From a virus, in IMG/VR virus record IMGVR_UViG_3300042502_001233, positions 207,125 through 271,124 of that record: 64,000 nucleotides of DNA; one strand, 5' to 3'. Both the position numbers and the translations under genes were made by a program. Under the pieces are notes generated by a model. It did no database searches, was not told the origin of the DNA, and saw only the letters and a list, made by a program, of their open reading frames with translations. How positions within the stretch are numbered: the first letter of the stretch is position 1; every line of letters begins with the position of its first letter. Below, piece after piece: positions 1 through 64,000 of this stretch.

Positions 1-582
1 GTTATATTTTCATCATATACATCTTCAGATGTAACACACGTTACGTTAGGTGTTTATTCTATAGATATCATAGTACCAACAACCGAGTCAAACGAAAATA
101 CAATGTACAATGATGTTTGGAAAGGTGTGGTGATAAACGGTGTTACAAGACCAAATATTAGTTTAGATTTTGTAATGAGACCATCTATGGAATATTACAA
201 TATTGGAAACAACGATATGTTACCTAAAAAAATTGCTGTATCTATTGGTGGTATCAGAAACCAAGAAAAGATAAAACGTGGGGATGTTCGTAAGGGTATC
301 GTATCAGCTAGAATACCTTACACTGTAGAACAAACACAAACCATCGACAACCTTCAATATAGACTATATGTAAAAGAAGGTGTTAGAGAGTTAACAGTGA
401 TTGATTTCCAACCAGTTGAAATGGCAAATAATTACTACTATTTCTTGTTAGATACAGCTAGCCTTATCCCTAACACTTATTATTTAGATGTACTTGCAAC
501 ATCAAATTTAGAGGTTACAACAATTAAAAGCGTGGTTCAATTTGATATTGTAAACCAAGTTGAATTAAGAAAAGGCCAGTAA
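1..582 (+). CDS. C-terminal part of an unidentified virion-region protein
   Basis: The frame is open from base 1, so the gene begins outside the window. The first ATG (103) is internal to this frame and is probably not the start. 193 residues are visible, rich in beta-branched and aromatic residues and without cysteines, which fits a beta-structured virion protein. I do not recognise the family. The stop lies one base before the next ATG (584), so it is co-transcribed with the two leader-bearing genes that follow. Confidence 0.7.
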   Translation, partial: VIFSSYTSSDVTHVTLGVYSIDIIVPTTESNENTMYNDVWKGVVINGVTRPNISLDFVMRPSMEYYNIGNNDMLPKKIAVSIGGIRNQEKIKRGDVRKGIVSARIPYTVEQTQTIDNLQYRLYVKEGVRELTVIDFQPVEMANNYYYFLLDTASLIPNTYYLDVLATSNLEVTTIKSVVQFDIVNQVELRKGQ

Positions 583-583
583 T

Positions 584-1324
584 ATGAAAAGTTTTATAAA
601 ACAAAGACTCAGAGAACAATTAGTTGAGAGTATGCCAAATGAACTTATTGGTAATATAACAATTAATATTCCGTTTAACAAATTAGTGTTAGATAAATTA
701 AATTTAGAATGGGCTATTAGAAACATAAAAGAAAAACGACCATCCAGAAGCACCAATAAACCAATGCAAGTAGCGGTTAGCCATGACAACAAATATTATT
801 TATTAGATGGTTACCATAGACTAATAGAAGCTGTGTTAAACGGTGAAACTAGTACTAAAGGTATTGGGTTAAATAAATCTTATGAAGAACTTAAAAAAAT
901 GAATAAAATTGGTGTTGGTTGTGCTGGTGGTTCTGGTGATGAATTTTGTAATAACTTTAAAACCGTTGGTTCTATTGATATGATTAAAAATGAGTTTAAA
1001 CAAAACAATTTATCTGAGCAAATGATTGATGGACAAAACATGAATGGCACTATGCAAAATAGTTGCAACACAATGACTATTAATAGTTACGATGAAGCTT
1101 TGAGTAGGGTAGAAGCATCGCTTAAAGGTGTTAGTCCAGAAACAAGACAACAAGTTATGCAAAAAATTCACGTTCCGTTGGAAAATCTTAAACAAGAAGA
1201 ACAAAAATTAAACCGTGAAGAAAAATCACAACACATGACTGGTGATTCAATGCCAGACCAAGTAGACACCTATTGGCACCAGATTCAATCAACTTTGTGT
1301 GAATTGGGACCAGATTTTGAATAA
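584..1324 (+). CDS. ParB/sulfiredoxin-fold-like protein with virion leader
   Basis: 246 residues. It opens with MKSFIKQRLRE, the leader shared with several other genes here, ending in an L-R-E site that could be cut by the prohead protease. Residues about 64-84 contain YYLLDGYHRL, which resembles the DG-x-HR core of ParB/sulfiredoxin-fold nuclease domains. The C-terminal half is Gln/Asn/Met-rich and helical, with no family I recognise. The gene lies 1 nt after the upstream stop and 2 nt before the next start. A head-packaged nuclease-like effector is an inference; the ParB-like fold rests on one motif. Confidence 0.6.
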   Translation: MKSFIKQRLREQLVESMPNELIGNITINIPFNKLVLDKLNLEWAIRNIKEKRPSRSTNKPMQVAVSHDNKYYLLDGYHRLIEAVLNGETSTKGIGLNKSYEELKKMNKIGVGCAGGSGDEFCNNFKTVGSIDMIKNEFKQNNLSEQMIDGQNMNGTMQNSCNTMTINSYDEALSRVEASLKGVSPETRQQVMQKIHVPLENLKQEEQKLNREEKSQHMTGDSMPDQVDTYWHQIQSTLCELGPDFE

Positions 1325-1326
1325 CT

Positions 1327-1773
1327 ATGAAACGATTAATAAAACATTTATTACGAGAAGCGATGTTGGAGCCTATCTTAAATGATAATTTTCACCAATG
1401 GTTTGATGGTAGTCAAGTTGTTGATGACAATGGTAACCCACTTGTGTGTTACCATGGTACCAGTAAAAGTTTTTCTACTTTTAATCGTAAACATTCAGCA
1501 CAAGGTGTGTTTTGGTTTACTAGTGATAAAAACAAAATAATCGCTGGAGAAGCTGGTGCCGCATCTAGAGATGCGATTATCCCAGTATTTTTATCAGCTA
1601 AAAACTTAGCTGGATGGAGCGAATATGGAAAACTAGGATTAGGTCAAATACAAGGTAGAGGTTACGATGGTGTTAAATTAGATGATGATTACATTATTTT
1701 TGAACCAACTCAAATAAAATCTATTAACAACAAAGGTGAATGGAGCTCAAACAATAAAAATATTTTTAAATAA
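1327..1773 (+). CDS. Predicted ADP-ribosyltransferase-like protein with virion leader
   Basis: 148 residues. The leader MKRLIKHLLRE (1-11) is followed by a compact domain whose features match phage/polyvalent ART-like domains: FHQWFDGSQVVDDNGNPLV, then CYHGTSKSF (41-49), a VFWFTSD strand (61-67), RGYDGVKL (111-118) and IIFEPTQIKS near the end. T4 Alt is a head-packaged ADP-ribosyltransferase that enters the host with the DNA, and the leader here suggests the same route. Catalysis is not proven by the motif alone, and the target is unknown. It is the last gene of the small plus-strand operon that begins before base 1. Confidence 0.7.
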   Translation: MKRLIKHLLREAMLEPILNDNFHQWFDGSQVVDDNGNPLVCYHGTSKSFSTFNRKHSAQGVFWFTSDKNKIIAGEAGAASRDAIIPVFLSAKNLAGWSEYGKLGLGQIQGRGYDGVKLDDDYIIFEPTQIKSINNKGEWSSNNKNIFK

Positions 1774-1799
1774 TATTTACATTTAAAATAGTTTTTATT

Positions 1800-1807
1800 A
1801 TATTTAT
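1800..1807 (+). promoter_or_regulatory. Late-type ATATTTAT motif before the 1916 gene
   Basis: ATATTTATGATTATACG lies in the 142-nt gap between the ART-like gene and the zinc-ribbon structural gene. It leaves a leader of about 110 nt, the longest leader at any of these sites in the window. The leader includes an AACTC...GAGTT inverted pair and may be structured. Confidence 0.45.
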
Positions 1808-1915
1808 GATTATACGTTAACTCCGTATTGGTTTTGAGTCAGAAATGGCTTCAGAGTTGTCTAGGCAACAAAGAAATTAGTACAATAATAACAATAAATT
1901 AAAAGTTAATTAAAC

Positions 1916-2902
1916 ATGAAAAACTTAAATTATGTGGTACCAAAAATGCCAACAGCTAATTTGGCTGTAAACAAAAGTAGAGTTAAGCTCTACAACAAGC
2001 AAGGCGATTTGCCAACTTATTACTTACAAAAAAAGCAAGAGTTCCAGATTGAACTTTTCAATCCAACTACGGACACTGTACTTGCTAAAATTACACTTAA
2101 CGGAAATGTTATCTCACAAGGTGGTCTTGTTTTAAATCCTGGCCAAAGAGTATTCCTTGACAGATACTTAGACGTTGCCAAAAAATTCTTATTTGATACT
2201 TACGAAGTAGCTAACACACAAGAAGTTAAAGAAGCTATTGTAAACAACGGTGACTTCAAAGTAGAATTCTATAGAGAATCAAAACCAAGACCTAGAAATC
2301 CAATAATAACTCTTGGTGGTCTTGGCAAAAGAAGCGTTTTTGGTGGACCAAATTATGACCAAGGGATTATTCGTTACGACAGTACAAACACTGGTGGTTA
2401 CGTTTACAATTCAGGCACTGCACCTAACACACCGTTGTGTAATACATTCACAACGTCTACTAATGCTGTTGGTGGGTTATATTCAACAACTGGTTTGTTA
2501 AGTGGTGATATTTCAAACACCGTTTCAACTAGCGCATTCTATAGTTCAAACGTAAATTATAGCGACACCTTAAACGGTGAAGTTACAATGGATTGTATGT
2601 CGACTGAAAAAAGTGTTGAAACACCTAAAGATTTAACTAGAAGCAAAGGTTTAAAAGCTAAAAAATCTAAATCAATTGAAACTGGTAGAGTTGAACAAGG
2701 TTCACATTCTGACCAAAAATTCAAAACTGTTGATAAAGATTTTGAATGGTTCGCATTCCATACTGTAGAAGCAAAATTACTCCCAATATCTCAAAAAATA
2801 AACACAGCTGAAGATATCAACGTAAAAAGATATTGTACAAACTGTGGTGCCAAACTAAGTAAAGGACAAAAGTTCTGTGCTAACTGCGGCACAAAAGCTT
2901 AA
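1916..2902 (+). CDS. Putative structural protein with C-terminal zinc ribbon
   Basis: 328 residues. The first ~130 residues form a conserved-looking beta domain (KLYNKQGDLPTYYLQKKQEF, then LNGNVISQGGLVLNPGQRVF) that I associate with phage and giant-virus proteins of unknown role. A Gly/Asn/Ser/Thr-rich middle follows. The C-terminus has two CxxC pairs (YCTNCGAKL...KFCANCGTKA) forming a zinc ribbon. The gene has its own long leader and a strong terminator, as expected for an abundant late product such as a head decoration or fibre-associated protein; that role is inferred. Confidence 0.6.
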   Translation: MKNLNYVVPKMPTANLAVNKSRVKLYNKQGDLPTYYLQKKQEFQIELFNPTTDTVLAKITLNGNVISQGGLVLNPGQRVFLDRYLDVAKKFLFDTYEVANTQEVKEAIVNNGDFKVEFYRESKPRPRNPIITLGGLGKRSVFGGPNYDQGIIRYDSTNTGGYVYNSGTAPNTPLCNTFTTSTNAVGGLYSTTGLLSGDISNTVSTSAFYSSNVNYSDTLNGEVTMDCMSTEKSVETPKDLTRSKGLKAKKSKSIETGRVEQGSHSDQKFKTVDKDFEWFAFHTVEAKLLPISQKINTAEDINVKRYCTNCGAKLSKGQKFCANCGTKA

Positions 2903-2930
2903 AAAAAAAATAATTAATGTTAACGTATAT

Positions 2931-2958
2931 AAAAACCCTAGATTTCTCTAGGGTTTTT
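2931..2958. terminator. Bidirectional terminator between convergent genes
   Basis: A perfect 12-bp stem (aaaaaccctaga/tctagggttttt) with loop tttc and flanking A- and T-tracts separates the plus-strand 1916 gene from the minus-strand gene ending at 2961. Confidence 0.9.
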
Positions 2959-2960
2959 TT

Positions 2961-3401
2961 TTATTTTATTAATTTATTTAATTGGTTTATTATTTCATTT
3001 GATTGGGTATCCCATTTTATTATAATATCAACACCATTTGATTTTTTTGGATGGTCAGATATACGTACTGGTATGCCATTAAATGTAAAATAAATAGAAT
3101 TTGTTGAAATAGATGCGTTAAAATCATCCATTTTACCTTTATTATTTAACCATTTTGTTGTTTTATTTATTTTATGATTAGTTAACATGTTCTTAAAACT
3201 ATTATAACTATATGAACCTTTATTTTTTTTTTGTAATTTATAAAAAATCTTGGTTTTTCTGTTAAATCATAGTGTGTAGAAACATTCCTTACAGATAAAT
3301 TAGGGAAATATTTTTTTACCTTCAATATATAACGGGTCATTTAAAATTTCATTATCGTTTGTTAGATTTTCTCTAAGTAATTTTTTTATCAATCTTTTCA
3401 T
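2961..3401 (-). pseudogene. Leader-bearing virion gene broken by two homopolymer indels
   Basis: Read on the minus strand, ATG at 3401 starts MKRLIKKLLRE, another copy of the shared leader. The frame stops after 'GKKIFP'. Dropping one base from the A7 run (3311-3317) restores a coherent frame (KYFPNLSVRNVSTHYDLTEK). Adding one base to the A10 run (3223-3232) then joins the frame that ends at 2961 (75-residue ORF ending NQLNKLIK). The reconstructed protein is about 145 residues with no recognised domain. The start follows the TAA of the upstream gene by 1 nt. It is either a decaying gene or a product of two homopolymer sequence errors. Confidence 0.65.
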
Positions 3402-3402
3402 A

Positions 3403-4182
3403 TTATCCATATACTACTTCACCCATAACACACAATTGTAAAAATATATCAGCATCGTTAGCATCATATTGCTCGTCAAGTATATTTTCCCAAACATCTG
3501 GGTAATCTTTTTTAACTATTGTTATTGCTTCAAGAATTGAATTCATATCTACAGTACCTAACAATCCTTTATCAGAATGTGTTTCAGTGTAATCATCTTC
3601 ATCATATTCTTCTTCAGCATCATAAAATTGAACATAACCACCTTTAAGGATATATTCACCAATGGCTTCAGATACTGGCTGACCCATTTCCTTGGCTTTA
3701 TAACGAACTTCTTTTGGTAAATGCTTTATGTGGTACCAATAATTTGAACCACCCTCTAACGCGTCTACAAATAGGTTTATAATATCTTCTTTCCCAAAGG
3801 TTCTAGATTCTCTAGCTTTAAGTTTTTCTTCTTCGTATTTTTTATTGTTCAAATATTGTGTTGAAACTCTATTAAAAATATCTTCTCTATTAATATTCTC
3901 CCAATTTTTAACATATTTTTCTAATGTATGTATTCTATCTTCTTTTTCTTTCTTTATATTAAGAATATAATCCGTTGGAACACCTTCAAGTTTACCACTA
4001 GCCATTGCAGTCAATATAGAATCCAAAACTTTATGCGTTGTTTCTAACTCATCTTTTAATTTTTCTTGTTGTTCTTTGGCTTGAATCATTTCTCGATTAA
4101 CAATTTGGTTTATCTGGTCCAAATCTTCAGGTGTTAACCCTTCTAACCCTTCTCTAAGTAATTTTTTTATATATTCTTTCAT
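3403..4182 (-). CDS. Coiled-coil protein with virion leader
   Basis: 259 residues, starting MKEYIKKLLREGLEG. Long charged helices with heptad character occupy roughly residues 25-135 (for example REMIQAKEQQEKLKDELETT), followed by an acidic Asp/Glu/Tyr stretch (YDAEEEYDEDDY) and a compact C-terminal part. No enzyme motif is visible. The leader and the acidic/coiled-coil make-up resemble core or internal head proteins of T4-like phages; this is inference. Confidence 0.6.
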   Translation of the reverse strand: MKEYIKKLLREGLEGLTPEDLDQINQIVNREMIQAKEQQEKLKDELETTHKVLDSILTAMASGKLEGVPTDYILNIKKEKEDRIHTLEKYVKNWENINREDIFNRVSTQYLNNKKYEEEKLKARESRTFGKEDIINLFVDALEGGSNYWYHIKHLPKEVRYKAKEMGQPVSEAIGEYILKGGYVQFYDAEEEYDEDDYTETHSDKGLLGTVDMNSILEAITIVKKDYPDVWENILDEQYDANDADIFLQLCVMGEVVYG

Positions 4183-4186
4183 ATCT

Positions 4187-4194
4187 ATAAATAT
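4187..4194 (-). promoter_or_regulatory. Late-type motif 4 nt before the 4182 start
   Basis: On the minus strand ATATTTAT-AG-ATATG ends almost at the start codon. If it is a -10 element the mRNA would be leaderless or nearly so. Confidence 0.45.
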
Positions 4195-4202
4195 CCTATA
4201 AC

Positions 4203-4886
4203 TTATAAAAGTTTCGTACCTTTACTTAAATTATCTGGACCCCATAACGGTTGAAGATTGCTTAATTTCCAACACTCTTTAAACCCAATATCATCAGTAC
4301 TCTCAAATTGAAAACTATTCATCGGTATCTTATGGTCAACATGCCATTCACCATAATTATCCCATGTCATTCCAATAGCGAATAATGCTTCTAAATGTAT
4401 CATTAATTCTTCTATTGAATAACCTAATAAATCAAAAGTTTTATTGGTTTTCTTAACACCACGTTCTTTTAATAATTGCCATACAGCGGTTCTAGTTCTA
4501 ACACCTAATCGGTATTTAGGGTCTTCAGCACGTCTTTTACGTTCATAGTCTCTAGCGTATTTATTTACGTGTTCACGATTATTTTCTCGCCAATTAGTGT
4601 GATATTCACGTAAACCATCTCTATTACTTTTAGACCATTTTTTATTATATTCACTTATTTTTTCTTTATTTTTTTTAATGTATTTTTTGTTAGCCACGGA
4701 TTTACCACCTATATTTCTCCTACCAGATGGACCGATGTTCACTCCATTTTCTTTAAGTGTTCTTAATATTATTGTTTTATGAAAACCCATACGTTCACTA
4801 ATAGTTGTAGAACCTAATAATTCATCATTATACATTTTTAAACATTCTAAAATTTGTTCTTGTGTTAATTCTATTTTTTTGCTCAT
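4203..4886 (-). CDS. HNH homing endonuclease
   Basis: 227 residues from the ATG at 4886; an upstream in-frame start reads through promoter-like sequence and is rejected. The N-terminus has a helix-turn-helix-like segment. The middle is Lys/Asn-rich and repetitive, as in other phage HNH enzymes. The C-terminus carries WHVDHKIPMNSF and LSNLQPLW...NLSKG, the HNH His-Asp-His and Asn motifs. A TATATTTG box lies about 20 nt upstream. It sits as a single-gene insertion between the capsid gene and a leader-bearing gene, typical of a free-standing selfish endonuclease. It shares its central and C-terminal layout with the HNH genes at 51.0 and 57.1 kb. Confidence 0.9.
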   Translation of the reverse strand: MSKKIELTQEQILECLKMYNDELLGSTTISERMGFHKTIILRTLKENGVNIGPSGRRNIGGKSVANKKYIKKNKEKISEYNKKWSKSNRDGLREYHTNWRENNREHVNKYARDYERKRRAEDPKYRLGVRTRTAVWQLLKERGVKKTNKTFDLLGYSIEELMIHLEALFAIGMTWDNYGEWHVDHKIPMNSFQFESTDDIGFKECWKLSNLQPLWGPDNLSKGTKLL

Positions 4887-4944
4887 TTTCTTATAATTTA
4901 TACAAATATATAAATAATAGATTATAAAGTCAAGGATATAACGC

Positions 4945-4972
4945 AAAAAAGGTGGAAATAAATCCACCTTTT
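4945..4972 (-). terminator. Terminator after the capsid gene
   Basis: Stem AAAAGGTGGA/TCCACCTTTT with a six-base loop and a following T-tract on the minus strand, about 20 nt past the capsid stop. Confidence 0.85.
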
Positions 4973-4994
4973 AAGTTTATATTATTAAGAGTGA

Positions 4995-6884
4995 TTATCT
5001 CAACTCATTAATATTGAATGTTTGTACACCATCCACTCTTAAATGTCCGTAGAAACGGTTGTTAACAGTTTTTTTCGCGTAACGAGTCATGATACCTTTC
5101 ACTGGAGCAAAGTTGAATGGGTTATACATTGTAGGTGTCAATTGTAATGGCACGTATGGAGCATAGATGTATCCAGTGTCTAACAATGATTTACCTTTGT
5201 GACCAATGATGATAGAGTAAGATGGTGCATAAGGGTCACGGTACACTTGGTAACGTCCACTTAAAGAACCGATTCTTTCAATACCCATGTTGTATTGGTC
5301 TTGCTCTGGGTTAGCGTCACTTACGTGGAAGTATTCTAAGTCATCAAAGATAGCTGAGATTTCTGAAGATACTACGATAAAGTTAGCACCACCTCTAAGA
5401 GTTGATTTATGGATTTGAGCAGAGATTTGGTTTAATTTAGTAATTAAAGTTTGGTTCCACTCTTTTTGTGTGTATGGTGCAGCAGCATTACCTGTAGCTT
5501 TTCTCCATCCGTTGTAGTCCCAACGCAATTGCCATGCAGCAGCTTTACGTAAGTCTCTAAGGATTTCACGGTCGATTTCAGCAGCAACTTGCTCAGAAAG
5601 CATTGCAGTTAATTCAGCTTCAGCGTCGATGTTGTGGAATGCACTAACGTCTTGCGCTAACTCTGGAGACCATGTAGCTCTTAATTTTCTTTCTTCAACT
5701 GATACTACAACTTCATCTAATCTGAAAGATACTTCTCCCATTTCAGTTTCAAGTTCTAATGTAGCGTATTCAGCCCAAGTTACAACTAAACCAGCACCAC
5801 CTAAAGCACTTGTACTAGTGATAGCAGATACAGTAGTAGCGGAAGCACCTACATAACCATCGTATGTTGCAGTACCTACAGCAGCAGCACCTGTACCAGC
5901 AGTTGAACCAGCTGGGTGAGTCAAGTCTAACTCAATGTACATAACACCGTTTGGTGTAGTTAATATTGGGTAACCACTAGCGTTAGTGTTTTTAGTTTGA
6001 ACAATACCACTACCGTATTTTTGAGTTACAAGACGGAATGGAACTTCACCACCAGCAGCGATAATTTGGTTACCATCACGGTCTAAAATAGCGTTAGTAG
6101 AAACAACTTTCAACGAAGCCAAGAATGACTCAGTATCCATATTGTTACCATCAGGACCAGTTAATACTTCTCTACCAGCAGCAGAACCAGCACCACCTGT
6201 GAAACCTGAAATAGACAATAAAGCATTTCTTACAGAACCATCAGCAGCTGTTGGGTAACTATTTGATGGAGTTGCAGTAGTAAATTCACCATTAGTTCCT
6301 AAAGTTTGACCGTTAGCGTTAGTAATACTATAAGATACAATTGTAAGAGTACCTTTTGAGTTATCGAATAAACCATCATTGTAGAAAATATCATACAAGT
6401 TTTTAGCCATCCAAGGAGTCATTGTACAAGTACTAGTAGCAGTTTTAACACATGAAGGAATACCATCATACCCCATTGAAGTGTGAGCAGAGAAAGTAGG
6501 TCCATCACCGTTGTAGTAATCACCACCTTGACCAGCAGCGTTTACACGCTCTGAAGTTAAAGGTACGAAGAAGAACAATTTACCGATTGGCATGTTCATA
6601 GCTTGTACTGATACAACGTCATTAGCTAATAATTTTGAGAAAACTCTACGTACAATTGGGAATACTACAGTTTCAAAAGAACCTGAGCTACCAGCAGTAG
6701 TTGATTCAGTCAATAATGAAGACGCTTGGTTTTCATATAATTGAGCGATGTTTTCTTTAACGTGGCCTCTAAGACCATCTAGGAATCCTAATGAATCCCA
6801 TTTTTGTTGAGTCTCTAAACGGATAGCCTTCATGTGGTTTAATCCGATGTTACCAACTTGTCCAGATGTTAATAAATGTGACAT
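4995..6884 (-). CDS. gp23: Major capsid protein, T4 gp23 type
   Basis: 629 residues (T4 gp23 has 521). The start MSHLLTSGQVGNIGLNHMKA and the segment FETVVFPIVRRVFSKLLAND are typical of gp23, as is the C-terminal NNRFYGHLRVDGVQ region. Residues 57-60 (LLTE) form an (L/I)-x-E site followed by a Ser/Thr/Gly-rich stretch, where gp21-type proteases remove the capsid propeptide (T4 cuts after residue 65). The middle (about 200-400) is an Ala/Gly/Thr-rich insertion relative to T4. It is the terminal gene of the minus-strand head operon, directly after the scaffold gene. Confidence 0.95.
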   Translation of the reverse strand: MSHLLTSGQVGNIGLNHMKAIRLETQQKWDSLGFLDGLRGHVKENIAQLYENQASSLLTESTTAGSSGSFETVVFPIVRRVFSKLLANDVVSVQAMNMPIGKLFFFVPLTSERVNAAGQGGDYYNGDGPTFSAHTSMGYDGIPSCVKTATSTCTMTPWMAKNLYDIFYNDGLFDNSKGTLTIVSYSITNANGQTLGTNGEFTTATPSNSYPTAADGSVRNALLSISGFTGGAGSAAGREVLTGPDGNNMDTESFLASLKVVSTNAILDRDGNQIIAAGGEVPFRLVTQKYGSGIVQTKNTNASGYPILTTPNGVMYIELDLTHPAGSTAGTGAAAVGTATYDGYVGASATTVSAITSTSALGGAGLVVTWAEYATLELETEMGEVSFRLDEVVVSVEERKLRATWSPELAQDVSAFHNIDAEAELTAMLSEQVAAEIDREILRDLRKAAAWQLRWDYNGWRKATGNAAAPYTQKEWNQTLITKLNQISAQIHKSTLRGGANFIVVSSEISAIFDDLEYFHVSDANPEQDQYNMGIERIGSLSGRYQVYRDPYAPSYSIIIGHKGKSLLDTGYIYAPYVPLQLTPTMYNPFNFAPVKGIMTRYAKKTVNNRFYGHLRVDGVQTFNINELR

Positions 6885-6917
6885 AATTTGTTTTTTTATT
6901 TTTTTATTGGGTTATTG

Positions 6918-8267
6918 TTATCTTTTTTCAACTCTGTGAATTAAATCCATAATTCTTTTAGTTGAAGGGTCAACATACGCAGTGCTTTCGTTCAATTGTT
7001 TTGAAGTACTTGTAGTTGCCTCTTTTATAATTTTGTTTTCTACTGATTCTGAAATTGGTTTTCTTGATTCCAATTCGTTAGCAATAGTTTTGTAAAGTCT
7101 TTTTGACTCTTTAAGGTTTGTTACTTCTTCATCAAATCTTTTGATGATAGTTTGTTTCTCACCTTTTGTTGTAGAGTGTTCCATAAACAATCTAGTTACA
7201 TATGTTAAATTGCTGTTGAATACTACAGTTTCTACTAATTTTGTTCTAAATTCTTTAAGAGCTACTCTGAATTCTTGATTCTCAGCTTTAAGTTTAGTTG
7301 CTTCAGTTAATAAACTGTTATATTTTTTAGCTGTTTCAGAAACTATCTGTTTTGCTTTGTTTACTGTTTCATCGATTTTTTTACCGTCTACAGATTTTTT
7401 ACCGTATCCTAAGTGAGAAGAACCGTGTCTTCTTTGACCTTGATGACCAGCATAACCATTAACGTTACCGATGTTTTCTTCCAATTCTTCCTCTTCTTCG
7501 TCCAATTCTTCCTCTTCGTTCAAATTTTCTTCTTCATCAGATTCCTCTTCAGTTTCTTCACCTTCTTCGTCTTCGTCATCACCTTCTACATCATCACCTT
7601 CTTCGTCATCTAATTCGATTTCGTAGTCCATGTCTTCACCTTCTTCGTCTTCTTCTTCACCACCCATTTCAGCTGGTTCTAAATCTAACTCTTCTTCACC
7701 ACCCATTTCAGCTGGTTCTAAATCTAACTCTTCATCATCACCCATTTCTGGTTCTGAAGATGGAGCTTGACCGTCAAGTTTAACAACATATTCTCCTGGT
7801 TCTGTAATGTTTAAGTGAAGTTCATCACCTACAATTTCAATTTCGTCTTCGCCACTTAATTTTTTGTAAATTGCGATTACTTCATCGTCTGGTGCTCCAA
7901 CCATATCGATTTCATCTGATGCGTCTATATCATCCATTCCTATACCACCCATGTCGTCACCCATGTCGTCACCCATGTCAGTATCAGGTTCTAAACCACC
8001 TTCTACATCACCCATGTCGTCGCCCATTTCGCCACCAAGGTCTTGGTTATCGATATCATCTCCACCTAATGTTTCAACGTCGTCACCCATTTCGGTGTCA
8101 ACATCTTCTTCGTCGTAAATCTCTTCTTTTAGAGATTCTTTCACAACACCATTAATTTCTTCTTTCGCAACCGAACGAAGTATTTCTTTGGTATTGGCAT
8201 TAAGAGCATTCTGAATATTGTTAATATCCAAAAGTGCTTCTTCAAGTATAGATTTTTTATCTGCCAT
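6918..8267 (-). CDS. gp22: Prohead core scaffold protein, gp22-like
   Basis: 449 residues, extremely acidic between about 50 and 260, with short internal repeats (GDDMGDDMG; two copies of DLEPAEMGGEEE). Helical, charged ends flank it (SILEEALLDINNIQNALNAN at the N-terminus; a C-terminal coiled coil ending MDLIHRVEKR). The position between the prohead protease and the capsid gene is that of T4 gene 22, whose product forms the prohead core and is degraded by gp21. The assignment rests on order, composition and helical ends rather than on residue-level identity. Confidence 0.8.
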   Translation of the reverse strand: MADKKSILEEALLDINNIQNALNANTKEILRSVAKEEINGVVKESLKEEIYDEEDVDTEMGDDVETLGGDDIDNQDLGGEMGDDMGDVEGGLEPDTDMGDDMGDDMGGIGMDDIDASDEIDMVGAPDDEVIAIYKKLSGEDEIEIVGDELHLNITEPGEYVVKLDGQAPSSEPEMGDDEELDLEPAEMGGEEELDLEPAEMGGEEEDEEGEDMDYEIELDDEEGDDVEGDDEDEEGEETEEESDEEENLNEEEELDEEEEELEENIGNVNGYAGHQGQRRHGSSHLGYGKKSVDGKKIDETVNKAKQIVSETAKKYNSLLTEATKLKAENQEFRVALKEFRTKLVETVVFNSNLTYVTRLFMEHSTTKGEKQTIIKRFDEEVTNLKESKRLYKTIANELESRKPISESVENKIIKEATTSTSKQLNESTAYVDPSTKRIMDLIHRVEKR

Positions 8268-8329
8268 TTTATCTTTTTTTATATGTTTTTTTTTTATTAG
8301 ATAAACAATAAGATGTTTTTCATTTGTTA

Positions 8330-8337
8330 ATAAATAT
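8330..8337 (-). promoter_or_regulatory. Late-type motif before the scaffold-capsid pair
   Basis: ATATTTATTAACAAATG on the minus strand, about 63 nt before the scaffold start. It could drive scaffold and capsid genes separately from the upstream protease. Confidence 0.45.
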
Positions 8338-8387
8338 GTGTGGTTTTACCAAAAATCACTTTTTTGATAAAAAATTATTATTTTTAT

Positions 8388-9113
8388 TTAGCCATTTAAA
8401 AAATTATCCAATTTATCATTCAGTGATTCAGTCATAAGTGGCTTCTTAATCTCGGTATTTTCCACATATGGTCGCGCTTCTTCATGATTTTTAAAAATCC
8501 AAGCGTCTGGTGTTGAAGGTGCTGTAACAACATCCCAACAAATAATTTCGAAGTCATCTTGTACAATTTGTTCTCCATTTTTACCTTCTTTTAACGAACC
8601 AACTCCTCTGGAAGACACACCAATTTTTATTCTGTTTCTTAATAGATTAGCTACTTCATCACCTTTGGTAGATACAATTCCCAAATTAATAAACCCAGGT
8701 GTCATTAGAATCTCCATCTTACCCATAAGTGTTTTACCTTCCCACCATGTTTCTACAATGTTGTGGGAAATTCTATCACCAGCAATAATAGAAGACTCAG
8801 GGTGGTCTAATTCACCCACAGCTCTACGCTCACGTATGGCTTCTTGATATATTTGATTTTGTTTTTTTAAAATTGATTCTGGGTAAATTCTACCGTTACG
8901 ATTAAGTACATCGTATTTTTGTAGTACCACATAGACAATTAACGGTTCAACTATTGCTAGTTTGCTGCCTGTGTCTAATTTCTTTATTTCGTTTATGAAT
9001 GCTTGGTTTCTTGGTTCATCAGGGTTGATGTACCCAGCGTCTTGTTCAATTAGACCACCCCAACCAGTTTCTCCACGTTTTAATACTTTGAAGTCTTTAT
9101 AATTTATATCCAT
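8388..9113 (-). CDS. gp21: Prohead maturation protease, T4 gp21 family
   Basis: 241 residues. GELDHP (100-105) holds the predicted catalytic His, and GVSSRGVGS (165-173) the catalytic Ser, of the herpesvirus-type serine proteases (peptidase S78-like) that mature T4-like heads. NRNGRIYPE (71-79) is also family-typical. The enzyme would degrade the scaffold and trim proteins at (L/I)-x-E sites, such as those in the capsid protein and in the shared leader described in the findings. It stands between head-core genes and the scaffold, as in T4. Confidence 0.92.
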   Translation of the reverse strand: MDINYKDFKVLKRGETGWGGLIEQDAGYINPDEPRNQAFINEIKKLDTGSKLAIVEPLIVYVVLQKYDVLNRNGRIYPESILKKQNQIYQEAIRERRAVGELDHPESSIIAGDRISHNIVETWWEGKTLMGKMEILMTPGFINLGIVSTKGDEVANLLRNRIKIGVSSRGVGSLKEGKNGEQIVQDDFEIICWDVVTAPSTPDAWIFKNHEEARPYVENTEIKKPLMTESLNDKLDNFLNG

Positions 9114-9132
9114 AATTTGCTAGCTTATAGAT

Positions 9133-9140
9133 ATAAATAT
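9133..9140 (-). promoter_or_regulatory. Late-type motif before the protease gene
   Basis: Minus-strand ATATTTATATC about 20 nt upstream of the protease start, just downstream of the terminator at 9153-9182. Confidence 0.5.
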
Positions 9141-9152
9141 ATTACAATAACA

Positions 9153-9182
9153 AAAAAACCCCAGTATTACTACTGGGGCTTA
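9153..9182. terminator. Terminator between the 9184 gene and the protease
   Basis: Stem aaccccagta/tactggggctt with A-tract on one side; it directly abuts the stop at 9184. Confidence 0.85.
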
Positions 9183-9183
9183 A

Positions 9184-9630
9184 TTATATTTTCTTTTTAT
9201 GATATTTAAAATTTTTATCTAACTCAAAAACTTTATTAATTAACATCGATGTAACATCATTTAGCGAAGTTTTTGTTTTGTCAGATATGATTGAAATCTC
9301 TTCAGTTTGAAACAATGTTATTTCACAACTCATAAAACTACGTTTTCCGTATTTTATACCAGATTCTCTGATATCCAAATCAACAATTGTGTTGTTTTTT
9401 AAAAAATCATATTTTTCGTTTAAATTAAAATAATTAAACAAATCTTGTTTTAATTTTTTATTTATGTCTTTAATTATTCTAGAGTAATTAACATCCTCAT
9501 CTTGGGTTAATGGTTCAGCCCACGCTGAAATGTTTATATAAAACGATTTTGGGTGTTTATTATCCACACAACCATAAATTATATTGTAGTTATTATGGTC
9601 GTCATTTTTGAATTGTTTTCCTGTTTTCAT
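9184..9630 (-). CDS. Hypothetical protein
   Basis: 148 residues, mixed alpha/beta, Lys/Asn/Ile-rich, no signal peptide, membrane segment or recognised motif. It lies between the small membrane protein and the protease genes and is closed off by its own terminator. A host-like TATATTTG lies about 20 nt upstream of the start. Confidence 0.6.
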   Translation of the reverse strand: MKTGKQFKNDDHNNYNIIYGCVDNKHPKSFYINISAWAEPLTQDEDVNYSRIIKDINKKLKQDLFNYFNLNEKYDFLKNNTIVDLDIRESGIKYGKRSFMSCEITLFQTEEISIISDKTKTSLNDVTSMLINKVFELDKNFKYHKKKI

Positions 9631-9685
9631 ATTCTGGTAATTTAATATACAAATATAATTAATTTCCAGGAATTAGTCAACACAT

Positions 9686-10027
9686 TTAACGACCCATTTT
9701 ACCCCAAATTGAAATACCAATTCCGACAATAATTTGGATAAACGACATAATAGCTATAGCAGCTACCCAACGATTTTTTTGACGATACAATTCATCTTTG
9801 GCCTCCTTCATTTGGCTAGGTGACCAAACGTCGTTTACTTTGGCTATCCACCCTGTGTTAGCTTCAACATTTCTTTCAATGTTTTTTACATCGTTTAACT
9901 TAAGATTCATTTCGTTAAGTTTTTTATCAATATCGGTACGCATTTTTTCTTGAGTTTCAGCCAAACGTTCTAATTCTTTTAGAACTAATTTACTATAGTC
10001 TCCCCATGTATCTTTACTTTCAGCCAT
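9686..10027 (-). CDS. Coiled-coil protein with C-terminal membrane anchor
   Basis: 113 residues. Residues 10-55 are predicted coiled coil (ELERLAETQEKMRTDIDKKL). Residues about 85-108 (WVAAIAIMSFIQIIVGIGIS) form one membrane span, followed by a short basic tail. The arrangement resembles XhlA/holin-accessory proteins, but lysis genes are not otherwise visible here, so the role is open. It is 4 nt from the next upstream gene. Confidence 0.65.
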   Translation of the reverse strand: MAESKDTWGDYSKLVLKELERLAETQEKMRTDIDKKLNEMNLKLNDVKNIERNVEANTGWIAKVNDVWSPSQMKEAKDELYRQKNRWVAAIAIMSFIQIIVGIGISIWGKMGR

Positions 10028-10031
10028 TTTT

Positions 10032-10265
10032 TTATAAAATTTTAATATTATTTAATATTGTCTTTATTGTTGCACACATATTTTCGTAACATTTCATTTT
10101 TGATTTAGGGGTTTTAGAACCTTCAATCTCAACAACACCTTTTTCTACAACATTTTTTAAATGTTTAATTATTTTTTTATATTCTACTTCTGATTCTTCA
10201 CGACCACATATTTGGTCCGTTAATTCTCTTAATTTTAAAATATTTTCACTTGGAACACTTTTCAT
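10032..10265 (-). CDS. Small hypothetical protein of the head cluster
   Basis: 77 residues, helical and charged, two CxxxxxC-like cysteines near the C-terminus (KCYENMCATI). No family recognised. It is tightly spaced between the 10288 gene and the membrane protein gene, so probably in the same transcript. Confidence 0.6.
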   Translation of the reverse strand: MKSVPSENILKLRELTDQICGREESEVEYKKIIKHLKNVVEKGVVEIEGSKTPKSKMKCYENMCATIKTILNNIKIL

Positions 10266-10287
10266 GATTTTTATTTATTAATCAATG

Positions 10288-11052
10288 TTATATTAGACTA
10301 TTTTTTAATTCTAATAGTTTAGAAATATTTTTGTTAAAATTTTCATTGATTTCAAATTTGTCATTTAAAAGTTTATCTTTAACTCGCAATAATCTATCTT
10401 TTGTTTCTAAATTAGAATCCGTTAATTTAACATTAATCATATCGATACATTCTCTTACAACACCAGTATAAACCTCTTCCTTTTTAGTGTTATCCGAATC
10501 AATTAAAACTTTTAATACTTTTTTTTCAGTCTCACTTAGAGAAGCATATTTTTCATTATACTTATCAACCATGATTGTTGATAACATACTGTTAGGTAAA
10601 TCAAACGATTCGTTAACATTTTTTTCTTTTTTGTTTTTCATGTGGTTTATAATATAAGCAGTTGCTTCTACTATAGCGTCAATATTTTTAGCTGTTTTCT
10701 TTGTAAAAATAAGCTTAGTGATATTTTCATGTAACACAATATTATCATCAGTAGATTCTGTTTCAAAAATAATTGGGTCAGCCAATTTAAAATTAGCTTC
10801 CATAATATCTTTTTTAGAGAATTTTTGTAACAAAGCTATGTTTTCTTGAAGGAATAAATTAGCTTTTAATTCATTTTCTTCAATCTTGTTTTCTATGTTG
10901 TCATAAACCAAAAATTGAGTTTTTAATATCTCATTTTCTTTGATTGTTTTAACGTAATGTTTGAAAAGGTTTTTGTTTTCTTCTTTGTTAGAAACAATAC
11001 CTTCAACCATTAATTCGTTAAATTTGTTTTTTATTTTACCAAAATTTTGCAT
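10288..11052 (-). CDS. Helical head-cluster protein, possible prohead core component
   Basis: 254 residues if started at the ATG at 11052 (MQNFGKIKNKFNELMVEG); the longer frame has 13 more residues but crosses the promoter-like sequence. It is almost entirely helical, rich in Lys, Glu and Asn, without cysteines or enzyme motifs. It lies directly downstream of the portal gene, where T4 has the small prohead core genes 67 and 68. The FNELMVE|G segment is close to a gp21-type site. A core role is inferred from position. Confidence 0.55.
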   Translation of the reverse strand: MQNFGKIKNKFNELMVEGIVSNKEENKNLFKHYVKTIKENEILKTQFLVYDNIENKIEENELKANLFLQENIALLQKFSKKDIMEANFKLADPIIFETESTDDNIVLHENITKLIFTKKTAKNIDAIVEATAYIINHMKNKKEKNVNESFDLPNSMLSTIMVDKYNEKYASLSETEKKVLKVLIDSDNTKKEEVYTGVVRECIDMINVKLTDSNLETKDRLLRVKDKLLNDKFEINENFNKNISKLLELKNSLI

Positions 11053-11068
11053 AGGTTTATTTTTATTA

Positions 11069-11076
11069 ATAAATAT
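11069..11076 (-). promoter_or_regulatory. Late-type motif before the 11052 start
   Basis: ATATTTATTAATAAAAATAA on the minus strand 16 nt before the ATG; this also supports the downstream start over the longer frame. Confidence 0.5.
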
Positions 11077-11097
11077 AACTAATCGATACAAAAAACG

Positions 11098-13179
11098 TTA
11101 TTCATCTAACATTTTATTTATGTCTTTTATCATAGAATCGATATCGTTATTTATTTTAATTGTTTTGTCGTAAATTTTAACGTTTTCATCTACAACGTTT
11201 GCATCACTATTAACTGACTCAATTAATTTATTGACAAATCTACCTTGATATTTGGTACTTCTATCTTCTAATTTTTTAGCAAGTTGTGTTTTACGTTCTG
11301 TCAATAAGTTATCAGCTTTCTTTAGCATCTCTGTTAACTCAGCTTCAGCTTCAGTTCCAGCTTCAGCACCAGCTTCAGCACCAGCTTCAGTTCCAGTTTC
11401 ACCACCAGCTTCAGTTCCAGCTTCAGCACCAGCTTCAGCTCCAGCTTCAGCGCCAGCTTCAGCACCACCAGCTTCTCCAGAGAAATCTAAGTCTTCACCG
11501 CCTAGACCACCGCCACCGAATGAACCACCTAGGCCGCCTCCACCGCCACCGCCACCAGCGGCACCACCTTCACCTTCAGCTCCACCACCGCTACCACCAG
11601 CTAGCGCTGCTTGATAATCACCATAGATTCTATCAACTGTGTCAAACATACCAGTATGTTTAATAATACTAGCAGTATTAGCTAATTCAGCCGCAGCGGC
11701 TTTCTCCATACGTTGTTCAAGTAAATCTTGTTTGATTTCATCATCAGCCCAACCCATGATTTCTCTATGAGCTCTAGTCCATGACATAGCAGCCAATCCA
11801 TTTCCAATGTCTGAGGTAGCATCTTTAAGTAAAGCAACTTTAGCAGCCAAATGTTCAACTTTAAGCATTTCAGCTTGTGTTGATGGGTTGTTAAGTGTAA
11901 GTGTAAAGTTATCCAAATCTTCTTCAAAACCTAAGATATACAAGTGTATGATAGCAATCTTGTTAAGTTCTTGAAGCATTGATTGTTGAATACGGTTAAT
12001 CGTTCTAGAAAAACGAATATCTTGTAGTGCTAGGTTTTTACCATCACCAGCAGTTTCTTCAAAACCTAAGAATGGTTTTGGAACACGTAACGCAGTAAAT
12101 AAGTTTCTTTGCAAATATTCAATATCAGCAATTTGGTCCAAATTAGATGCACCAGGTAAAGTCTCAATCGGATTAGGTGCGTCTTCACTTCTAACAGGGA
12201 TAAAGAAATCTTGGTCGTTAGATAATTGATTGTATCTTAAATCTATTTGACCAGTTTGTGGGTCAACAATTGGCATACGTTTAAACCTGTCAGCGATTTC
12301 ATTTACGTATTGTGCAACGTCAGCGTCGTCAATGTTACCTACATATATTTTATAAACACGTCTTTCTGGCGCCCTTGTAACACGATATACAAGCATTGAA
12401 TCTTCAGATAAGATAAGTTGTTTCCAAATACGTCTAGCTTTTTCTAGTACAGATGTACCGTAAGGTAAACGTCTATCATCACCCAACAAACGGAAGTGAG
12501 CAATTTGCCATGAGTTGAATTCGATATCACGACCTCTCCAATAAAACTTTACTCTGTCTTTATCGTTTTCATCGCTAGATGCTTGCTCTCTACCACTAAC
12601 CAAATCATACAATCCAGCTTCCCTACGTTCCATTTCGTAGTTAGGCATTTGTTTGGCACCAAGAACACCTTGTTTATCGCTGATATTTAAGTATATGAAA
12701 TTATCTCCATATTTACAAGTGTTTCTAGTCCACATTGGTAAAGTTGTGTGTAAATCCAAACGGTTGAAGAATAAATCTTCTATAATACCTTTAACACGTT
12801 TACTATCAGAATAAATGTTAAGCACTCTACCGTTGTTATTTACAGTTGTAGATTCTTCCATCATAACATCCAAAGCGGCTGCGATAGTTGGGTAAAACTC
12901 CATAGCTTCAAAATCTGAATATGAACCAACACGCGTTGTTTCATAATTGATAGATTGTTGAAACATACCATTTTCTACTTTTTTCCAAACTTGACCTAAG
13001 TATTTGTTTTGTTGAGCTTGAAGTTTTGCTGTTTCGTATTCTTCTTTACTTGTTGTTTTTAATAACTCACCATTGCCAACATTATAACGTTGTGTTGGTT
13101 GTTTTTGAGTTGGTTGTGTGTAATTAGGGTCAAGTACTCTACCTAACCTTTGAAATATTGTTAAATTTTCTTTTGCCAT
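11098..13179 (-). CDS. gp20: Portal protein, T4 gp20 type
   Basis: 693 residues (T4 gp20 has 524). The core is recognisable from FYPTIAAALDVMMEE, FRLLGDDRRLPYGTSVLEKA, SEDSMLVYRVTRAPERRVYK and LRVPKPFLGFEE. The portal dodecamer sits at the head vertex and docks the terminase. Residues about 535-625 are an unusual low-complexity tail, Gly-rich then a run of A-G-A-E/T units encoded by near-identical 12-bp repeats, followed by a helical C-terminus. The gene follows the small 13230 gene and the terminase in T4 order. Confidence 0.95.
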   Translation of the reverse strand: MAKENLTIFQRLGRVLDPNYTQPTQKQPTQRYNVGNGELLKTTSKEEYETAKLQAQQNKYLGQVWKKVENGMFQQSINYETTRVGSYSDFEAMEFYPTIAAALDVMMEESTTVNNNGRVLNIYSDSKRVKGIIEDLFFNRLDLHTTLPMWTRNTCKYGDNFIYLNISDKQGVLGAKQMPNYEMERREAGLYDLVSGREQASSDENDKDRVKFYWRGRDIEFNSWQIAHFRLLGDDRRLPYGTSVLEKARRIWKQLILSEDSMLVYRVTRAPERRVYKIYVGNIDDADVAQYVNEIADRFKRMPIVDPQTGQIDLRYNQLSNDQDFFIPVRSEDAPNPIETLPGASNLDQIADIEYLQRNLFTALRVPKPFLGFEETAGDGKNLALQDIRFSRTINRIQQSMLQELNKIAIIHLYILGFEEDLDNFTLTLNNPSTQAEMLKVEHLAAKVALLKDATSDIGNGLAAMSWTRAHREIMGWADDEIKQDLLEQRMEKAAAAELANTASIIKHTGMFDTVDRIYGDYQAALAGGSGGGAEGEGGAAGGGGGGGGLGGSFGGGGLGGEDLDFSGEAGGAEAGAEAGAEAGAEAGTEAGGETGTEAGAEAGAEAGTEAEAELTEMLKKADNLLTERKTQLAKKLEDRSTKYQGRFVNKLIESVNSDANVVDENVKIYDKTIKINNDIDSMIKDINKMLDE
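11335..11470 (-). repeat. Tandem coding repeat in the portal C-terminus
   Basis: Repeats of the unit GCTGAAGCTGGT and close variants encode alternating Ala-Glu-Ala-Gly and Ala-Gly-Thr. The unit count is probably variable because such direct repeats slip readily. Confidence 0.85.
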
Positions 13180-13229
13180 AGCATTATCTTTTTCTTTAAT
13201 TATAATAAAAATTTTGTGGAATTAAATAG

Positions 13230-13469
13230 TTATTCTACATAATCACAAGCAACATAAGCAACACGTAGTTGCTCGCTGTTAGCCAAAACAATGTTATACG
13301 AATATGTCGATATCCAATCTTGACCTTGTGTGTTAGGACGAGCATCACAAAAATAATTTCGTCTATTATTTACAGCTGGTTTTCTTTCGAAATTATTTGG
13401 TGTTGGCGACCATTTATATAAATTAGGTCCCACACCTTTACGTATAAATACTTTTTTACCTAAACCCAT
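13230..13469 (-). CDS. Small hypothetical protein between terminase and portal
   Basis: 79 residues, aromatic- and Asn-rich (for example KPAVNNRRNYFCDARPNT), probably beta-structured, with no recognised family. Its ATG lies 2 nt downstream of the terminase stop, so it is likely translated together with it. In T4 this interval holds tail sheath and tube genes, which are absent here. Confidence 0.65.
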   Translation of the reverse strand: MGLGKKVFIRKGVGPNLYKWSPTPNNFERKPAVNNRRNYFCDARPNTQGQDWISTYSYNIVLANSEQLRVAYVACDYVE

Positions 13470-13471
13470 GA

Positions 13472-16471
13472 TTATCTTCTATTATTTAAGTTTCCAAACA
13501 GCCACATATGTTCACCTCTAGGGTCTTGAACATTTCTATATGCTCTATGTTCTGGATTTATTTTTTTTGTTACCTCACCAGTTGCTGGGTTAGTTACTTT
13601 AGTTGTTGTTTGAGTATTTGATGAACCACCCAACCAACTATTTAAAATTGCTTTATTTTGTTTTTCTAATCTTTCTAAATTTTTAAACGAATGTTCAACA
13701 ACCCACAAAGCCATACCCAACGACATAAGCAAATCATCATGATACCCTTCCATGTGGTCTGGTCTACCATTTTTATAAACAAATGTTTTCATTTCTGATG
13801 TAAGTCTGCTTGAACGAATTTTAACACCGTTGGTTCTAATTTTATATTCTAAATTAGAAATCATAGGTAGACGAACGTTGGTTGCGTGAAATCCTGGGAT
13901 TTTGTTATCTTTGTTGAAATGTGTCAACTCTCTTTGTCTAGCAGAAAGAATTTTACCGTTGGCATTATCGTAATGCAAACGTTTGTAATCAAATTCTAAC
14001 AATTTCAATACTGTAGACACACCCATACCACCAGTAACATCGACTACGGTATATGCTTTGTATAAATTACCGTATTCTTCGACGATTTGAGCCAATAAAT
14101 CTGGTTGTATCTTACCTTGGTATTCCATCACCTCTTCCATTGTTGTAAAATCGATTACAACGATTGTAGAAGCATCTTCACCATCACCCCTAGATACGTC
14201 ACAATTATGTGTTGTAATGTGATGACACATAAATGTATGTGTCTCACATTCAAAATTGTAAACGTTACCAGTATATTTTGATTTATCTATATTTTTAATC
14301 CTAAAATAAATAAAATCTTTATTTTCATCAAAATGACATGATTTTATTGTTCTATCATTAATTACACTAAATTGGTTAAAATTAAACTTATTAAGTTTAG
14401 GGTCTAAAGCATCATTATTTAATAATTTTAGTAAATCTAAACTATCCTGATTAGCTAGTGTTAAATTATACGTTTCTTTTTGGTAAGTTATTTTACCACA
14501 AATTATTGATTCTTTAGCGTCTCTTAATTTATTCAAACACGATATAACCCCAAGTGAAAAAATGATATCTTGAATTGATTCTAATAATTCTAAATTAACA
14601 CTAACAAAAGAAATTTTAGAATTAACTTTATTTTTTTTAATAGTTTTAACCCAACACCCATCACTGTCAAAATAACCTTTTATTAATTCTATTTTATTTT
14701 CTTTAGAAATATATTTAACCCATTCAGATATTTTTTTACCATTAGAATACTGACCAAAATTTTCAATTAAAAAACCATATAACTCTTTTGAATTAAAAAC
14801 AATTTCATATGTTGTATCTTTTTCTATTATGGTTGGTTTTCTTTCAAATAATCGCCCAACTATTTCATATAATTTATCAACATAGTACGTTTCATTTTTA
14901 TTAAAACATACTGATATAGAATAATCATAGTTATTATAATGACCAACCCAACCATCTCCTAACCACATACCAATAAACCACCAAAAATCTTTATCATTTA
15001 AAGGGTTTTTTAACCAAAAATCTTCTCTTCCATTAAAATTATCACCCCATACGTCTTTAATTTCTATTTCTTTTTTATATATGTTAGGAACTTTAATCCA
15101 ATCATCAATTTTAATATCACTAACTTTTTTGTATTGAAAATCTAAATCCCAATATCTTTCATTAAATTTATACTTTTTATGTTTTTTATTATAGTTTCTA
15201 ATTAATTTAGAATCACTAACTAAAATAGGGTGTTCTTTAGTAAACTTGGTTTTTCTAAAGGTATTATCAACAGTAATTTCATAGATATCTTCATTAACAA
15301 CAGGGTAAATTTGTTTATTGATTATTTTAACGTAATCACCATTTTCAGATATTAAGTTATCATTACTTGAAACATCTTGAATATTAATCAAACCTCTATT
15401 AGTCAAGACTTTTTCGTCTGGCGGTAAACAACCCATAATGTATTGATGACCTTCTTGTGGTTCTTCCCAAATCCAAATTTCATTCTCAGCACCCAAAGTA
15501 TATTTAGGTTCCATAACGTTATTTTTATTTTGAAAATCAATATGTTCTTCAGCAATAACGTTACCACCAGACCCAATGAACGATACATCTAACTCTTGCG
15601 CAATCATTTTGGCATCGTTGTTCATACCCAAACACATTTCTTCATACCATGATGATGTTGGTTTCCAACCATCATTTAACATTCTCTCATATGATTCATA
15701 TGTGAATTCATATTCAATTTCTACATGGTCTTCTTTTAACCACCTAAGGTCTTTGTTGTAACGCAAATCCTCATACCATTTCATTTCAATAATATTGAAG
15801 TTGTTCTTTTTCTTTTTGGCTTGGTCATAAGTTTTGTAGTATAACGCATCCATACCTTTTGGTGTTGAAATAAGAGTAGCTTTACCCCCAGTACCTAACG
15901 CTGTAAGAGCAGCACCAAATACTTCGGCACCATTGTCAATATACGCAGCCTCATCCATTACAAGATAAGTCGGTGTAAAACCACGCAATGCATCCTTAGA
16001 TGTTGCAACCGCTTTAACACGGCTACCGTTAGGAAGTCTGATTTCTTTTTTAGAGTCAGTAATAAAGATTGATTTAGCTTCAGCCTTAGCGTTACCATAG
16101 TATTCGGCACCCCATACCCATCTAGGTAATTGACCCAAAAAATCTTTAATTTTTGCTAGGAACTCAAAAGCTAACTCTTGTTTGTTCGCGATGATAAGAA
16201 CCGCCTCTGGGTTGTCCTCATCGGCCCACCCAACTTTTATTGCCATATATGCTGCTGTTGTAGTAGACACACCAGCTTGTCTAGGTTTAGTAACTAAATT
16301 AAACCTGTGTTTATCGTATGCTTGTATAATTTCCTTTTGTCTAGGAAATAGTTTGAAAGGTACAAAACCTTCTTGCGTTTTGTCAAATGTTTCCAAATAC
16401 GTTTCAATGGCGTAAACTGGATTCATTAGACACTTTGTATATTCTTTAAATATTTCTTGTGTTGTCAACAT
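13472..16471 (-). CDS. terL: Terminase large subunit with in-frame intein
   Basis: 999 residues before splicing, 590 after. The ATPase half shows KPRQAGVST (62-70, Walker A) and YLVMDEA (169-175, Walker B). The nuclease half would read YIMG-CDVSRGDG once residues 348-756 are removed; the Asp of that motif is the first catalytic acid of the RNase H-like nuclease. The enzyme cuts and pumps DNA into the prohead through the portal. Without splicing the nuclease site would be disrupted, so intein activity is needed for packaging. It resembles T4 gp17 in length and order, and follows a terminator and a late-type motif at 16489. Confidence 0.95.
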   Translation of the reverse strand: MLTTQEIFKEYTKCLMNPVYAIETYLETFDKTQEGFVPFKLFPRQKEIIQAYDKHRFNLVTKPRQAGVSTTTAAYMAIKVGWADEDNPEAVLIIANKQELAFEFLAKIKDFLGQLPRWVWGAEYYGNAKAEAKSIFITDSKKEIRLPNGSRVKAVATSKDALRGFTPTYLVMDEAAYIDNGAEVFGAALTALGTGGKATLISTPKGMDALYYKTYDQAKKKKNNFNIIEMKWYEDLRYNKDLRWLKEDHVEIEYEFTYESYERMLNDGWKPTSSWYEEMCLGMNNDAKMIAQELDVSFIGSGGNVIAEEHIDFQNKNNVMEPKYTLGAENEIWIWEEPQEGHQYIMGCLPPDEKVLTNRGLINIQDVSSNDNLISENGDYVKIINKQIYPVVNEDIYEITVDNTFRKTKFTKEHPILVSDSKLIRNYNKKHKKYKFNERYWDLDFQYKKVSDIKIDDWIKVPNIYKKEIEIKDVWGDNFNGREDFWLKNPLNDKDFWWFIGMWLGDGWVGHYNNYDYSISVCFNKNETYYVDKLYEIVGRLFERKPTIIEKDTTYEIVFNSKELYGFLIENFGQYSNGKKISEWVKYISKENKIELIKGYFDSDGCWVKTIKKNKVNSKISFVSVNLELLESIQDIIFSLGVISCLNKLRDAKESIICGKITYQKETYNLTLANQDSLDLLKLLNNDALDPKLNKFNFNQFSVINDRTIKSCHFDENKDFIYFRIKNIDKSKYTGNVYNFECETHTFMCHHITTHNCDVSRGDGEDASTIVVIDFTTMEEVMEYQGKIQPDLLAQIVEEYGNLYKAYTVVDVTGGMGVSTVLKLLEFDYKRLHYDNANGKILSARQRELTHFNKDNKIPGFHATNVRLPMISNLEYKIRTNGVKIRSSRLTSEMKTFVYKNGRPDHMEGYHDDLLMSLGMALWVVEHSFKNLERLEKQNKAILNSWLGGSSNTQTTTKVTNPATGEVTKKINPEHRAYRNVQDPRGEHMWLFGNLNNRR
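14204..15430 (-). mobile_element. LAGLIDADG intein in TerL
   Basis: 1227 nt, 409 residues, in frame with both exteins. It starts with Cys (CLPPDEKVLTNRG, block A), has block B near TKEHPIL (residues 64-70), two LAGLIDADG-type motifs (WFIGMWLGDG at 151-160 and LIKGYFDSDG at 249-258), and ends HHITTHN followed by Cys+1 of the extein. All splicing residues look intact, so self-excision and homing are both plausible. The insertion point is the codon pair next to the nuclease catalytic Asp, a highly conserved target. Confidence 0.95.
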
Positions 16472-16488
16472 AATATTCTAATTTACTA

Positions 16489-16496
16489 ATAAATAT
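16489..16496 (-). promoter_or_regulatory. Late-type motif before terL
   Basis: ATATTTATTAGTAAATTAG on the minus strand, 18 nt before the terL ATG and just past the terminator at 16530. Confidence 0.5.
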
Positions 16497-16529
16497 GCTG
16501 AAATCAAGGAAAATAGCTTATTATAAATA

Positions 16530-16555
16530 ATAAAGGGCCCAAACAGGCCCTTTAT
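16530..16555. terminator. Terminator between the 16576 gene and terL
   Basis: Inverted repeat ataaagggcc/ggccctttat with a short loop; it closes the upstream transcript before the terL promoter-like site. Confidence 0.85.
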
Positions 16556-16575
16556 AAATTAATATGTGTATATTT

Positions 16576-17850
16576 TTAGAACATCTCGTCTATTCCGAAT
16601 ACATCGTCGTCGTCATCTTCTTCACCACCCATACCTAATAGTTCGTCAATACCGAATACTTCTTTTTCTGTCGAATTAATTTCAGTCATAGCTTCATTAA
16701 ATTCTTCTTCGTTTAATTCGCTTTTAACTTTTTTGGCTATTTCTTTAACAACTTTTTTACCTTCTTCAGTACCAGCCATTATCTCTCTCATTCTAACGTT
16801 AAATTCTCTAACTGGTAACGAAACTAATTCAGTGTATATATGATGCTTGTTACCAAAATCTTCAGAATCTATAGCGTCTGTAAATCTTTCCCACAATGCT
16901 GGTCCTAATCTCATATCCCATGGCTCAGCGGCCAAGAAATCAGCTTTATCAACAACATATTTACCAATCTTTTTATCTTTTGGTAAACCATGTCCAGATA
17001 ACAATTCCATAACACCTTTTACCAATTCATGAATAAGAACTGGGAAAACCATAGCTTCAGCTTCAATAATAGCTTTAGGGTTATCTTTGGTTGGGAATGT
17101 TACTCTAACAACACCACCGTTAACACCGTTTTCCATATTAGGAATTACGTAGTACATGTAATCAGCAGCGGCCATAAGCTTTGTATATCTGTTCACCAAT
17201 TTAGGGTCCATGTTAGTTAACTCATCATCAACGTTATGGAACATGTGACTACATTTTTTAGCAGCACCTTGAATCATCGCGTTAAGAAATCTACGCTTGT
17301 AAACTTCTTCCTTAGCGTTGACTATCGCATCATGATTTTCAAATGTCATATCAGTCGATTTAGGTGTTGGATTCTTTTTAGTACCTTCCATGTTTATCCT
17401 AGGTGTAATAGTAGCTTTGATTTCTACTATGTCGTCTGGCATGTCATATTCTTCACGAATCATTTCCTCAGCCAATTTCTCCAACTCTTTGATGTGTTTT
17501 GATTCCATTGACATTGTTTCATGAAGCAATGGCATCATTTCCATCATTACTCTTTGATTATCAATTGAATCCGAATCAAATGCTCTTTTGTATCTATTAA
17601 CAACTTCACTAAAACGTTTACCCATAATTTTTTGTTCAAAATGGTTTTCATCACCTTCTGGGATTATTGGATGTACACCCAATGAATGTTTACGTTCAGC
17701 CAAGTCTTTTTCTAGTTGAGGATGCATTCTTTCGGAAATACCGTCTAAGTAAACTAACCCTTCATTAAGGGTTGGTTTAACTTCTTTCTTCTCTCCAATT
17801 ATTTTGGAGTTCTGCAATGCTTTTTCAGCTATTTTTCTGTAATCGCTCAT
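16576..17850 (-). CDS. Virion-region protein with HELVK segment and acidic tail
   Basis: 424 residues. The N-terminus contains PTLNE|GLVYL (a possible L-x-E maturation site near residue 30). The centre has VFPVLIHELVKGVMELL, reminiscent of a metal-binding helix but lacking the second His of HExxH. The tail is very acidic with two copies of VFGIDE. No family assignment. Its ATG overlaps the stop region of the upstream gene, so the two are coupled. Position and composition suggest a head or core protein. Confidence 0.6.
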   Translation of the reverse strand: MSDYRKIAEKALQNSKIIGEKKEVKPTLNEGLVYLDGISERMHPQLEKDLAERKHSLGVHPIIPEGDENHFEQKIMGKRFSEVVNRYKRAFDSDSIDNQRVMMEMMPLLHETMSMESKHIKELEKLAEEMIREEYDMPDDIVEIKATITPRINMEGTKKNPTPKSTDMTFENHDAIVNAKEEVYKRRFLNAMIQGAAKKCSHMFHNVDDELTNMDPKLVNRYTKLMAAADYMYYVIPNMENGVNGGVVRVTFPTKDNPKAIIEAEAMVFPVLIHELVKGVMELLSGHGLPKDKKIGKYVVDKADFLAAEPWDMRLGPALWERFTDAIDSEDFGNKHHIYTELVSLPVREFNVRMREIMAGTEEGKKVVKEIAKKVKSELNEEEFNEAMTEINSTEKEVFGIDELLGMGGEEDDDDDVFGIDEMF

Positions 17851-18887
17851 TACTTAATATCTTTAATTTTTATTGTTTTTACTACTTTTCTATTTTCACT
17901 AATTGGCGCCAAATCTTGTTCTGGTGGCATTTGATTACCTTGTGCTTGACCAGTTTGTGGTTGTTGTTGCTGTTGTGTACTAGTTTTAGCCAAATCTTTA
18001 ATTCCAGTAACCAAATTACCTAAACCAGCTCTTGGAACACCAATAAGTTCAGCAAATGCAGCAATAACTTCTCTTTGTGCTACTTTGTTCTTTTTTATCG
18101 TATCTATAACTATAGGTGGAATTCTTTTAGAAATCATAACCATAAGCTTTTTAGCTTTAGCATGCATATCCTCATCAGTCTCTTGACCAGTAGGTGTTAC
18201 TTCATTTAATCCTTGTTTTTGACTACCACCAAAAACTTTGCTATGAAAAAATTTTTTAAACTCTGATAAACCCATATATTTTTCATTGTCAGACATTGGG
18301 TATTTTGCCAAGTCTTGAATGTTTTGGAATTTTTTAAATTTACCAGTTGTCTCGTCAACTATGAAGTGTTTATAATCACCCAATCTCAATGAATCTGGGT
18401 TATCACCTTTAGGTTGTTCACTTGGTTTAGTTTCAGGTTTAACTTCTTTTTTTTCCGCTATAGAAGCTTCCATTGTTTCACGCATTGGCTTAGCAATAGT
18501 TTTCTCAAAATGGTCAACTGGGTGAATTATATTTTCACCAGATTCATTTAAATCATCAAAACAATACACACCTAAAACTACTTTTTTCTGCGGTGTAATA
18601 CCTCTAACCATTTGATATTGTTTACCACCTATGTTAAATGGTTGTGAAATTTTATTTTTTTCATCTTTAACGTTAGACAAGTATTTTATAGTTGCTTGGT
18701 CTTGTGGTTCAATGACAGCTTCAGCTTCTTCACCAACTACATTAACATTAACACCTTTCATTTTAGACAATGACGGCCCAACTTTTGGTAAATCTTTAGC
18801 TGATACGGTTAGATTAGCACCAGAACCACCAGAAGTGCTAGATGTAGTTAAACTAGTGTCGTATTCTTTTAATTTATTTTTGCTCAT
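17850..18887 (-). CDS. Hypothetical virion-region protein
   Basis: 345 residues with a Ser/Thr/Gly-rich N-terminus, a middle beta domain (FNIGGKQYQMVRGITPQKK, about 85-105) and a Gln/Pro-rich segment near residues 305-325. The phrase FDDLNESGEN contains an L-N-E site. No recognised family. It overlaps its neighbours at both ends, which places it in one translationally coupled operon running from 22342 to 16576. Confidence 0.6.
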   Translation of the reverse strand: MSKNKLKEYDTSLTTSSTSGGSGANLTVSAKDLPKVGPSLSKMKGVNVNVVGEEAEAVIEPQDQATIKYLSNVKDEKNKISQPFNIGGKQYQMVRGITPQKKVVLGVYCFDDLNESGENIIHPVDHFEKTIAKPMRETMEASIAEKKEVKPETKPSEQPKGDNPDSLRLGDYKHFIVDETTGKFKKFQNIQDLAKYPMSDNEKYMGLSEFKKFFHSKVFGGSQKQGLNEVTPTGQETDEDMHAKAKKLMVMISKRIPPIVIDTIKKNKVAQREVIAAFAELIGVPRAGLGNLVTGIKDLAKTSTQQQQQPQTGQAQGNQMPPEQDLAPISENRKVVKTIKIKDIK

Positions 18888-19284
18888 GTGTTTTAATATT
18901 ATAATTCAATATTAGGTCTTTTTCATATAATTTTTCTTCAACGTCACCTATAGGTTCGCCAAATCTAAAACATAGCCTTGTCTCTGGGTAAGCATCGTAT
19001 GCGTTTATATTTTCCCAAGCCAAAGCTATAACACCGTCAACAGCGTCCCAAACAGCAAACGTATCACTGTTTTGAACAACATCCAAATTCAAATCTGATT
19101 CAAGTCTTCCAACTTTTTTTATGAATTTATCATGTGGTGCTTCTGGTCTCCCAGACGCTGGGAATGTATCCCATTCTTCACCGTCAATGTCTTTTGTGGT
19201 ATCAGAAAAAATAAACTCGTAGATAAAGTTACCTTTGTAATCTTTACCTACTCTGTTTACATATATCAAATACATTTTATTCAT
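18874..19284 (-). CDS. Hypothetical protein in the head operon
   Basis: 136 residues, alpha/beta with many aromatic residues (YLIYVNRVGKDYKGNFIYEF; WENINAYDAYPETRLCFRFG). It looks like a small globular protein without membrane or coiled-coil segments. No family recognised. It overlaps the next gene by 14 nt and abuts the acidic gene upstream. Confidence 0.6.
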   Translation of the reverse strand: MNKMYLIYVNRVGKDYKGNFIYEFIFSDTTKDIDGEEWDTFPASGRPEAPHDKFIKKVGRLESDLNLDVVQNSDTFAVWDAVDGVIALAWENINAYDAYPETRLCFRFGEPIGDVEEKLYEKDLILNYNIKTHEQK

Positions 19285-21080
19285 TATTTTTTAGCTTTTG
19301 GGTCTGGTTGAGTTTCAATTTCTGGCAAGAATGTTTTTTGTCTTCTTGTCGGTTGAACTGGTTGAGTTTCCGCTGGTTTTGTTTTTGGACCAGCTGGTAA
19401 TGTTTGTGGTTCTGCGTTGTTCATATTATCTTGATTTAAACTTTCGTGTAATTTATTTAACAATGTTGTTTTGTCAAATATACTAAATTTATTTGGATTT
19501 ATCAAGTTTTCTTCAACTATTTTAGAAACTGGTTTCTTAGACCACATTTTACATGACCAATATTTAGGTTTTGTTCTGTCTTTAGCTTGAGCACATTTAT
19601 GTCTAGCTCTAAAAGATTTTCTTCTTTTTGGGTCATCTCTTTTAATTTCCATATTAGGGTCACCAAAATTAACTTTGACTATATTACCTTTTTTGTTTCT
19701 AACATAAACTTTAAATTTTTTAACGTCACCTTTCATTGGTTTACCTAATGGTTTCCCATCATATTTTCCTTCAGCCACCATACGTTCAACATTACCATAT
19801 TCATCTTCATAACCACCTTCAGTATCACCATCATAAGCGTTTAATGTGTTAGCTAGGAAATGGTAAACTTCTTCCATATCATCATTAGCTGTTGCGATGT
19901 GGTCCAAGGCCCAACCGTGTCCGTTTGAAAGTATCCTATCTACCATAGAGTTATCCATTTCTAACAATTCACCAGATGCATGTGCAATGGTTTTAAGGCT
20001 AGACCAAAACATATAATTGTTTGTTTCACCCATATCACCTTCCATCATGTTACCAGTTTCCATATTTCCTTCCAAGAAATGATAAACTTCTTCAATATCA
20101 TCTTTTGATGTGATAACGTGTTCTAGAGCCCATTGATGACCATCAGCAATTAAATTATCAACACCTAACTTATCCATATTCAACATTTCTATAGCGTCAT
20201 CATGAATACCTTTAAGGTTTAACCAAAACATATAGTTGTTTGACTCACCTTCATTTTCTTCAGTTAATTTATCCCATTGTTTTTTATCTGGATAGTCTTC
20301 ATCGCCTGGTTTTGCTGGTGACTCACCTCTTTCTTTTTTAGCACGAATGTTGGCCCATAAACCTTCTGATTCTTCATTAACTGGAACACAATTAGGGACT
20401 TCTTTACCGTTTTTTTCTTTCATCCCAACTTGTTTGTATCCTTTCCAACAAGCTTCAGTTAGTCTATTTTCTTCCATAAACTCTGGACTATCTTCAGGTG
20501 CGAAAATGCTCATTCTTTTTGGGTTTTCCAAAAAGAAATCTTCATTCTCATAAATTTGGTAACTGTTTTCTCCAAGGTCTTCTTCATCTGATGAAAAGTC
20601 AAAATCATCATCACCAGCAGCCCCGTCATCGGGTCCACCTTGAGTATCGTCTCCAAAATCGGTGCTATCCTGATTATCCGAACCAGAATCTTGTGCGTCA
20701 TCTTTACCAGCGCTATTAATTTTCTTAATTATATCTTTTCTGTCGTTTTCATCCATTTCAGATGTGTGAGTAGCAGATATCACCGAGTTTATTGCAAACT
20801 TCTCTAAATCAAAATCTGGTTGACCAGATTCATCGGAATAGCTTCTTAATGACTGACCTAATTTACCACTCAATTGTTCAATGAATTTCTTTGGGTCTGT
20901 TTCTTCATCAGCGTCAACACCCGCATCAAATGGTTCTTTGTCAAATGGTGCATCGTCTGCTGGAGCAGCTTCTTCCTCACCACCAAAATCACCAAAACCA
21001 GCGTCATCAGCTGGTTCTGTCATGGGTTCAGCTGGAGCGGGTGCAGGCGCAGCGGGTGCTGCTGGTGCAGGTTTATCCAA
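19284..21080 (-). CDS. Acidic virion protein; probably the 3' part of the 22342 gene
   Basis: 598 residues in this frame, but the only start is TTG. One extra A in the A10 run at 21113-21122 would fuse it to the upstream 411-residue frame as one ~1,020-residue protein. It has a Pro/Ala-rich N-terminus and an acidic first third. CWKGYKQVGMKEKNGKEVPN and a Cys-rich ARHKCAQAKDRTKPKYWSC segment are motifs I associate with phage virion proteins. A ~60-residue unit is duplicated (each copy begins NNYMFW and ends EEVYHFL). Either a frameshifted single gene or a separate gene with a weak start. Confidence 0.55.
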   Translation of the reverse strand: MDKPAPAAPAAPAPAPAEPMTEPADDAGFGDFGGEEEAAPADDAPFDKEPFDAGVDADEETDPKKFIEQLSGKLGQSLRSYSDESGQPDFDLEKFAINSVISATHTSEMDENDRKDIIKKINSAGKDDAQDSGSDNQDSTDFGDDTQGGPDDGAAGDDDFDFSSDEEDLGENSYQIYENEDFFLENPKRMSIFAPEDSPEFMEENRLTEACWKGYKQVGMKEKNGKEVPNCVPVNEESEGLWANIRAKKERGESPAKPGDEDYPDKKQWDKLTEENEGESNNYMFWLNLKGIHDDAIEMLNMDKLGVDNLIADGHQWALEHVITSKDDIEEVYHFLEGNMETGNMMEGDMGETNNYMFWSSLKTIAHASGELLEMDNSMVDRILSNGHGWALDHIATANDDMEEVYHFLANTLNAYDGDTEGGYEDEYGNVERMVAEGKYDGKPLGKPMKGDVKKFKVYVRNKKGNIVKVNFGDPNMEIKRDDPKRRKSFRARHKCAQAKDRTKPKYWSCKMWSKKPVSKIVEENLINPNKFSIFDKTTLLNKLHESLNQDNMNNAEPQTLPAGPKTKPAETQPVQPTRRQKTFLPEIETQPDPKAKK

Positions 21081-21106
21081 CTTTAATGTATATTTTTTAG
21101 CTTCGT

Positions 21107-22342
21107 TTAAAGTTTTTTTTTTAAATCAGCTATAGCTTCTTTTATTTCTTCAAGAGTTAATGCTTCATCCATAGCGTCATTTTTAGTCGCACCAGCGATT
21201 TTATCAGCGTATGTGATTTTATCTTTAGGTTCAGCCAAAGCAGCAAATTCTTTATCTTCATCTGACATTTCTTCATTAATATCTGGATATTGTTTGTTGA
21301 AATAATCTCTAGCTTTATCCATACCAGTAGACAATTTTTGAGAAATAACATTTTTAAAATCTCTACCAGCATCACCTAATAATTGAAGTAATTCAGCAGC
21401 AGACATATTGTCTAATCTATTCATCAATTCATCATTCGACATGTTATCATCATTTACCATGTTACCTTCTCCGTACATGTCTTCTTCCATGTAACTTTCG
21501 TCATACATGTCTTCTTCCATATAACTTTCGTCATTTCTTAATTTAGAAAAATCATCCCCATCAAGTTTGCCGTTACGATTCATATCAAGTTTATATTGGT
21601 TTCCACGCAATTCTTCATCAACTGGTATCTCCAATTCGCTTGGTGGGTTTGGTATTTGGTCTTCAGCATCGGTTCTATAAAAATCATTACCGTTATCTTC
21701 TATCATTTTGTCAATGTATTGTTCTTCTTCAGACATTTCCATATCATCACCAAACATACCTTCATCAACAAATCCGTTACCTGACATTTCAGCAAATCCA
21801 GCCCAACCTTCATCAATTTTTTTAACTTTTTCAAATTCTTTTGCTGTTTTACCTTTAGCAACATTGTCACCAAATCCGTCTTCCTCAGAACCTTCTTTAG
21901 CTTCTTGTTTTAACTCAGAACCTTTTTTGTCTACAATGTGTTTAGATGCAAAGTTTTCTTCGTTCAACAAATCATCGTCTTCAAATACGTTGATGTTACT
22001 ATCTGTACCATAAGCTTCTGCCAAAGATTTAAACGTTAAGTTTAAATGTTTAGTTGCTTTAGCGTATGATGGATAAGCTTCTTTCTTTTTGTTTTGCAAA
22101 CCACCAATGTATTTAAAATCTTCAGTTACAAGTTTTGAAGTTTTATCTGATACTTTGATGTAATATTCGTGATTTTCTCTAACAATAGCATAAGCTTTAC
22201 CGTCAGGACCCATTTTAGTCAATTCAATAACTGAACGAGAAACATTTTCGTTGATAGGTGTAATACCCATAAGTTGCTTCATACGTTCATTGATTTCGTT
22301 TCCTTTTAAACCAACTGGGTTAATTTTAAAATCTTTTTTCAT
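21107..22342 (-). CDS. Acidic head-operon protein, first gene of the operon
   Basis: 411 residues. The N-terminus MKKDFKINPVGLKGNEINER leads into GITPINE|NVSRS, an I-N-E site near residue 34 that a gp21-type protease could use. A Tyr/Lys-rich middle (YIKVSDKTSKLVTEDFKYIG) is followed by a long acidic, Met-rich region with the doubled unit DESYMEEDMY. The frame ends ADLKKKL at an A10 run; see the next-gene entry for the likely fusion. Scaffold or inner-head role inferred from composition and place. Confidence 0.6.
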   Translation of the reverse strand: MKKDFKINPVGLKGNEINERMKQLMGITPINENVSRSVIELTKMGPDGKAYAIVRENHEYYIKVSDKTSKLVTEDFKYIGGLQNKKKEAYPSYAKATKHLNLTFKSLAEAYGTDSNINVFEDDDLLNEENFASKHIVDKKGSELKQEAKEGSEEDGFGDNVAKGKTAKEFEKVKKIDEGWAGFAEMSGNGFVDEGMFGDDMEMSEEEQYIDKMIEDNGNDFYRTDAEDQIPNPPSELEIPVDEELRGNQYKLDMNRNGKLDGDDFSKLRNDESYMEEDMYDESYMEEDMYGEGNMVNDDNMSNDELMNRLDNMSAAELLQLLGDAGRDFKNVISQKLSTGMDKARDYFNKQYPDINEEMSDEDKEFAALAEPKDKITYADKIAGATKNDAMDEALTLEEIKEAIADLKKKL

Positions 22343-22365
22343 ATTTTTAATTTTATTTGTTTTTA

Positions 22366-22608
22366 TTATAATTGAGTCGACCCTTGATAAACATCTTGGT
22401 TAGTACCTAATAACCAACAACCAGACCCACCACTAACAGTTTTAACCCAAACACTTATATTTGATGAACTAGCTACGCTTATATTTACACCGTTTACGGT
22501 TATATTACAACCAGTGCTACCACCATATATTTCAGTATATGTGTGTGCTGTTAAATTAGCTGTTTGTGCTGACACAATAACGTCATGTATGTTTGAAAAA
22601 TTTGCCAT
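22366..22608 (-). CDS. Small beta-structured virion protein
   Basis: 80 residues, rich in Ser, Thr, Asn, Val and Gly with two cysteines (STGCNITVNGVNISVASSSN; GGSGCWLLG). The pattern is that of a small all-beta capsid-decoration or fibre-tip protein. No family recognised. It has its own late-type motif and a terminator upstream. Confidence 0.6.
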   Translation of the reverse strand: MANFSNIHDVIVSAQTANLTAHTYTEIYGGSTGCNITVNGVNISVASSSNISVWVKTVSGGSGCWLLGTNQDVYQGSTQL

Positions 22609-22624
22609 ATTCTTATGTTTCTTA

Positions 22625-22632
22625 ATAAATAT
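22625..22632 (-). promoter_or_regulatory. Late-type motif before the 22608 start
   Basis: ATATTTATTAAGAAACATAA on the minus strand, 16 nt before the ATG. Confidence 0.5.
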
Positions 22633-22642
22633 TCATAAAAAC

Positions 22643-22670
22643 AAAAAAAGCTCTGTAATAGAGCTTTTTA
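22643..22670. terminator. Terminator after the td operon
   Basis: aaaaaagctctgtaatagagctttttt-type hairpin directly after the stop of the 40-residue membrane gene at 22672. Confidence 0.85.
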
Positions 22671-22671
22671 T

Positions 22672-22794
22672 TTAATTTTTAAAACTAAATACCATTAACA
22701 AGACAAAACCTATTGCGATTATGACTTGACCCAACAATACCCAACCACTATATTTTAAATCTTTTAGTAATTTTCCATATTCATCATGCTTCAT
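22672..22794 (-). CDS. Small single-span membrane protein
   Basis: 40 residues. A charged N-terminus (MKHDEYGKLLKDLKY) is followed by one hydrophobic segment (WVLLGQVIIAIGFVLLMVF) and a Lys/Asn tail. The ATG overlaps the end of the upstream 67-residue gene, so translation is coupled. Role unknown. Confidence 0.6.
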   Translation of the reverse strand: MKHDEYGKLLKDLKYSGWVLLGQVIIAIGFVLLMVFSFKN

Positions 22795-22987
22795 CTTTTT
22801 TTATACCTAAGGTTGCGTTTTTATATATTTTTAGTTGGTCTGAAAGATAATGTCTAACATCACCACCATCACAAAGGACGACACACCAAATGTCATTTTC
22901 AAATTGACCACCGTTGGTCACATATATTGCGTAACCTTCTTTGTTACCTTCTACAATTACTGGTATTGGATTTTGGAACTCTAACAT
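22784..22987 (-). CDS. Small hypothetical protein next to thymidylate synthase
   Basis: 67 residues, beta-rich (IPVIVEGNKEGYAIYVTNGG), containing a WCVVLCDGGDVRHYL segment. No family recognised. It begins 3 nt after the thymidylate synthase stop and so belongs to the same operon. Confidence 0.6.
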   Translation of the reverse strand: MLEFQNPIPVIVEGNKEGYAIYVTNGGQFENDIWCVVLCDGGDVRHYLSDQLKIYKNATLGIKKDEA

Positions 22988-22990
22988 AAT

Positions 22991-23438
22991 TTAGTTGCTT
23001 AAAGGTGCTTTAATTGTTGAGTGTGATTGGTAATTTTCTAGTTCAAATTGAGCTATACTCAGGTAATCTATGTCAATTCCTGTTATAGGGCAAGGGTTGA
23101 ATTTAAGTGTTGGTAACGGAAAAGGTTCTCTCGTTCTTTCAGGAACACTTCCTTGGTGTCTACCAGATAAAAATATATGTTTATGTGAATCAGATGTTAA
23201 CTTATTATATGTATCCATCGCATATTCATTTTCTTTATTACCCCATAATTCAAATCTTTCATTTAATATTAATTCTCTACCAATCTGTTCTTTTGCTTGT
23301 TCAATATGGTTTGAATATAAATGAACATCACCCAAATTCCCAATCAATTGGTCAGGAACCATATTAACTGATTTTGCTATTATTTCTAATAACAATCCAT
23401 AAGAAGCAATGTTAAATGGTAACCCTAAAAACGTATCT
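22991..23438 (-). CDS. td: Thymidylate synthase, 3' exon
   Basis: The exon resumes at the predicted splice site with the conserved DTFLGLPFNIASYG motif (nucleotide- and folate-binding region). It runs through GDVHLYSNHIEQAK to a C-terminal YQSHSTIKAPLSN. Compared with T4 Td it has an insertion of about 45 residues (starting FELWGNKENEYAMD). The start codon usually called inside this exon (MLLEII) is not genuine, because translation comes from the spliced message. Confidence 0.9.
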
Positions 23439-23593
23439 CATTATATTCATATAAGGTCGTTAATCTTACACAGTTCTCTTATGAACTTCTTTATGTTTCC
23501 ATAAAGATTAGACTATATCACAACCCAAATATTTGGGTTTTCATCTTTTCCACTCACTTGAGTGTACTCCCTGTCGGGATAGTCGTTAGGCAT

Positions 23594-24289
23594 TTATTTA
23601 TATTGATAATCTGGGTAATTAATACTTTTAATTCTGTTTAAAATTGTTGCTGGTTTAACATTGAAAACTCTAGCACATTCTGATAAAGATTTAAACTCTT
23701 CATCGTTAACGATTACTATTTTTTCTTGGTTACCATTATATTTCCCAGTTCTTTTCTCACTTAAAATTTTTTTGGTTTCTTGTGAATGTTGTTTATTAAA
23801 AAATGGGTTATTTTCACCACTTCTATCTAAACATTTTATACATTTTTTTGTCACACTATCTATTCTAGAACCACATTCACAAAAAGTTTTACCACCTTTC
23901 CAATTAGGATTATCACTTTTAAATCTTGGTTCTTGTTTAGGTGCCTTTCTAAGGTTTTCAATCGCTTTTTTGATTATATTAACTTTATTTGGGTGGTTAG
24001 ATATTAAATCACCACCACTAGCACTTTTCGAAACATTGTATAGTTCATTAAAAGATATTGAATCTAATAATTCTTGTTCTTTATCTTTATAATTTTCACA
24101 TTCTAAAATAATTTCTAATTTAAAATTATCTTCACCGTATTTATTAAACGCTCTTTGTAAATGAATACAATGGTGTTTATTTTTTCTAAGTTCGTTAAAA
24201 TGTTTTAAAGTTCTTTTTTTTATTTCTTTAGTACTACCTAAATAGTATTTGTTCGTTTCTAAATTAATAATTTTATAAATGTATCCCAT
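23594..24289 (-). CDS. Intron-encoded GIY-YIG homing endonuclease
   Basis: 231 residues. The N-terminal catalytic domain begins MGYIYKI and continues KYYLGSTKEIKKR (GIY...YIG-type core with Arg). A linker with NUMOD3-like repeats (DNPNWKGGK; ENNPFFNKQHS) and a CxC..CxxC zinc finger (CECGSRIDSVTKKCIKC) follows. A NUMOD1/helix-turn-helix end (SLSECARVFNVKPATILNRI) closes the protein. This is the domain order of I-TevI, the enzyme of the T4 td intron. The target should be the intronless td site. Confidence 0.93.
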   Translation of the reverse strand: MGYIYKIINLETNKYYLGSTKEIKKRTLKHFNELRKNKHHCIHLQRAFNKYGEDNFKLEIILECENYKDKEQELLDSISFNELYNVSKSASGGDLISNHPNKVNIIKKAIENLRKAPKQEPRFKSDNPNWKGGKTFCECGSRIDSVTKKCIKCLDRSGENNPFFNKQHSQETKKILSEKRTGKYNGNQEKIVIVNDEEFKSLSECARVFNVKPATILNRIKSINYPDYQYK

Positions 24290-24301
24290 AATGTTTTTAT
24301 T

Positions 24302-24309
24302 ATAAATAT
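24302..24309 (-). promoter_or_regulatory. Late-type motif inside the intron, before the endonuclease
   Basis: ATATTTATAATAAAAAC on the minus strand, 12 nt before the GIY-YIG ATG. In T4 a late promoter occupies the equivalent place before I-TevI, which supports reading this motif as this phage's late promoter. Confidence 0.6.
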
Positions 24310-24453
24310 GTAGATAAATTAAAAAGTAACCCTAAAACGGTATCATCATAAATTTTAGCACGGGATTGTCTACAACATAACTTGTTTAGGTGTTCCCCGT
24401 TTAGATGAATTTTTCGAAACATATTACTATGTTAAGCCGCAGATTTTTCGTTT

Positions 24454-24875
24454 ACGGAACGTTGACTCCACATTAAAGAGATTGTTCTGGTTGGAATCCC
24501 AGTTAAATCATTACCTTCCATATTTACTGAATCGTAACCATATTTTTTCCAATATAAATCTTCTCTTTCTTTTTGACTCAACTCTCTTGTATAAACTTGA
24601 AAATCTGTGTGACAAGGTGGTAGCACCATATCTTTAAGTTTATGTGGTTGCCAAGCAGAAACTCTAAGTCTTCTAGAATCTGGGTTATTTTTTAACCCAT
24701 CTATTAATTCAGTTATTTGGTCAACACCTTCAAAGTTACGCCAACCAGAACCATAAATAGGTCCTAAATCACCAAAACGTTTAGAAAAGTCCTCATCGTT
24801 TTTAATTCGTTCAATAAATTCTTCCTGACTCAACGGTCTACCAGATTCATGTAAATCTTCTTTTTTTACTTTCAT
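24454..24875 (-). CDS. td: Thymidylate synthase, middle part (end of 5' exon)
   Basis: 140 codons plus 2 nt up to the splice site. It contains [22 protein letters not shown] and the catalytic Cys in [11 protein letters not shown], ending MWSQRSV. The frame would otherwise run into the intron and stop at 24432. It starts with an ATG that overlaps the TGA of the preceding fragment (ATGA). Adding one A to the A6 run at 24878-24883 joins the two frames into a continuous protein of about 400 residues. Confidence 0.9.
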
Positions 24876-25207
24876 TCTTTTTTATTTTTATTTATGTTAT
24901 TTAATTTCTCACATTCTTTTAGATACGCTTTATAAGCATCTCCATTCCAAATGTTACAGTCATTCTTTAAAAGATATTCTATTGAAGTATCACCTCGTAA
25001 GAACCAAAGAAGTTCTGTTACGATTGTTTTAAATGGCATCTTTTTGGTTGTAAGTAAAGGAAACCCATCTTTCATATCGTGACGTATTTGTCTTCCGAAT
25101 ACTGAGATTGTTCCTGTACCAGTACGGTCAGATTTAGGGGTGCCGTTATCAAGAATGTCTTGAAGAAGTTCCGTGTAATCTTTGTCTAACTTGTTTATAA
25201 ATCCCAT
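24872..25207 (-). CDS. td: Thymidylate synthase, N-terminal part
   Basis: 111 residues: [19 protein letters not shown] (phosphate-binding loop with the conserved Arg), [15 protein letters not shown] and [15 protein letters not shown]. The fragment ends in a Lys/Asn-rich stretch at the A6 run. The catalytic Cys is in the next fragment, so neither part is active alone. The break is a one-base shift: a sequencing error, a frameshift site or a split enzyme. The product makes dTMP from dUMP for phage DNA synthesis. Confidence 0.9.
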
Positions 25208-25231
25208 AGGCTTTTTCTTTTACGTTTTATT

Positions 25232-25384
25232 TTATCTAGTAGTAACTGTAGTATCAGCGCTATCATTTGTATCTTCTTCTTCATCTTTTATTTCTGTAAT
25301 GTGTTGATACCACAATGGGTTTGGTAATCCACTATAATGGTCCCATAACCCATCATCAATAAGATTTACTTTATTTTTCGTCAT
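25232..25384 (-). CDS. Short hypothetical protein
   Basis: 50 residues (MTKNKVNLIDDGLWDHYSGL..., ending in an acidic and then Thr-rich tail). The ATG overlaps the 3' end of the next upstream gene, which argues that it is translated. No function recognised. Confidence 0.55.
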   Translation of the reverse strand: MTKNKVNLIDDGLWDHYSGLPNPLWYQHITEIKDEEEDTNDSADTTVTTR

Positions 25385-25589
25385 TGAAATATTTGTTAAT
25401 AATTTCCAATCTATCTTCAGCGTCAGCTAAAAGGCGTAGTGATTCTGTAGCATCTGCTAAAAAATCGTTAGCAGTGTGGTCACCAATACCTACACCTTGG
25501 TTTTCTAATAAGTCTAAAGACATTAATGCTTTTTCTTTATCAGCTAGCGCTTGCGCTTTTAATGCTGATATTACTCTTGTTTTTCCCAT
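25371..25589 (-). CDS. Small helical hypothetical protein
   Basis: 72 residues, almost wholly alpha-helical (ISALKAQALADKEKALMSLD; DATESLRLLADAEDRLEIIN), probably a helical hairpin that dimerises. No family recognised. It sits 9 nt after the 25599 gene. Confidence 0.6.
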   Translation of the reverse strand: MGKTRVISALKAQALADKEKALMSLDLLENQGVGIGDHTANDFLADATESLRLLADAEDRLEIINKYFNDEK

Positions 25590-25598
25590 GTTTTTAAT

Positions 25599-25877
25599 TT
25601 ATTCGTCTTTTTGTAATTTTAAATATTCGTCTATTTGTTCTAAACTTGGTTTAGCGTTTTCGTGTTCTTTGGTAAAGTTGTAGGTTTTACCGTAGCTAGT
25701 TGTAATTTCTTTTGTACCTTCAAAAAACTCAATAAGTTCTTTTTTGGTACATGACTCAACAACATGTCCTTGGTCATCAATAATTAGGAAAATGTTACCT
25801 GTTGGAATATGATACGCTTTAAGCACATCACCTTCAAAATTTAACAACCCTAATCGTTTGTAGTCTTTGTTTTTCAT
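25599..25877 (-). CDS. Hypothetical protein
   Basis: 92 residues, beta-rich N-terminus (LNFEGDVLKAYHIPTGNIFL) and a charged helical C-terminus. The start shares a base with the upstream stop, indicating coupling. Function unknown. Confidence 0.6.
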   Translation of the reverse strand: MKNKDYKRLGLLNFEGDVLKAYHIPTGNIFLIIDDQGHVVESCTKKELIEFFEGTKEITTSYGKTYNFTKEHENAKPSLEQIDEYLKLQKDE

Positions 25878-26299
25878 TATCTTCTAATTAAAATGTATTT
25901 GTAATTTTTTTGTGGTATTTCAACTTCTGGTTCAGAAACTTTTCTAACAGACTCATAAACCTTTTGGTTAAAATGATAGTTGGTCAGTTTTACTTGAGCC
26001 ATGCGTACATATTCACCATCTGGACCCCTATGCACTAGATAACCATCAATTGTTGGGTAAAAATAAACCATACCACCTTTACATCTAGTGTTTTCAACCA
26101 AATCTCTATAGTTACCTCTAAATGTTTTGGTGTTAATAGGTTTAGTATTCATTACAACTTTACTGTGTTCATGAAAATCTATTGGACTATAAATTTTATG
26201 TTCATCCATTTCAATATGCATAAACATTGGCATATCAACAACACCAATAAAAGGACATCCTTCGACGTCCTTTACTGTTGTTTTATTTGTAATTAACAT
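25877..26299 (-). CDS. Hypothetical protein
   Basis: 140 residues. It contains a metal-ligand-rich stretch (MFMHIEMDEHKIYSPIDFHEH), then CKGGMVYFYPTIDGYLVHRG; one short beta-rich domain is likely. No family assignment. It is separated by 2 nt from the KTSC gene upstream. Confidence 0.6.
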   Translation of the reverse strand: MLITNKTTVKDVEGCPFIGVVDMPMFMHIEMDEHKIYSPIDFHEHSKVVMNTKPINTKTFRGNYRDLVENTRCKGGMVYFYPTIDGYLVHRGPDGEYVRMAQVKLTNYHFNQKVYESVRKVSEPEVEIPQKNYKYILIRR

Positions 26300-26301
26300 A
26301 A

Positions 26302-26769
26302 TTAGTCAGTTACCACACTGGCACCAGCAGAAGCTGTTATGTTCTCGTAATCACCCATGGTTGATTTTAGCTTGGTGTACAATGCTGGGTCTATACTATC
26401 AGTTGTTTCATAGTAAGCAATTACAGCTTGCATCTTTGCAATCATTTCTTTGGTGTAATGATTTACTTTGATTTGTTTGTCAGCGTCTTTTAACTCGTTA
26501 ACTTCTTTGATGATAGCTGCTGTGTCAACCTTGTCTAATTTTTGAAAATCATATTTTTTGATATGAGAATTGAAAATAACACCTTGACTGTCTGCTATTT
26601 CAAATCTGGTGTAATCTGTCTCAGAAACATTAGGGTACTTGTACTGCCCACCGTTGTTAAAAATAATAACCAAATCTTTGGTTTGAGTGTTGTAGGTTGA
26701 AGCGCAAATATTAGAAGATGCGTAGATTGCTTTAACCAAATTGTCTTTTGTTTGTTTTTTTAAAATCAT
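26302..26769 (-). CDS. KTSC-domain protein
   Basis: 155 residues. Residues 18-75 match the KTSC pattern: YNTQTKDLVIIFNNGGQYKY, a TDYTRFEIADSQG segment, and FNSHIKKYDF. KTSC domains are common in phage and bacterial proteins of unknown molecular role. The rest is a helical Lys-rich extension and a Thr/Ala/Ser tail. Confidence 0.8.
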   Translation of the reverse strand: MILKKQTKDNLVKAIYASSNICASTYNTQTKDLVIIFNNGGQYKYPNVSETDYTRFEIADSQGVIFNSHIKKYDFQKLDKVDTAAIIKEVNELKDADKQIKVNHYTKEMIAKMQAVIAYYETTDSIDPALYTKLKSTMGDYENITASAGASVVTD

Positions 26770-26790
26770 TCTTTTTGTATTAATAAAATG

Positions 26791-27027
26791 TTATTGTGCG
26801 TGTGTTTTATAGGAAACAATATCTTTCATTGGATATATTTTCCCAGTGCTAGTTAGCGAATTGTTGATGTCATCTCGTTCATCAACTATTACGATGATAT
26901 AATCACCAGTAATCATAAGACCACAATCCAAATATTCTAATCTTGTGACTGAAGGTAAACCCTTGGTAATTACCGAATCTTTAAGCAGAAGTTCAACTTT
27001 GCTAAATTTAGGTGCTGTATTTGTCAT
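26791..27027 (-). CDS. Small hypothetical protein, first gene of the td-side operon
   Basis: 78 residues from the ATG at 27027 (MTNTAPKFSKVELLLKD). The longer frame begins at a TTG that falls inside the -7 box and is rejected. Beta-rich (YLDCGLMITGDYIIVIVDER). No family recognised. Divergent from clpC. Confidence 0.65.
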   Translation of the reverse strand: MTNTAPKFSKVELLLKDSVITKGLPSVTRLEYLDCGLMITGDYIIVIVDERDDINNSLTSTGKIYPMKDIVSYKTHAQ

Positions 27028-27045
27028 GTCATTATATAGTTTGTA

Positions 27046-27053
27046 CAAATATA
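27046..27053 (-). promoter_or_regulatory. Host-type promoter for the td-side operon
   Basis: TATATTTG on the minus strand, 19 nt before the 27027 ATG, with a TTG about 20 nt further upstream. Confidence 0.6.
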
Positions 27054-27078
27054 CGAATATTTATCTAATAAATCAATA

Positions 27079-27109
27079 TTGCATTATTAAAAATAAATTA
27101 GTATCTTTG
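27079..27109 (+). promoter_or_regulatory. Host-type promoter for the clpC N-terminal half
   Basis: TTG at 27079 and TATCTTTG at 27102-27109 with 20 nt between, the spacing of Bacteroidota primary-sigma promoters; the ATG follows 26 nt later. It implies early or constitutive transcription. Confidence 0.65.
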
Positions 27110-27135
27110 CTAAAAATAAAATTAACCCGTTTACT

Positions 27136-28944
27136 ATGAACAGAGAAATTTATCCTAAAGTTAAAATAATTATGAATCAAGCTATCAAAGAAGCTAAAAG
27201 TTTCGATGATACTAAAATAAGACCTGAACATATTATCCTATCAATGATGATTGATAATGATAATGAATGTACTAGGCTTTTAAATCAAATGAAAGTAGAT
27301 ACCTTTGACTTATATGATAAAGTCTCTGATTATTTAAGACAAAGCGATTTAACCCCAAGAGTTGCAAACACAAGTAGAAAAACGTTACCATTTTCAGATG
27401 AAACAAAAGCAATTATCAAAAGCCTTGATAAAGAATGTGAAAAGTTAAATCATAATATGATTGATACAACACATGTTATGCTAGGTATTTTAGCAGCAAA
27501 GCTACCGATAAATGAATTGTTATCTAAAAGTGGTATAACGTATAACCGTTTTAAAAAAACATTAAAAGATATGGAAAATTACGATGTAAAAAACAGTGCA
27601 TTTAGTGGTGATGACCACGAAGAAAACGACAGTTTTAGAAAAAAACCTAACAGACCAAACGACTCTAAATCAAAAACACCAGTGTTGGATAACTTCTGTA
27701 GAGACGTATCCAAAGCTGTAGAAAAAGGAGAAATAGACCCAGTGGTTGGTCGTGAAGTTGAAATCAAAAGAGTTTCACAAATACTTTCACGTAGAAAGAA
27801 AAATAACCCAGTACTTATCGGAGAACCAGGCGTTGGTAAAACAGCCATCGTAGAAGGACTCGCACAGCTTATCTATGAAGGTAACGCACCTAGAACACTT
27901 ACTGGTAAAAAAATATTTACCTTGGATTTGGCTAGTATCGTTGCTGGTACAAAATATAGAGGTCAGTTTGAAGAACGAATGAAAGCCGTGTTGGAAGAAT
28001 GTAAAGCCAACCCAGATATTGTGTTATTTATTGACGAGTTACACACAATTGTTGGTGCTGGGAATTCCTCAGGTTCGTTAGATGCTAGTAACATCTTTAA
28101 ACCAGCTTTGGCCAGAGGTGAAATACAAATCATCGGAGCAACAACACTAGATGAATACCGCGAAAACATTGAAAAAGATGGTGCGCTTACTAGACGTTTC
28201 CAACAAGTTCTTGTTGAGGAACCTACTCTAGAGCAAACCAAAACTATTTTGATGAATATCAAAGAAAAATACGAAAAACATCACAGAGTAAAATATACTG
28301 AAGAAGCTATTGACGAGTGTGTTAAACTATCTTCTAGATACATAATGGATAGAGCTATGCCAGACAAAGCCATCGATGTATTGGATGAAGCTGGCGCCAC
28401 CACAAACGTTAGTGTTGAAAAACCAGAAAATGTCAAGACTTTAGAATCTCAAATTAGTGAAATCCAAGTTCAAAAAAATGAAGTTGTTAAAAAACAACAA
28501 TACGAAGAGGCGGCCAAGTTAAGAGATAAAGAAAAAGAATTAGATGACAAATTAAAAGAAGCCAACGCTAAATGGCAAGAAGAATTAGAATCTAATATTA
28601 CGGAAGTTGGTGTTGACTTGATTTCAGAAGTTGTTTCTATGATGACTGGAATCCCACTTAATAAAATTTCAACACAAGAAACCAAAAAATTACTTAACAT
28701 GGACAAAGCTCTTATGGGTAAAGTTATCGGTCAAGACGTAGCTGTATCTAAAGTAGTTAAAGCCATCAAACGTAACCGTATCGGTATCAAAGATAAAAAC
28801 AAACCAGTTGGTTCGTTCATCTTCTTAGGTCCTACTGGAGTTGGTAAATGTATTTGTGGTGATACAGAAATAATAGTCAGAAATAAAGTAACTGGTGAGA
28901 TTAAAATTATTAACATAAAAAATATCGTACCCGACACCAATTAG
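27136..28944 (+). CDS. clpC: ClpC-type AAA+ unfoldase, N-terminal half fused to Int-N
   Basis: 602 residues; 1-571 are ClpC. Clp-N repeats occupy ~1-145. The first AAA+ module has GEPGVGKT (229-236) and VLFIDELH (296-303). A UVR-like helix pair (residues ~435-470, [20 protein letters not shown]) marks it as ClpC rather than ClpA. It ends in the second Walker A, GPTGVGK, followed directly by 31 intein residues ([10 protein letters not shown]...) and a TAG. On its own it lacks the rest of the second AAA+ ring, so activity requires joining to the 30808 product. ClpC partners bacterial ClpP; a phage copy may redirect host proteolysis (inference). Confidence 0.93.
28849..28941 (+). mobile_element. 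Int-N of an atypically split intein
   Basis: 31 residues: Cys1, block A (CICGDTEII), and a strand [12 protein letters not shown], then stop. Block B is absent here and is found in the partner, so the split lies between blocks A and B. That matches the short-Int-N (atypically split) class, not the usual split at the endonuclease position. Confidence 0.9.
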
Positions 28945-28967
28945 TCCGAACTTTTTAAAACTTCATG

Positions 28968-28975
28968 ATATTTAT
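28968..28975 (+). promoter_or_regulatory. Late-type motif before the VSR-like endonuclease
   Basis: ATATTTATTATAAAATAG, 15 nt before the ATG; the insertion carries its own promoter-like site. Confidence 0.55.
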
Positions 28976-28990
28976 TATAAAATAGATATT

Positions 28991-30211
28991 ATGAAAATAA
29001 AAACGAGTAAAGGTATTAAAGAAATAAATGAAGTTTTTACAGATTTGGAAAGTTTAAAAAACCAAGTCTTAAAATTAGATAAAAACATACGCTACGATAA
29101 CGAAACAATTAAAAAAGAAATAGAATCACTGATGGTTAAATTAAAAGAACAAGAAGGTGTTGTTTCATTATCGTTGATGCGTGGTTGGTTGGTGAAAAAT
29201 TACGGTTTTAAAACTAAGAAATGGGGTAATATAGAGTATTTCATTGAACGTGGTTGGAATGATAAAGACGCTTTGATTGAGTTGGATAAACGTAATAAAG
29301 AATTAAAACAAAGGAACCGTTTATGTGAAGAGTATTGGATTAATAAAGGTTACACTAAAGAAGAAGCTATTAACGAAATTTCTAAACAACAACAAAAATC
29401 ATCTAAATGTGTTAAAACTTATCATGGTAAATCTAAAAAAATGTTAGCTGATAAAGGTTACACCGAAGAAGAAATAAAACGTATTTGTTTAACACCAACA
29501 AATTCTGAATTCTGGGTTAATAAGGGGTATTCTGAAAATGAGGCAAAAGATATTATTAGTAAAAACCAAACTGAAGCTGCGAAACAAGTTGATTTTGAAA
29601 AAAGACTAATACCATCAAATATTGAGTATTGGGTTGAGAAAGGTTTTAATTATCAACAAGCTAAACTAAAAGTAACTGAACAACAAACAACTTTTAGTTT
29701 AGCTATATGTATTCAAAAATATGGTGAAGAAGAAGGTAAAAAAAGATTTACTGAAAGACAAAATAAATGGTTAAATTCATTATTAACTAATGGTAATATG
29801 GTTATTGGATATTCTAAAATATCTCAAGATTTGTTCTATAAAATTTTAGAAATATATGATATTAGTGATAAAGATAAGGTTTATTTCGCAACACACAATA
29901 GTGAGTTCAAATTAGGTAAAAAAGAAGGTGGTGTTTGGTTATATGATTTTACCGATATTAAAAATAAAAAAATAATTGAGTTTCATGGTGATATGTTCCA
30001 TGGAAACCCAAATAAATATAAAGCTGGTGATTATCCACACCCATTTAGGAAAAATATAACCGCACAAGAAATGTGGAATAAGGATAAAAGTAAATTAGAT
30101 GTTGCCTTAGAAGAAGGTTTTGATGTGTTGGTTATATGGGATTCAGAATATAGATGGGGAAACAAACAAGAAATAATAAATAAATGTGTTTCTTTTCTAA
30201 ATAAAAAGTAG
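28991..30211 (+). CDS. VSR-like homing endonuclease between split clpC halves
   Basis: 406 residues. The central part has repeated DNA-binding-type units of about 40 residues: EYWINKGYTKEEA, EFWVNKGYSENEA, EYWVEKGFNYQQA. The C-terminal ~110 residues carry a VSR/EDxHD-type nuclease core: KKIIEFHGDMFHGNP, a W-x-K-D-K-S helix, and FDVLVIWDSEYRW. This nuclease family is known from 'fractured' phage genes, where it lies between split-intein halves. It probably cuts the unsplit clpC allele at the Walker A codons and so spreads the whole insertion. Confidence 0.88.
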   Translation: MKIKTSKGIKEINEVFTDLESLKNQVLKLDKNIRYDNETIKKEIESLMVKLKEQEGVVSLSLMRGWLVKNYGFKTKKWGNIEYFIERGWNDKDALIELDKRNKELKQRNRLCEEYWINKGYTKEEAINEISKQQQKSSKCVKTYHGKSKKMLADKGYTEEEIKRICLTPTNSEFWVNKGYSENEAKDIISKNQTEAAKQVDFEKRLIPSNIEYWVEKGFNYQQAKLKVTEQQTTFSLAICIQKYGEEEGKKRFTERQNKWLNSLLTNGNMVIGYSKISQDLFYKILEIYDISDKDKVYFATHNSEFKLGKKEGGVWLYDFTDIKNKKIIEFHGDMFHGNPNKYKAGDYPHPFRKNITAQEMWNKDKSKLDVALEEGFDVLVIWDSEYRWGNKQEIINKCVSFLNKK

Positions 30212-30222
30212 TATATTTGTAT

Positions 30223-30600
30223 ATGAAAATAAAATTTAATATAAAACTATATAAGATAAAAATTATACTGTATATTTCAGATGATTTAATTAGTGTGGCT
30301 GACAAGATTAAGAAAAACCACAAAGTAAAACTATATAAATTATCGAATAAAGAAATAAAAAAAATAGATGGTTGTGTTATTGGTCAATTTATGGAAAATG
30401 ATAATTTACTTTATGTTTTGATTCAATCTAAAAATGGTAAGGTATGTATTAACACACTAACACACGAAATTTATCATTTAACTAGTAAAATAATGAAACA
30501 TAATGATTTTGATTTTTATCATTCTGACGAACCATTTGCAAGATTAAATGCTTTTTTAAATAAAAAAATTATTAAAAATAAAAAAATTAAATTAATATGA
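30223..30600 (+). CDS. Small protein with HExxH motif, cargo of the clpC insertion
   Basis: 125 residues from the ATG at 30223; the preceding TTG lies in a TATATTTG box that may serve as its own promoter. LTHEIYHLTSKI near residue 83 is an HExxH zinc-protease-like motif, followed about 20 residues later by DEPFARLNAFL, where a third ligand (Glu) could lie as in ImmA/IrrE-like proteins. No DNA-binding domain is seen. It overlaps the next gene by 4 nt. Protease activity is a guess from the motif. Confidence 0.6.
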   Translation: MKIKFNIKLYKIKIILYISDDLISVADKIKKNHKVKLYKLSNKEIKKIDGCVIGQFMENDNLLYVLIQSKNGKVCINTLTHEIYHLTSKIMKHNDFDFYHSDEPFARLNAFLNKKIIKNKKIKLI

Positions 30601-30800
30601 ATGAAATTAATGCTGGTTGTTATAAATTAACAACAACTAAAAAAACCACAAATGGTTTGAAAACACAAGAATATATTGTTTTAATTAGTGGTTATAAACC
30701 CTTCTTAAAGATGGAATCGTTCTGGTCAATAAAAGATAATTGTTTTGTTAGTTCAGATATTCTCAGAGCTGTAGAAACTAAATACGAAAAAATTAATTAA
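30597..30800 (+). CDS. Small hypothetical protein, cargo of the clpC insertion
   Basis: 67 residues, beta-rich with Lys/Thr (NAGCYKLTTTKKTTNGLKTQ). The ATGA overlap with the HExxH gene suggests a two-gene unit, possibly enzyme plus regulator. It ends 7 nt before the Int-C gene. Confidence 0.55.
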   Translation: MNEINAGCYKLTTTKKTTNGLKTQEYIVLISGYKPFLKMESFWSIKDNCFVSSDILRAVETKYEKIN

Positions 30801-30807
30801 TAAAAAT

Positions 30808-32469
30808 ATGGAAGATTTAAAAAAATTCATGGATGACACTGTTAAATGTGAAATTCTAAAATACGCTAGTTATGACGATAAAAATGGTGGTATTGCTAAA
30901 CCAGAATATAAATTTACTGTTCTAATCAGAACGCTAAATTTTGAAAATAAAACTAATAATGATATAAAATTAATTATTGATGAGGCTGGTTTGTTATTAA
31001 ATTACGATAATTGTCATGTTTCAATGTTTTCTATCGGTAAACTAAACGGAGAAGTTTTTTCAGTTAATGAAACTGATGATGACTTTGCTGTCTTAGATAA
31101 ACATTTAAGTGATGGTAAAACAATTGTTTTATATTCTGCTAAAATTGATACTGGAAAAGTGTATTACAGATATTCTTTGGTTAAAGATAAACCATTAAAT
31201 AGAATGGAAGAAATTAAAAAAAGAGTTGATAAATCAGATAATGTTTTATTATTTGATAAACACGAATTAGAGTCTTTAAAAAAGATTACTAAAACAACCA
31301 AAATATCTGATTATGAAGTTTTAACTGATGATGGTTTTGTTGACATAGAGGCATTACACGAAACAATACCGTATGAAGTATATCATCTAAAATTAAAAGA
31401 CGGTAAAGAACTTAAATGTGCTGATAATCATATTGTATTCGTTAGTGAATACCATGAAACTACTTTTGAACCAATTGGTTTAACCGAAATATTTGTTAAA
31501 AATTTAGAAATAGGTTCGTTTGTTATGGTGTCTGATGATAACGGTAATCTAACAGAATCTGAAGTTGTTGAACTTACGAATTTAGGTTATGAAGAAGTAA
31601 TGTATGACCTTGAACTAAAAGAAGGTTCCAATAGACGATATTATACCAATGGTATTTTATCACATAATACGATGTTGGCTAAATTGTTAGCAGAAGAAGT
31701 ATTTGGTGATGCTGATTCATTGTTTAGAATCGATATGTCTGAGTATATGGAGAAATTCTCTGTGTCGAGATTGGTTGGTCCACCTCCTGGATATGTTGGG
31801 TATGAACAAGGTGGTCAATTGACTGAGAAAGTTCGTAGAAAACCACACTGTGTTGTTTTGTTTGATGAGATTGAAAAAGCTCATGAAGATGTATTCAACT
31901 TGTTATTACAAATGCTAGATGAAGGTCATTTGACTGACGGATTAGGTCGTAAAGTTAATTTCAAAAATGCTCTTATTATCATGACATCTAACATTGGTGT
32001 TAAAGAAGCAAACTCATTTGGTAAGACAATGGGTCTTGAGACACCAAACGGAATGTTAAATGAAGAAAACAAAGCGCGCGCTATTATCGAAAAAGCTCTT
32101 AAAAAGAAATTCAAACCAGAGTTCTTAAACCGTATCGATGAAGCAATTATCTTCAACAGCCTTAAACGCGAAGACATCCACGAAATCATCAACGTTGAGT
32201 TTGAAAAACTTAGAAAAAGAGTTGTTGAAATGGGTTACGATTTAACCATTGAACAAGCAGCGTTAGATTTCTTGGCAGAACATGGATACGATGAAGAATA
32301 CGGAGCTAGACCTCTTACCAGAACACTTCAACATTATGTAGAAGATACGGTGGCTGATGAAATTTTGGCTGACCATATTGTCGAAGGACAAACCATCAAT
32401 ATCGTTTATGATAAAGATAACGATACATTGATTGTAAAACAACCAAAAACACCCAAACCAAAAAAATAA
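30808..32469 (+). CDS. clpC: Int-C fused to the C-terminal half of ClpC
   Basis: 553 residues. 288-553 complete the second AAA+ module: TMLAKLLAEEVFG follows the Walker A Lys, then HCVVLFDEIEKAH (Walker B), the pore loop SRLVGPPPGYVGYE, sensor IIMTSNIG and the C-terminal D2-small domain (YGARPLTRTLQHYVED). Residues ~165-287 are intein. Residues 1-~160 are an unrecognised extension not found in usual Int-C parts. Joined to residues 1-571 of the first half, the product is an 837-residue ClpC with an intact GPTGVGKT. A downstream ATG (31204) could give a shorter Int-C. Confidence 0.92.
   Translation: MEDLKKFMDDTVKCEILKYASYDDKNGGIAKPEYKFTVLIRTLNFENKTNNDIKLIIDEAGLLLNYDNCHVSMFSIGKLNGEVFSVNETDDDFAVLDKHLSDGKTIVLYSAKIDTGKVYYRYSLVKDKPLNRMEEIKKRVDKSDNVLLFDKHELESLKKITKTTKISDYEVLTDDGFVDIEALHETIPYEVYHLKLKDGKELKCADNHIVFVSEYHETTFEPIGLTEIFVKNLEIGSFVMVSDDNGNLTESEVVELTNLGYEEVMYDLELKEGSNRRYYTNGILSHNTMLAKLLAEEVFGDADSLFRIDMSEYMEKFSVSRLVGPPPGYVGYEQGGQLTEKVRRKPHCVVLFDEIEKAHEDVFNLLLQMLDEGHLTDGLGRKVNFKNALIIMTSNIGVKEANSFGKTMGLETPNGMLNEENKARAIIEKALKKKFKPEFLNRIDEAIIFNSLKREDIHEIINVEFEKLRKRVVEMGYDLTIEQAALDFLAEHGYDEEYGARPLTRTLQHYVEDTVADEILADHIVEGQTINIVYDKDNDTLIVKQPKTPKPKK
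31300..31668 (+). mobile_element. Int-C of the split intein
   Basis: About 123 residues. KISDYEVLTDDGF starts the intein-homologous part. Block B is LKLKDGKELKCADNHIVF. Blocks F/G are EEVMYDLELKEGSNRRYY and NGILSHN, followed by Thr+1. The terminal His-Asn and Thr+1 are compatible with splicing. Confidence 0.9.
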
Positions 32470-32472
32470 TAT

Positions 32473-32497
32473 AAAACCCACGAAAGTGGGTTTTTTT
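32473..32497 (+). terminator. Terminator after clpC
   Basis: aaaacccac-gaaa-gtgggttttttt hairpin with GNRA-like loop, 4 nt after the clpC stop. Confidence 0.9.
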
Positions 32498-32507
32498 GTT
32501 TTAGAGA

Positions 32508-32515
32508 ATATTTAT
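32508..32515 (+). promoter_or_regulatory. Late-type motif before the metalloprotease gene
   Basis: ATATTTATTGTTATG: the motif ends 4 nt before the ATG. Confidence 0.5.
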
Positions 32516-32519
32516 TGTT

Positions 32520-33056
32520 ATGAAACAAATGATAAAACAATTATTGCGAGAAGCCATTGATAAAACAATCACATGTAAAAAATGTGATTGGCATTGGAAA
32601 GAGTCTGAATCAGACAAAAAAGATTTGTACGTTTGTCATAAATGTGGTCATGATAACACACCAAAAAAAGAAAATATTAACGAACGTTTGCTAACCAAAC
32701 ATAAAGAAGATATTTTGGATGTTGCTGATTTTGTTAATTTTGCTAAAAAATATTTAGATATTGATGATGATATTAAAGTTGAATTGGCTTTTGAAAGAAC
32801 ACCAGACCTTAGAACAACCGCATATTACAACAACGGTGAAAAACGTATGAAGATATATGTTAAAAATAGAGCTATTATAGACGTATGTCGTTCAATTGCT
32901 CATGAATTAACACACCACAAACAAAATCTAGAAGGAAGAATAACAGATGCCAGTAAAGATGGTCAAGACGGTAGTGACATAGAAAATGAAGCTAACTCAG
33001 TTGCTGGAGTTATAATAAGAAAATGGGGTCGTATACATCCTGAAATTTATGAATAA
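32520..33056 (+). CDS. Zinc-ribbon metalloprotease with virion leader
   Basis: 178 residues. Leader MKQMIKQLLRE (1-11), zinc ribbon with two CxxC pairs (CKKC 19-22 and CHKC 39-42), then a metallopeptidase-like domain with IAHELTHHKQ (HExxH at 128-132) and IENEANSVAG, which would supply a downstream Glu ligand. The leader ends L-R-E. I infer a protease that is packed in the head and injected. It overlaps the next leader-bearing gene by 8 nt. Confidence 0.75.
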   Translation: MKQMIKQLLREAIDKTITCKKCDWHWKESESDKKDLYVCHKCGHDNTPKKENINERLLTKHKEDILDVADFVNFAKKYLDIDDDIKVELAFERTPDLRTTAYYNNGEKRMKIYVKNRAIIDVCRSIAHELTHHKQNLEGRITDASKDGQDGSDIENEANSVAGVIIRKWGRIHPEIYE

Positions 33057-33900
33057 TACAAGAACACTACTAAGAGAAGAAATTGCCTTAAACGATAGAA
33101 AATTGCTATTGAATGAGCACTCTATGTCATTGATACAAAATAGCGAGTATATAAAACATGTTTTGGGTATTCAGACACCATTGTTTGAGTATTATTCTTT
33201 TGAACTTAGAAAACAAATAATTGACGAAGCTTTATCAATACAAGGTGTTTTACAATCAGCTAACAGCTATTTAGTTGGTCAGATTGAAAAAGGTAAAGAA
33301 TATGTTGTAAAAGCTATTGATACCGTTAAATCAACTAAAGATATTGTAATATTATTTAAAAATTTAATTTTATCACCAGAAAATATGGTTAAAGCCAATA
33401 GAGGGTTAAATAAAATATGTACAGATTTAACAAATGATGCTCAATCTGTAATTACCTATATAACTGAAAAATTACCTAATATAGTTAACTTTACCGAAGG
33501 AATGGTAAATATGTTAAACAAATTAAAAAGAATTGTAACTGACGAAATAAACGGTAACGGTTGGACAGGTTTTCTAGCTAAATTTGGTCTTGCATGTTTA
33601 ATGACTTACATTAAAATAAATGTATTTGATAAAATACTTAAATTAGGTATTCAGTTTATTAAAGATGGTGCAGTACTTTTCACAGGGGTTCAAGGGTTGC
33701 TTCAATTGTTTAAAAATTTTAAAGAAACAATAATTCAAAATGGTGATATAAAACAAATAATAAATTGGATAACCAACATAGGTAAAGAAGCCGCATCATT
33801 AAATTTAAGTTTAGCGTTTGATATAATGGTAGCAGTAACAACCGTTTGCACAGCTTTGTTAGCCGTTATTAATTTCAAATTTGATTTGAGAAAACAATAA
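33049..33900 (+). CDS. Partly hydrophobic protein with virion leader
   Basis: 283 residues. The N-terminus MNNTRTLLREEIAL keeps the L-R-E element. Amphipathic helices follow. Two more hydrophobic stretches (about 177-200, FLAKFGLACLMTYIKINVF, and 255-278, LAFDIMVAVTTVCTALLAVI) could cross or insert in a membrane. An injected membrane-active protein would fit, but there is no known homologue that I recognise. Confidence 0.6.
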   Translation: MNNTRTLLREEIALNDRKLLLNEHSMSLIQNSEYIKHVLGIQTPLFEYYSFELRKQIIDEALSIQGVLQSANSYLVGQIEKGKEYVVKAIDTVKSTKDIVILFKNLILSPENMVKANRGLNKICTDLTNDAQSVITYITEKLPNIVNFTEGMVNMLNKLKRIVTDEINGNGWTGFLAKFGLACLMTYIKINVFDKILKLGIQFIKDGAVLFTGVQGLLQLFKNFKETIIQNGDIKQIINWITNIGKEAASLNLSLAFDIMVAVTTVCTALLAVINFKFDLRKQ

Positions 33901-33912
33901 AATAAATATATT

Positions 33913-34221
33913 ATGAAAAATACAATCAAAGGTGGTAAAGCAGATAAAATGACACCACAAGACATCGCAAATAAATTCAAAGTATCAGTTTCTGATATTG
34001 AAGCTCAATTAAAAAAAGGTATTGAGGTTGAGTTAGAACATACTGATAATAAAGAAAAAGCTAGAGAAATAGCTATGGACCATTTGTCAGAATTTCCAGA
34101 TTACTACGATAGACTTGAAAAAATGGAAAATAACCCTTCTAAAGAATTTAAAACAACTGAAATAAACGAGAACAACAAAATATTAATTAAACGTCTCATA
34201 AAAGAGAATTTAAACAAATAA
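33913..34221 (+). CDS. DUF5661-like protein
   Basis: 102 residues. The segment GIEVELEHTDNKEKAREIAM...HLSEFPDYYDRLEKME matches a small protein family (DUF5661 as I recall it) with conserved EHT and DHL. The C-terminus (ILIKRLIKENL) resembles the leader element but at the other end of the protein. Role unknown. Confidence 0.7.
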   Translation: MKNTIKGGKADKMTPQDIANKFKVSVSDIEAQLKKGIEVELEHTDNKEKAREIAMDHLSEFPDYYDRLEKMENNPSKEFKTTEINENNKILIKRLIKENLNK

Positions 34222-34226
34222 AAAAC

Positions 34227-34655
34227 CTATAATGGGTCATCTTTTTTACCAATATATTCATAACTAAAACACAACCTTTTATTATCGTAAACATGGTCTT
34301 TGTATGTGTTGGCAGAACTTACATCTTTTCTTAATTTTTTATTTTTGCTGGTAGGTTTCCAAAGTGGTGAATTCTCCCAGAAAGCACCCAATCTAGGGTG
34401 AGCAGTCCTTGAAAAATATCTGTAACCTTGGTCAATATGATGCTGTGCGATAGCAGTAGAAAATCTAACACCAATACCCATCCCTTGAAAATCTGGTAAT
34501 ACAACATTCCTGTGTCCTCTCCATGCATTTTTTAAAGTACCGCTAGGCATTGATATACTAGCGAAAAAACTAACTACTTGGTCACCCCAAACACCAATGT
34601 AGCATCTAGAAGCTTTGTTTACGTTTCCGTCTAAATAGTGATGGTCTTTAAACAT
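34227..34655 (-). CDS. GNAT-like C-terminal part of an ABC ATPase fusion
   Basis: 142 residues in this frame: WGDQVVSFFASI, then VVLPDFQGMGIGVRFSTAI, the acetyl-CoA-binding R/Q-x-x-G-x-G/A signature of GNAT acetyltransferases. The frame continues upstream of its ATG without a stop (…TLKIYRTTNDSWR) back to the A9/T9 run at 34710-34718. One added base there fuses it to the ABC ATPase frame. I therefore treat it as the second domain of one gene. Confidence 0.75.
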   Translation of the reverse strand: MFKDHHYLDGNVNKASRCYIGVWGDQVVSFFASISMPSGTLKNAWRGHRNVVLPDFQGMGIGVRFSTAIAQHHIDQGYRYFSRTAHPRLGAFWENSPLWKPTSKNKKLRKDVSSANTYKDHVYDNKRLCFSYEYIGKKDDPL

Positions 34656-35320
34656 TCGCCAACTATCATTTGTTGTGCGATATATTTTGAGAGTGATTTC
34701 TGGTCGGACAAAAAAAAACCGTGAAGTAATTCACCTGTATCTGTATTGATAACCCAATCTGGTTCTAACCAATCTATAATATCAGAATGACATGTGGATA
34801 TAACCACATTCTCCAAACCGTTTTTATCTATATATCTTGACAAAGCAACACTGGCCGCTTTAGCCACGTTTCTATCAACCACACTGGTGTATTCATCAAT
34901 AACACAATTGGATTTTAATTTACGAGCTAAATCAGCTCTAAACTTCTCACCGTTAGACAACACATGGTAAGGTTTATACCAAGAAGGTATTGTGTTTAAA
35001 CCAACAGCGGTTAGTTTATTTATACCATCATCTGGTGATTCAAAATGCGATACTATGGATTTGTTTGGGTCCCATGTTGGTGTTTCTTCAACACCAAAAT
35101 TTTTAAGAAGTGTTGATTTACCAGAACCACTGGAACCAACGATTACACCCAACTTGAATTTTGTTGGTAATTTGGTTGGAACTTTCCACGGGTAAAATTT
35201 TGAGATTCCATCGAATTTACAATCAAACGCTGTTTCACTGGCTTCAATATATTCGTCACGGTCCACACTTGAAGTAAGAGGTGTGGTTTCTCTTTTTAAT
35301 TTTTGTATTAATTTTTCCAT
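34631..35320 (-). CDS. ABC-type ATPase, N-terminal part of an ATPase-GNAT fusion
   Basis: About 229 residues from the ATG at 35320 (MEKLIQKLKRETT). GSSGSGKST is Walker A, LSNGEKFRADLAR the ABC signature, CVIDEYTSVVD Walker B and ISTCHSDI the switch His. No membrane partner gene is present, so it is a soluble ABC ATPase, not a transporter. The frame goes out of register after HGFF at the homopolymer and ends at 34631. Fusion with the GNAT domain suggests nucleotide-driven modification of a macromolecule (inference). Confidence 0.8.
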   Translation of the reverse strand: MEKLIQKLKRETTPLTSSVDRDEYIEASETAFDCKFDGISKFYPWKVPTKLPTKFKLGVIVGSSGSGKSTLLKNFGVEETPTWDPNKSIVSHFESPDDGINKLTAVGLNTIPSWYKPYHVLSNGEKFRADLARKLKSNCVIDEYTSVVDRNVAKAASVALSRYIDKNGLENVVISTCHSDIIDWLEPDWVINTDTGELLHGFFLSDQKSLSKYIAQQMIVGECLKTITI

Positions 35321-35338
35321 GATTTGAAACATTTATAA

Positions 35339-35346
35339 ATAAATAT
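35339..35346 (-). promoter_or_regulatory. Late-type motif before the ABC-GNAT gene
   Basis: ATATTTATTTATAAATG on the minus strand, about 19 nt before the ATG. Confidence 0.45.
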
Positions 35347-35365
35347 CTCGTTATCATAAAAAAAT

Positions 35366-35404
35366 AAAAGACTAAGGTGATTATTCAATCACCTTAGTCT
35401 TTAA
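35366..35404. terminator. Strong terminator after the 35422 gene
   Basis: 16-bp stem aaagactaaggtgatt/aatcaccttagtcttt with a short loop. Confidence 0.9.
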
Positions 35405-35421
35405 TATTTTCTAGTTCGAAA

Positions 35422-35631
35422 TTACTTTCTACCTTCAGTTAATTGTACCAATTTTTTCTCTAATGCAGCAATTCTGTTTTCAAATAGAGAGTTAGCTTTT
35501 TTACTTTTCTGAGCTTGCTCATTAAGCCATTCTTGTTTTTTTACTGCAACTGCTTCATTTACAATGTTGTCGATTAAATCAACAAGGTGAGATTCTTTGA
35601 TTTTAACTGTTTTTTTAGTTAAGTTTGACAT
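35422..35631 (-). CDS. Small coiled-coil protein with variant virion leader
   Basis: 69 residues. The N-terminal part (VKIKESHLVDLIDNIVNEAV) resembles the second form of the leader, I-x-E-x-x-L-x-x-L-I ending V-N-E. It continues as one coiled coil (FENRIAALEKKLVQLTEG). Probably a minor core or internal head protein; inference. Confidence 0.6.
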   Translation of the reverse strand: MSNLTKKTVKIKESHLVDLIDNIVNEAVAVKKQEWLNEQAQKSKKANSLFENRIAALEKKLVQLTEGRK

Positions 35632-35664
35632 GTCTTTAAGTTTTTATTAAAATCTTATTTATAA

Positions 35665-35672
35665 ATAAATAT
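35665..35672 (-). promoter_or_regulatory. Late-type motif before the 35631 start
   Basis: ATATTTATTTATAAATAAG on the minus strand, 33 nt before the ATG. Confidence 0.45.
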
Positions 35673-35698
35673 ATCAAACATACCAAAAAAACCAATTT

Positions 35699-35854
35699 TT
35701 ATCTAATAAAAATATCTACATCGTAAATTTCTAATAACGCTTCAGTTTTTAAATTTTTAATTTTAGCAAATAATTCAGCGGCCTCAATCAAAGTTTTGGC
35801 TGAAACCGTATTAATTGTCTCACCATCTTTTGTTTTTAATGCAAATTTTTTCAT
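35699..35854 (-). CDS. Short hypothetical protein
   Basis: 51 residues (MKKFALKTKDGETINTVSAK...). The beta-hairpin plus helix pattern resembles small phage proteins with a repeated 'K-T-x-D-G-E' start. It stands alone, with a TATATTTG-like box about 20 nt upstream. No function recognised. Confidence 0.55.
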   Translation of the reverse strand: MKKFALKTKDGETINTVSAKTLIEAAELFAKIKNLKTEALLEIYDVDIFIR

Positions 35855-36040
35855 AGGTTAATTTTTTACAAATATACTTATAAATATTTAAAAAAGCAAT
35901 AAAAATTTTAATTTATCAAACCTTTTATTTTATTTAACACTTATAGGTTTTTATATCATTCCCTTGGATTATGACCCTAGAGCGTTTACAACTTTTGGTA
36001 GGGTGGTTAAATAACTTACTTTAAAATTATTACTCATATG

Positions 36041-36571
36041 TTAACATTTTCTATCAGCAGCCGTTGAAGCAGCCCATGCTTCAGGTTTTATTTTGAAATC
36101 GTAACCCATACCTAAAATGTAACCAACAGCAGATTGTAACGCTTTATTAGAATCGTGTCTTGGGTCTGGGTTGATATCCGCGTGAATCTCCAATGGAATT
36201 TCATATACATCTAACAACTCAGCGATTTTAGTGGCAACCTCGATAGATTTACCTACCTCGAATACCATTCTCTCGTTAACCAATTCCTTGTCTCTTTTTC
36301 TACCGTCAGAATCTTTTTTCATGAAATCATGGTTGTAAGTAGCTGATACTATCATACCACCACGACCCCAAATAACGCCACCACCCAAATCTTCAGTTGC
36401 GGTAATAAGAATTACCGTAGCAAACTTATAAAGCGTGCCTTTGATTTTTTGTGAGTCAGTACCAATAGATACTTTAAGTGTACGGTTTTTTTCCATTTGT
36501 TCATCGAACAAATTTTGTAAATAATCCACTAAATCTTCTTCAATTACCTTGTTGTTTCTAATCCATTTCAT
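36041..36571 (-). CDS. RNase H-fold protein, YkuK (DUF458) family
   Basis: 176 residues. VSIGTDSQKIKG (39-50) and EIHADINPDPRHDSN (about 131-145) supply the acidic residues of the RNase H-like fold typical of Bacillus YkuK and phage relatives. The biochemical role of the family is not established as far as I know. It has a terminator on its promoter side and no close partner. Confidence 0.8.
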   Translation of the reverse strand: MKWIRNNKVIEEDLVDYLQNLFDEQMEKNRTLKVSIGTDSQKIKGTLYKFATVILITATEDLGGGVIWGRGGMIVSATYNHDFMKKDSDGRKRDKELVNERMVFEVGKSIEVATKIAELLDVYEIPLEIHADINPDPRHDSNKALQSAVGYILGMGYDFKIKPEAWAASTAADRKC

Positions 36572-36600
36572 AACATTTGTTTTTTTGTGTTATATGTAAT

Positions 36601-36628
36601 AAAAAAGGCTCCCACAACAGGAGCCTTA
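36601..36628 (-). terminator. Terminator after the LRR gene
   Basis: aaggctcc-cacaaca-ggagcctt hairpin with flanking A and T runs, directly past the stop at 36634. Confidence 0.85.
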
Positions 36629-36633
36629 TATTT

Positions 36634-38043
36634 TTAATTAAAATTGGTTGTTGGTAACAACTCCTTTAATTTGTTATACTTTGTTTCTCCTATATCTTCT
36701 ACATTAACGACAATTCTAAATAACGACCCACCATTACTTTTATCAAGCATGGTTATTTCTTCTGGAATCTCAATATCTTTGTTGCCTTTGATGTTTAAAA
36801 ACTCTAAATTTTTTAAATAACCTATTTCTTTAGGTAACACTTTAAGTTGGTTGTTGGTCAATGCCAACATATTCAACGTAGCTAAATTACCTATAGACGG
36901 ATGTATTTCACCCAATTTTGCGTTGGTGATTATAAGTTGGTCTAGTTTTTTAAACTTAGAAATATTAGGTAACTTTCTAATCTCTTTGTTCATAAACCTA
37001 ATCGTAGGCAACTTATCATCCAACAACTCAAATAAACTCTCTGCAAAACCAAATTGCATCAAGTAATCTAAGTATTTGTTCGAATCAATACCACCTTTAT
37101 ATCCCTTGGCCATTTCCAACAACTCGTCATGGAAATAGTTAGTGATACCTTCACTCTCACTAATCACATTTTCAAAAATGCTAACGTTCTGTCCATTTTG
37201 TCTGTCTTTTAACTGATTGGTTTCAAAATGAATCTGAAATAACTCCTTGGTTTTACCCTCAAAAAACTGATTAGGAATTATGATATAAATATCTGATTTC
37301 TTCCCGTTAGGTTTTCTATGTCCGTTAGTATATGATTTAAACATACCATTTCCTTCTCTGGCGGTACACCAGTTTGCGAAATTCGCAAACACTACACTAG
37401 CTTCAGTTGTTTTAGGGATATACAGCGTAAACTTTCTATCTCTAACTGGAATAACAGCTTGACCAGCGTCAACAAATTTTTGTAACGTTCGCTCAATCGC
37501 TGAACTATCTTTTTCAATAAACGGGTCAACAGCGTCAAACAACTGAGACAAAGATTTATATTGATTAATATTTGTTGGGTCTGTTATTCCTTTAAGGCTA
37601 TAACTGGCCAAACATAAATCTTTGAATTTTCGTTTTCTTTTGTTATCCTCAAACAAAGTCAAATATTTGTTGGCTTGTGGTAAATCTTCACTTACAAAAC
37701 GAACCGCCATATCTCTTGAATTAGGTTTATCGCTCTTTAACAAACGAGAAAATAAATTCAACATCCATTGCAAATAGATTTTATTTTCAGTTGGGTCAGC
37801 AGCTATCATTTCACTAAATACTTTAGAACAAACACTAATTTTTTTAAGAGTTCTTTCTTTTTCGTTACCTTTGCTAGAAACAATTGCTAATAATCCATAA
37901 CCGTTTGATACAATGTCAGCATCATAACCTTCAGAGTTAATCGCTGCAAGTTTTGCATCTACTAATACTTCTTCAGTAGATTCGAACACATCGAATAGTT
38001 CCGCTAAAAATACAATTCTATCTGTAATACTGTTTTTTTTCAT
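36634..38043 (-). CDS. Leucine-rich-repeat protein
   Basis: 469 residues. Residues ~355-445 contain four to five LRR units (LDQLIITNAKLGEIHPSIGN; LNMLALTNNQLKVLPKEIGY; LEFLNIKGN). The N-terminal ~330 residues are alpha/beta with a WCTAREGNGMF segment followed by IYIIIPNQF, a combination I have seen in large phage proteins but cannot name. TATCTTTG about 25 nt before the ATG suggests a host-type promoter. LRRs imply protein binding; target unknown. Confidence 0.75.
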   Translation of the reverse strand: MKKNSITDRIVFLAELFDVFESTEEVLVDAKLAAINSEGYDADIVSNGYGLLAIVSSKGNEKERTLKKISVCSKVFSEMIAADPTENKIYLQWMLNLFSRLLKSDKPNSRDMAVRFVSEDLPQANKYLTLFEDNKRKRKFKDLCLASYSLKGITDPTNINQYKSLSQLFDAVDPFIEKDSSAIERTLQKFVDAGQAVIPVRDRKFTLYIPKTTEASVVFANFANWCTAREGNGMFKSYTNGHRKPNGKKSDIYIIIPNQFFEGKTKELFQIHFETNQLKDRQNGQNVSIFENVISESEGITNYFHDELLEMAKGYKGGIDSNKYLDYLMQFGFAESLFELLDDKLPTIRFMNKEIRKLPNISKFKKLDQLIITNAKLGEIHPSIGNLATLNMLALTNNQLKVLPKEIGYLKNLEFLNIKGNKDIEIPEEITMLDKSNGGSLFRIVVNVEDIGETKYNKLKELLPTTNFN

Positions 38044-38096
38044 AAACTTGTTTTATGGACAAAGATACAAAAATAAAATGAATAAGGCAATAGGTT

Positions 38097-38435
38097 TTAT
38101 AAGAATCTTTTAAAAAAATCTTCTTCTAAGTACTCTTCAAGTCTTTTTTTTAAAAACCAAACAACCCCATCTAAATTGTCTGACTCTCTGTTAGCTATAT
38201 CTAAAATCACTTCATTTGGATTCTCACCATCTGTAATCCTATATTTAATTTCTTGTAAAACGTTTTTCCCACCTTGCTTGACTAAATTTTCTACTATTAA
38301 ATTATATGTATCCCATCTCATTTCTTCATCCTCATTTAACGTATCTAACATGCAATTTATGTGTTTGTAATACGCTTTATCTAAGGTTGTTTTTCTTGTT
38401 TTATTATCTTTTAAAAGAAATTTTTTAACATCCAT
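38097..38435 (-). CDS. Hypothetical protein, paralogue of the 38561 gene
   Basis: 112 residues, helical. LQEIKYRITDGENPNEVILDI aligns by eye with VKELQYKLTDNSNPNDVCIEV in the 38561 gene, so the two are duplicates. Here the N-terminus (MDVKKFLLKDNK) has lost the clear L-R-E element. Confidence 0.6.
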   Translation of the reverse strand: MDVKKFLLKDNKTRKTTLDKAYYKHINCMLDTLNEDEEMRWDTYNLIVENLVKQGGKNVLQEIKYRITDGENPNEVILDIANRESDNLDGVVWFLKKRLEEYLEEDFFKRFL

Positions 38436-38468
38436 AATCAGTAAATTTTAATCAATCGTTATTTAATG

Positions 38469-38476
38469 ATAAATAT
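38469..38476 (-). promoter_or_regulatory. Late-type motif before the 38435 start
   Basis: ATATTTATCATTAAATAACG on the minus strand, about 33 nt before the ATG. Confidence 0.45.
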
Positions 38477-38560
38477 CGCGAATCGTCAGATTGGACATTA
38501 AATTTTAACTAACAAGTGTTTGATTTACTGGTAATCAGATATATAACGATAAAAAAATAT

Positions 38561-38881
38561 TTACAAATTTTTTATCTTTTCATAAAGTCTTTGAAGCTCA
38601 GGTGATTTATCTTTGATGTCAGATATGACTTCAATACAGACATCGTTAGGGTTAGAATTATCGGTTAGTTTATATTGTAATTCTTTAACCTTAAGCATGT
38701 TTTTTAAGCTGTTTTTAAGTTCTAAAATGACTTGGTTATAAGTTACCCAAGCTTGTCTTATTTTAGTCGTTCCTGAAACCAAATTTTCAATCAATACGTC
38801 TTCATACTTATGTTCTAAGTACGAATCAAAGTTCCCATAGTTTTCTCTTAGAACTTTACGTATTTTTTTCTTCAGGTCCAT
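38561..38881 (-). CDS. Hypothetical protein with virion leader
   Basis: 106 residues, starting MDLKKKIRKVLRENYG (leader with L-R-E). The remainder is helical and contains the LQYKLTDNSNPND motif shared with the 38097 gene. It begins 7 nt after the stop of the 38889 gene. Confidence 0.6.
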   Translation of the reverse strand: MDLKKKIRKVLRENYGNFDSYLEHKYEDVLIENLVSGTTKIRQAWVTYNQVILELKNSLKNMLKVKELQYKLTDNSNPNDVCIEVISDIKDKSPELQRLYEKIKNL

Positions 38882-38888
38882 ACAGCAT

Positions 38889-39227
38889 TTATTTAAGCGG
38901 TACGTTTTTAGATAACATAAAGTTGTCGGTTATTGTCCCATCAACCCAATCTCTGATTACTTGTTGAGTGAATTCTTCACCCATATTGTATTTGTTTTTC
39001 ATATACTCATACAATGCTCTTGGAGATATAAGCTCTTCATCTAAATTTAGTTTAAACATTGGCATAGCATCGTATTCACCACCTTCGCGAACATAGTTTT
39101 CAGTTGGCGTGTAGTTTGCGTCCAAATCTTCTTTCATCCTTCTAACCATACTAGTGAACGCGGTTTCCACCAAACGTTGCTGTAGTCTGTTGTATTGTGC
39201 TTCTGTTATAATTAATTTTGTACTCAT
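38889..39227 (-). CDS. Hypothetical protein with variant leader
   Basis: 112 residues. The start MSTKLIITEAQYNRLQQRLVE resembles the 'I-T-E-x-Q' leader form and ends L-V-E. The remainder is helical, ending in WVDGTITDNFMLSK. No family recognised. Confidence 0.6.
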   Translation of the reverse strand: MSTKLIITEAQYNRLQQRLVETAFTSMVRRMKEDLDANYTPTENYVREGGEYDAMPMFKLNLDEELISPRALYEYMKNKYNMGEEFTQQVIRDWVDGTITDNFMLSKNVPLK

Positions 39228-39231
39228 AACT

Positions 39232-39239
39232 ATAAATAT
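39232..39239 (-). promoter_or_regulatory. Late-type motif 4 nt before the 39227 start
   Basis: ATATTTATAGTTATG on the minus strand. Confidence 0.5.
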
Positions 39240-39250
39240 CTAACTAATAA

Positions 39251-39276
39251 AAAAAGGCCCACAATGTGGACCTTTT
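39251..39276 (-). terminator. Terminator after thioredoxin
   Basis: aaaaggcccac/gtggacctttt imperfect stem with flanking A- and T-tracts, between the thioredoxin stop and the 39227 promoter-like site. Confidence 0.75.
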
Positions 39277-39300
39277 CTTTCTAAAAACCTAAAATAATAC

Positions 39301-39621
39301 TTAATTTAACAAAGCATTAATTGCTGTTTCATAATTTCCTTTAGGTTCCACACCCACTTTTCTTTCCACTACTTCTCCGTTTTTGAAAATAAGAACCGTT
39401 GGAATACCTCTAACAGCATATTTTACCGCCAATTCCTGATTTTCTTCAACGTTAACTTTTGCTATCGTAACATCTTTACCTTCATATTCTTTAGCTAATG
39501 TATCTATTACTGGTACCAACATTCTACACGGACCACACCATGGTGCCCAGAAATCTAATACTGTTACTGATTTTTCCTTTAAAACATCTTCGATGTTTGT
39601 GCCATTTACTTCTAATGCCAT
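39301..39621 (-). CDS. trxA: Thioredoxin
   Basis: 106 residues, full length for thioredoxin. FWAPWCGPCRM (24-34) contains the CGPC redox pair (Cys29, Cys32); the cis-Pro lies in VRGIPTVLIF. It probably reduces the phage or host ribonucleotide reductase, or acts as a general disulfide reductase in the cytoplasm. The late-type motif suggests expression during virion production. Confidence 0.97.
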   Translation of the reverse strand: MALEVNGTNIEDVLKEKSVTVLDFWAPWCGPCRMLVPVIDTLAKEYEGKDVTIAKVNVEENQELAVKYAVRGIPTVLIFKNGEVVERKVGVEPKGNYETAINALLN

Positions 39622-39650
39622 TTACTTAATTTTTTTTTATTGTTATAATT

Positions 39651-39658
39651 ATAAATAT
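39651..39658 (-). promoter_or_regulatory. Late-type motif before thioredoxin
   Basis: ATATTTATAATTATAAC on the minus strand, about 29 nt before the ATG. Confidence 0.5.
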
Positions 39659-39681
39659 ACTAAACATAACCCAAAATATCA

Positions 39682-39933
39682 ATGTCTGATACCAGAATTA
39701 TTTATAGATTTTTAACCAACGAGTTTCCAAACGACCATCCAATTGTTTATCTCTATGTATGTGGTCAAGAACGAAGCCAAACAGCTGCCACTAACAAAGG
39801 TTTAGCACTATTGAAAGATATTTTCTGCCCACCTTATACCGTTGTTTACCTAAAAGAACTTCTAATTGAATATCTAGATATTAAAAAAGAAGAATATAAA
39901 AAAGGTATTATACAAGTTAAACCATTGTACTAA
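39682..39933 (+). CDS. Hypothetical protein
   Basis: 83 residues, alpha/beta with one CPP and one CGQ cysteine (YLYVCGQERSQTAATNKG). It is convergent with, and overlaps by 4 nt, the 39930 gene on the other strand. No family recognised. Confidence 0.6.
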   Translation: MSDTRIIYRFLTNEFPNDHPIVYLYVCGQERSQTAATNKGLALLKDIFCPPYTVVYLKELLIEYLDIKKEEYKKGIIQVKPLY

Positions 39934-40235
39934 TTGAACGCCATAGGAAAATACTCTAACATCTGCTTAACATACAACTCAAAATCCATAATTCTATCCG
40001 AACCAAAAAATTCATTTATGTACCTAAAACCAGTGTTGTCATCCAACCCATATATCAAATCTAAAATATCTAACAGTTTCAACAAATCACCATTCTCACG
40101 ACTACTTAAATCACCACTGGTCATAGATAAATGAAATGTTCTACAATAGTTCGTATATGTTGAGAAATTACTTTTTTTAAATAACTTAATCGATTCTTCA
40201 CATATGGTCAAATAAATATAATTATCCAATCTCAC
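39930..40235 (-). CDS. Hypothetical protein
   Basis: 101 residues, helical, with SRENGDLLKLLDILDLIYGL and several aromatic residues. A TATCTTTGC box lies about 18 nt before the start, so a host-type promoter is likely. Function unknown. Confidence 0.6.
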   Translation of the reverse strand: MRLDNYIYLTICEESIKLFKKSNFSTYTNYCRTFHLSMTSGDLSSRENGDLLKLLDILDLIYGLDDNTGFRYINEFFGSDRIMDFELYVKQMLEYFPMAFN

Positions 40236-40281
40236 TTCAATTTATTTTTTGCAAAGATACGAATAATTATCCAATCTACAA

Positions 40282-40289
40282 ATATTTAT
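40282..40289 (+). promoter_or_regulatory. Late-type motif before the 40302 gene
   Basis: ATATTTATAGTAAAAAAA, 12 nt before the ATG. Confidence 0.45.
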
Positions 40290-40301
40290 AGTAAAAAAAA
40301 T

Positions 40302-40547
40302 ATGTTAACACAAAAAGATAAAGACATGGCGCTAAACTTTCTCAAAACAAATTATCCAGTTATGAGAATGAAAGATAGAGATAGATTTAAACGCGCAATC
40401 GTTACTGATGGTGGTTTTATATTCTATCTTAACGATAAAAACGTCTACAAAAAAATTAAAGTACATCTTAACTATTCATTAAAAATTGTTTTCGATATGG
40501 AATATCAAACCGCTGAAAATCTTTTGGATGAATATTTTGGGTTGTAA
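40302..40547 (+). CDS. Small hypothetical protein
   Basis: 81 residues, Lys- and Tyr-rich (YPVMRMKDRDRFKRAIVTDG...); a small alpha/beta fold, possibly nucleic-acid binding from its charge. No family recognised. Confidence 0.6.
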   Translation: MLTQKDKDMALNFLKTNYPVMRMKDRDRFKRAIVTDGGFIFYLNDKNVYKKIKVHLNYSLKIVFDMEYQTAENLLDEYFGL

Positions 40548-40575
40548 CCACTTGACTGTTTGAGTTTAATTTAGT

Positions 40576-40583
40576 ATATTTAT
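40576..40583 (+). promoter_or_regulatory. Late-type motif 2 nt before the 40586 start
   Basis: ATATTTATACATGG. The motif is so near the ATG that a promoter here would give a leaderless mRNA, unless the motif works at the RNA level. Confidence 0.4.
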
Positions 40584-40585
40584 AC

Positions 40586-41038
40586 ATGGCAAATTTAAAC
40601 TTTAAAACAGACCTAATTTTAGGTAACGAAGGCGAACAAAGTCTTGTTGAATACCTGACTACCAAAGGATTATCTTTTGTTGATTCCAACGATGATAATC
40701 GTTACGACATTAAAATGTTAAAAAATAATAAAGAAGTAACCTACGAAGTTAAAACTGACGTAAAATGTGCACCACTATTCGACACTGGAAACATATTTGT
40801 TGAATTCGAATCAAGAGGTAAAGCATCAGGTATAAGCGTTACACAAGCCGAATGGTTTGTAACTTATTTCCTGTACTTGGATGAACTATGGTTCATCAAA
40901 TCAGACATACTTAAAAATCTTATCGAAACCAACGATTTCCCAAAGTTTTATAACGCTGGAGATATTGGAAGCGAAACACACGGTTACCTAATAAAAAGAA
41001 AAGATTACAAACAATACTTTCATGTGTGCAAAATCTAA
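40586..41038 (+). CDS. PD-(D/E)XK-like nuclease
   Basis: 150 residues. GNEGEQSLVEYL helix, RYDIKMLKNN then TYEVKTD (D...ExK core), FVEFESRGKASGISVTQAEW. This order is typical of restriction-endonuclease-fold proteins such as phage resolvase-like nucleases. It overlaps the HNH-type gene by 17 nt, suggesting joint function in DNA processing. Confidence 0.7.
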   Translation: MANLNFKTDLILGNEGEQSLVEYLTTKGLSFVDSNDDNRYDIKMLKNNKEVTYEVKTDVKCAPLFDTGNIFVEFESRGKASGISVTQAEWFVTYFLYLDELWFIKSDILKNLIETNDFPKFYNAGDIGSETHGYLIKRKDYKQYFHVCKI

Positions 41039-41657
41039 ACCAAAATTACTAGTAGAACTAGTTCCGACAACTTGCCACTATAGCAACGTAAGAAGTACCC
41101 TAACAACCGAACAATGGGACAAGATTAGAAAATTATCATACGAGGCCGCTGGTAATGTGTGTGAAATATGTGGTGACACTGGTAAGAAACAAGGATACAG
41201 ACACAACGTAGAATGTCACGAAATATGGGAATACGATGACGAAAATCATATTCAAAAACTTGCTGGTCTTATTAGCTTATGTCCAACATGTCATAGTGTG
41301 AAACACATCGGCCGAGCAATAGCCATCGGAAAAGAAAAAATTTGTTTTGCACAATTGGCAAAAGTTAACAAATGGACCCCAGAACAAATCCAAGAACACA
41401 TCGTAGAGTCATTTAAACTACATAAGACGCGCTCAAAATATAAATGGGGGTTAGACCTTAGTTTGCTATCAGAAGAGCCCTATAACATCAAATTAAAAGA
41501 AACTGGGGAAAGAATCTTCGAAGTTAAAAAATACAAAAAAGTAAAAAAGAAAAAGGACCCAAACGCACCAAAGAAAATACACCCAAAAGCCAAAATAGCT
41601 GCGATTCTTAAACCCAAGAAACCCACCAACAAAAGACCACCAAAAAAAACGGACTAA
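41022..41657 (+). CDS. HNH-like zinc protein
   Basis: 211 residues. VCEICGDTG and LCPTCHSVKH provide two CxxC pairs around VECHEIWEYDD (His-Glu-x-His-like), an HNH/beta-beta-alpha-metal layout. The C-terminal third is a basic Lys/Pro tail likely to bind DNA. Unlike the other HNH genes it is in an operon and lacks the Asn/Lys repeat linker, so it may be a phage functional nuclease rather than a homing enzyme. Confidence 0.75.
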   Translation: MCAKSKPKLLVELVPTTCHYSNVRSTLTTEQWDKIRKLSYEAAGNVCEICGDTGKKQGYRHNVECHEIWEYDDENHIQKLAGLISLCPTCHSVKHIGRAIAIGKEKICFAQLAKVNKWTPEQIQEHIVESFKLHKTRSKYKWGLDLSLLSEEPYNIKLKETGERIFEVKKYKKVKKKKDPNAPKKIHPKAKIAAILKPKKPTNKRPPKKTD

Positions 41658-41989
41658 TTATTAGTCCCTTTTCTTAATTTTTCAATAAGCTCTTTCATCT
41701 TGACATCATCAGCTAACATACCTTTGAATTTTTCAGTACGGTCACCAGTTTCAGAATCCCACGCAACATTGCAGTTAGGACATTGATAATGAACCTTTTG
41801 ACCAAAACTCCATGAATCACCATCGGAACTTTCAAGTCGTACTAGTTTACTAGTTGGGTTGTTATCTCTATTTAAACCACCATCCCAATCATGGTCACAC
41901 TCAGGACACTTGCCACAAAAATTTGTTTTGTCAATCAAATAATTTTCTTTCATATATTGCTTTTTGTCAAATATACAAATTTTAATCAA
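41654..41989 (-). CDS. Zinc-ribbon protein
   Basis: 111 residues with two CxxC pairs (CGKCPECDHDW and YQCPNCNVAWDS) separated by about 45 residues, and a charged helical C-terminus. Convergent with the HNH gene and overlapping by 4 nt. Function unknown. Confidence 0.65.
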   Translation of the reverse strand: MIKICIFDKKQYMKENYLIDKTNFCGKCPECDHDWDGGLNRDNNPTSKLVRLESSDGDSWSFGQKVHYQCPNCNVAWDSETGDRTEKFKGMLADDVKMKELIEKLRKGTNN

Positions 41990-41997
41990 AAAAGCAA

Positions 41998-42005
41998 ATA
42001 TTTAT
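41998..42005 (+). promoter_or_regulatory. Late-type motif before the nucleotidyltransferase
   Basis: ATATTTATAATAAAAATTAAG, 14 nt before the ATG. Confidence 0.5.
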
Positions 42006-42019
42006 AATAAAAATTAAGA

Positions 42020-42877
42020 ATGAAATTATTTTTGCGCAAAAATATCATTATAGAAAATTATTCAAAACCAGCTACAACTCAATTGGATGAAATCGATGAA
42101 ATAGCCAAAGCTCTTCCAGCAACTATCAACAGCGAAATCAAAATACCACAAGATGTAATCAACAGTTTTGAAATTAAATCTACACTAAACTCTGAATTCT
42201 GGACCGATGAAAAATTAAACCCAGACATCAGAGAAACCCTATTGACAATAGCGACAGACTTCTTTGAAGGTCTTGAGTTACCATCAAACGTAAAAATCAA
42301 AGACATAGTCTTTACTGGCAGCCTAGCCAACTACAATTGGTCAAAATTCTCTGACGTGGATTTACACATAGTACTAGATTTCGGACAAATAGAAGGTAAT
42401 GATGAATTAATACAAAAATTCTTCGACGCTCAAAAAAACCTATGGAATCTTAAACACAATATCATAATCCATAAATTCCCAGTGGAGATATACGCACAAG
42501 ACTCTAAAAGCAAATTACACGCTACAGCAGTCTATAGTATTAAAAATGACAAGTGGATATTAAAACCATCAAAAGAAGAGCTTAGAATCAATAAAAACGT
42601 TATTAGAAACAAAGCGCTAAAGTTTGTTGCAAAGCTAAAAGAAATCAGAAAAGATTACAACAATCAAGATTATGCAGCAGCTATCGAAAAAGCAGAAGCT
42701 CTAGGTAAAAAAATTAAAAACTATAGAACCAGTGGTCTAGAAGGTGGTGGAGAATACTCAATGGAAAACCTAGTGTTTAAAGTATTGAGAAGAAGTCCGT
42801 TTATGGAAATACTTAACGACTATAAAGCCAAAGCATATGACGCTGAACAATCACTAGAAGAAGATATGATGCTATAA
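42020..42877 (+). CDS. Nucleotidyltransferase-fold protein with leader-like start
   Basis: 285 residues. FTGSLANYNWSKFSDVDLHIV (98-118) is the GS...DxD motif of the pol-beta nucleotidyltransferase superfamily, with further strands at LKHNIIIHKFPVEIY. The N-terminus MKLFLRKNIIIE is a degenerate version of the shared leader ending I-I-E. The substrate could be RNA, protein or an antibiotic-like small molecule; nothing in the sequence decides it. Confidence 0.75.
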   Translation: MKLFLRKNIIIENYSKPATTQLDEIDEIAKALPATINSEIKIPQDVINSFEIKSTLNSEFWTDEKLNPDIRETLLTIATDFFEGLELPSNVKIKDIVFTGSLANYNWSKFSDVDLHIVLDFGQIEGNDELIQKFFDAQKNLWNLKHNIIIHKFPVEIYAQDSKSKLHATAVYSIKNDKWILKPSKEELRINKNVIRNKALKFVAKLKEIRKDYNNQDYAAAIEKAEALGKKIKNYRTSGLEGGGEYSMENLVFKVLRRSPFMEILNDYKAKAYDAEQSLEEDMML

Positions 42878-42899
42878 AAAAGGGACCATAAGTCCCTTT
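42875..42899. terminator. Terminator between convergent genes
   Basis: aaagggac-cata-gtcccttt hairpin overlapping the stop of the nucleotidyltransferase gene. Confidence 0.85.
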
Positions 42900-42906
42900 G
42901 TTTGTT

Positions 42907-44136
42907 TTAGAATGGTAATAGAGGGTCAAATTTAAAAATATCTGTTACATCCTCTTCAATTTCTATATCATAACCTTCCATGTCTTTATCAATCATAAAT
43001 TTTTGAATCCACCCATCAACTTCAGCTTTTAATTCTTTAGGAGCGTCATGATTACATACACCTCTTAATTGACCAACATACAATGTTTGGTATTTGGGTT
43101 TATCTTTTGCAGGTATTCTCCAATCGTTTCCATGTACCAACTCCAAAGTATAGTCACCAACTCTGTATATCCCACAACGACCATTGTCTACGGTGCTTAT
43201 GTATGTAGCAACACAATGATGTTGTTTAATACCTTCACGAACGATATCGTGGTTGGTTGTAAGAATTTCATACCCACTGTAGCTAGCAAAATCCAAATAT
43301 ATTTGTTTAACTTTTAAATTCGTCAAAGGTTGTGACTCCAATACAATATAAGAAATCTCTTTGGCCCATTCATCGTGTTCTTCTTTTAATCGTCTAAGAC
43401 TCCAAGAACAGTTAACTCTTTTATTTAACGTCTTGGCCATTTTGCATGTATCGATAAAATAATGACTGTTATACATTTCAGATTTTAAATTGTCAAGGTT
43501 TATAAGATACTGACGCATCTCCTTCCAAATTTTTACTTTGTCATAAAAAGAATATTCTTGAGGGTTGGGTTTGGTAATAAGCTCAATAACGGGCCATGGC
43601 GCTTTAAAGATTTTTTTAAGTATTTTCTTTTCGTTAAATAACTTATCAGTCACTATGGTGTTCAATGAAATACTGTAACCGTTGGTGGATTCTAGGATAT
43701 TTCGTACCCATCCAAATCTTTCTTTAAGAAAAACAAAAGCTTCACTAGAATACTGATTATGATTGTATTTTAAATATGAATGAGTCGGAACTGTAAAGCT
43801 GCTACCATTTTTTATGTAAAACTTTTTCTTGACATATAAAAATTGATTGGTCATGGTTTCATGATTGTACATTATCCCAGTTTTGGAAATACCATACTTC
43901 TTTGTAAACTTGCAAATTTTGAAATCACCGTTAGGGTATTCAAACAAAACCTCTCTATTTTGTGTGTGGTTGTTGGTGTTACCACCTCTGTTAAAAAACA
44001 ACACCCTAGCTTTGTATTTGTCCTTTTGATAATCTTCAATCAACCCTTTAAGTTGTGGTGAAAAATATTCAGATAACAATCGCCACGTAGGTTCACCACG
44101 GTCAGAAAAAACGGGTTCTTTTACTTTTTTTGCCAT
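42907..44136 (-). CDS. PcfJ-like protein
   Basis: 409 residues. The C-terminal third has REGIKQHHCVATYISTVDNG (about 308-327), followed by a beta-rich GIYRVGDYTLELV and QLRGVCNHDAPKEL, the pattern of PcfJ-like proteins found on conjugative plasmids and phages. The N-terminal part is unassigned. Molecular role of the family is not known to me. Confidence 0.7.
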   Translation of the reverse strand: MAKKVKEPVFSDRGEPTWRLLSEYFSPQLKGLIEDYQKDKYKARVLFFNRGGNTNNHTQNREVLFEYPNGDFKICKFTKKYGISKTGIMYNHETMTNQFLYVKKKFYIKNGSSFTVPTHSYLKYNHNQYSSEAFVFLKERFGWVRNILESTNGYSISLNTIVTDKLFNEKKILKKIFKAPWPVIELITKPNPQEYSFYDKVKIWKEMRQYLINLDNLKSEMYNSHYFIDTCKMAKTLNKRVNCSWSLRRLKEEHDEWAKEISYIVLESQPLTNLKVKQIYLDFASYSGYEILTTNHDIVREGIKQHHCVATYISTVDNGRCGIYRVGDYTLELVHGNDWRIPAKDKPKYQTLYVGQLRGVCNHDAPKELKAEVDGWIQKFMIDKDMEGYDIEIEEDVTDIFKFDPLLPF

Positions 44137-44188
44137 ATTATAGATTTTTAGAATACAAATATACCAATAAAAATCTTATCATGCAAAT

Positions 44189-44944
44189 TTATATACGAGA
44201 TAAAATATATTCCTTATCTTCTGGCATGTTAGCGTCAATTATAGGTTCCAAGTATTTGAATTGTTCTTTTTTGTTTCTTTGGTCGTAAGAAAGGATACTA
44301 ATCATATCATATTTGTCTAACTGTTTAACAATATTGTCAGGCATTTGTGGAATGGCTTTAGGTACATTTTTAAACAAATCAATTATATAAGTTATATTGA
44401 TTCTATTTGCCAACAACGGTGCTAATTTTGGGTTTTTGTAAATTGTTGAGTAAATATTATATTCATTCATTTTATCAATACGTTCTTCAGGAATGTAATT
44501 TAACACTTTAGGATTTCTTGAAATAATATCAGACATATCATAGTTACTAAGTTCATATAATTTATCACCTAGATATTTAAACAAAGTTGGTTGTTTAGTT
44601 AATAAATCAGATATTTCATAACCTTGAGAATCAACAAATTTTAATAACTCAGGTTTATAAACAAAAGATTTACCATTCCCCCTTTCAAATAAACTATATT
44701 TAAAATTTTTAAATTTTTCAGGTGTATCTATAGTTATAACACCATCTCTAACAAAATATGGTAACATATTACCATACATAATACTTTCAATAAGGTTTTG
44801 TTTTTTTGTGTCATCAGTTATGGCATCTATAATCGCTTTATAATATTTTAACCGAAAAATTCCCCAGAAAAATTTTTTCGGTAACAAGGGTCTACTTTTA
44901 AAACCCAAAAAAATTTCCAGGAAAAATTTCGCACACAGCATCAT
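44189..44944 (-). CDS. Hypothetical protein, probably 5'-truncated at the module boundary
   Basis: 251 residues in the frame. From about residue 35 on (YKAIIDAITDDTKKQNLIES...) it has normal phage composition with helical repeats (TKQPTLFKYLGDKL; ISRNPKVLNYIPEER). The first ~30 residues come from odd, GC-richer inverted-repeat sequence (44860-44945) and look non-native. There is no promoter motif at the start. I infer that the original 5' end was lost when the non-coding island was joined here. Confidence 0.45.
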   Translation of the reverse strand: MMLCAKFFLEIFLGFKSRPLLPKKFFWGIFRLKYYKAIIDAITDDTKKQNLIESIMYGNMLPYFVRDGVITIDTPEKFKNFKYSLFERGNGKSFVYKPELLKFVDSQGYEISDLLTKQPTLFKYLGDKLYELSNYDMSDIISRNPKVLNYIPEERIDKMNEYNIYSTIYKNPKLAPLLANRINITYIIDLFKNVPKAIPQMPDNIVKQLDKYDMISILSYDQRNKKEQFKYLEPIIDANMPEDKEYILSRI

Positions 44945-45223
44945 GCCCCGTGGTCAGCCCAAAAATGGGGGTACGGAGGGAGGGGGGTAACGCCAGGATA
45001 TACGTCCAGGGAGGGGTATGCAGGACTATCTCCAGCTTTAAGTATCTTATATCCATATACAACAAACGTGGTTTAAAACGTCTTATTTGCGGTCAAGTCA
45101 AATAAATGATATATGCAAATAAAGTTATTAACAATTTACATAGTTATTAACATTTGACAAAAACAAAAAAAGTTATTAACATTTGTTAATTTATAATCGT
45201 TTTACATAAACTTATTTGATATA
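44860..45223. other. GC-richer non-coding island at the left edge of the early region
   Basis: No convincing gene. It holds inverted repeats of the type aatttttcc/ggaaaaatt at 44865-44935 and a G-rich stretch near 44965-45010. The word CAGGATATACG (44993) recurs at 60150, and an ATAAACTTAT copy lies at 45206. Composition differs sharply from both neighbours. Confidence 0.6.
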
Positions 45224-45252
45224 AAAAAAGCTACTTTTAAGTAGCTTATTTT
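45224..45252 (-). terminator. Terminator after the 45262 gene
   Basis: aaaagctact-tttaa-agtagctt hairpin with T-tract on the minus strand. Confidence 0.85.
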
Positions 45253-45261
45253 TTGTTAGTA

Positions 45262-45858
45262 TTAAATTGTAATACCTTGCATTTTTACTTCGGCTTTATC
45301 AAATATAAAAGTTCGATAGCTATCTTGTTTAAATTCGGCTAACTTTTTAATTTTGTTTTGTACAATTGTTAAATCACGTGAATTAACTTTTTTGTACTCG
45401 ATAGCTTGTAAGATAGTTTTTCTAACTACTAAGCCGTAAACGTGAATTTTCAAGCTATCTTTGTGTAATTTAACACCTGTTGCTAAATTGATATAAGCAT
45501 CAATTTGAGCATCACTTTGAGCTATGGTTTTATCTCCTTCGGCTCTTAATTGTTCTTTTGTCGTTTCATCGCTTAAACGCTTGTTTAATGATGTTAAAAC
45601 ATTATCAAAAGCGGTATTTATTAACTCGATAGGATAAGACTTTTGCAAAGTTTCAATAATATCTTTTTTGTTCTCGGTTAAACTTTGTAAATCATCGTTT
45701 AAGATTTTTAAATAACTAACACCTGAATTGATAAGATAGTTACTTTTTTCGCCTTGCTTGTTTACATAATCACGAACACCAACAAAATGATTATTTTTAA
45801 TTTTTTTAGCTGTTACCAAAAGTAATGCGTTTTGTAAAGTTGTTTTTGTGTTTTCCAT
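45262..45858 (-). CDS. Hypothetical early-region protein
   Basis: 198 residues, mostly helical with basic patches (NHFVGVRDYVNKQGEKSNYL near the start; VEYKKVNSRDLTIVQ-like region later). The protein contains no cysteine and no known motif. It lacks the gene-boundary motif at both ends, unlike its neighbours, and has a tail in the form of a classical terminator. Confidence 0.65.
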   Translation of the reverse strand: MENTKTTLQNALLLVTAKKIKNNHFVGVRDYVNKQGEKSNYLINSGVSYLKILNDDLQSLTENKKDIIETLQKSYPIELINTAFDNVLTSLNKRLSDETTKEQLRAEGDKTIAQSDAQIDAYINLATGVKLHKDSLKIHVYGLVVRKTILQAIEYKKVNSRDLTIVQNKIKKLAEFKQDSYRTFIFDKAEVKMQGITI

Positions 45859-46049
45859 TTTTGTAAGAATTTTACGTTAAAATTGATTTTCTTTGTTCAC
45901 TTTGAACACTGCAAATTTAGTCAAATAAGTTTATCCACAAAATTTTTTTACATAAACTTATCTGAAAAGTTATTAACAATTTTGTTTTGTAGTGTTAATA
46001 ACTTTTTTTGTATAAATGTTTGCATATATAAAATAAATTTATTATACTA

Positions 46050-46132
46050 CACGCGCACCCACACATAACGCGCATACATACGCGCCCACGCGTTTACACA
46101 CATACGCGCATGTGCAATACCTATATCGCGCG
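46050..46132. repeat. Alternating purine-pyrimidine tract
   Basis: About 80 bp built of ACGCGC, CACACA, CATACA and GCGCAT words in otherwise AT-rich DNA. It is non-coding in all frames as far as I can see, and of the type that can adopt left-handed DNA. It ends just before the 46143 motif. Confidence 0.7.
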
Positions 46133-46148
46133 GACCAAACGGATAAGT

Positions 46149-46370
46149 TTATTTGTTTAGTTTACGTTTTACTTCAGATAGTTGGTCATAAGATAGTTCA
46201 CTAAATCTATCTATTGGCAATTTATCCATATCGTGATTTAAAAGCAACGTAACACCTTTTAATTCTTCTTGGGTAAGTTCTTCTACTTGCCAACAATTAT
46301 CTTCAAGATAGTTCTTTAAAATCGCTTGTTCATCTCGATGTACGTTTGTAAGGTTTACTAATAGTTTCAT
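46149..46370 (-). CDS. Small hypothetical protein
   Basis: 73 residues (MKLLVNLTNVHRDEQAILKN...), helical C-terminus (YDQLSEVKRKLNK). The start is fixed by ATAAACTTAT touching the ATG, and the stop TAA lies inside the next motif copy. Separated from the upstream gene by a perfect hairpin and an ACACAAATGTGTACAT element. Confidence 0.65.
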   Translation of the reverse strand: MKLLVNLTNVHRDEQAILKNYLEDNCWQVEELTQEELKGVTLLLNHDMDKLPIDRFSELSYDQLSEVKRKLNK

Positions 46371-46390
46371 ATAAGTTTATTTGGTTTGAT

Positions 46391-46412
46391 ATGCGCTCCC
46401 TCGGGAGCGCAT
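46391..46412. other. Perfect inverted repeat between two early genes
   Basis: atgcgctccc/gggagcgcat with a 2-base centre. GC-rich, with no T-tract on the minus strand, so a cruciform or RNA hairpin that separates the 46370 gene from 46434 rather than a normal terminator. Confidence 0.7.
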
Positions 46413-46413
46413 G

Positions 46414-46429
46414 ACACAAATGTGTACAT
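46414..46429. repeat. Copy 1 of the ACACAAAWGTGTACAT element
   Basis: ACACAAATGTGTACAT, 5 nt past the stop of the 46434 gene. Other copies: 46787, 56791, 60525, 60883. Confidence 0.75.
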
Positions 46430-46433
46430 AGGG

Positions 46434-46709
46434 TTATACTTCTTTCCAAAAACCATCAATTTGTGCAACCGTAATAGGTGTACCAAAAACTAAATCTTTG
46501 ATGATATCTTGCTCTTGTAATTTAACAAAGTTTTTTTCTGCTTTCACAATATCTTTAGGTTCATAGTTGCCTTGCATTGATGAATTGTTATTCATTATAC
46601 CATAAACACCTATTTGGTATAATTGTGTTGCAAATGTAATTTTTTGCCCAGTTTCAACGTCAACAAATGAATGTGATTTGTGATAAGTAAATTTTTTTAA
46701 TTTTGCCAT
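46434..46709 (-). CDS. Hypothetical early protein
   Basis: 91 residues, alpha/beta: KFTYHKSHSFVDVETGQKIT, then a helical middle and a Val-rich end (PITVAQIDGFWKEV). No family recognised. Start supported by AATTAAACTTATATCA followed by ATG. Confidence 0.65.
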   Translation of the reverse strand: MAKLKKFTYHKSHSFVDVETGQKITFATQLYQIGVYGIMNNNSSMQGNYEPKDIVKAEKNFVKLQEQDIIKDLVFGTPITVAQIDGFWKEV

Positions 46710-46739
46710 TGTGATATAAGTTTAATTGATTATTGAGTG

Positions 46740-46747
46740 CAAAGATA
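46740..46747 (-). promoter_or_regulatory. Host-type promoter -7 box, 46709 gene
   Basis: TATCTTTG on the minus strand, about 30 nt before the ATG. Confidence 0.65.
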
Positions 46748-46786
46748 CAACAATATTTGACATATACAAATTTATTTCGCGCATAG

Positions 46787-46802
46787 ACGCAAATGTGTAC
46801 AT
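46787..46802. repeat. Copy 2 of the ACACAAAWGTGTACAT element
   Basis: ACGCAAATGTGTACAT (one mismatch), 4 nt past the stop of the 46807 gene. Confidence 0.7.
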
Positions 46803-46806
46803 AAGG

Positions 46807-47118
46807 TTATGTGAATAGCATTTGCATTTCAACTGCTCTAAACCCTAACTCCAACGTTCGTTGTAACGTTGTAATATCTTTATTAAGTTTGATTTTCTTA
46901 TTGATTGATTTAATGCTTCTAACTACATTTCGCATAGTTTTTCTTGCTATGGTACGGCTACGTTTCTTATCGAAACCAACATAGTTTCTTTCGTAAACGT
47001 GTGCATATCTACCATACGCTTTAAACTTATCCATATCAATAAGGCTATCCAAACTTTTCAATTGGTTTTCCAATCGAATTAAGTCTTGCTCGAGTGTTAT
47101 ATATAATACATTTTCCAT
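46807..47118 (-). CDS. Basic helical hypothetical protein
   Basis: 103 residues, strongly basic, with YVGFDKKRSRTIARKTMRNV (about 49-68). The make-up suggests nucleic-acid or ribosome binding, but no family is recognised. The ATG touches the motif, and the TAA of the 47125 gene is part of it. Confidence 0.65.
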   Translation of the reverse strand: MENVLYITLEQDLIRLENQLKSLDSLIDMDKFKAYGRYAHVYERNYVGFDKKRSRTIARKTMRNVVRSIKSINKKIKLNKDITTLQRTLELGFRAVEMQMLFT

Positions 47119-47124
47119 ATAAGT

Positions 47125-47370
47125 TTATGTGATTTTAATATAGTCGCCTTTGGCTAACCATATTTCCATTTCGCCATAAGTTAAGATACTTTCCACTTTG
47201 CAAGTCATAACCAAATATGATTTATATTCGGGTTCTTTGCTTTTTTTAAGGCTTTTGCGTTCAATACTAAAGTTATAGCTTTCAACAACTTTTTGGTACT
47301 GATACAACGCTGATTTGCCTTTAAGTTTGGCAACCAACACACCCTCTTTGGTTCTAAATTCTAATTCCAT
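47125..47370 (-). CDS. Hypothetical early protein
   Basis: 81 residues, beta-rich (FRTKEGVLVAKLKG; YLVMTCKVESILTYG). Middle gene of a three-gene operon. No function recognised. Confidence 0.65.
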   Translation of the reverse strand: MELEFRTKEGVLVAKLKGKSALYQYQKVVESYNFSIERKSLKKSKEPEYKSYLVMTCKVESILTYGEMEIWLAKGDYIKIT

Positions 47371-47380
47371 ATAAGTTTAT

Positions 47381-47677
47381 TTAGTCTACAATACCATTAC
47401 CATAATACAAGTTGAAAGACTTGGCTTTGTAATCGTCAGACTGCAACCATTCTTTGTATTTTGTTTTTATTTGTTCGTCAGCAAAATCGTAATAGTGTCC
47501 GTTGCAATAACGTAACTGATTATTCTTTTTGTAGAATTGTTCAAATAAGTCTATGTCGTTTTCAGCAACAAGTGTTTCATTACGTTTAAATTCGGGTTTA
47601 GTATCTAAATATCTAAAACCACTTTCAGTAACAACTGATTTGTTTGCGGGTGCAAAGTAATTTAATGTAACTTCCAT
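47381..47677 (-). CDS. Hypothetical early protein
   Basis: 98 residues, Tyr- and Asn-rich, with RYCNGHYYDFADEQIKTKY. First gene of the operon 47677-46807. No family recognised. Confidence 0.65.
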   Translation of the reverse strand: MEVTLNYFAPANKSVVTESGFRYLDTKPEFKRNETLVAENDIDLFEQFYKKNNQLRYCNGHYYDFADEQIKTKYKEWLQSDDYKAKSFNLYYGNGIVD

Positions 47678-47707
47678 TTTGATATAAGTTTAATTGGTTT
47701 CCGAGGA

Positions 47708-47715
47708 CAAAGATA
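47708..47715 (-). promoter_or_regulatory. Host-type promoter -7 box, 47677 operon
   Basis: TATCTTTG on the minus strand, 30 nt before the ATG. Confidence 0.65.
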
Positions 47716-47722
47716 GACAAAT

Positions 47723-47757
47723 AAAATAACCTACCAAACTTTTGATAGGTTATTTTT
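47723..47757. terminator. Terminator after the 47787 gene
   Basis: aaaataaccta/taggttatttt stem with loop ccaaacttttga. Confidence 0.85.
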
Positions 47758-47786
47758 AAATTATTTTTAGATAAGTTTATTTACAA

Positions 47787-48308
47787 TTACAAAACAAAAT
47801 CGCCATTATTTCTGATAATGTTTTCACAAATAGCAATCAAACGTTCTTCATCGGTTTCATAGACAATATAAAATACATCTAATTTTGAACACAAAATACT
47901 TGATATATCAACAGAACGAATATATTGCTTTCCTTCAAACGCATATTCGATAATTGCTAATTGCTTAAGCGTAAATATTTCAAGCAATTTTTTGTGTGCT
48001 ACATTATCCTCGTAAGTGCCTAAATAACAAGATTCGTTATAGTTATTTACTCTACCGACATAAGAAGCTAACAATCCACCTTTGGCACAAACCTCACAAG
48101 TAATGCTATTAACATTTTCTTTGTTTACATATGCATTTTGAGGCAATTTAATAATTCTATCTTTTTTCGGTTCTAATAACTCTGCTTTGATTCTATCAAT
48201 ACAATCTTGGGCAACCATAACTCTTTTTTCAGCATTACTGCTATTGTTAAAAAGTTCGTTGGTTCTTTCAATTTTTTTTAGAAAAGCATTTTTTAATTTT
48301 TTGCTCAT
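47787..48308 (-). CDS. Hypothetical early protein
   Basis: 173 residues. It includes a CEVCAKGGLLASYVGRV segment and several Cys residues, and the C-terminal half is helical (LKQLAIIEYAFEGKQYIRSV). Single-gene unit with promoter and terminator. Function unknown. Confidence 0.65.
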   Translation of the reverse strand: MSKKLKNAFLKKIERTNELFNNSSNAEKRVMVAQDCIDRIKAELLEPKKDRIIKLPQNAYVNKENVNSITCEVCAKGGLLASYVGRVNNYNESCYLGTYEDNVAHKKLLEIFTLKQLAIIEYAFEGKQYIRSVDISSILCSKLDVFYIVYETDEERLIAICENIIRNNGDFVL

Positions 48309-48338
48309 AATGATATAAGTTTAATTGATTTAACGTTG

Positions 48339-48346
48339 CAAATATA
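48339..48346 (-). promoter_or_regulatory. Host-type promoter -7 box, 48308 gene
   Basis: TATATTTG on the minus strand, 30 nt before the ATG. Confidence 0.65.
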
Positions 48347-48382
48347 AAAAGAATAAATCATTCTACCAAACATTTTAACAAA

Positions 48383-48413
48383 AAAAAGCGTGGGTTTATC
48401 AAGTCCACGCTTT
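48383..48413. terminator. Terminator between the 48508 and 48308 genes
   Basis: aaagcgtggg-tttatcaag-tccacgcttt hairpin. Confidence 0.8.
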
Positions 48414-48507
48414 CCAACATTAATGTTTAACCAATTATCACTTACAAAATGTGATTTCTTTAAGGTTGCAAATGTACAACATTTATTCTATATATAACAA
48501 ATTTATT

Positions 48508-48831
48508 TTATAAAAGTTTTACAAGTCGGTTAATATACTTGTTATTCTCAACATACTTCTTTTTATTCTCGTCAATCTTGACATCTAACTTTATGTTCTC
48601 GATACACAATTTATGATTTTCTTCGTGTTTACTATCGACAAGACTTTTTACCCTTGCAAATAGTTCTGAATAACCATTAGCAAAATACAAATGAAACGTA
48701 TCTTTAAAAAAACGTTGTCCGTTTTCTAAGGTTATTTCACGACTATCATCATACATAACCTTATATGGTTTTCCAAATTCAAAACCATAATCGTCGGTTA
48801 ATGAAATAACTTTTTCGTCAGTCAAATCCAT
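48508..48831 (-). CDS. Hypothetical early protein
   Basis: 107 residues: an N-terminal SH3-like beta part (DDYGFEFGKPYKVMYDDSRE) and a C-terminal coiled coil (ENIKLDVKIDENKKKYVENN). Last gene of the 49229 operon. Confidence 0.65.
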   Translation of the reverse strand: MDLTDEKVISLTDDYGFEFGKPYKVMYDDSREITLENGQRFFKDTFHLYFANGYSELFARVKSLVDSKHEENHKLCIENIKLDVKIDENKKKYVENNKYINRLVKLL

Positions 48832-48837
48832 ATAAGT

Positions 48838-49014
48838 TTATTTGATTGGGTTATCTCTACGCCACTTTCTAATTGCATCGGTCATTGAATAAAAGATATA
48901 TCGCATACCTTTGATTTCAACAACGCCACTACGAAACTTATAAGCCGTAACTCCGTTTCTAACTTTTTTCTCTGCTACGATTGGTGTAGCATCTAAATAC
49001 ATTGGATAACTCAT
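48838..49014 (-). CDS. Short hypothetical early protein
   Basis: 58 residues (MSYPMYLDATPIVAEKKVRN..., ending RRDNPIK), basic. It is too short for many gene callers, but both ends fit the operon pattern: AATAAACTTATACGTTATG before the start, and TAA inside the next motif copy. Confidence 0.7.
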   Translation of the reverse strand: MSYPMYLDATPIVAEKKVRNGVTAYKFRSGVVEIKGMRYIFYSMTDAIRKWRRDNPIK

Positions 49015-49025
49015 AACGTATAAGT

Positions 49026-49229
49026 TTATTCAATTACTTCTACTATATTACAACAACTTGCAAGTTCATCAAGTGGTATTCTTTCTCGGTTGCTTGTTGA
49101 ATAGTAACCTTGAAATTCATAACGCTTTACCCACTCTTGTAGCTTTTGTTCTGCTACTTCTCGACTTGGATAAATTTCTTCTCTACTGATAGCAAAGCCA
49201 TCGGGACTAAAAACATCAAATTGTGGCAT
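49026..49229 (-). CDS. Small hypothetical early protein
   Basis: 67 residues (MPQFDVFSPDGFAISREEIY...), with a Trp/Tyr-rich centre. Resembles small phage proteins with a 'DGF' beta-turn, but no family is assigned. First gene of a three-gene operon. Confidence 0.65.
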   Translation of the reverse strand: MPQFDVFSPDGFAISREEIYPSREVAEQKLQEWVKRYEFQGYYSTSNRERIPLDELASCCNIVEVIE

Positions 49230-49259
49230 AATGATATAAGTTTAATTGGTTAACGAGTG

Positions 49260-49267
49260 CAAATATA
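49260..49267 (-). promoter_or_regulatory. Host-type promoter -7 box, 49229 operon
   Basis: TATATTTG, 30 nt before the ATG. Confidence 0.65.
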
Positions 49268-49294
49268 ATAAATTAATTTTAAACTGCCAAACTT

Positions 49295-49744
49295 TTACCA
49301 ATCAATTTTAATATCATATTCGCCTTGTTCAAGCAACCCTTTTTTACAAAGGTCGTTAGCTATCATTGAAGCGTGAGGATAAAAATTTCTTTCCCAAAAC
49401 ATATTGATATGTGATTTATCTTCTTTCCATTCTTTTTCATCCTTATCGGTTTTACCCCAATAGTAACCACATTCTTTTAGTTCTTCACTACTTGCGTTTA
49501 ATGTTGCTTTAGGGTCTCTTTCAAGCCACGCTTTGAAACTAACCCCCATTTCAACCCCATTGATTACTTCGGGTATGGTATCATTCTCATAATCATTTAA
49601 TGACTTTTCCTCGGTTGATATGGTTTCAACCCCTCTTTGTTTACAATCATCTTGTTGTTGAAAAGAATAAACTTTACCATAAGTTTTTTGTACTAAATTA
49701 TCCCAATCTTGTACAGATATTTGTTTTCTTGTTTGAATATTCAT
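49295..49744 (-). CDS. Hypothetical early protein
   Basis: 149 residues, acidic, Gln/Glu/Lys-rich, with WERNFYPHASMIANDLCKKG near the C-terminus. Lacks the boundary motif at its start (AATTAAATATATTATG instead). No family recognised. Confidence 0.65.
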   Translation of the reverse strand: MNIQTRKQISVQDWDNLVQKTYGKVYSFQQQDDCKQRGVETISTEEKSLNDYENDTIPEVINGVEMGVSFKAWLERDPKATLNASSEELKECGYYWGKTDKDEKEWKEDKSHINMFWERNFYPHASMIANDLCKKGLLEQGEYDIKIDW

Positions 49745-49769
49745 AATATATTTAATTGGTTTAACGATG

Positions 49770-49777
49770 CAAATATA
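49770..49777 (-). promoter_or_regulatory. Host-type promoter -7 box, 49744 gene
   Basis: TATATTTG, 25 nt before the ATG. Confidence 0.65.
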
Positions 49778-49780
49778 AAC

Positions 49781-49820
49781 AAAAAATCCACACTACCAAA
49801 AATAATGTGGATTTTTTTTT
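49781..49820 (-). terminator. Terminator after the 49830 gene
   Basis: aaatccaca-ctaccaaaaataa-tgtggattt stem with T9 on one side. It directly follows a motif copy that ends in a vestigial ATG. Confidence 0.85.
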
Positions 49821-49829
49821 CATATAAGT

Positions 49830-50270
49830 TTATTCAGTTATTTCTTTAAAGACAAACCTTTGTGGTGGTGTATCTTCATCTAAATAAACTGCTTCCAAAT
49901 AAACTTGTTCGTAAGTCAATCCAGCATAACAATTTTTTTGCGTTTCCAAATGAATTGGTGCAAACAAACTATCTGTACCCTCTTTTACATTCATCATATG
50001 CTTAAAGTTCTTGTCAATGGTCTGCAACTGCCCATAAGGGTTTTCGCCATTGTAACGTTTTCCGTTCTCGATGTTTTTTGCGGTATTGCAAAACGTTGAT
50101 GCGTGATAACCTATAACGCTTTCATCTGCAACACGTTTGTAAGCAACAACGTATTGAAATGGTTTTTGTTGGTTTTCTTCAAAGTTTTTACCCATTGCTT
50201 CCATTAACGCACCAACAACTTTTTTGGTTTCTTCGGGTGTTGGTCTTTGGTTTTCTTGTTCTGTATTCAT
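49830..50270 (-). CDS. Hypothetical early protein
   Basis: 146 residues, alpha/beta (VAYKRVADESVIGYHASTFC; LTYEQVYLEAVYLDEDTPPQ). The stop TAA lies in a motif copy followed by ATG and then a terminator, as if a further gene had been deleted downstream. Function unknown. Confidence 0.65.
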   Translation of the reverse strand: MNTEQENQRPTPEETKKVVGALMEAMGKNFEENQQKPFQYVVAYKRVADESVIGYHASTFCNTAKNIENGKRYNGENPYGQLQTIDKNFKHMMNVKEGTDSLFAPIHLETQKNCYAGLTYEQVYLEAVYLDEDTPPQRFVFKEITE

Positions 50271-50281
50271 AACGTATAAGT

Positions 50282-50662
50282 TTATTTAATTAAATGTATT
50301 AATGTATCTATTCCACTTGCAACAACAACTCCGTTTACTTTGAATGTAATGTAACCCACTACAACCACGTTAGGCGCACCATAATTGTTTGAATTGTCTA
50401 TGGTATAACCATAACCGATTGCGGTTATTGAATCACCCTTATTTACGTCTAAACTTATGTGTGATTGTTGTAAATAAGTAGTTGTGTTTTCTTTAGCATT
50501 GTAATACCAAAATTCGGGCGAATTACCCTCAATGAAAACTTCAAGTCTTTTGGTTTCTTCTTGGGTGTTTGGTGTTTCTTCTGAACTGCACGATGCAAAT
50601 AAACTAATTAGAATAAGTGCTACTGCTAATAAGATTGCTTTGATAATTAATAATTTTTTCAT
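50282..50662 (-). CDS. Phage-encoded lipoprotein
   Basis: 126 residues. A basic N-terminus and a hydrophobic stretch (IIKAILLAVALILISLF) lead to a lipobox L-F-A-S-C at ~21-25, followed by SSEET, an acidic stretch of the kind that sends Bacteroidota lipoproteins to the cell surface. The mature part is beta-rich. Phage lipoproteins in other systems block superinfection; that use is plausible but unproven here. Early operon with the 49830 gene. Confidence 0.8.
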   Translation of the reverse strand: MKKLLIIKAILLAVALILISLFASCSSEETPNTQEETKRLEVFIEGNSPEFWYYNAKENTTTYLQQSHISLDVNKGDSITAIGYGYTIDNSNNYGAPNVVVVGYITFKVNGVVVASGIDTLIHLIK

Positions 50663-50691
50663 TTTGATATAAGTTTAATTGATTAACGATG

Positions 50692-50699
50692 CAAAGATA
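50692..50699 (-). promoter_or_regulatory. Host-type promoter -7 box, lipoprotein operon
   Basis: TATCTTTG, 29 nt before the ATG. Confidence 0.65.
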
Positions 50700-50744
50700 T
50701 AAACAATTTTATTAACTACAAAGAAAAACTTTAATTATTTTGCA

Positions 50745-50780
50745 AAAAAAAAGAGAGTGTATGCACACACTCTCTTTTTG
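50745..50780. terminator. Bidirectional terminator
   Basis: aaaagagagtgt-atgc-acactctcttttt hairpin. Confidence 0.9.
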
Positions 50781-50983
50781 GCTAGCTATTGTTTTCAGAA
50801 ATTATCTGAGTCAGTCTTATGTTAATTTGTAAAGCATGAATAAAAAAAGCTTAAAGCTACCTAAAGGTTTTCTCTACTTAACAACCATTGAATAAACTTA
50901 TTCGGGTTGCATTAACAAGGCCTACATTAAATCCTATCTTGTTAATTTTTTTTTGTAAAGATAGGATTTTTTAATATTTCGAT
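50781..50983. other. Non-coding gap with a second terminator and a perfect motif palindrome
   Basis: No convincing gene. It contains GAATAAACTTATTC at 50891-50904 and a long hairpin aaatcctatc/gataggattt at 50931-50971 that ends the flanking transcript. It may be the edge of a region into which the HNH gene was inserted. Confidence 0.5.
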
Positions 50984-50991
50984 ATATTTAT
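50984..50991 (+). promoter_or_regulatory. Late-type motif before the HNH gene
   Basis: ATATTTATATATAAAC, 14 nt before the ATG. Confidence 0.55.
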
Positions 50992-51005
50992 ATATAAACA
51001 ATATT

Positions 51006-51533
51006 ATGACTCCAGAAGAAAAAAAACAATACAAAGCCGAATATCGCAAATTAAATCGTGATAAAATCAATGAATACAATAAAATGTATCGTGAAAAAAA
51101 TAAAGAACGAGATAAGTCTAAAAAACAAGAATACAATAAAAACTATTCCCAAGGTTATAAAGAAACTAGAAATAATCGATACAACGAGCGAATGAAGAAC
51201 GACCCACTTTTTAACTTCAAACAAACCATACGAAATTTAATTAGAGTTTCTACCAAAAAAAATGGTTTTAAAAAAATGTCTCGCACTGAACAAATTTTAG
51301 GTTGTTCTTATGAAGATTTTTACACTTATTTAGAATCTAAATTTGAATCGTGGATGACGTGGGATAATAAAGGGTTGTACAACGGCACCCCAAATTATGG
51401 TTGGGATATTGACCATATTATCCCAACATCAACTGCAACGACTGAAATTGAAATTATGAAATTAAACCATTACACAAATTTACAACCATTGTGTAGTTAT
51501 TATAATCGTGATATTAAAAAAGATAATATTTAG
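51006..51533 (+). CDS. HNH homing endonuclease
   Basis: 175 residues, transcribed against the surrounding genes. N-terminal Lys/Asn/Tyr repeats (YRKLNRDKINEYNKMYREKN), a central ILGCSYEDFYTYLESKFESW segment, then WDIDHIIPTST and LNHYTNLQPLCSYYN, the HNH core. Closely related to the 57097 gene. A free-standing mobile gene placed between two early operons. Confidence 0.92.
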   Translation: MTPEEKKQYKAEYRKLNRDKINEYNKMYREKNKERDKSKKQEYNKNYSQGYKETRNNRYNERMKNDPLFNFKQTIRNLIRVSTKKNGFKKMSRTEQILGCSYEDFYTYLESKFESWMTWDNKGLYNGTPNYGWDIDHIIPTSTATTEIEIMKLNHYTNLQPLCSYYNRDIKKDNI

Positions 51534-51621
51534 ACAAGCAAGGATTCAAAAATAGGCTTTGGCTTTAAACATAAAAATACACATATACAAAGAAATGTAT
51601 GTTGAATGATAACAAATAAGT

Positions 51622-52134
51622 TTATTCATTATCAGAATTATAGTAACCAACATAATTTTCCTCTTTACGCAAAAATGGTTTCATCTTTTTAATGATTTCA
51701 ACCTTTGCGTTTGTTGGAAATTTATGTACCAACAATTTTTCAATTACCTCTAAAATAGGTGTGTTGGTTGTTGTATCATCAAATTTCATTCTAACATTGA
51801 TACTCCAATCTTTTGGAATACTGCCGTGATTACGTTCACTAACTTTGGCTCTTTTTAAGCCACGTTCAATAGCAATTATTGGTGTTTGATACACATCAAC
51901 TTCATCATCGTACCAATCGATTTCATCAAAGTAAACACGCATTGAAAGTAGTTTCTTGGTTCTTATGGATTTCCAAAACTGCTCAACTTCGTTTCTAAGT
52001 TTATCTTCGTTAACATATAGTTGTGATTTTCTACTACTATAAGCATAATCGCTACTAACTTCTATTGAAATGGTATTATCGGAATTTCTGCCTAAGTTTA
52101 TTTCAAGGCAATCTTTGGTAAATTGTGAGTTCAT
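51622..52134 (-). CDS. Hypothetical early protein
   Basis: 170 residues. Charged, beta-rich N-terminal half (CLEINLGRNSDNTISIEVSS) and a C-terminal helical part (LLVHKFPTNAKVEIIKKMKP). No family recognised. TAA within a terminal motif copy at 51608. Confidence 0.65.
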   Translation of the reverse strand: MNSQFTKDCLEINLGRNSDNTISIEVSSDYAYSSRKSQLYVNEDKLRNEVEQFWKSIRTKKLLSMRVYFDEIDWYDDEVDVYQTPIIAIERGLKRAKVSERNHGSIPKDWSINVRMKFDDTTTNTPILEVIEKLLVHKFPTNAKVEIIKKMKPFLRKEENYVGYYNSDNE

Positions 52135-52163
52135 AAGAATAATGTATTAATTGTTTCCGAGTG

Positions 52164-52171
52164 CAAAGATA
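52164..52171 (-). promoter_or_regulatory. Host-type promoter -7 box, 52134 gene
   Basis: TATCTTTG, 29 nt before the ATG. Confidence 0.65.
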
Positions 52172-52209
52172 TACAAAGATTTTTAATATGCAAACATTTT
52201 AACAAAAAA

Positions 52210-52245
52210 AATAAGGTACTAATTTTTTTAGTCAGTACCTTATTA
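52210..52245. terminator. Terminator after the 52266 gene
   Basis: aataaggtact/agtaccttatt stem. Confidence 0.85.
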
Positions 52246-52265
52246 TTTAAAGCGTATAAACTTAT

Positions 52266-52655
52266 TTAAAATTCACGTTGTTCTAATTCTATTGTTATCT
52301 CATCTAACTCCAATCTGAAAAAGTCAGTTAAGATATGTGGAATAAGTTTAGTTAGAAATTGTTTGTAAACTTCATAATTTTGTGCTTTGCTTTTTACAAA
52401 ATAGTAACTCGTTTCATAGTTGCCACTAAAATAGCTATGGTTAGTTTCTTCGTGTTGTTTATAACCTTGCATAAGGTTATTTACTTTCACTTTGTATTGC
52501 CCTATATGAATACTCGTGCTTATTCTTGTTTTGGTGTTGTGATGAAAAGAAACTCTTAACGTTTTGGTTTCTTTTAATAGTTTAAGGTCAGGTTCAGCAA
52601 ACATTGTGAAACTGCTAACCATTGGTGTTGGTACTTCTACTAAATTTACTTTCAT
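52266..52655 (-). CDS. Hypothetical early protein
   Basis: 129 residues, beta-rich with many Lys/Thr/His (TKTRISTSIHIGQYKVKVNN). Its stop is followed by an inverted copy of the boundary motif (TAAGTTTAT). No family recognised. Confidence 0.65.
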   Translation of the reverse strand: MKVNLVEVPTPMVSSFTMFAEPDLKLLKETKTLRVSFHHNTKTRISTSIHIGQYKVKVNNLMQGYKQHEETNHSYFSGNYETSYYFVKSKAQNYEVYKQFLTKLIPHILTDFFRLELDEITIELEQREF

Positions 52656-52677
52656 TGTGATATAAGTTTAATTGGTT

Positions 52678-52809
52678 TCAGTTGCAAATGTAAAACAAAT
52701 AAACCACAATACCAAAAATAATCATAAAAATAATCAAAAAATTTATTATAAATTTAAAAAGTTTTCTAAATGCTAAACTAAATAGCATATCTATTTCATT
52801 ATTTACCAT
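52678..52809 (-). CDS. Tiny membrane protein
   Basis: 43 residues: MVNNEIDMLFSLAFRKLF followed by one strongly hydrophobic span (IINFLIIFMIIFGIVVYLFY). The start is set by ATAAACTTAT touching the ATG, and its last codons overlap the promoter of the 52655 gene. A phage-encoded inner-membrane peptide; function unknown. Confidence 0.6.
   Translation of the reverse strand: MVNNEIDMLFSLAFRKLFKFIINFLIIFMIIFGIVVYLFYICN
52685..52692 (-). promoter_or_regulatory. Host-type promoter -7 box, 52655 gene
   Basis: TACATTTG on the minus strand, inside the 3' end of the tiny membrane gene. Confidence 0.6.
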
Positions 52810-52815
52810 ATAAGT

Positions 52816-52980
52816 TTATTTGATTTTAGTAGGGTCTAACAACACTTCGCCATCAATCGTAAAGTCAGCGCCACAATCATCGCAACATAACATTGTATCG
52901 TTTTCCATTTCAAATTTACCCTCTAACGTATGTTGGTGAACTCCCTCGCCCAACAAAATTGTTTTTCTTGTTTGTAACAT
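52816..52980 (-). CDS. Small zinc-binding-like protein
   Basis: 54 residues from the ATG at 52980; a longer frame starting at TTG would lie in the promoter. MLCCDDCGADF provides a CxxC-type cluster, with two His upstream (GVHQHTLEG). Operon with the tiny membrane gene. Confidence 0.6.
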   Translation of the reverse strand: MLQTRKTILLGEGVHQHTLEGKFEMENDTMLCCDDCGADFTIDGEVLLDPTKIK

Positions 52981-53011
52981 AAGATTATTGTTTAATTGAT
53001 TATTATTTTGC

Positions 53012-53019
53012 AAATGTAC
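53012..53019 (-). promoter_or_regulatory. Host-type promoter -7 box, 52980 operon
   Basis: TACATTTG, 31 nt before the ATG. Confidence 0.6.
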
Positions 53020-53045
53020 GATATTAATTTATATCTACCAAATTT

Positions 53046-53324
53046 TTATTTAACTTTTTTTGAAACTTCAATACAACTCATATCAAAATCTTTGTCGTGT
53101 TCAAACACAACTTTTTGAATATTGTTATAAGCTGGGTGATTACGATGCCTAAATTCCGAAATAAGTTTATCCCCACTCTTGTACGTTCCAAGATACTGCC
53201 AACTTTCACCATTGTTAAGTGCTACGTTAGGTTCTTCAATGTTTTCATTGATTGGGTGATTGGATAACTTATCCCATAAGTTTATCCATTCTTGACTATC
53301 TCTCTTTATAATAACAAAATCCAT
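53046..53324 (-). CDS. Hypothetical early protein
   Basis: 92 residues, starting MDFVIIKRDSQEWINLWDKL, alpha/beta. It contains two in-frame copies of the ATAAACTTAT string (coding for D-K-L-I and I-N-L-W). No family recognised. Confidence 0.65.
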   Translation of the reverse strand: MDFVIIKRDSQEWINLWDKLSNHPINENIEEPNVALNNGESWQYLGTYKSGDKLISEFRHRNHPAYNNIQKVVFEHDKDFDMSCIEVSKKVK

Positions 53325-53330
53325 ATAAGT

Positions 53331-53522
53331 TTATTCTTTTAACCAATGCGTTACAATTTGATTGCTTACATTGAAACTACTTTTTTCTTTACCAGTCTGT
53401 TTGTCTTTGGTGATAGAAAATGTAGCATCAAGTCTATGTACGTACCCCATACTTGTTTTGGTTCTTACAAGATATTTTCCTGCAACGCTAGGTTTCTCAA
53501 TAGTAATATCAATCCATTCCAT
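53331..53522 (-). CDS. DUF551-like small protein
   Basis: 63 residues from ATG 53522: MEWIDITIEKPSVAGKYLVR, a 'W-I-x-x-x-x-x-x-P-x-x-G-x-Y-L-V' start typical of phage DUF551-type proteins, then GYVHRLDATF and VTHWLKE. The longer frame reads through the promoter and is rejected. First gene of an operon with 53046. Confidence 0.7.
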   Translation of the reverse strand: MEWIDITIEKPSVAGKYLVRTKTSMGYVHRLDATFSITKDKQTGKEKSSFNVSNQIVTHWLKE

Positions 53523-53555
53523 AGTAAATACTTTAAATAAGTTTAATTGTTGGTG

Positions 53556-53563
53556 CAAATATA
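53556..53563 (-). promoter_or_regulatory. Host-type promoter -7 box, 53522 operon
   Basis: TATATTTG, 33 nt before the ATG. Confidence 0.65.
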
Positions 53564-53640
53564 AGAAAACATTTTGAATAAAAAAAGAAAAAGGACAAAA
53601 ATTTTCATCTTTGCCCTTGTTCAACCAATTAAACCAATCA

Positions 53641-54207
53641 CTACCAACTTGAACGATAGAAAATTGTTTGGGTTTTAAAGTCCGTTTCGTTTAGGACTTT
53701 AGATATTATCTCAATGGTTTCTTCAATATCTTGAAAATACCATTCGTTAAATTCAGTTCCACCAAAAAAGAAACCACTTGTCGTTGGCAAAATTTCTTCA
53801 CAACCTTTGCCTTGTATAATTCCGTCATTCAAATAAACTTCTTTGAGTGCCAATGCTTGTTTGCATAACGACATAAGTTTATTTAGTTTTTCTTGGCTAA
53901 CTTTTGTTAACTGACATTCGTCTATACCACCTTGACATTCTTGTACAAAGTACGTGTGTATTTGATTGGCTTTACGCCAATATCCAATATCCTCAAAGAT
54001 TGATAACCAAGTGGAATATTTGCCACGTTCTTTGACCACTTCATCTAATTGTGAATAAGCTTGTTTACTTCTACCTTTGATACTTTTACGAACTGACTTA
54101 AAAGCTTCTTTAGGTACGTCGCTAATAGTGTTATCCACTTTGCTATAATCGTCAGCAGTAAGTCCTTTGACTTTTTTAGAGCGGTATAAATATTGGTCAA
54201 GACCCAT
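53641..54207 (-). CDS. Phage MGLDxYL-family protein
   Basis: 188 residues, starting MGLDQYLYRSKK and containing YWRKANQIHTYFVQEC (about 85-100) and PTTSGFFFGGTEF. These motifs are frequent in tailed phages, but no function is known to me. A truncated second copy of its N-terminus lies at 54985-55029. Confidence 0.8.
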   Translation of the reverse strand: MGLDQYLYRSKKVKGLTADDYSKVDNTISDVPKEAFKSVRKSIKGRSKQAYSQLDEVVKERGKYSTWLSIFEDIGYWRKANQIHTYFVQECQGGIDECQLTKVSQEKLNKLMSLCKQALALKEVYLNDGIIQGKGCEEILPTTSGFFFGGTEFNEWYFQDIEETIEIISKVLNETDFKTQTIFYRSSW

Positions 54208-54236
54208 AATATAATAATTTTAATTGTTTTACGATG

Positions 54237-54244
54237 CAAATATA
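54237..54244 (-). promoter_or_regulatory. Host-type promoter -7 box, 54207 gene
   Basis: TATATTTG, 29 nt before the ATG. Confidence 0.65.
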
Positions 54245-54269
54245 TAATATTAATTTTAAACTACCAAAT

Positions 54270-54971
54270 TTATTTAAAACATTCTGTTGAACTACCATTA
54301 AATTTTAATAGCGGTACGTACCTATTTTTGCTTTTTAATCTTTTAAATCTTTTTTCTAAATCCCATATATAAGCTAAGTCGTTTGATACAACTTCTTTTA
54401 TTATCTCAAATTTATACGGCATATGTTCTTTATGTGAATAACGTTTCTTTGTTGTTGTAGAAGTTATCCCAAACTTATAAAACTCTTCCGTATCGTTGTA
54501 ACATTTGATAATGTAAAAAACACCTTGCCTACCTTTGGCTTTAGCAATCCAATCATTTTTTTTAAGTGTGCTATACATATATCCGCATTCCCTACAACCT
54601 TGTTTATTTGTTGTGTGTGAAGCAGCTTTAATATCAAACTCACCATGAATAGGACAAACAATTTTAACTTTGTTTCTAGCGGTAGTGTATTCAGTTTTGG
54701 TATAATCGTATTTATCACCATGAACATCTTTAGCTTGTTGGATAAACTTATTTGTTTCACTTCTGCGATTATCTCTATTAATGTAACCACATTGTTTGCA
54801 ACCTTGTCCCTCCCAATGGTTTTTTGGTGATATAGTAAAATCACCATGCAATTTGCACGTTACTATAATATTAACACGTTTATTAACGTATTCGGTTTTA
54901 GAATAGTCGTACTTATCACCATGAATAAGTTTAGCTCGTTTTAATAGTTCAATTGTATCTAATTTTTTCAT
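54270..54971 (-). CDS. GIY-YIG endonuclease with zinc-binding repeats
   Basis: 233 residues. Two DUF723-type units of about 50 residues (…HGDKYDYSKTEY… CKLHGDF… GCKQCG and …HGDKYDYTKTEY… CPIHGEF… GCRECG) are followed by a C-terminal GIY-YIG-like domain (GVFYIIKCYNDTEEFYKFGI, later WDLEKRFKRL and the catalytic-type Glu/Asn region). It has its own late-type motif and no boundary motif at its start. A mobile gene inserted among early genes. Confidence 0.85.
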   Translation of the reverse strand: MKKLDTIELLKRAKLIHGDKYDYSKTEYVNKRVNIIVTCKLHGDFTISPKNHWEGQGCKQCGYINRDNRRSETNKFIQQAKDVHGDKYDYTKTEYTTARNKVKIVCPIHGEFDIKAASHTTNKQGCRECGYMYSTLKKNDWIAKAKGRQGVFYIIKCYNDTEEFYKFGITSTTTKKRYSHKEHMPYKFEIIKEVVSNDLAYIWDLEKRFKRLKSKNRYVPLLKFNGSSTECFK

Positions 54972-54984
54972 AACATATATTTTA

Positions 54985-55029
54985 TTATAAATATACGCTA
55001 CGAATCAAAAAGTACATATCTAATCCCAT
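54985..55029 (-). pseudogene. Truncated MGLDxYL-type gene remnant
   Basis: ATAAACTTAT-ATG opens MGLDMYFLIRSVYL and then TAA. The first codons match the start of the intact 53641 gene, and the frame dies at the left edge where the GIY-YIG unit's promoter motif begins. Probably a gene cut off by arrival of the endonuclease or by recombination. Confidence 0.6.
54987..54994 (-). promoter_or_regulatory. Late-type motif before the GIY-YIG gene
   Basis: ATATTTATAATAAAATATATG, 15 nt before the ATG of the endonuclease; it overlaps the stop of the remnant. Confidence 0.55.
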
Positions 55030-55039
55030 ATAAGTTTAT

Positions 55040-55333
55040 TTATAAAGCAGTTAAACTTGACTTAAACGATAACGTATGTTTTTGAGTATGCTCTATTTCA
55101 CGAGCCATTTTGTCTATATCTACCGAACGTAATTCATTTAACTTTTTAGTTATAGATAACATAATTTCGTTTTGTTCTTCAATAGAAAAATCACGTCTTA
55201 ATAGATAAACTACTTTATTAACATATTCGTCTTTAATTTGTGGTTCTTGTTCCATAAGTTTATCCAACTTTTTAGTGGCTTTGTTTTTTAATGCAATAGT
55301 AATTAAAAATGCTTTTTTAATAAATGATTTCAT
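55040..55333 (-). CDS. Helical early protein
   Basis: 97 residues from ATG 55333: MKSFIKKAFLITIALKNKAT, then charged helices. The start faintly resembles the virion leader (MKSFIK) but lacks L-R-E, and the promoter is host-type, so it is not counted with that set. Function unknown. Confidence 0.65.
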   Translation of the reverse strand: MKSFIKKAFLITIALKNKATKKLDKLMEQEPQIKDEYVNKVVYLLRRDFSIEEQNEIMLSITKKLNELRSVDIDKMAREIEHTQKHTLSFKSSLTAL

Positions 55334-55357
55334 AATATAGTTTTTAATTGTTCGGTG

Positions 55358-55365
55358 CAAAGATA
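55358..55365 (-). promoter_or_regulatory. Host-type promoter -7 box, 55333 gene
   Basis: TATCTTTG, 24 nt before the ATG. Confidence 0.65.
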
Positions 55366-55463
55366 TACAAAGATTTTTAATATGCAAATAATTTAAAAAA
55401 AAAAGTGAGATAGCTTGCACTACCCCACTCTTCACACATTATGAATAAAAAATTAAAAAAAAC

Positions 55464-55694
55464 TTATTTAGGTGAAATCTGAAATCCCCAAGCCCAATGC
55501 CCGTTATCCAAATCCACAATTATTTTACGACCACTCGTAACTTTATCCCATAACACCTCGTTTACGAGACGACCATGTTTAACCCCCTCTGCCTCGCATA
55601 AGGTTATTTCTTTTACTTTTGCCTCTTTTGGTTCGTCAATGCCCCAAGCACCACGCCAAATGACAGTGTCTCCTGTTTTTAATACATTTTCCAT
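55464..55694 (-). CDS. Hypothetical early protein
   Basis: 76 residues, beta-barrel-like (GDTVIWRGAWGIDEPKEAKV), ending in a Trp-rich GHWAWGFQISPK. An inverted motif copy (TAAGTTTTT) follows the stop. No family assigned. Confidence 0.65.
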   Translation of the reverse strand: MENVLKTGDTVIWRGAWGIDEPKEAKVKEITLCEAEGVKHGRLVNEVLWDKVTSGRKIIVDLDNGHWAWGFQISPK

Positions 55695-55721
55695 ATTATA
55701 AGGTTTAATTGATTATGTTTG

Positions 55722-55729
55722 CAAATGTA
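55722..55729 (-). promoter_or_regulatory. Host-type promoter -7 box, 55694 gene
   Basis: TACATTTG, 27 nt before the ATG. Confidence 0.6.
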
Positions 55730-55792
55730 AGAATTAAAATCGACACCCGCAAAAAATGATGCCGATTTTTTTTTCTATATAAGTTTATTTGA

Positions 55793-56227
55793 TTAACGTC
55801 GTTTTCTTTCACCCCACCCTTGGTCAGGGTCACCAAAACTTGGTTTGTCCAAATCTTCATAAGTTCCTTTGAAAGATAGTGAAACTAATTTTAACGGATA
55901 CTTTAGTTTCAATATATCCGCATCATAGCAACCAACATCAATACCCAACCCTCGGTTGTGGTCTGTATCTTCATCAATCTCTTTCATAAGAGGATAATCA
56001 CCGTCAAACTTCAACCCCTCTAGCTTATTCCAAAAAGCCAATAGTTCATACATATCATACTTAGGTTCACCATCTTCTTTGGTTCCCAAATAACCATAAT
56101 CTTGATAAGTATCTTTTATAAACCCACCACCAAATTCTTGTGGTATCAAAAATTTAAACGACTTACCATAAGCTATATTTTCAACGTTTGTTAAATCATC
56201 TGCTTTATTCCAACTAAAACTTCCCAT
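55793..56227 (-). CDS. Hypothetical early protein
   Basis: 144 residues, acidic and aromatic (MGSFSWNKADDLTNVENIAY; YDMYELLAFWNKLEG; RGLGIDVGCYDAD). Globular alpha/beta, no family assigned. A TAAACTTAT copy follows its stop. Confidence 0.65.
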   Translation of the reverse strand: MGSFSWNKADDLTNVENIAYGKSFKFLIPQEFGGGFIKDTYQDYGYLGTKEDGEPKYDMYELLAFWNKLEGLKFDGDYPLMKEIDEDTDHNRGLGIDVGCYDADILKLKYPLKLVSLSFKGTYEDLDKPSFGDPDQGWGERKRR

Positions 56228-56251
56228 AATTTTTTAATTTTAAATTCGGTA

Positions 56252-56259
56252 CAAATATA
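56252..56259 (-). promoter_or_regulatory. Host-type promoter -7 box, 56227 gene
   Basis: TATATTTG, 24 nt before the ATG. Confidence 0.65.
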
Positions 56260-56264
56260 AAAAC

Positions 56265-56305
56265 AAAAAAGTGATAAAAAAAAACTTCTTACCACTTTTT
56301 TTTTT
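56265..56305. terminator. Terminator after the 56331 gene
   Basis: aaaaaagtg...cacttttttttt imperfect hairpin with A and T tracts. Confidence 0.65.
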
Positions 56306-56330
56306 AAAAATTAATTCTTACGTTTGCAAA

Positions 56331-56690
56331 CTATAATTCAGCATCAAAATCACAACTGCCATTTTCTTTGATGCAGTCACGTATCTTGATACCTAACCCC
56401 AAGTCGGCATAGTCTGCCAACTCATCTTTGGTAACACCCAAAGCTTCGATATCTTTATCAGTATAACCATTTACGCTGGCAAAGAATTCATCCAACTTTT
56501 GTTTCTTGTCACCTAACTTTTCTTCGATGTTTGCAATTTCTTCTTCTACACTTTCCAAGTCTTCCTCCTAAAAAGAATAGTTAATGTAGTTTGGCTCGTA
56601 AGCTTGACCACCAAATCTTTCTGCTGCTGTGGAGCTTTGAACAGCAAACCAGAATTTGCCCTCAATGTCTCCTGAATAATACCTTCCCAT
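56331..56690 (-). pseudogene. Early gene interrupted by an in-frame TAG
   Basis: One frame, 119 codons, starting MGRYYSGDIEGKFWFAVQSS (ATG 56690) and continuing ...NYINYSF-TAG-EEDLESVEEEIANI. The sequence on both sides reads as one protein: a globular N-terminal part and an acidic coiled coil. The amber codon (56568-56570) is followed by GAGGAAGACTTG, so a restart at TTG 56558 is possible. Either readthrough or restart gives product, or the gene is newly inactivated. Conserved N-terminal motif typical of a phage family I cannot name. Confidence 0.65.
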
Positions 56691-56714
56691 AATGATATGT
56701 TTTAAATTAGAATG

Positions 56715-56722
56715 CAAACATA
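56715..56722 (-). promoter_or_regulatory. Host-type promoter -7 box, 56690 gene
   Basis: TATGTTTG, 24 nt before the ATG. Confidence 0.6.
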
Positions 56723-56767
56723 TAAAATCTTTTTTATATATGCAAATATTTTTTAAATATTTTTTAC

Positions 56768-56850
56768 TGGTGCCTGCGCTACGCGGGGTTACACAAATGT
56801 GTACATGCGTGTCCGATGACCTAGCGGCACATAAGAAAGAGGGTCCCCGC
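56768..56850. repeat. GC-rich island with repeat element, copy A
   Basis: Contains ACACAAATGTGTACAT (56791-56806), GTCCGATG (56811-56818) and CCTAGCGGCACATA (56820-56833). The same three blocks in the same order occur at 60525-60576. Non-coding. Lies in the divergent gap between the 56690 gene and the RHH-HNH unit. Confidence 0.7.
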
Positions 56851-56902
56851 AAAATATTTTTAATAAATAAGATAAAAACTTTACTTTTTATCTTATTACA
56901 CT

Positions 56903-56910
56903 ATATTTAT
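56903..56910 (+). promoter_or_regulatory. Late-type motif before the RHH-HNH unit
   Basis: ATATTTATTATAAACTAA, 16 nt before the ATG. Confidence 0.55.
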
Positions 56911-56926
56911 TATAAACTAAATTTAT

Positions 56927-57097
56927 ATGAGAAAAAAATTAAATGAATCAGAAAAAAAGAAAAAACTAACTGTGACAATTAATCCAGCGTTACATGATAA
57001 AATTAATACGTTACATAATAACGTATCAAAACACGTTGAGTGGTTAATTTATCAAGATTTACTAAAAAACAATAACATTAACGAAATGCCTTTATAA
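56927..57097 (+). CDS. Ribbon-helix-helix-like protein paired with an HNH gene
   Basis: 56 residues. A basic start (MRKKLNESEKKKK), one beta strand LTVTINPAL and two helices (HDKINTLHNNVSKHVEWLIY) give a MetJ/Arc-type layout. The stop overlaps the ATG of the HNH gene (TAATG). Likely a small DNA-binding regulator of the endonuclease or a targeting partner; inference. Confidence 0.65.
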   Translation: MRKKLNESEKKKKLTVTINPALHDKINTLHNNVSKHVEWLIYQDLLKNNNINEMPL

Positions 57098-57654
57098 TGA
57101 CACCAGAAGAGAAAAAAGAAAAAAAGAGATTATATAATTTAAAATATAAAGAAAAAGCTAAAGAATACTATCAAGCTAATAAAGAAAAAATAAAAGAATA
57201 TCAACAAAATTATAATAAAATTAATAGGAATTTGATAACAGAAAAACGAAAAGACTATTTGAAAGAATATCAAAAAACGTACCAAACTGAATATCATAAA
57301 AATAGAAGGGAAAATGATATTCTTTATAGATTAACACTGAATATACGCTCACATATATCTCATTTGATTAAAAATAATGGTTATAAGAAAACTGATAAAA
57401 CAATAACGATACTTGGTTGTACTTTTGATGAGTTCAGAATTCATATAGAATCACTTTGGCAACCTTGGATGAATTGGGATAACTATGGAAACCCAAAAGA
57501 TGGTATGTTAGAATATAATAAAACATGGGATATAGACCATATTACACCAACATCATCAGCAATAACAGAGGAAGAACTAATTAAATTAAATCATTATACT
57601 AATCTTAAACCATTATGTAGTAAATTTAATAGACATATAAAAAGGGATAAATAA
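57097..57654 (+). CDS. HNH homing endonuclease
   Basis: 185 residues. Lys/Tyr/Asn repeats (YYQANKEKIKEYQQNYN) come first. The middle is TITILGCTFDEFRIHIESLW. The HNH core is WDIDHITPTSS and LNHYTNLKPLCSKFN. Same architecture as the 51006 gene. Transcribed against its neighbours, with its own promoter-like site and terminator. Confidence 0.92.
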   Translation: MTPEEKKEKKRLYNLKYKEKAKEYYQANKEKIKEYQQNYNKINRNLITEKRKDYLKEYQKTYQTEYHKNRRENDILYRLTLNIRSHISHLIKNNGYKKTDKTITILGCTFDEFRIHIESLWQPWMNWDNYGNPKDGMLEYNKTWDIDHITPTSSAITEEELIKLNHYTNLKPLCSKFNRHIKRDK

Positions 57655-57669
57655 ACTTATCCCTTTTTA
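57640..57669. terminator. Terminator after the HNH gene, built around a motif copy
   Basis: aaaaagggataa-ataaac-ttatcccttttt; the ATAAACTTAT word forms the top of the hairpin. Confidence 0.85.
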
Positions 57670-57712
57670 TTCGAATTAAAACATATTAGCATTATGAACT
57701 CTAATAATATTG

Positions 57713-58057
57713 TTAGTCTTTAGCTGCAAATAAATCAGCTAACGCTTTGATTTGTTTAATCTTTACTTTGACAGCTTTGGCTGTCATAAGATGAGCTGTT
57801 TCACTTTGATATCCATCCCAATAAGGTAAATGGATTAATTGTACTGGTTTAATAGCTGCCACCATGTATTCAGCACTACCGTCAGCAACTGGAAAATGAA
57901 TAACTTCTCCAACACATTCTTGGTCAGGGTTACGCTTAATGCACCAATCTTTTAATCTTGCTGTTAAATCAGCACAATCTTTTTTGTATTGTTCGATATT
58001 TTCCCAATTAAATTCAGGTGCTTCGAATCCTTCTGGTAATGTATAAACTTTTGCCAT
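57713..58057 (-). CDS. Hypothetical early protein
   Basis: 114 residues from ATG 58057 (MAKVYTLPEGFEAPEFNWEN); the longer frame covers the promoter. Helical ends and a central GEVIHFPVADGSAEYMVAAI beta segment. No family recognised. Confidence 0.65.
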   Translation of the reverse strand: MAKVYTLPEGFEAPEFNWENIEQYKKDCADLTARLKDWCIKRNPDQECVGEVIHFPVADGSAEYMVAAIKPVQLIHLPYWDGYQSETAHLMTAKAVKVKIKQIKALADLFAAKD

Positions 58058-58081
58058 TGTTATAGTGTTTAAATTAGAATG

Positions 58082-58089
58082 CAAATATA
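58082..58089 (-). promoter_or_regulatory. Host-type promoter -7 box, 58057 gene
   Basis: TATATTTG, 24 nt before the ATG. Confidence 0.65.
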
Positions 58090-58123
58090 AAACATATATT
58101 TTAAATATGCAAATTATTTTTAA

Positions 58124-58369
58124 TTAAAATCCTGAACCAATTTCCTGTGGCTCAAACAAACCCCACTTCTCCATAAGCTTATCCGTTATCTTAAGAGATT
58201 CATCTAAGAACCTAAGTTCCTTTTCAGTCTTGAGACCGAAATATTTTATAATTCCTTCTCTATCATTTTTTTCATAAACGATATGACTATGAATCAATTG
58301 TTTTGTTTCGATTGGAAGACTGGCGCACTCTGGCAAACCAGTCTTCATATAGTTATTTTTGTATGACAT
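58124..58369 (-). CDS. Hypothetical early protein
   Basis: 81 residues, mostly helical (LPIETKQLIHSHIVYEKNDR; KELRFLDESLKITDKLMEKW). The ATG is part of the motif (AAACTTATG). Third gene of the 59096 operon. Confidence 0.65.
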   Translation of the reverse strand: MSYKNNYMKTGLPECASLPIETKQLIHSHIVYEKNDREGIIKYFGLKTEKELRFLDESLKITDKLMEKWGLFEPQEIGSGF

Positions 58370-58384
58370 AAGTTTATTTAGTTT

Positions 58385-58618
58385 TTATAGGTGACCTCCA
58401 TTTTGGTTTTCAGGGTCACTGAATCCCCATTCGTCCTCATCGTCGTATAAGATAGCTTTATCCAACGCGTATCCAACACGCTCGTTCAAGTCTTCATTCT
58501 CTATCAAGTAATCTTGAATATCGTCATCGCCAATTGAGTTGGGTACATCTACCTCAAATGCTACCTGTTTGCTGTAGTAACGTGTTACGGTTACTGTTAC
58601 TTTACGTGTATCTGACAT
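58385..58618 (-). CDS. Hypothetical early protein
   Basis: 77 residues from ATG 58618 (MSDTRKVTVTVTRYYSKQVA), beta-sheet then acidic helix. A longer frame begins in the gene upstream, but the motif AAACTTATG fixes this start. Middle gene of the 59096 operon; resembles small phage proteins of unknown role. Confidence 0.65.
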   Translation of the reverse strand: MSDTRKVTVTVTRYYSKQVAFEVDVPNSIGDDDIQDYLIENEDLNERVGYALDKAILYDDEDEWGFSDPENQNGGHL

Positions 58619-58622
58619 AAGT

Positions 58623-59096
58623 TTATGCGTTTTCATGTTCCTGTTTGGTTACGAAAGCCTCAAAGTCTACAGCGTTGCCGTCAAACAAAAGTCTACGTTT
58701 GTTGCTATATGAACCGTCTCTTTTTATATATCCAATCTCATAACACTTCAACGTTATTTGTTTGGTATCAAAGTCAACCAATACATGGTACTCATACTCT
58801 TCACCAACATCTTTGGCGTTGTTTGAATAGATATAAAAACCACCTGCACTATCACCCTTGAAATGTGATATCATTTGCGCTGCGAAACATCCAGCACCAT
58901 TAAACACTTTGCTTGTTTCGTTACAGCTGATACCATTAACCACAATACCTGACTTGATGAAATCTGCCAGTTCCTGTCCGTGACCGCTTGGGTATCCGTC
59001 AAATTGACGATACATAGTTAAAAGTTTCTCCTGTTTTTGTTTGCCGTTATCGTCGTTCCATACTTCGATAACTCTTGTTAATGAACGTGTTCCCAT
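58623..59096 (-). CDS. Conserved phage protein of the MGTRSLT type
   Basis: 157 residues from ATG 59096. MGTRSLTRVIE and LLTMYRQFDGYPSGHGQELA are strongly reminiscent of a widespread phage family with 'YRQ.DGYP.GHG'. GAGCFAAQMISHFKG follows. Function unknown to me. First gene of a three-gene operon. Confidence 0.8.
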   Translation of the reverse strand: MGTRSLTRVIEVWNDDNGKQKQEKLLTMYRQFDGYPSGHGQELADFIKSGIVVNGISCNETSKVFNGAGCFAAQMISHFKGDSAGGFYIYSNNAKDVGEEYEYHVLVDFDTKQITLKCYEIGYIKRDGSYSNKRRLLFDGNAVDFEAFVTKQEHENA

Positions 59097-59127
59097 AATG
59101 AATATTATTTTAATTGTTAATTGAATG

Positions 59128-59135
59128 CAAATGTA
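59128..59135 (-). promoter_or_regulatory. Host-type promoter -7 box, 59096 operon
   Basis: TACATTTG, 31 nt before the ATG. Confidence 0.6.
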
Positions 59136-59252
59136 TGAATAAAATTTTACATAACCAAATATATACAAAGATTTTTAACCTGCAAACTTTTTTTAAACTT
59201 TTTTAATATTTTTTTATAGGGCCATATTGCAGGCCCCATAAAACAAATAAGT

Positions 59253-59984
59253 TTATTTGGTTTTGATTGCAAACCCACTAGCAAAAGCCAATAAGTTTTT
59301 TTCACGACCACCTTTGCCAGTATTCTTTTTATACTTCAAACCGACAATAACGTTTTTTTCATCTAAAAAACGCAAATCATCCAAATCACCGTTTATAACT
59401 TTGAAACCTTTGTACGTTTCAGGTAATTTGTCAAATACCATTGCAACATTAAACCCACGCTCCAATAAACCCATTGCTATAGTATCATTAGTTTCAGAAC
59501 GTGAAAATGTTAAATGATAATTACTAGGTAACACTTTGTCAAAACGCAAATAGTTTTTAGTGTAATCGTAAAATTGTACATCAGGAAACAATTCGAAGAT
59601 ATTTTTACCGTCGAAGATTTTATACTTCTCATAAGGTAAATCACTAGTACCATTTAAACGAAATGTAACAATTGCTTTATCTTTGTTTTTATCGATAGCT
59701 TTTTGAACTTCACCTTTAAGCTTATTCAAAAAAGAAACCCTATCTTTGAGAAAAAATTCTGTTTTGTTTAATCGACCCTGCATAACACTAGTATACATAC
59801 CACCAAAGCCACTACCAACAAGACAACTATCTGCACACCCCTTAGAGGCGTGACTACATACGTTTATACCTTTGCTGTTTGCAGTGAACGGTGACATATA
59901 CAATATGAAAGTCATATAGCCAAGCTTTTCACCTTTGATTGTTTTTGCATTGTTTGTACTCAATAACGGTTTTGTAAATTCCAT
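59253..59984 (-). CDS. GP88-family phage protein
   Basis: 243 residues. LLSTNNAKTIKGEKLGYMTF, then NVCSHASKGCADSCLVGSGF with a Cys cluster, FRLNGTSDLPYEK and YHLTFSRSETN. This matches the 'gene product 88' family seen in many phages, whose activity is not established to my knowledge; the Cys cluster suggests a metal site. Single-gene unit. Confidence 0.8.
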   Translation of the reverse strand: MEFTKPLLSTNNAKTIKGEKLGYMTFILYMSPFTANSKGINVCSHASKGCADSCLVGSGFGGMYTSVMQGRLNKTEFFLKDRVSFLNKLKGEVQKAIDKNKDKAIVTFRLNGTSDLPYEKYKIFDGKNIFELFPDVQFYDYTKNYLRFDKVLPSNYHLTFSRSETNDTIAMGLLERGFNVAMVFDKLPETYKGFKVINGDLDDLRFLDEKNVIVGLKYKKNTGKGGREKNLLAFASGFAIKTK

Positions 59985-60015
59985 AATAAAAATGTTTAAT
60001 TGATTAATTCGAGTG

Positions 60016-60023
60016 CAAATATA
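60016..60023 (-). promoter_or_regulatory. Host-type promoter -7 box, GP88 gene
   Basis: TATATTTG, 31 nt before the ATG. Confidence 0.65.
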
Positions 60024-60524
60024 TGAATAGATTTTTAATATGCAAACTTTTACCTGGAAATTTTTATTTTTTTTTCAGGACCATACATATAAGCTTATAC
60101 GTATATATTTCATTTGCGCATTGCTACACATTCTGTAGCATTCCGCAAACAGGATATACGGCCATGGCCCCAGCAGCCCGCTGCATCCTTCAGGCCAGAA
60201 CCTTCACACATACATACATGTGATGACGCCAGCGCCAGCAAATATGCGGGTTAAGCTTTACCTCTTCAGGTCCCTGCAAAAATAATTGAAAAAAAGTATG
60301 CATGTTACTTGCATATGAAAAATCTCCATAGCACATTTGTCCCATGAAAATATCAGCACTGTGCAACAGCTGCACAATACATCCCGCATTGCGGGACCAG
60401 ATTTCTTTTGCCTATATGCAAATAAGTTTATTTGTTTTACCATCTCAGGCCATGCAGCGCCCGCTGCTCAAGATGCGCCCAGAATTCTCCATGGCGCCAT
60501 AATCCCATCACCCGCGTGGGCTAG

Positions 60525-60577
60525 ACACAAAAGTGTACATTCATGTCCGATGGCCATCATGGCCTAGCGGCACATAC
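60525..60577. repeat. GC-rich repeat element, copy B
   Basis: ACACAAAAGTGTACAT, GTCCGATG and CCTAGCGGCACATA in the same order as at 56791-56834, but with an extra palindromic segment (GGCCATCATGGCC) between the last two blocks. Confidence 0.75.
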
Positions 60578-60882
60578 AGGGTACCTTGCAATGCATAGTA
60601 GTTTAAAATTTTGGCTGAAAAAGTGGCGTGTGTTTTTGAAGGGGATAAAGCTTTCTTCCATATATCTTTTACGCCCATAACTACCTCATAATCATCATTT
60701 CCATTTTTATGGGTGTGTTTTCAAGTATTTTTATTCGTTTTTACCATTTTTTTCCACATTTTACCACAAACTCCCACGGGAATTGCTGCTTGTGCGTGTG
60801 GGTACATTTAGGAACGTATTAAAATACTATACATATATATTTTCATATGTATTATGAATGTATGTATATACGCATTCCATGT

Positions 60883-60898
60883 ACACAAAAGTGTACAT
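60883..60898. repeat. Copy 5 of the ACACAAAWGTGTACAT element
   Basis: Here extended to a perfect ATGTACAC-AAAA-GTGTACAT hairpin, 6 nt past the stop of the 60904 gene. Confidence 0.75.
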
Positions 60899-60903
60899 AT
60901 ATG

Positions 60904-61278
60904 TTACCAGCATTTTAACAATTTCAGTTTATAGTTTTTATCATTTACATTATCTGGGTAATAGTGTAGGTCTATGGTATCCAATGTATCTTTGACTATT
61001 ATGACAATTTTTATTTCTTCATAGTCATCATCAACGAGTCTATAAAAGAAGGTATTTTTTTTAATAAAAAATTGTTTTGACACTACATAAAGATTTTGTT
61101 CTTTGTATGGGGTTGTTATGTTTACTTCATATTTATCGAACACAACTTTTCCTATGGTATTTATTTCGTTCCATCCTTGTGGTGTTTTTATTTCTATGTA
61201 GTGAAATTCATATGTTCCTTCTAAGGTTTGTCCAAACGATGATAATGATAATAGTGTTAATAGTATTATATATTTCAT
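60904..61278 (-). CDS. Secreted or periplasmic small protein
   Basis: 124 residues. Signal peptide KYIILLTLLSLSSFGQ with a typical Bacteroidota cleavage context (SFGQ|T). The mature part is beta-rich (GTYEFHYIEIKTPQGWNEIN), lipocalin-like in pattern, ending in a Cys. Last gene of a four-gene operon of small membrane/export proteins. Possibly a phage protein acting on the host envelope; inference. Confidence 0.75.
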   Translation of the reverse strand: MKYIILLTLLSLSSFGQTLEGTYEFHYIEIKTPQGWNEINTIGKVVFDKYEVNITTPYKEQNLYVVSKQFFIKKNTFFYRLVDDDYEEIKIVIIVKDTLDTIDLHYYPDNVNDKNYKLKLLKCW

Positions 61279-61433
61279 TTTTTTTTTCTTAGTGTTTCTT
61301 CTTCTTGTTCTTTATCTTCTCCAAATAAATCATCACCTTTATAGTCTGGATGTTTTTCATGCATATCAGTAATTCCTTTAACCCAAAGAATACATATTAT
61401 AAAAACGACTAGTATTGTTATTAGTATTCCCAT
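61275..61433 (-). CDS. Small membrane protein
   Basis: 52 residues: N-terminal span (GILITILVVFIICILWV) and an acidic/charged tail (EDKEQEEETLRKKK). ATGA overlap with the secreted-protein gene downstream indicates coupling. Confidence 0.65.
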   Translation of the reverse strand: MGILITILVVFIICILWVKGITDMHEKHPDYKGDDLFGEDKEQEEETLRKKK

Positions 61434-61434
61434 G

Positions 61435-61584
61435 TTACTTATTTCTGAAATTAAGATAGGTTAGACCCAACATTAGGATGTTTGTTATTGGGTTAAGTAG
61501 TCTATCGTTATATGCGTAGCATACGATGTTTCCTATTACTAGCATTGCTATAGCGATTGCTCCGAATATGTGATTTGTTTTCAT
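61435..61584 (-). CDS. Small membrane protein
   Basis: 49 residues, with two hydrophobic segments (HIFGAIAIAMLVIGNIVCY; PITNILMLGLTYLNF). Stop and next start are separated by 1 nt. Confidence 0.65.
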   Translation of the reverse strand: MKTNHIFGAIAIAMLVIGNIVCYAYNDRLLNPITNILMLGLTYLNFRNK

Positions 61585-61760
61585 GATGTTTGTACTTTTT
61601 CTATTTGATTGGTTTTGTGATTGAACAACAAGTCGTCTCCTATGTGTTCGTATAGTGTTCCGTTCTTCTCAAAGGTTTTGCCATGTTTTTTTGACTTGGT
61701 TATTTCTTTGAGGGTTGTTGATGCGTCTTCGCACCAATGTCTTTGTGGTTGTTTTGCCAT
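61581..61760 (-). CDS. Small soluble hypothetical protein
   Basis: 59 residues (MAKQPQRHWCEDASTTLKEI...), basic then beta (GTLYEHIGDDLLFN). First gene of the four-gene operon, ATGA overlap with the next. Confidence 0.65.
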   Translation of the reverse strand: MAKQPQRHWCEDASTTLKEITKSKKHGKTFEKNGTLYEHIGDDLLFNHKTNQIEKVQTS

Positions 61761-61780
61761 GGTTTATAGTATTATGATGC

Positions 61781-61788
61781 AAATATAC
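61781..61788 (-). promoter_or_regulatory. Host-type promoter -7 box, 61760 operon
   Basis: TATATTTG, 20 nt before the ATG. Confidence 0.65.
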
Positions 61789-61812
61789 TACATTGTTTTT
61801 ATATATGCAAAT

Positions 61813-61899
61813 TTATCTTGCAATATATACTTTTTCAATGTATACCAGAACGTTGTACTGATAACCGTTGTATTGATGATATCCTAATTTATCTTGCAT
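61813..61899 (-). pseudogene. Shrunken last member of the MORN-like array
   Basis: 28 residues (MQDKLGYHQYNGYQYNVLVY...YIAR). It keeps the array's N-terminal MQDK and C-terminal Y-x-A-R but has lost the G-x-W/Y repeat core, consistent with an in-frame internal deletion. Overlaps the upstream member by 11 nt. Confidence 0.6.
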
Positions 61900-62062
61900 A
61901 ATATATTTGGTCTTTTAAATTACTTTCATAATAATAGCTTATCCATAAACCAAATTGTTCACCATTGATATAATTCCCTATATTGCATAGATTTCCATTT
62001 GTCCAATACCATTCCCACAATCCGTGGCGTTGGCTTCTTCTATATGGTTTTTTATCTTGCAT
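61889..62062 (-). CDS. MORN-like array protein
   Basis: 57 residues from the MQDK start at 62062. QRHGLWEWYWTNGNLCNIGN and INGEQFGLWISYYYES are MORN-type G-x-W/x-x-Y repeats. Ends QIYYAR. MORN-like repeats often bind lipid or protein partners; some bacterial families with this repeat are called YwqK-type antitoxins. Confidence 0.75.
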   Translation of the reverse strand: MQDKKPYRRSQRHGLWEWYWTNGNLCNIGNYINGEQFGLWISYYYESNLKDQIYYAR

Positions 62063-62249
62063 GGTATTCATGTTGTTCTCTTATTTCTCTGTTGTATCTA
62101 AGCAACGGTCTATAGTATAGATATCCGTAAGGTTCATCATTTATGAAATGAGTTTGAAGGAATATGTCACCAGTGTTTGCTGCATGCCATCGCCAATATC
62201 CGTGACGTTCACCTTGTTTGTTTCTTGGTGTAATATCGTTATCTTGCAT
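62052..62249 (-). CDS. MORN-like array protein
   Basis: 65 residues from MQDN at 62249. GERHGYWRWHAANTGDIFLQ and FINDEPYGYLYYR carry the repeat signature; the C-terminus (EQHEYHAR) varies from the family YYAR. Confidence 0.75.
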   Translation of the reverse strand: MQDNDITPRNKQGERHGYWRWHAANTGDIFLQTHFINDEPYGYLYYRPLLRYNREIREQHEYHAR

Positions 62250-62415
62250 AGTATTCATAACTTATTTTTCCAGTGTGCCAATGGAATTCTTTATATCCAA
62301 CACTTACACCATCTATATAGTTTTTTATATAGTATAGTCCTCCATTATCGTGATATACCATCCATTTTCCGTTGCGATTTTTGTGTTCGTTTTTTTGGTT
62401 TATTTTATATTGCAT
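62239..62415 (-). CDS. MORN-like array protein
   Basis: 58 residues from MQYK at 62415; a longer frame begins inside the preceding member. KNRNGKWMVYHDNGGLYYIK, YIDGVSVGYKEFHWHTGK, end YEYYAR. Confidence 0.75.
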   Translation of the reverse strand: MQYKINQKNEHKNRNGKWMVYHDNGGLYYIKNYIDGVSVGYKEFHWHTGKISYEYYAR

Positions 62416-62653
62416 GATATACTGTTTCTGAATATTTGCCACAATTAAATTCATAATACCCATGCAATTTTCCGTAGATGTAGTGCGATATACTTAATAG
62501 TTTTCCATTTGACCAATATATAACATGTTGACCAATTTGATTACCGTTTGCGTATGAGCCTTTATCGTGTAACTGACCGTTATCATGATATCTTTCCCAA
62601 TAACCGTGTCTTTGTTTTTGTTTGTTTCTTGGTGTGATGTCTTTATCTTGCAT
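62405..62653 (-). CDS. MORN-like array protein, three repeats
   Basis: 82 residues from MQDK at 62653. KQRHGYWERYHDNGQLHDKG, ANGNQIGQHVIYWSNGKLLS and IYGKLHGYYEFNCGK give three repeat units, one more than the shorter members. Ends VYHAI, the only C-terminus lacking Arg. Confidence 0.78.
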   Translation of the reverse strand: MQDKDITPRNKQKQRHGYWERYHDNGQLHDKGSYANGNQIGQHVIYWSNGKLLSISHYIYGKLHGYYEFNCGKYSETVYHAI

Positions 62654-62873
62654 AGTATAATTCATTTCCTATGTGTTCACAAAACCCATATATTGTCCTA
62701 TTTAACATATTGCATTTCAACGTTAAACTACCATCTTCTGAATATGATTCATAGGGTCCAACAACATCACTGTTAACAAATAACCCTTTAAAATGTAGCG
62801 TTCCATTGGAATAATATACTTCCCAATACCCATGGGCTTGATTTTGATTGTTAAATGGTTTGTTATCTTGCAT
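62643..62873 (-). CDS. MORN-like array protein, three repeats
   Basis: 76 residues. QAHGYWEVYYSNGTLHFKGL, DVVGPYESYSEDGSLTLKCN and TIYGFCEHIGN, end LYYAR. Confidence 0.78.
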   Translation of the reverse strand: MQDNKPFNNQNQAHGYWEVYYSNGTLHFKGLFVNSDVVGPYESYSEDGSLTLKCNMLNRTIYGFCEHIGNELYYAR

Positions 62874-63039
62874 AGTATTCTATTATTCCTGAACTATTAT
62901 AATAACTCCAATGTTCAAAGTACCCAAATTCTTCTCCGTTTATGTAGTGACCTTTGTACCATAAGTTATTGTTATCATGATGTACCACCCAATAACCATG
63001 GGGTTCTTTTTTTTCGTTATGGGGTGTCTTATCTTGCAT
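62863..63039 (-). CDS. MORN-like array protein
   Basis: 58 residues: EPHGYWVVHHDNNNLWYKGH, then INGEEFGYFEHWSYY, end EYYAR. Intact, overlapping both neighbours by 11 nt. Confidence 0.75.
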   Translation of the reverse strand: MQDKTPHNEKKEPHGYWVVHHDNNNLWYKGHYINGEEFGYFEHWSYYNSSGIIEYYAR

Positions 63040-63205
63040 AGTACGTTCTTTCGTTTATATAGTTATCAGCTACTCGGTACCATATCCAACCACCTAGAAC
63101 TTCACCATTGACAACGTTACCACATACACGGTATGTTGGGTTCCAGCTGGTATCCCAAAATCCATGGGCTTATCCTAATAAGTTAGTTGGTTCTTTATCT
63201 TGCAT
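63029..63205 (-). pseudogene. MORN-like member with premature stop
   Basis: The frame starts MQDKEPTNLLG and hits TAA, then continues in the same frame with AHGFWDTSWNPTYRVCGN and GEVLGGWIWYRV, ending TYYAR. A single base change (GAA or similar to TAA) would explain it. The overlapping junctions on both sides are intact. Confidence 0.75.
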
Positions 63206-63377
63206 AGTAAAAACTTGTTATTAATTCTTCTTTGACTCCATAGTGGGCGCTGTGTCCAAACATTCTACCATTGATATAGTTATAGGTGTTGGACATATTA
63301 CCGTTAGCCCAACGATATATCCATAGCCCATAGGCTGCACCTCTTTCGTTTCTTTTGTTTGTTTCTTTATTTTCCAT
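63195..63377 (-). CDS. MORN-like array protein, first of the main block
   Basis: 60 residues. It starts MENKETNKRNERGAAYGLWI rather than MQDK; YRWANGNMSNTYNYINGRMF, end SFYYAR. No promoter motif is visible between it and the 63414 gene, only a terminator hairpin, so the block may be expressed by readthrough. Confidence 0.75.
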   Translation of the reverse strand: MENKETNKRNERGAAYGLWIYRWANGNMSNTYNYINGRMFGHSAHYGVKEELITSFYYAR

Positions 63378-63380
63378 AAT

Positions 63381-63410
63381 AAAAAAGGGTAGCTAAACGC
63401 TACCCTTATT
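63381..63410. terminator. Hairpin between the 63414 gene and the MORN block
   Basis: aaaagggtag-ctaaacg-ctacccttatt stem; a partial terminator would set the level of the MORN-like genes. Confidence 0.8.
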
Positions 63411-63413
63411 TGA

Positions 63414-63647
63414 TTAGTCCCAAGCGTTTTGTAGCTTTTTGGTTACTGGGTTCAACTCTTGTTGAACGTACTTGATAACGTTAGGTGATTCGATAGCGAT
63501 TGTTCCATGCTCTCCGTGCAAAACTTGGCTGTTTTTTCCAGCTTTGATTTTAAGAATGTTCTCATCGATTTTCTCAACTTCTACAACGTTAGTCATTGTG
63601 TGCGTGTTTGTGCTAGGTTCTAGCACGATAGTCTTCTGATTTCCCAT
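63414..63647 (-). CDS. Hypothetical protein within the MORN-like array
   Basis: 77 residues, beta-rich with Val/Ile/Lys (TNVVEVEKIDENILKIKAGK; EHGTIAIESPNVIKYVQQEL). No repeat signature, so not a member of the array. It has its own host-type promoter. No family recognised. Confidence 0.65.
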   Translation of the reverse strand: MGNQKTIVLEPSTNTHTMTNVVEVEKIDENILKIKAGKNSQVLHGEHGTIAIESPNVIKYVQQELNPVTKKLQNAWD

Positions 63648-63685
63648 GTTTTTTTATTTTTAAATGGTTTGTTATAATTACAGTA

Positions 63686-63693
63686 CAAATATA
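63686..63693 (-). promoter_or_regulatory. Host-type promoter -7 box, 63647 gene
   Basis: TATATTTG, 39 nt before the ATG. Confidence 0.55.
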
Positions 63694-63720
63694 CTACTTA
63701 ATTTTTAATTGTGCAAATTT

Positions 63721-63900
63721 TTATCGACAAAAATAAAATTTATTACTTGGTAATTCTTTAAATGAGCGAGTTACTTCAGTATACCCATATGCTACTCCGT
63801 TAACATAGTGTGAAGTTTCCCATGGTCGCCCATCAACCCGATAGTCTTGAAATGGACCGTGTAGTTCTCCTTTTTCGTTTCTTGGTGATTTATCTCGCAT
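63721..63900 (-). CDS. MORN-like array protein
   Basis: 59 residues from MRDKSPRN at 63900. GELHGPFQDYRVDGRPWETS, VNGVAYGYTEVTRS; ends FYFCR instead of YYAR, as expected for the last member of its sub-block. Confidence 0.72.
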   Translation of the reverse strand: MRDKSPRNEKGELHGPFQDYRVDGRPWETSHYVNGVAYGYTEVTRSFKELPSNKFYFCR

Positions 63901-64000
63901 AGTATTCCTCACTTTCTATATTGTTGGATTTGTTTCTCCAAATAAAATAACCGTATCCATCATCATTAAAATAATGACCTATACAGAAAGCAACACCGTT
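63890..64000 (-). CDS. MORN-like array protein, 5' end outside the window
   Basis: 36 codons visible: NGVAFCIGHYFNDDGYGYFI, then ESEEYYAR and stop. The array therefore continues beyond the window. Confidence 0.72.
   Translation of the reverse strand, partial: NGVAFCIGHYFNDDGYGYFIWRNKSNNIESEEYYAR

What the first reader, a model, noticed from the sequence alone, without database searches (positions are those of the whole stretch)
27136..32469. A phage ClpC gene fractured inside Walker A by an atypically split intein with a VSR-like endonuclease
Seen: clpC stops after GPTGVGK plus a 31-residue Int-N. 1.9 kb later an Int-C resumes at Thr and completes GPTGVGKT and the second AAA+ ring. Between them are a VSR-like endonuclease and two small genes. 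Known: 'fractured genes' with this endonuclease family and inteins with very short Int-N exist in phage metagenomes. Inference: a phage Clp unfoldase that exists only after trans-splicing would be an unusual host for this system, and would make Clp function dependent on two separately controlled messages. The N-half has a host-type promoter, and the insertion has a late-type one.
Basis: partly seen in the sequence, partly recalled or inferred. Interest (0 to 1): 0.92.

Follow-up and report, generated by a model that had tools for sequence, protein, structure and literature searches.

The report
Phage Clp unfoldase split by intein
A giant phage carries its protein-unfolding enzyme ClpC as two separate genes that must be stitched together after translation by a mobile, self-splicing protein element; near-identical phages carry the same gene unbroken, so the invasion looks recent and is easy to test.

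Summary
clpC (837 aa when spliced) stops after GPTGVGK plus a 31-aa Int-N. It resumes at Thr after an Int-C in a second ORF, with a Vsr/I-Bth0305I-like endonuclease gene and two small genes between. Two IMG/VR contigs (L010, L011) carry the same clpC, 99% identical in protein, intact and lacking exactly these 2,820 bp. Of 77 related phage loci with both halves, 59 are empty at this site and 18 occupied. Intein and endonuclease similarity does not track extein similarity, as expected of horizontal homing. All 80 best-matching bacterial clpC loci are uninterrupted.

It is a 'fractured gene' with an atypically split intein: a known kind in an apparently new host protein. Additions: (1) the ring-1 Walker A is a second intein site, and three loci encode ClpC in three pieces; (2) this Int-C carries a ~130-aa unrelated extension, and passenger genes vary between loci; (3) promoter motifs suggest early N-half, late endonuclease, early C-half, so 'late insertion' is only partly right; (4) one contiguous relative looks re-fused; (5) the phage also encodes ClpP and at least three more fractured genes. 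Splicing and homing are inferred, not shown.

The parts
27102..27109 (+). TATCTTTG, Bacteroidota-type -7 promoter motif of the clpC N-half
   Evidence: 34 nt upstream of ATG; motif enriched upstream of genes in the window; conserved in L010, L002-L004
27136..28848 (+). clpC N-extein, residues 1-571 (Clp_N, ring 1, linker, start of ring 2 up to GPTGVGK)
28849..28944 (+). Int-N, 31 aa starting Cys1, plus TAG stop
28968..28975 (+). ATATTTAT, second (late-type) promoter motif of the phage, before the endonuclease gene
   Evidence: conserved in relatives
28991..30211 (+). Vsr/I-Bth0305I-like homing endonuclease, 406 aa, helical repeats plus C-terminal nuclease domain
30212..30219 (+). TATATTTG, host-type promoter motif directly after the endonuclease stop, before the C-half operon
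30217..30600 (+). passenger ORF, 127 aa (125 from ATG 30223), HExxH (HEIYH), PHROG 1365, weak SprT-like
30597..30800 (+). passenger ORF, 67 aa; stand-alone homologues in other phages and a diverged one in the fractured sbcC-like locus of the same genome
30808..31197 (+). ~130-aa extension fused in frame to the N-terminus of Int-C; no relatives found
31198..31668 (+). Int-C, 157 aa with its leader, ending SHN
31669..32469 (+). clpC C-extein, 266 aa from Thr572 (ring 2, D2-small)
32474..32497 (+). hairpin AAACCCAC-GAAA-GTGGGTTT followed by T run, terminator-like end of clpC
   Evidence: read directly from the sequence

Best explanation
This is a fractured phage clpC. A mobile element, made of an atypically split intein plus a Vsr-like homing endonuclease gene and passenger genes, sits exactly between the Walker A Lys and Thr of the second AAA+ ring. 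Both halves are translated separately. The 31-aa Int-N (Cys1) docks on the 157-aa Int-C; trans-splicing joins Lys571 to Thr572 and restores an 837-aa ClpC, probably the partner of the phage's own ClpP. The endonuclease, from its own late-type promoter motif, would cut intein-free clpC alleles of co-infecting phages so that repair copies in the whole insertion. Shown by sequence: anatomy, exact empty site, patchy distribution, element/host incongruence, conserved promoter motifs, folds. Inferred: splicing, DNA cleavage, timing, ClpCP pairing.
For: Exact empty alleles at ~94% DNA identity with 78 synonymous vs 10 non-synonymous codon differences, so both halves have been under selection as a protein. 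Int-C matches solved inteins by profile and fold; catalytic-block residues invariant in 23 copies; Int-N 28-38 aa at 25 split sites. Endonuclease matches Vsr and I-Bth0305I by fold, weakly Vsr by profile. Patchy occupancy, 18 of 77, and element similarity decoupled from extein similarity. Phage ClpP present.
Against: No experiment shows splicing, cleavage or homing. The Intein_splicing match is below Pfam's cut-off. The 130-aa extension on Int-C has no parallel in relatives and could hinder assembly. The recognition site of the endonuclease is unknown.
Confidence: 0.85

Rival explanations
1. The split intein is dead or too slow: the element has destroyed clpC, the halves are non-functional relics, and the phage lives without its own ClpC.
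For: No splicing data. Int-C carries an unusual ~130-aa extension. Some related sites have decayed endonucleases (L005 ring 1).
Against: Both halves keep full-length open frames and differ from the intact allele mainly by synonymous changes (78 vs 10). Intein blocks are conserved and both halves have promoter motifs.
Confidence: 0.1
2. The two halves work as a non-covalent two-subunit Clp ATPase without splicing.
For: Both ORFs are complete genes with their own promoter motifs.
Against: The break lies inside the P-loop, between Lys and Thr that both contact nucleotide (established knowledge of Walker A), and both edges carry intein blocks.
Confidence: 0.03
3. Assembly artefact, or an RNA intron rather than an intein.
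For: The contig is metagenomic.
Against: The layout recurs in many contigs from different metagenomes. No Rfam intron in 27000-32600; the only match is a sub-threshold miRNA model. Intein blocks lie at both edges.
Confidence: 0.01

Closest known systems
Fractured genes with split inteins and the Vsr-like (EDxHD) homing endonuclease family (Dassa et al. 2009, doi 10.1093/nar/gkp095; paper not held, known from memory and from citations in PMC11766414 and PMC3653736)
   Same: Gene broken at a conserved catalytic motif, Int-N and Int-C on the two parts, free-standing Vsr-like endonuclease ORF between them, intact alleles elsewhere
   Different: Host protein is a Clp unfoldase; variable passenger genes lie between endonuclease and Int-C; a foreign segment is fused to Int-C; a second intein site occurs in the same protein. 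Whether Dassa et al. saw any of these could not be checked
Atypical split inteins AceL-TerL (Int-N 25 aa) and GOS-TerL (Int-N 37 aa), PMC11766414; VidaL (PDB 6vgv)
   Same: Very short Int-N starting Cys (here 31 aa), long Int-C; Int-C profile and fold match VidaL; named-phage relatives are terL inteins
   Different: Different host protein and insertion site; about 40% identity over the intein to the best named-phage terL intein
Homing endonuclease I-Bth0305I (EDxHD family, PDB 3r3p; described in PMC3943268) and Vsr
   Same: Nuclease domain fold (Foldseek prob 0.98-1.00); long multi-domain layout with a separate DNA-binding part
   Different: Only 23-25% identity in the aligned part; N-terminal helical repeats not compared; cleavage untested
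Split PolB intein of jumbo phage MIJ3 (PMC6892783)
   Same: Split intein with an endonuclease ORF between the halves in a jumbo phage
   Different: Host gene is DNA polymerase and the endonuclease there is called HNH; MIJ3's relative of our endonuclease lies elsewhere, beside recA
Multiple inteins in one protein, e.g. haloarchaeal MCM (PMC10643990) and mycobacterial DnaB (PMC6195587)
   Same: Two intein sites in one ATPase
   Different: Those are contiguous inteins; in L005, L009 and L016 both are split, so three polypeptides are needed

Membership tests
Fractured gene (Dassa type) | Host gene divided into two ORFs that together make one known protein | tested here: met
Fractured gene (Dassa type) | Int-N at the end of the first part and Int-C at the start of the second extein | tested here: met
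Fractured gene (Dassa type) | Separate ORF for a Vsr-like endonuclease between the parts | tested here: met
Fractured gene (Dassa type) | Intact intein-free allele exists | tested here: met
Fractured gene (Dassa type) | Protein trans-splicing of the halves | not testable with these tools
   needs bench work
Atypical (short Int-N) split intein | Int-N of about 16-37 aa instead of ~100 aa | tested here: met
   31 aa here, 28-38 aa at all 25 split sites
Atypical (short Int-N) split intein | Catalytic residues: Cys1, block-B His, C-terminal His-Asn, +1 Cys/Ser/Thr | tested here: met
   Cys1; CADNH; SHN|T; invariant in the alignment
EDxHD/Vsr-like homing endonuclease | Vsr-like nuclease fold | tested here: met
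   Foldseek to 1vsr, 1cw0, 3r3p with prob 0.98-1.00 although E-values are 0.02-0.17
EDxHD/Vsr-like homing endonuclease | Conserved active-site acidic and His residues | tested here: inconclusive
   D319, E330, H337 invariant in 21 relatives; not mapped onto the I-Bth0305I active site
EDxHD/Vsr-like homing endonuclease | Site-specific cleavage of the intein-free allele | not testable with these tools
   needs purified protein
Group I or II intron | Intron RNA model match in the insertion | tested here: not met

The most novel reading that the evidence does not exclude
A mobile split-intein island that has specialised on a phage unfoldase: related atypically split inteins occupy both Walker A motifs of ClpC, so some phages must assemble one ClpC from three polypeptides by two non-crossing trans-splicing reactions. 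The split serves as a cargo slot (C5 methyltransferase, HExxH protein, small genes), some cargo being fused in frame to Int-C and so released with the excised intein. Promoters are arranged early/late/early, and a contiguous intein (L080) re-arose from a split one by an in-frame deletion.
Probability: 0.4. Interest if true: 0.8.

Novelty: new member of a known kind. Interest (0 to 1): 0.62.

Why it matters
I found no record of inteins in phage Clp unfoldases in the held open-access library. The locus family shows empty, contiguous, split, split+endonuclease and split+endonuclease+cargo states of one gene in close relatives, so the order of events by which inteins become split, and perhaps re-fuse, can be tested directly. 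It also supplies new short-Int-N inteins of the kind used for protein labelling, and natural three-piece ClpC proteins in which two related split inteins must avoid cross-splicing. A phage ClpCP whose ATPase must be spliced before it can work would be a new angle on phage control of proteolysis.

Tried and rejected
RNA intron: no Rfam match. Assembly artefact: rejected by recurrence. Passenger genes as universal parts of the element: rejected, they differ between loci, and the 67-aa gene is an ordinary stand-alone gene in other phages. Relatives of the Int-C extension and of the HExxH gene in IMG/VR: none found. Structure of the extension: low confidence, not interpreted. T4-style late motif TATAAATA: only 5 upstream hits; the clearly enriched second motif is ATATTTAT. 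MIJ3's relative of the endonuclease as part of its split polymerase: not so, it lies beside recA. A BLAST test of junction continuity over-extended into inteins for some viral loci and was replaced by exact motif and gap checks. A first synonymous/non-synonymous count was out of register by one codon after the junction and was redone. Two tree runs stopped on script errors and were redone. Dassa 2009 is not held, so details of that paper are from memory or citing papers.

Full report
OBSERVATION. The described feature is present. ORF 27136-28944 encodes Clp_N, a first AAA+ ring, a UVR-type linker and the start of the second ring, and ends GPTGVGK followed by 31 residues [31 protein letters not shown] and a TAG stop. 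ORF 30808-32469 ends its intein part with YYTNGILSHN and continues TMLAKLL, completing Walker A and the second ring plus the D2-small domain. The joined exteins are 837 aa. The inserted DNA is 28849-31668, 2,820 bp. One phage family model, PHROG 4871, is covered to position 510 by one half and from 510 by the other.

MORE THAN CHANCE. Two contigs (L010, L011) carry the same clpC without the insertion. DNA identity is about 94% over 3.9 kb on the left and 2.5 kb on the right, and the gap is exactly between the Lys and Thr codons. Between the two alleles there are 78 synonymous and 10 non-synonymous codon differences in 837 codons. Of 77 phage loci with both halves in the contig, 59 are empty at this site and 18 occupied; all 80 best-matching bacterial loci have an uninterrupted second-ring Walker A. 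Counts include near-identical contigs (for example L012-L014). The bacterial matches are nearly all Bacteroidota, at most about 59-60% identical, which with the TAnnTTTG promoters suggests a Bacteroidota host (inference).

THE INTEIN. The Int-C profile matches solved inteins Cat, gp41-1, VidaL and, weakly, NrdJ-1. The model of residues 159-287 (pLDDT about 80-95) matches many inteins with Foldseek probability 1.00. In 23 copies the block-B CADNH and the terminal residues SHN, among others, are invariant. Int-N is 28-38 aa at 25 split sites, like AceL-TerL (25) and GOS-TerL (37) (PMC11766414). The named-phage relatives of the intein are in terminase large subunits.

THE ENDONUCLEASE. ORF 28991-30211 has helical repeats and a C-terminal nuclease domain. 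A profile of 21 relatives finds only Vsr among solved structures, weakly (E 0.23). The AlphaFold model (pLDDT 82) matches Vsr and the homing endonuclease I-Bth0305I with probability 0.98-1.00. Endonucleases at the same clpC site share the N-terminal part but come with two different C-terminal endings (EFHGDMFHGNP... and EFDGTYYHR...TPENS).

MOBILITY. The window and L015 share 57% of extein residues but 90% of Int-C; with L017, extein 54% and endonuclease 81%; with L101, extein 53% and endonuclease 85%. The empty L020 is 84% in extein. Rank correlation of extein with endonuclease similarity is only 0.24, of endonuclease with Int-C 0.61. This is what homing between diverged phages predicts.

SECOND SITE AND THREE-PIECE ClpC. 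The first-ring Walker A (GEPGVGK|T) is also occupied in 12 of these loci: by a related atypically split intein without an endonuclease (L009, L051, L053, L073), with a decayed endonuclease (L005), with an endonuclease (L016), or by a different contiguous intein of 364 aa starting with Ala (L012-L014, L021, L022, L030). L105 and L111 have yet another insertion a little earlier, GEPG|CGKT. L005, L009 and L016 need two trans-splicing reactions for one ClpC. The first-ring split inteins form one group (96/99), placed among the second-ring ones in weakly resolved trees.

CARGO. Between endonuclease and Int-C the genes differ. Here they are an HExxH protein (PHROG 1365) and a 67-aa protein; L002 and L003 share a ~70-aa gene; L005 has a C5 DNA methylase (E 3.7e-42); L012 a 112-aa protein. 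In the window, L004/L007/L008, L006 and L016, extra segments are fused in frame upstream of Int-C; by eye only those of L004, L007 and L008 resemble each other. After splicing such a segment would leave with Int-C (inference).

PROMOTERS. TAnnTTTG is enriched upstream of genes (5.3 vs 1.17 per kb). ATATTTAT is a second motif: 21 of its 29 occurrences in the window were found within 100 nt upstream of gene starts, including terL. The clpC N-half has TATCTTTG 34 nt upstream. The endonuclease has ATATTTAT 23 nt upstream, conserved in most relatives. A TAnnTTTG starts 1 nt after the endonuclease stop in the window and five relatives, and close by in others. The background in coding sequence is 0.83 per kb. 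I read this as early N-half, late endonuclease, early C-half; the names early and late are inferred from motif type only.

A CONTIGUOUS FORM. L080 has a 173-aa unsplit intein at the second-ring site. It keeps the Int-C leader (DEIQKRIKKTNNVLLFDKHELESLKK) that otherwise starts the separate C-half, and it groups with split forms L008/L009 (80/74). Split relatives have a similar GATAGA-like stretch at the Int-N tail and the Int-C head that could have served for an in-frame deletion. Re-fusion is therefore plausible, not shown.

THE SAME GENOME. The 362-kb record also encodes a full-length ClpP and at least three further fractured genes: nrdA, an RNA ligase split inside KxDG|S, and an SbcC-like ATPase split inside Walker A with a 29-aa Int-N. 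The nrdA identification rests on Pfam, the RNA ligase on a weak Pfam match, the SbcC-like one on reading the sequence. terL and a glycosyltransferase-like gene carry contiguous inteins with LAGLIDADG-like domains.

VERDICT. A well-supported new member of the fractured-gene kind in a new host protein, with variant features. Splicing, homing and timing are untested. The literature check is limited to an open-access library; no paper linking inteins to phage ClpC or ClpB was found.

Noticed in passing
L096 2923-6600 (-) = G000:C1 ~114,422-118,099: Fractured nrdA in the same genome: canonical ~100-aa Int-N, a TnsA-like endonuclease ORF of 346 aa between, C-half resuming at VHN|CIEVMQ.
   Followed up: partly
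L094 2856-5380 (-) = G000:C1 ~24,855-27,379: Fractured RNA ligase, broken inside motif KxDG|S, with a Vsr-like endonuclease ORF (305 aa) between the halves.
   Followed up: partly
L095 1077-5183 (-) = G000:C1 ~79,576-83,682: Fractured SbcC-like ATPase, broken inside Walker A (NQGGK|C...SHN|TTLT), 29-aa Int-N, endonuclease 42% identical to the clpC one, and a diverged copy of the 67-aa passenger gene at the same relative place; early motif before the N-half and late motif before the endonuclease.
   Followed up: partly
window 13472-16471 (-): Terminase large subunit with a contiguous intein containing a LAGLIDADG-like domain.
   Followed up: no
L097 2298-5578 (+) = G000:C1 ~180,797-184,077: Glycosyltransferase-like ORF with a contiguous LAGLIDADG-type intein, preceded by a free-standing Vsr-like endonuclease gene.
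   Followed up: no
L099 1489-2208 (-), match at G000:C1:59649-60173: Full-length ClpP (239 aa, E 1.5e-58) in the same phage, so a complete phage ClpCP is possible.
   Followed up: partly
L105 ~1160-2810; L111 ~2230-2825: A different intein inserted in the ring-1 Walker A at GEPG|CGKT instead of GEPGVGK|T; L105 has an endonuclease-like ORF inside.
   Followed up: no
L012 3134-4225; L021 4901-5992; L030 2763-3854: Contiguous 364-aa intein at the ring-1 Walker A that starts with Ala instead of Cys/Ser and ends VTHN|T; splicing class not tested.
   Followed up: no
L005 4978-7000: Cargo of this fractured clpC includes a C5 DNA methyltransferase and a shortened endonuclease; its ring-1 site keeps only a 42-aa endonuclease remnant.
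   Followed up: no
window, both strands: ATATTTAT is a strong candidate for a second phage promoter class, 21 of 29 occurrences lying within 100 nt upstream of gene starts, mostly 10-28 nt.
   Followed up: partly
window 32520-33056 (+): The ORF after clpC has CxxC pairs near its N-terminus and an HELTHH motif, a possible second small metallopeptidase.
   Followed up: no
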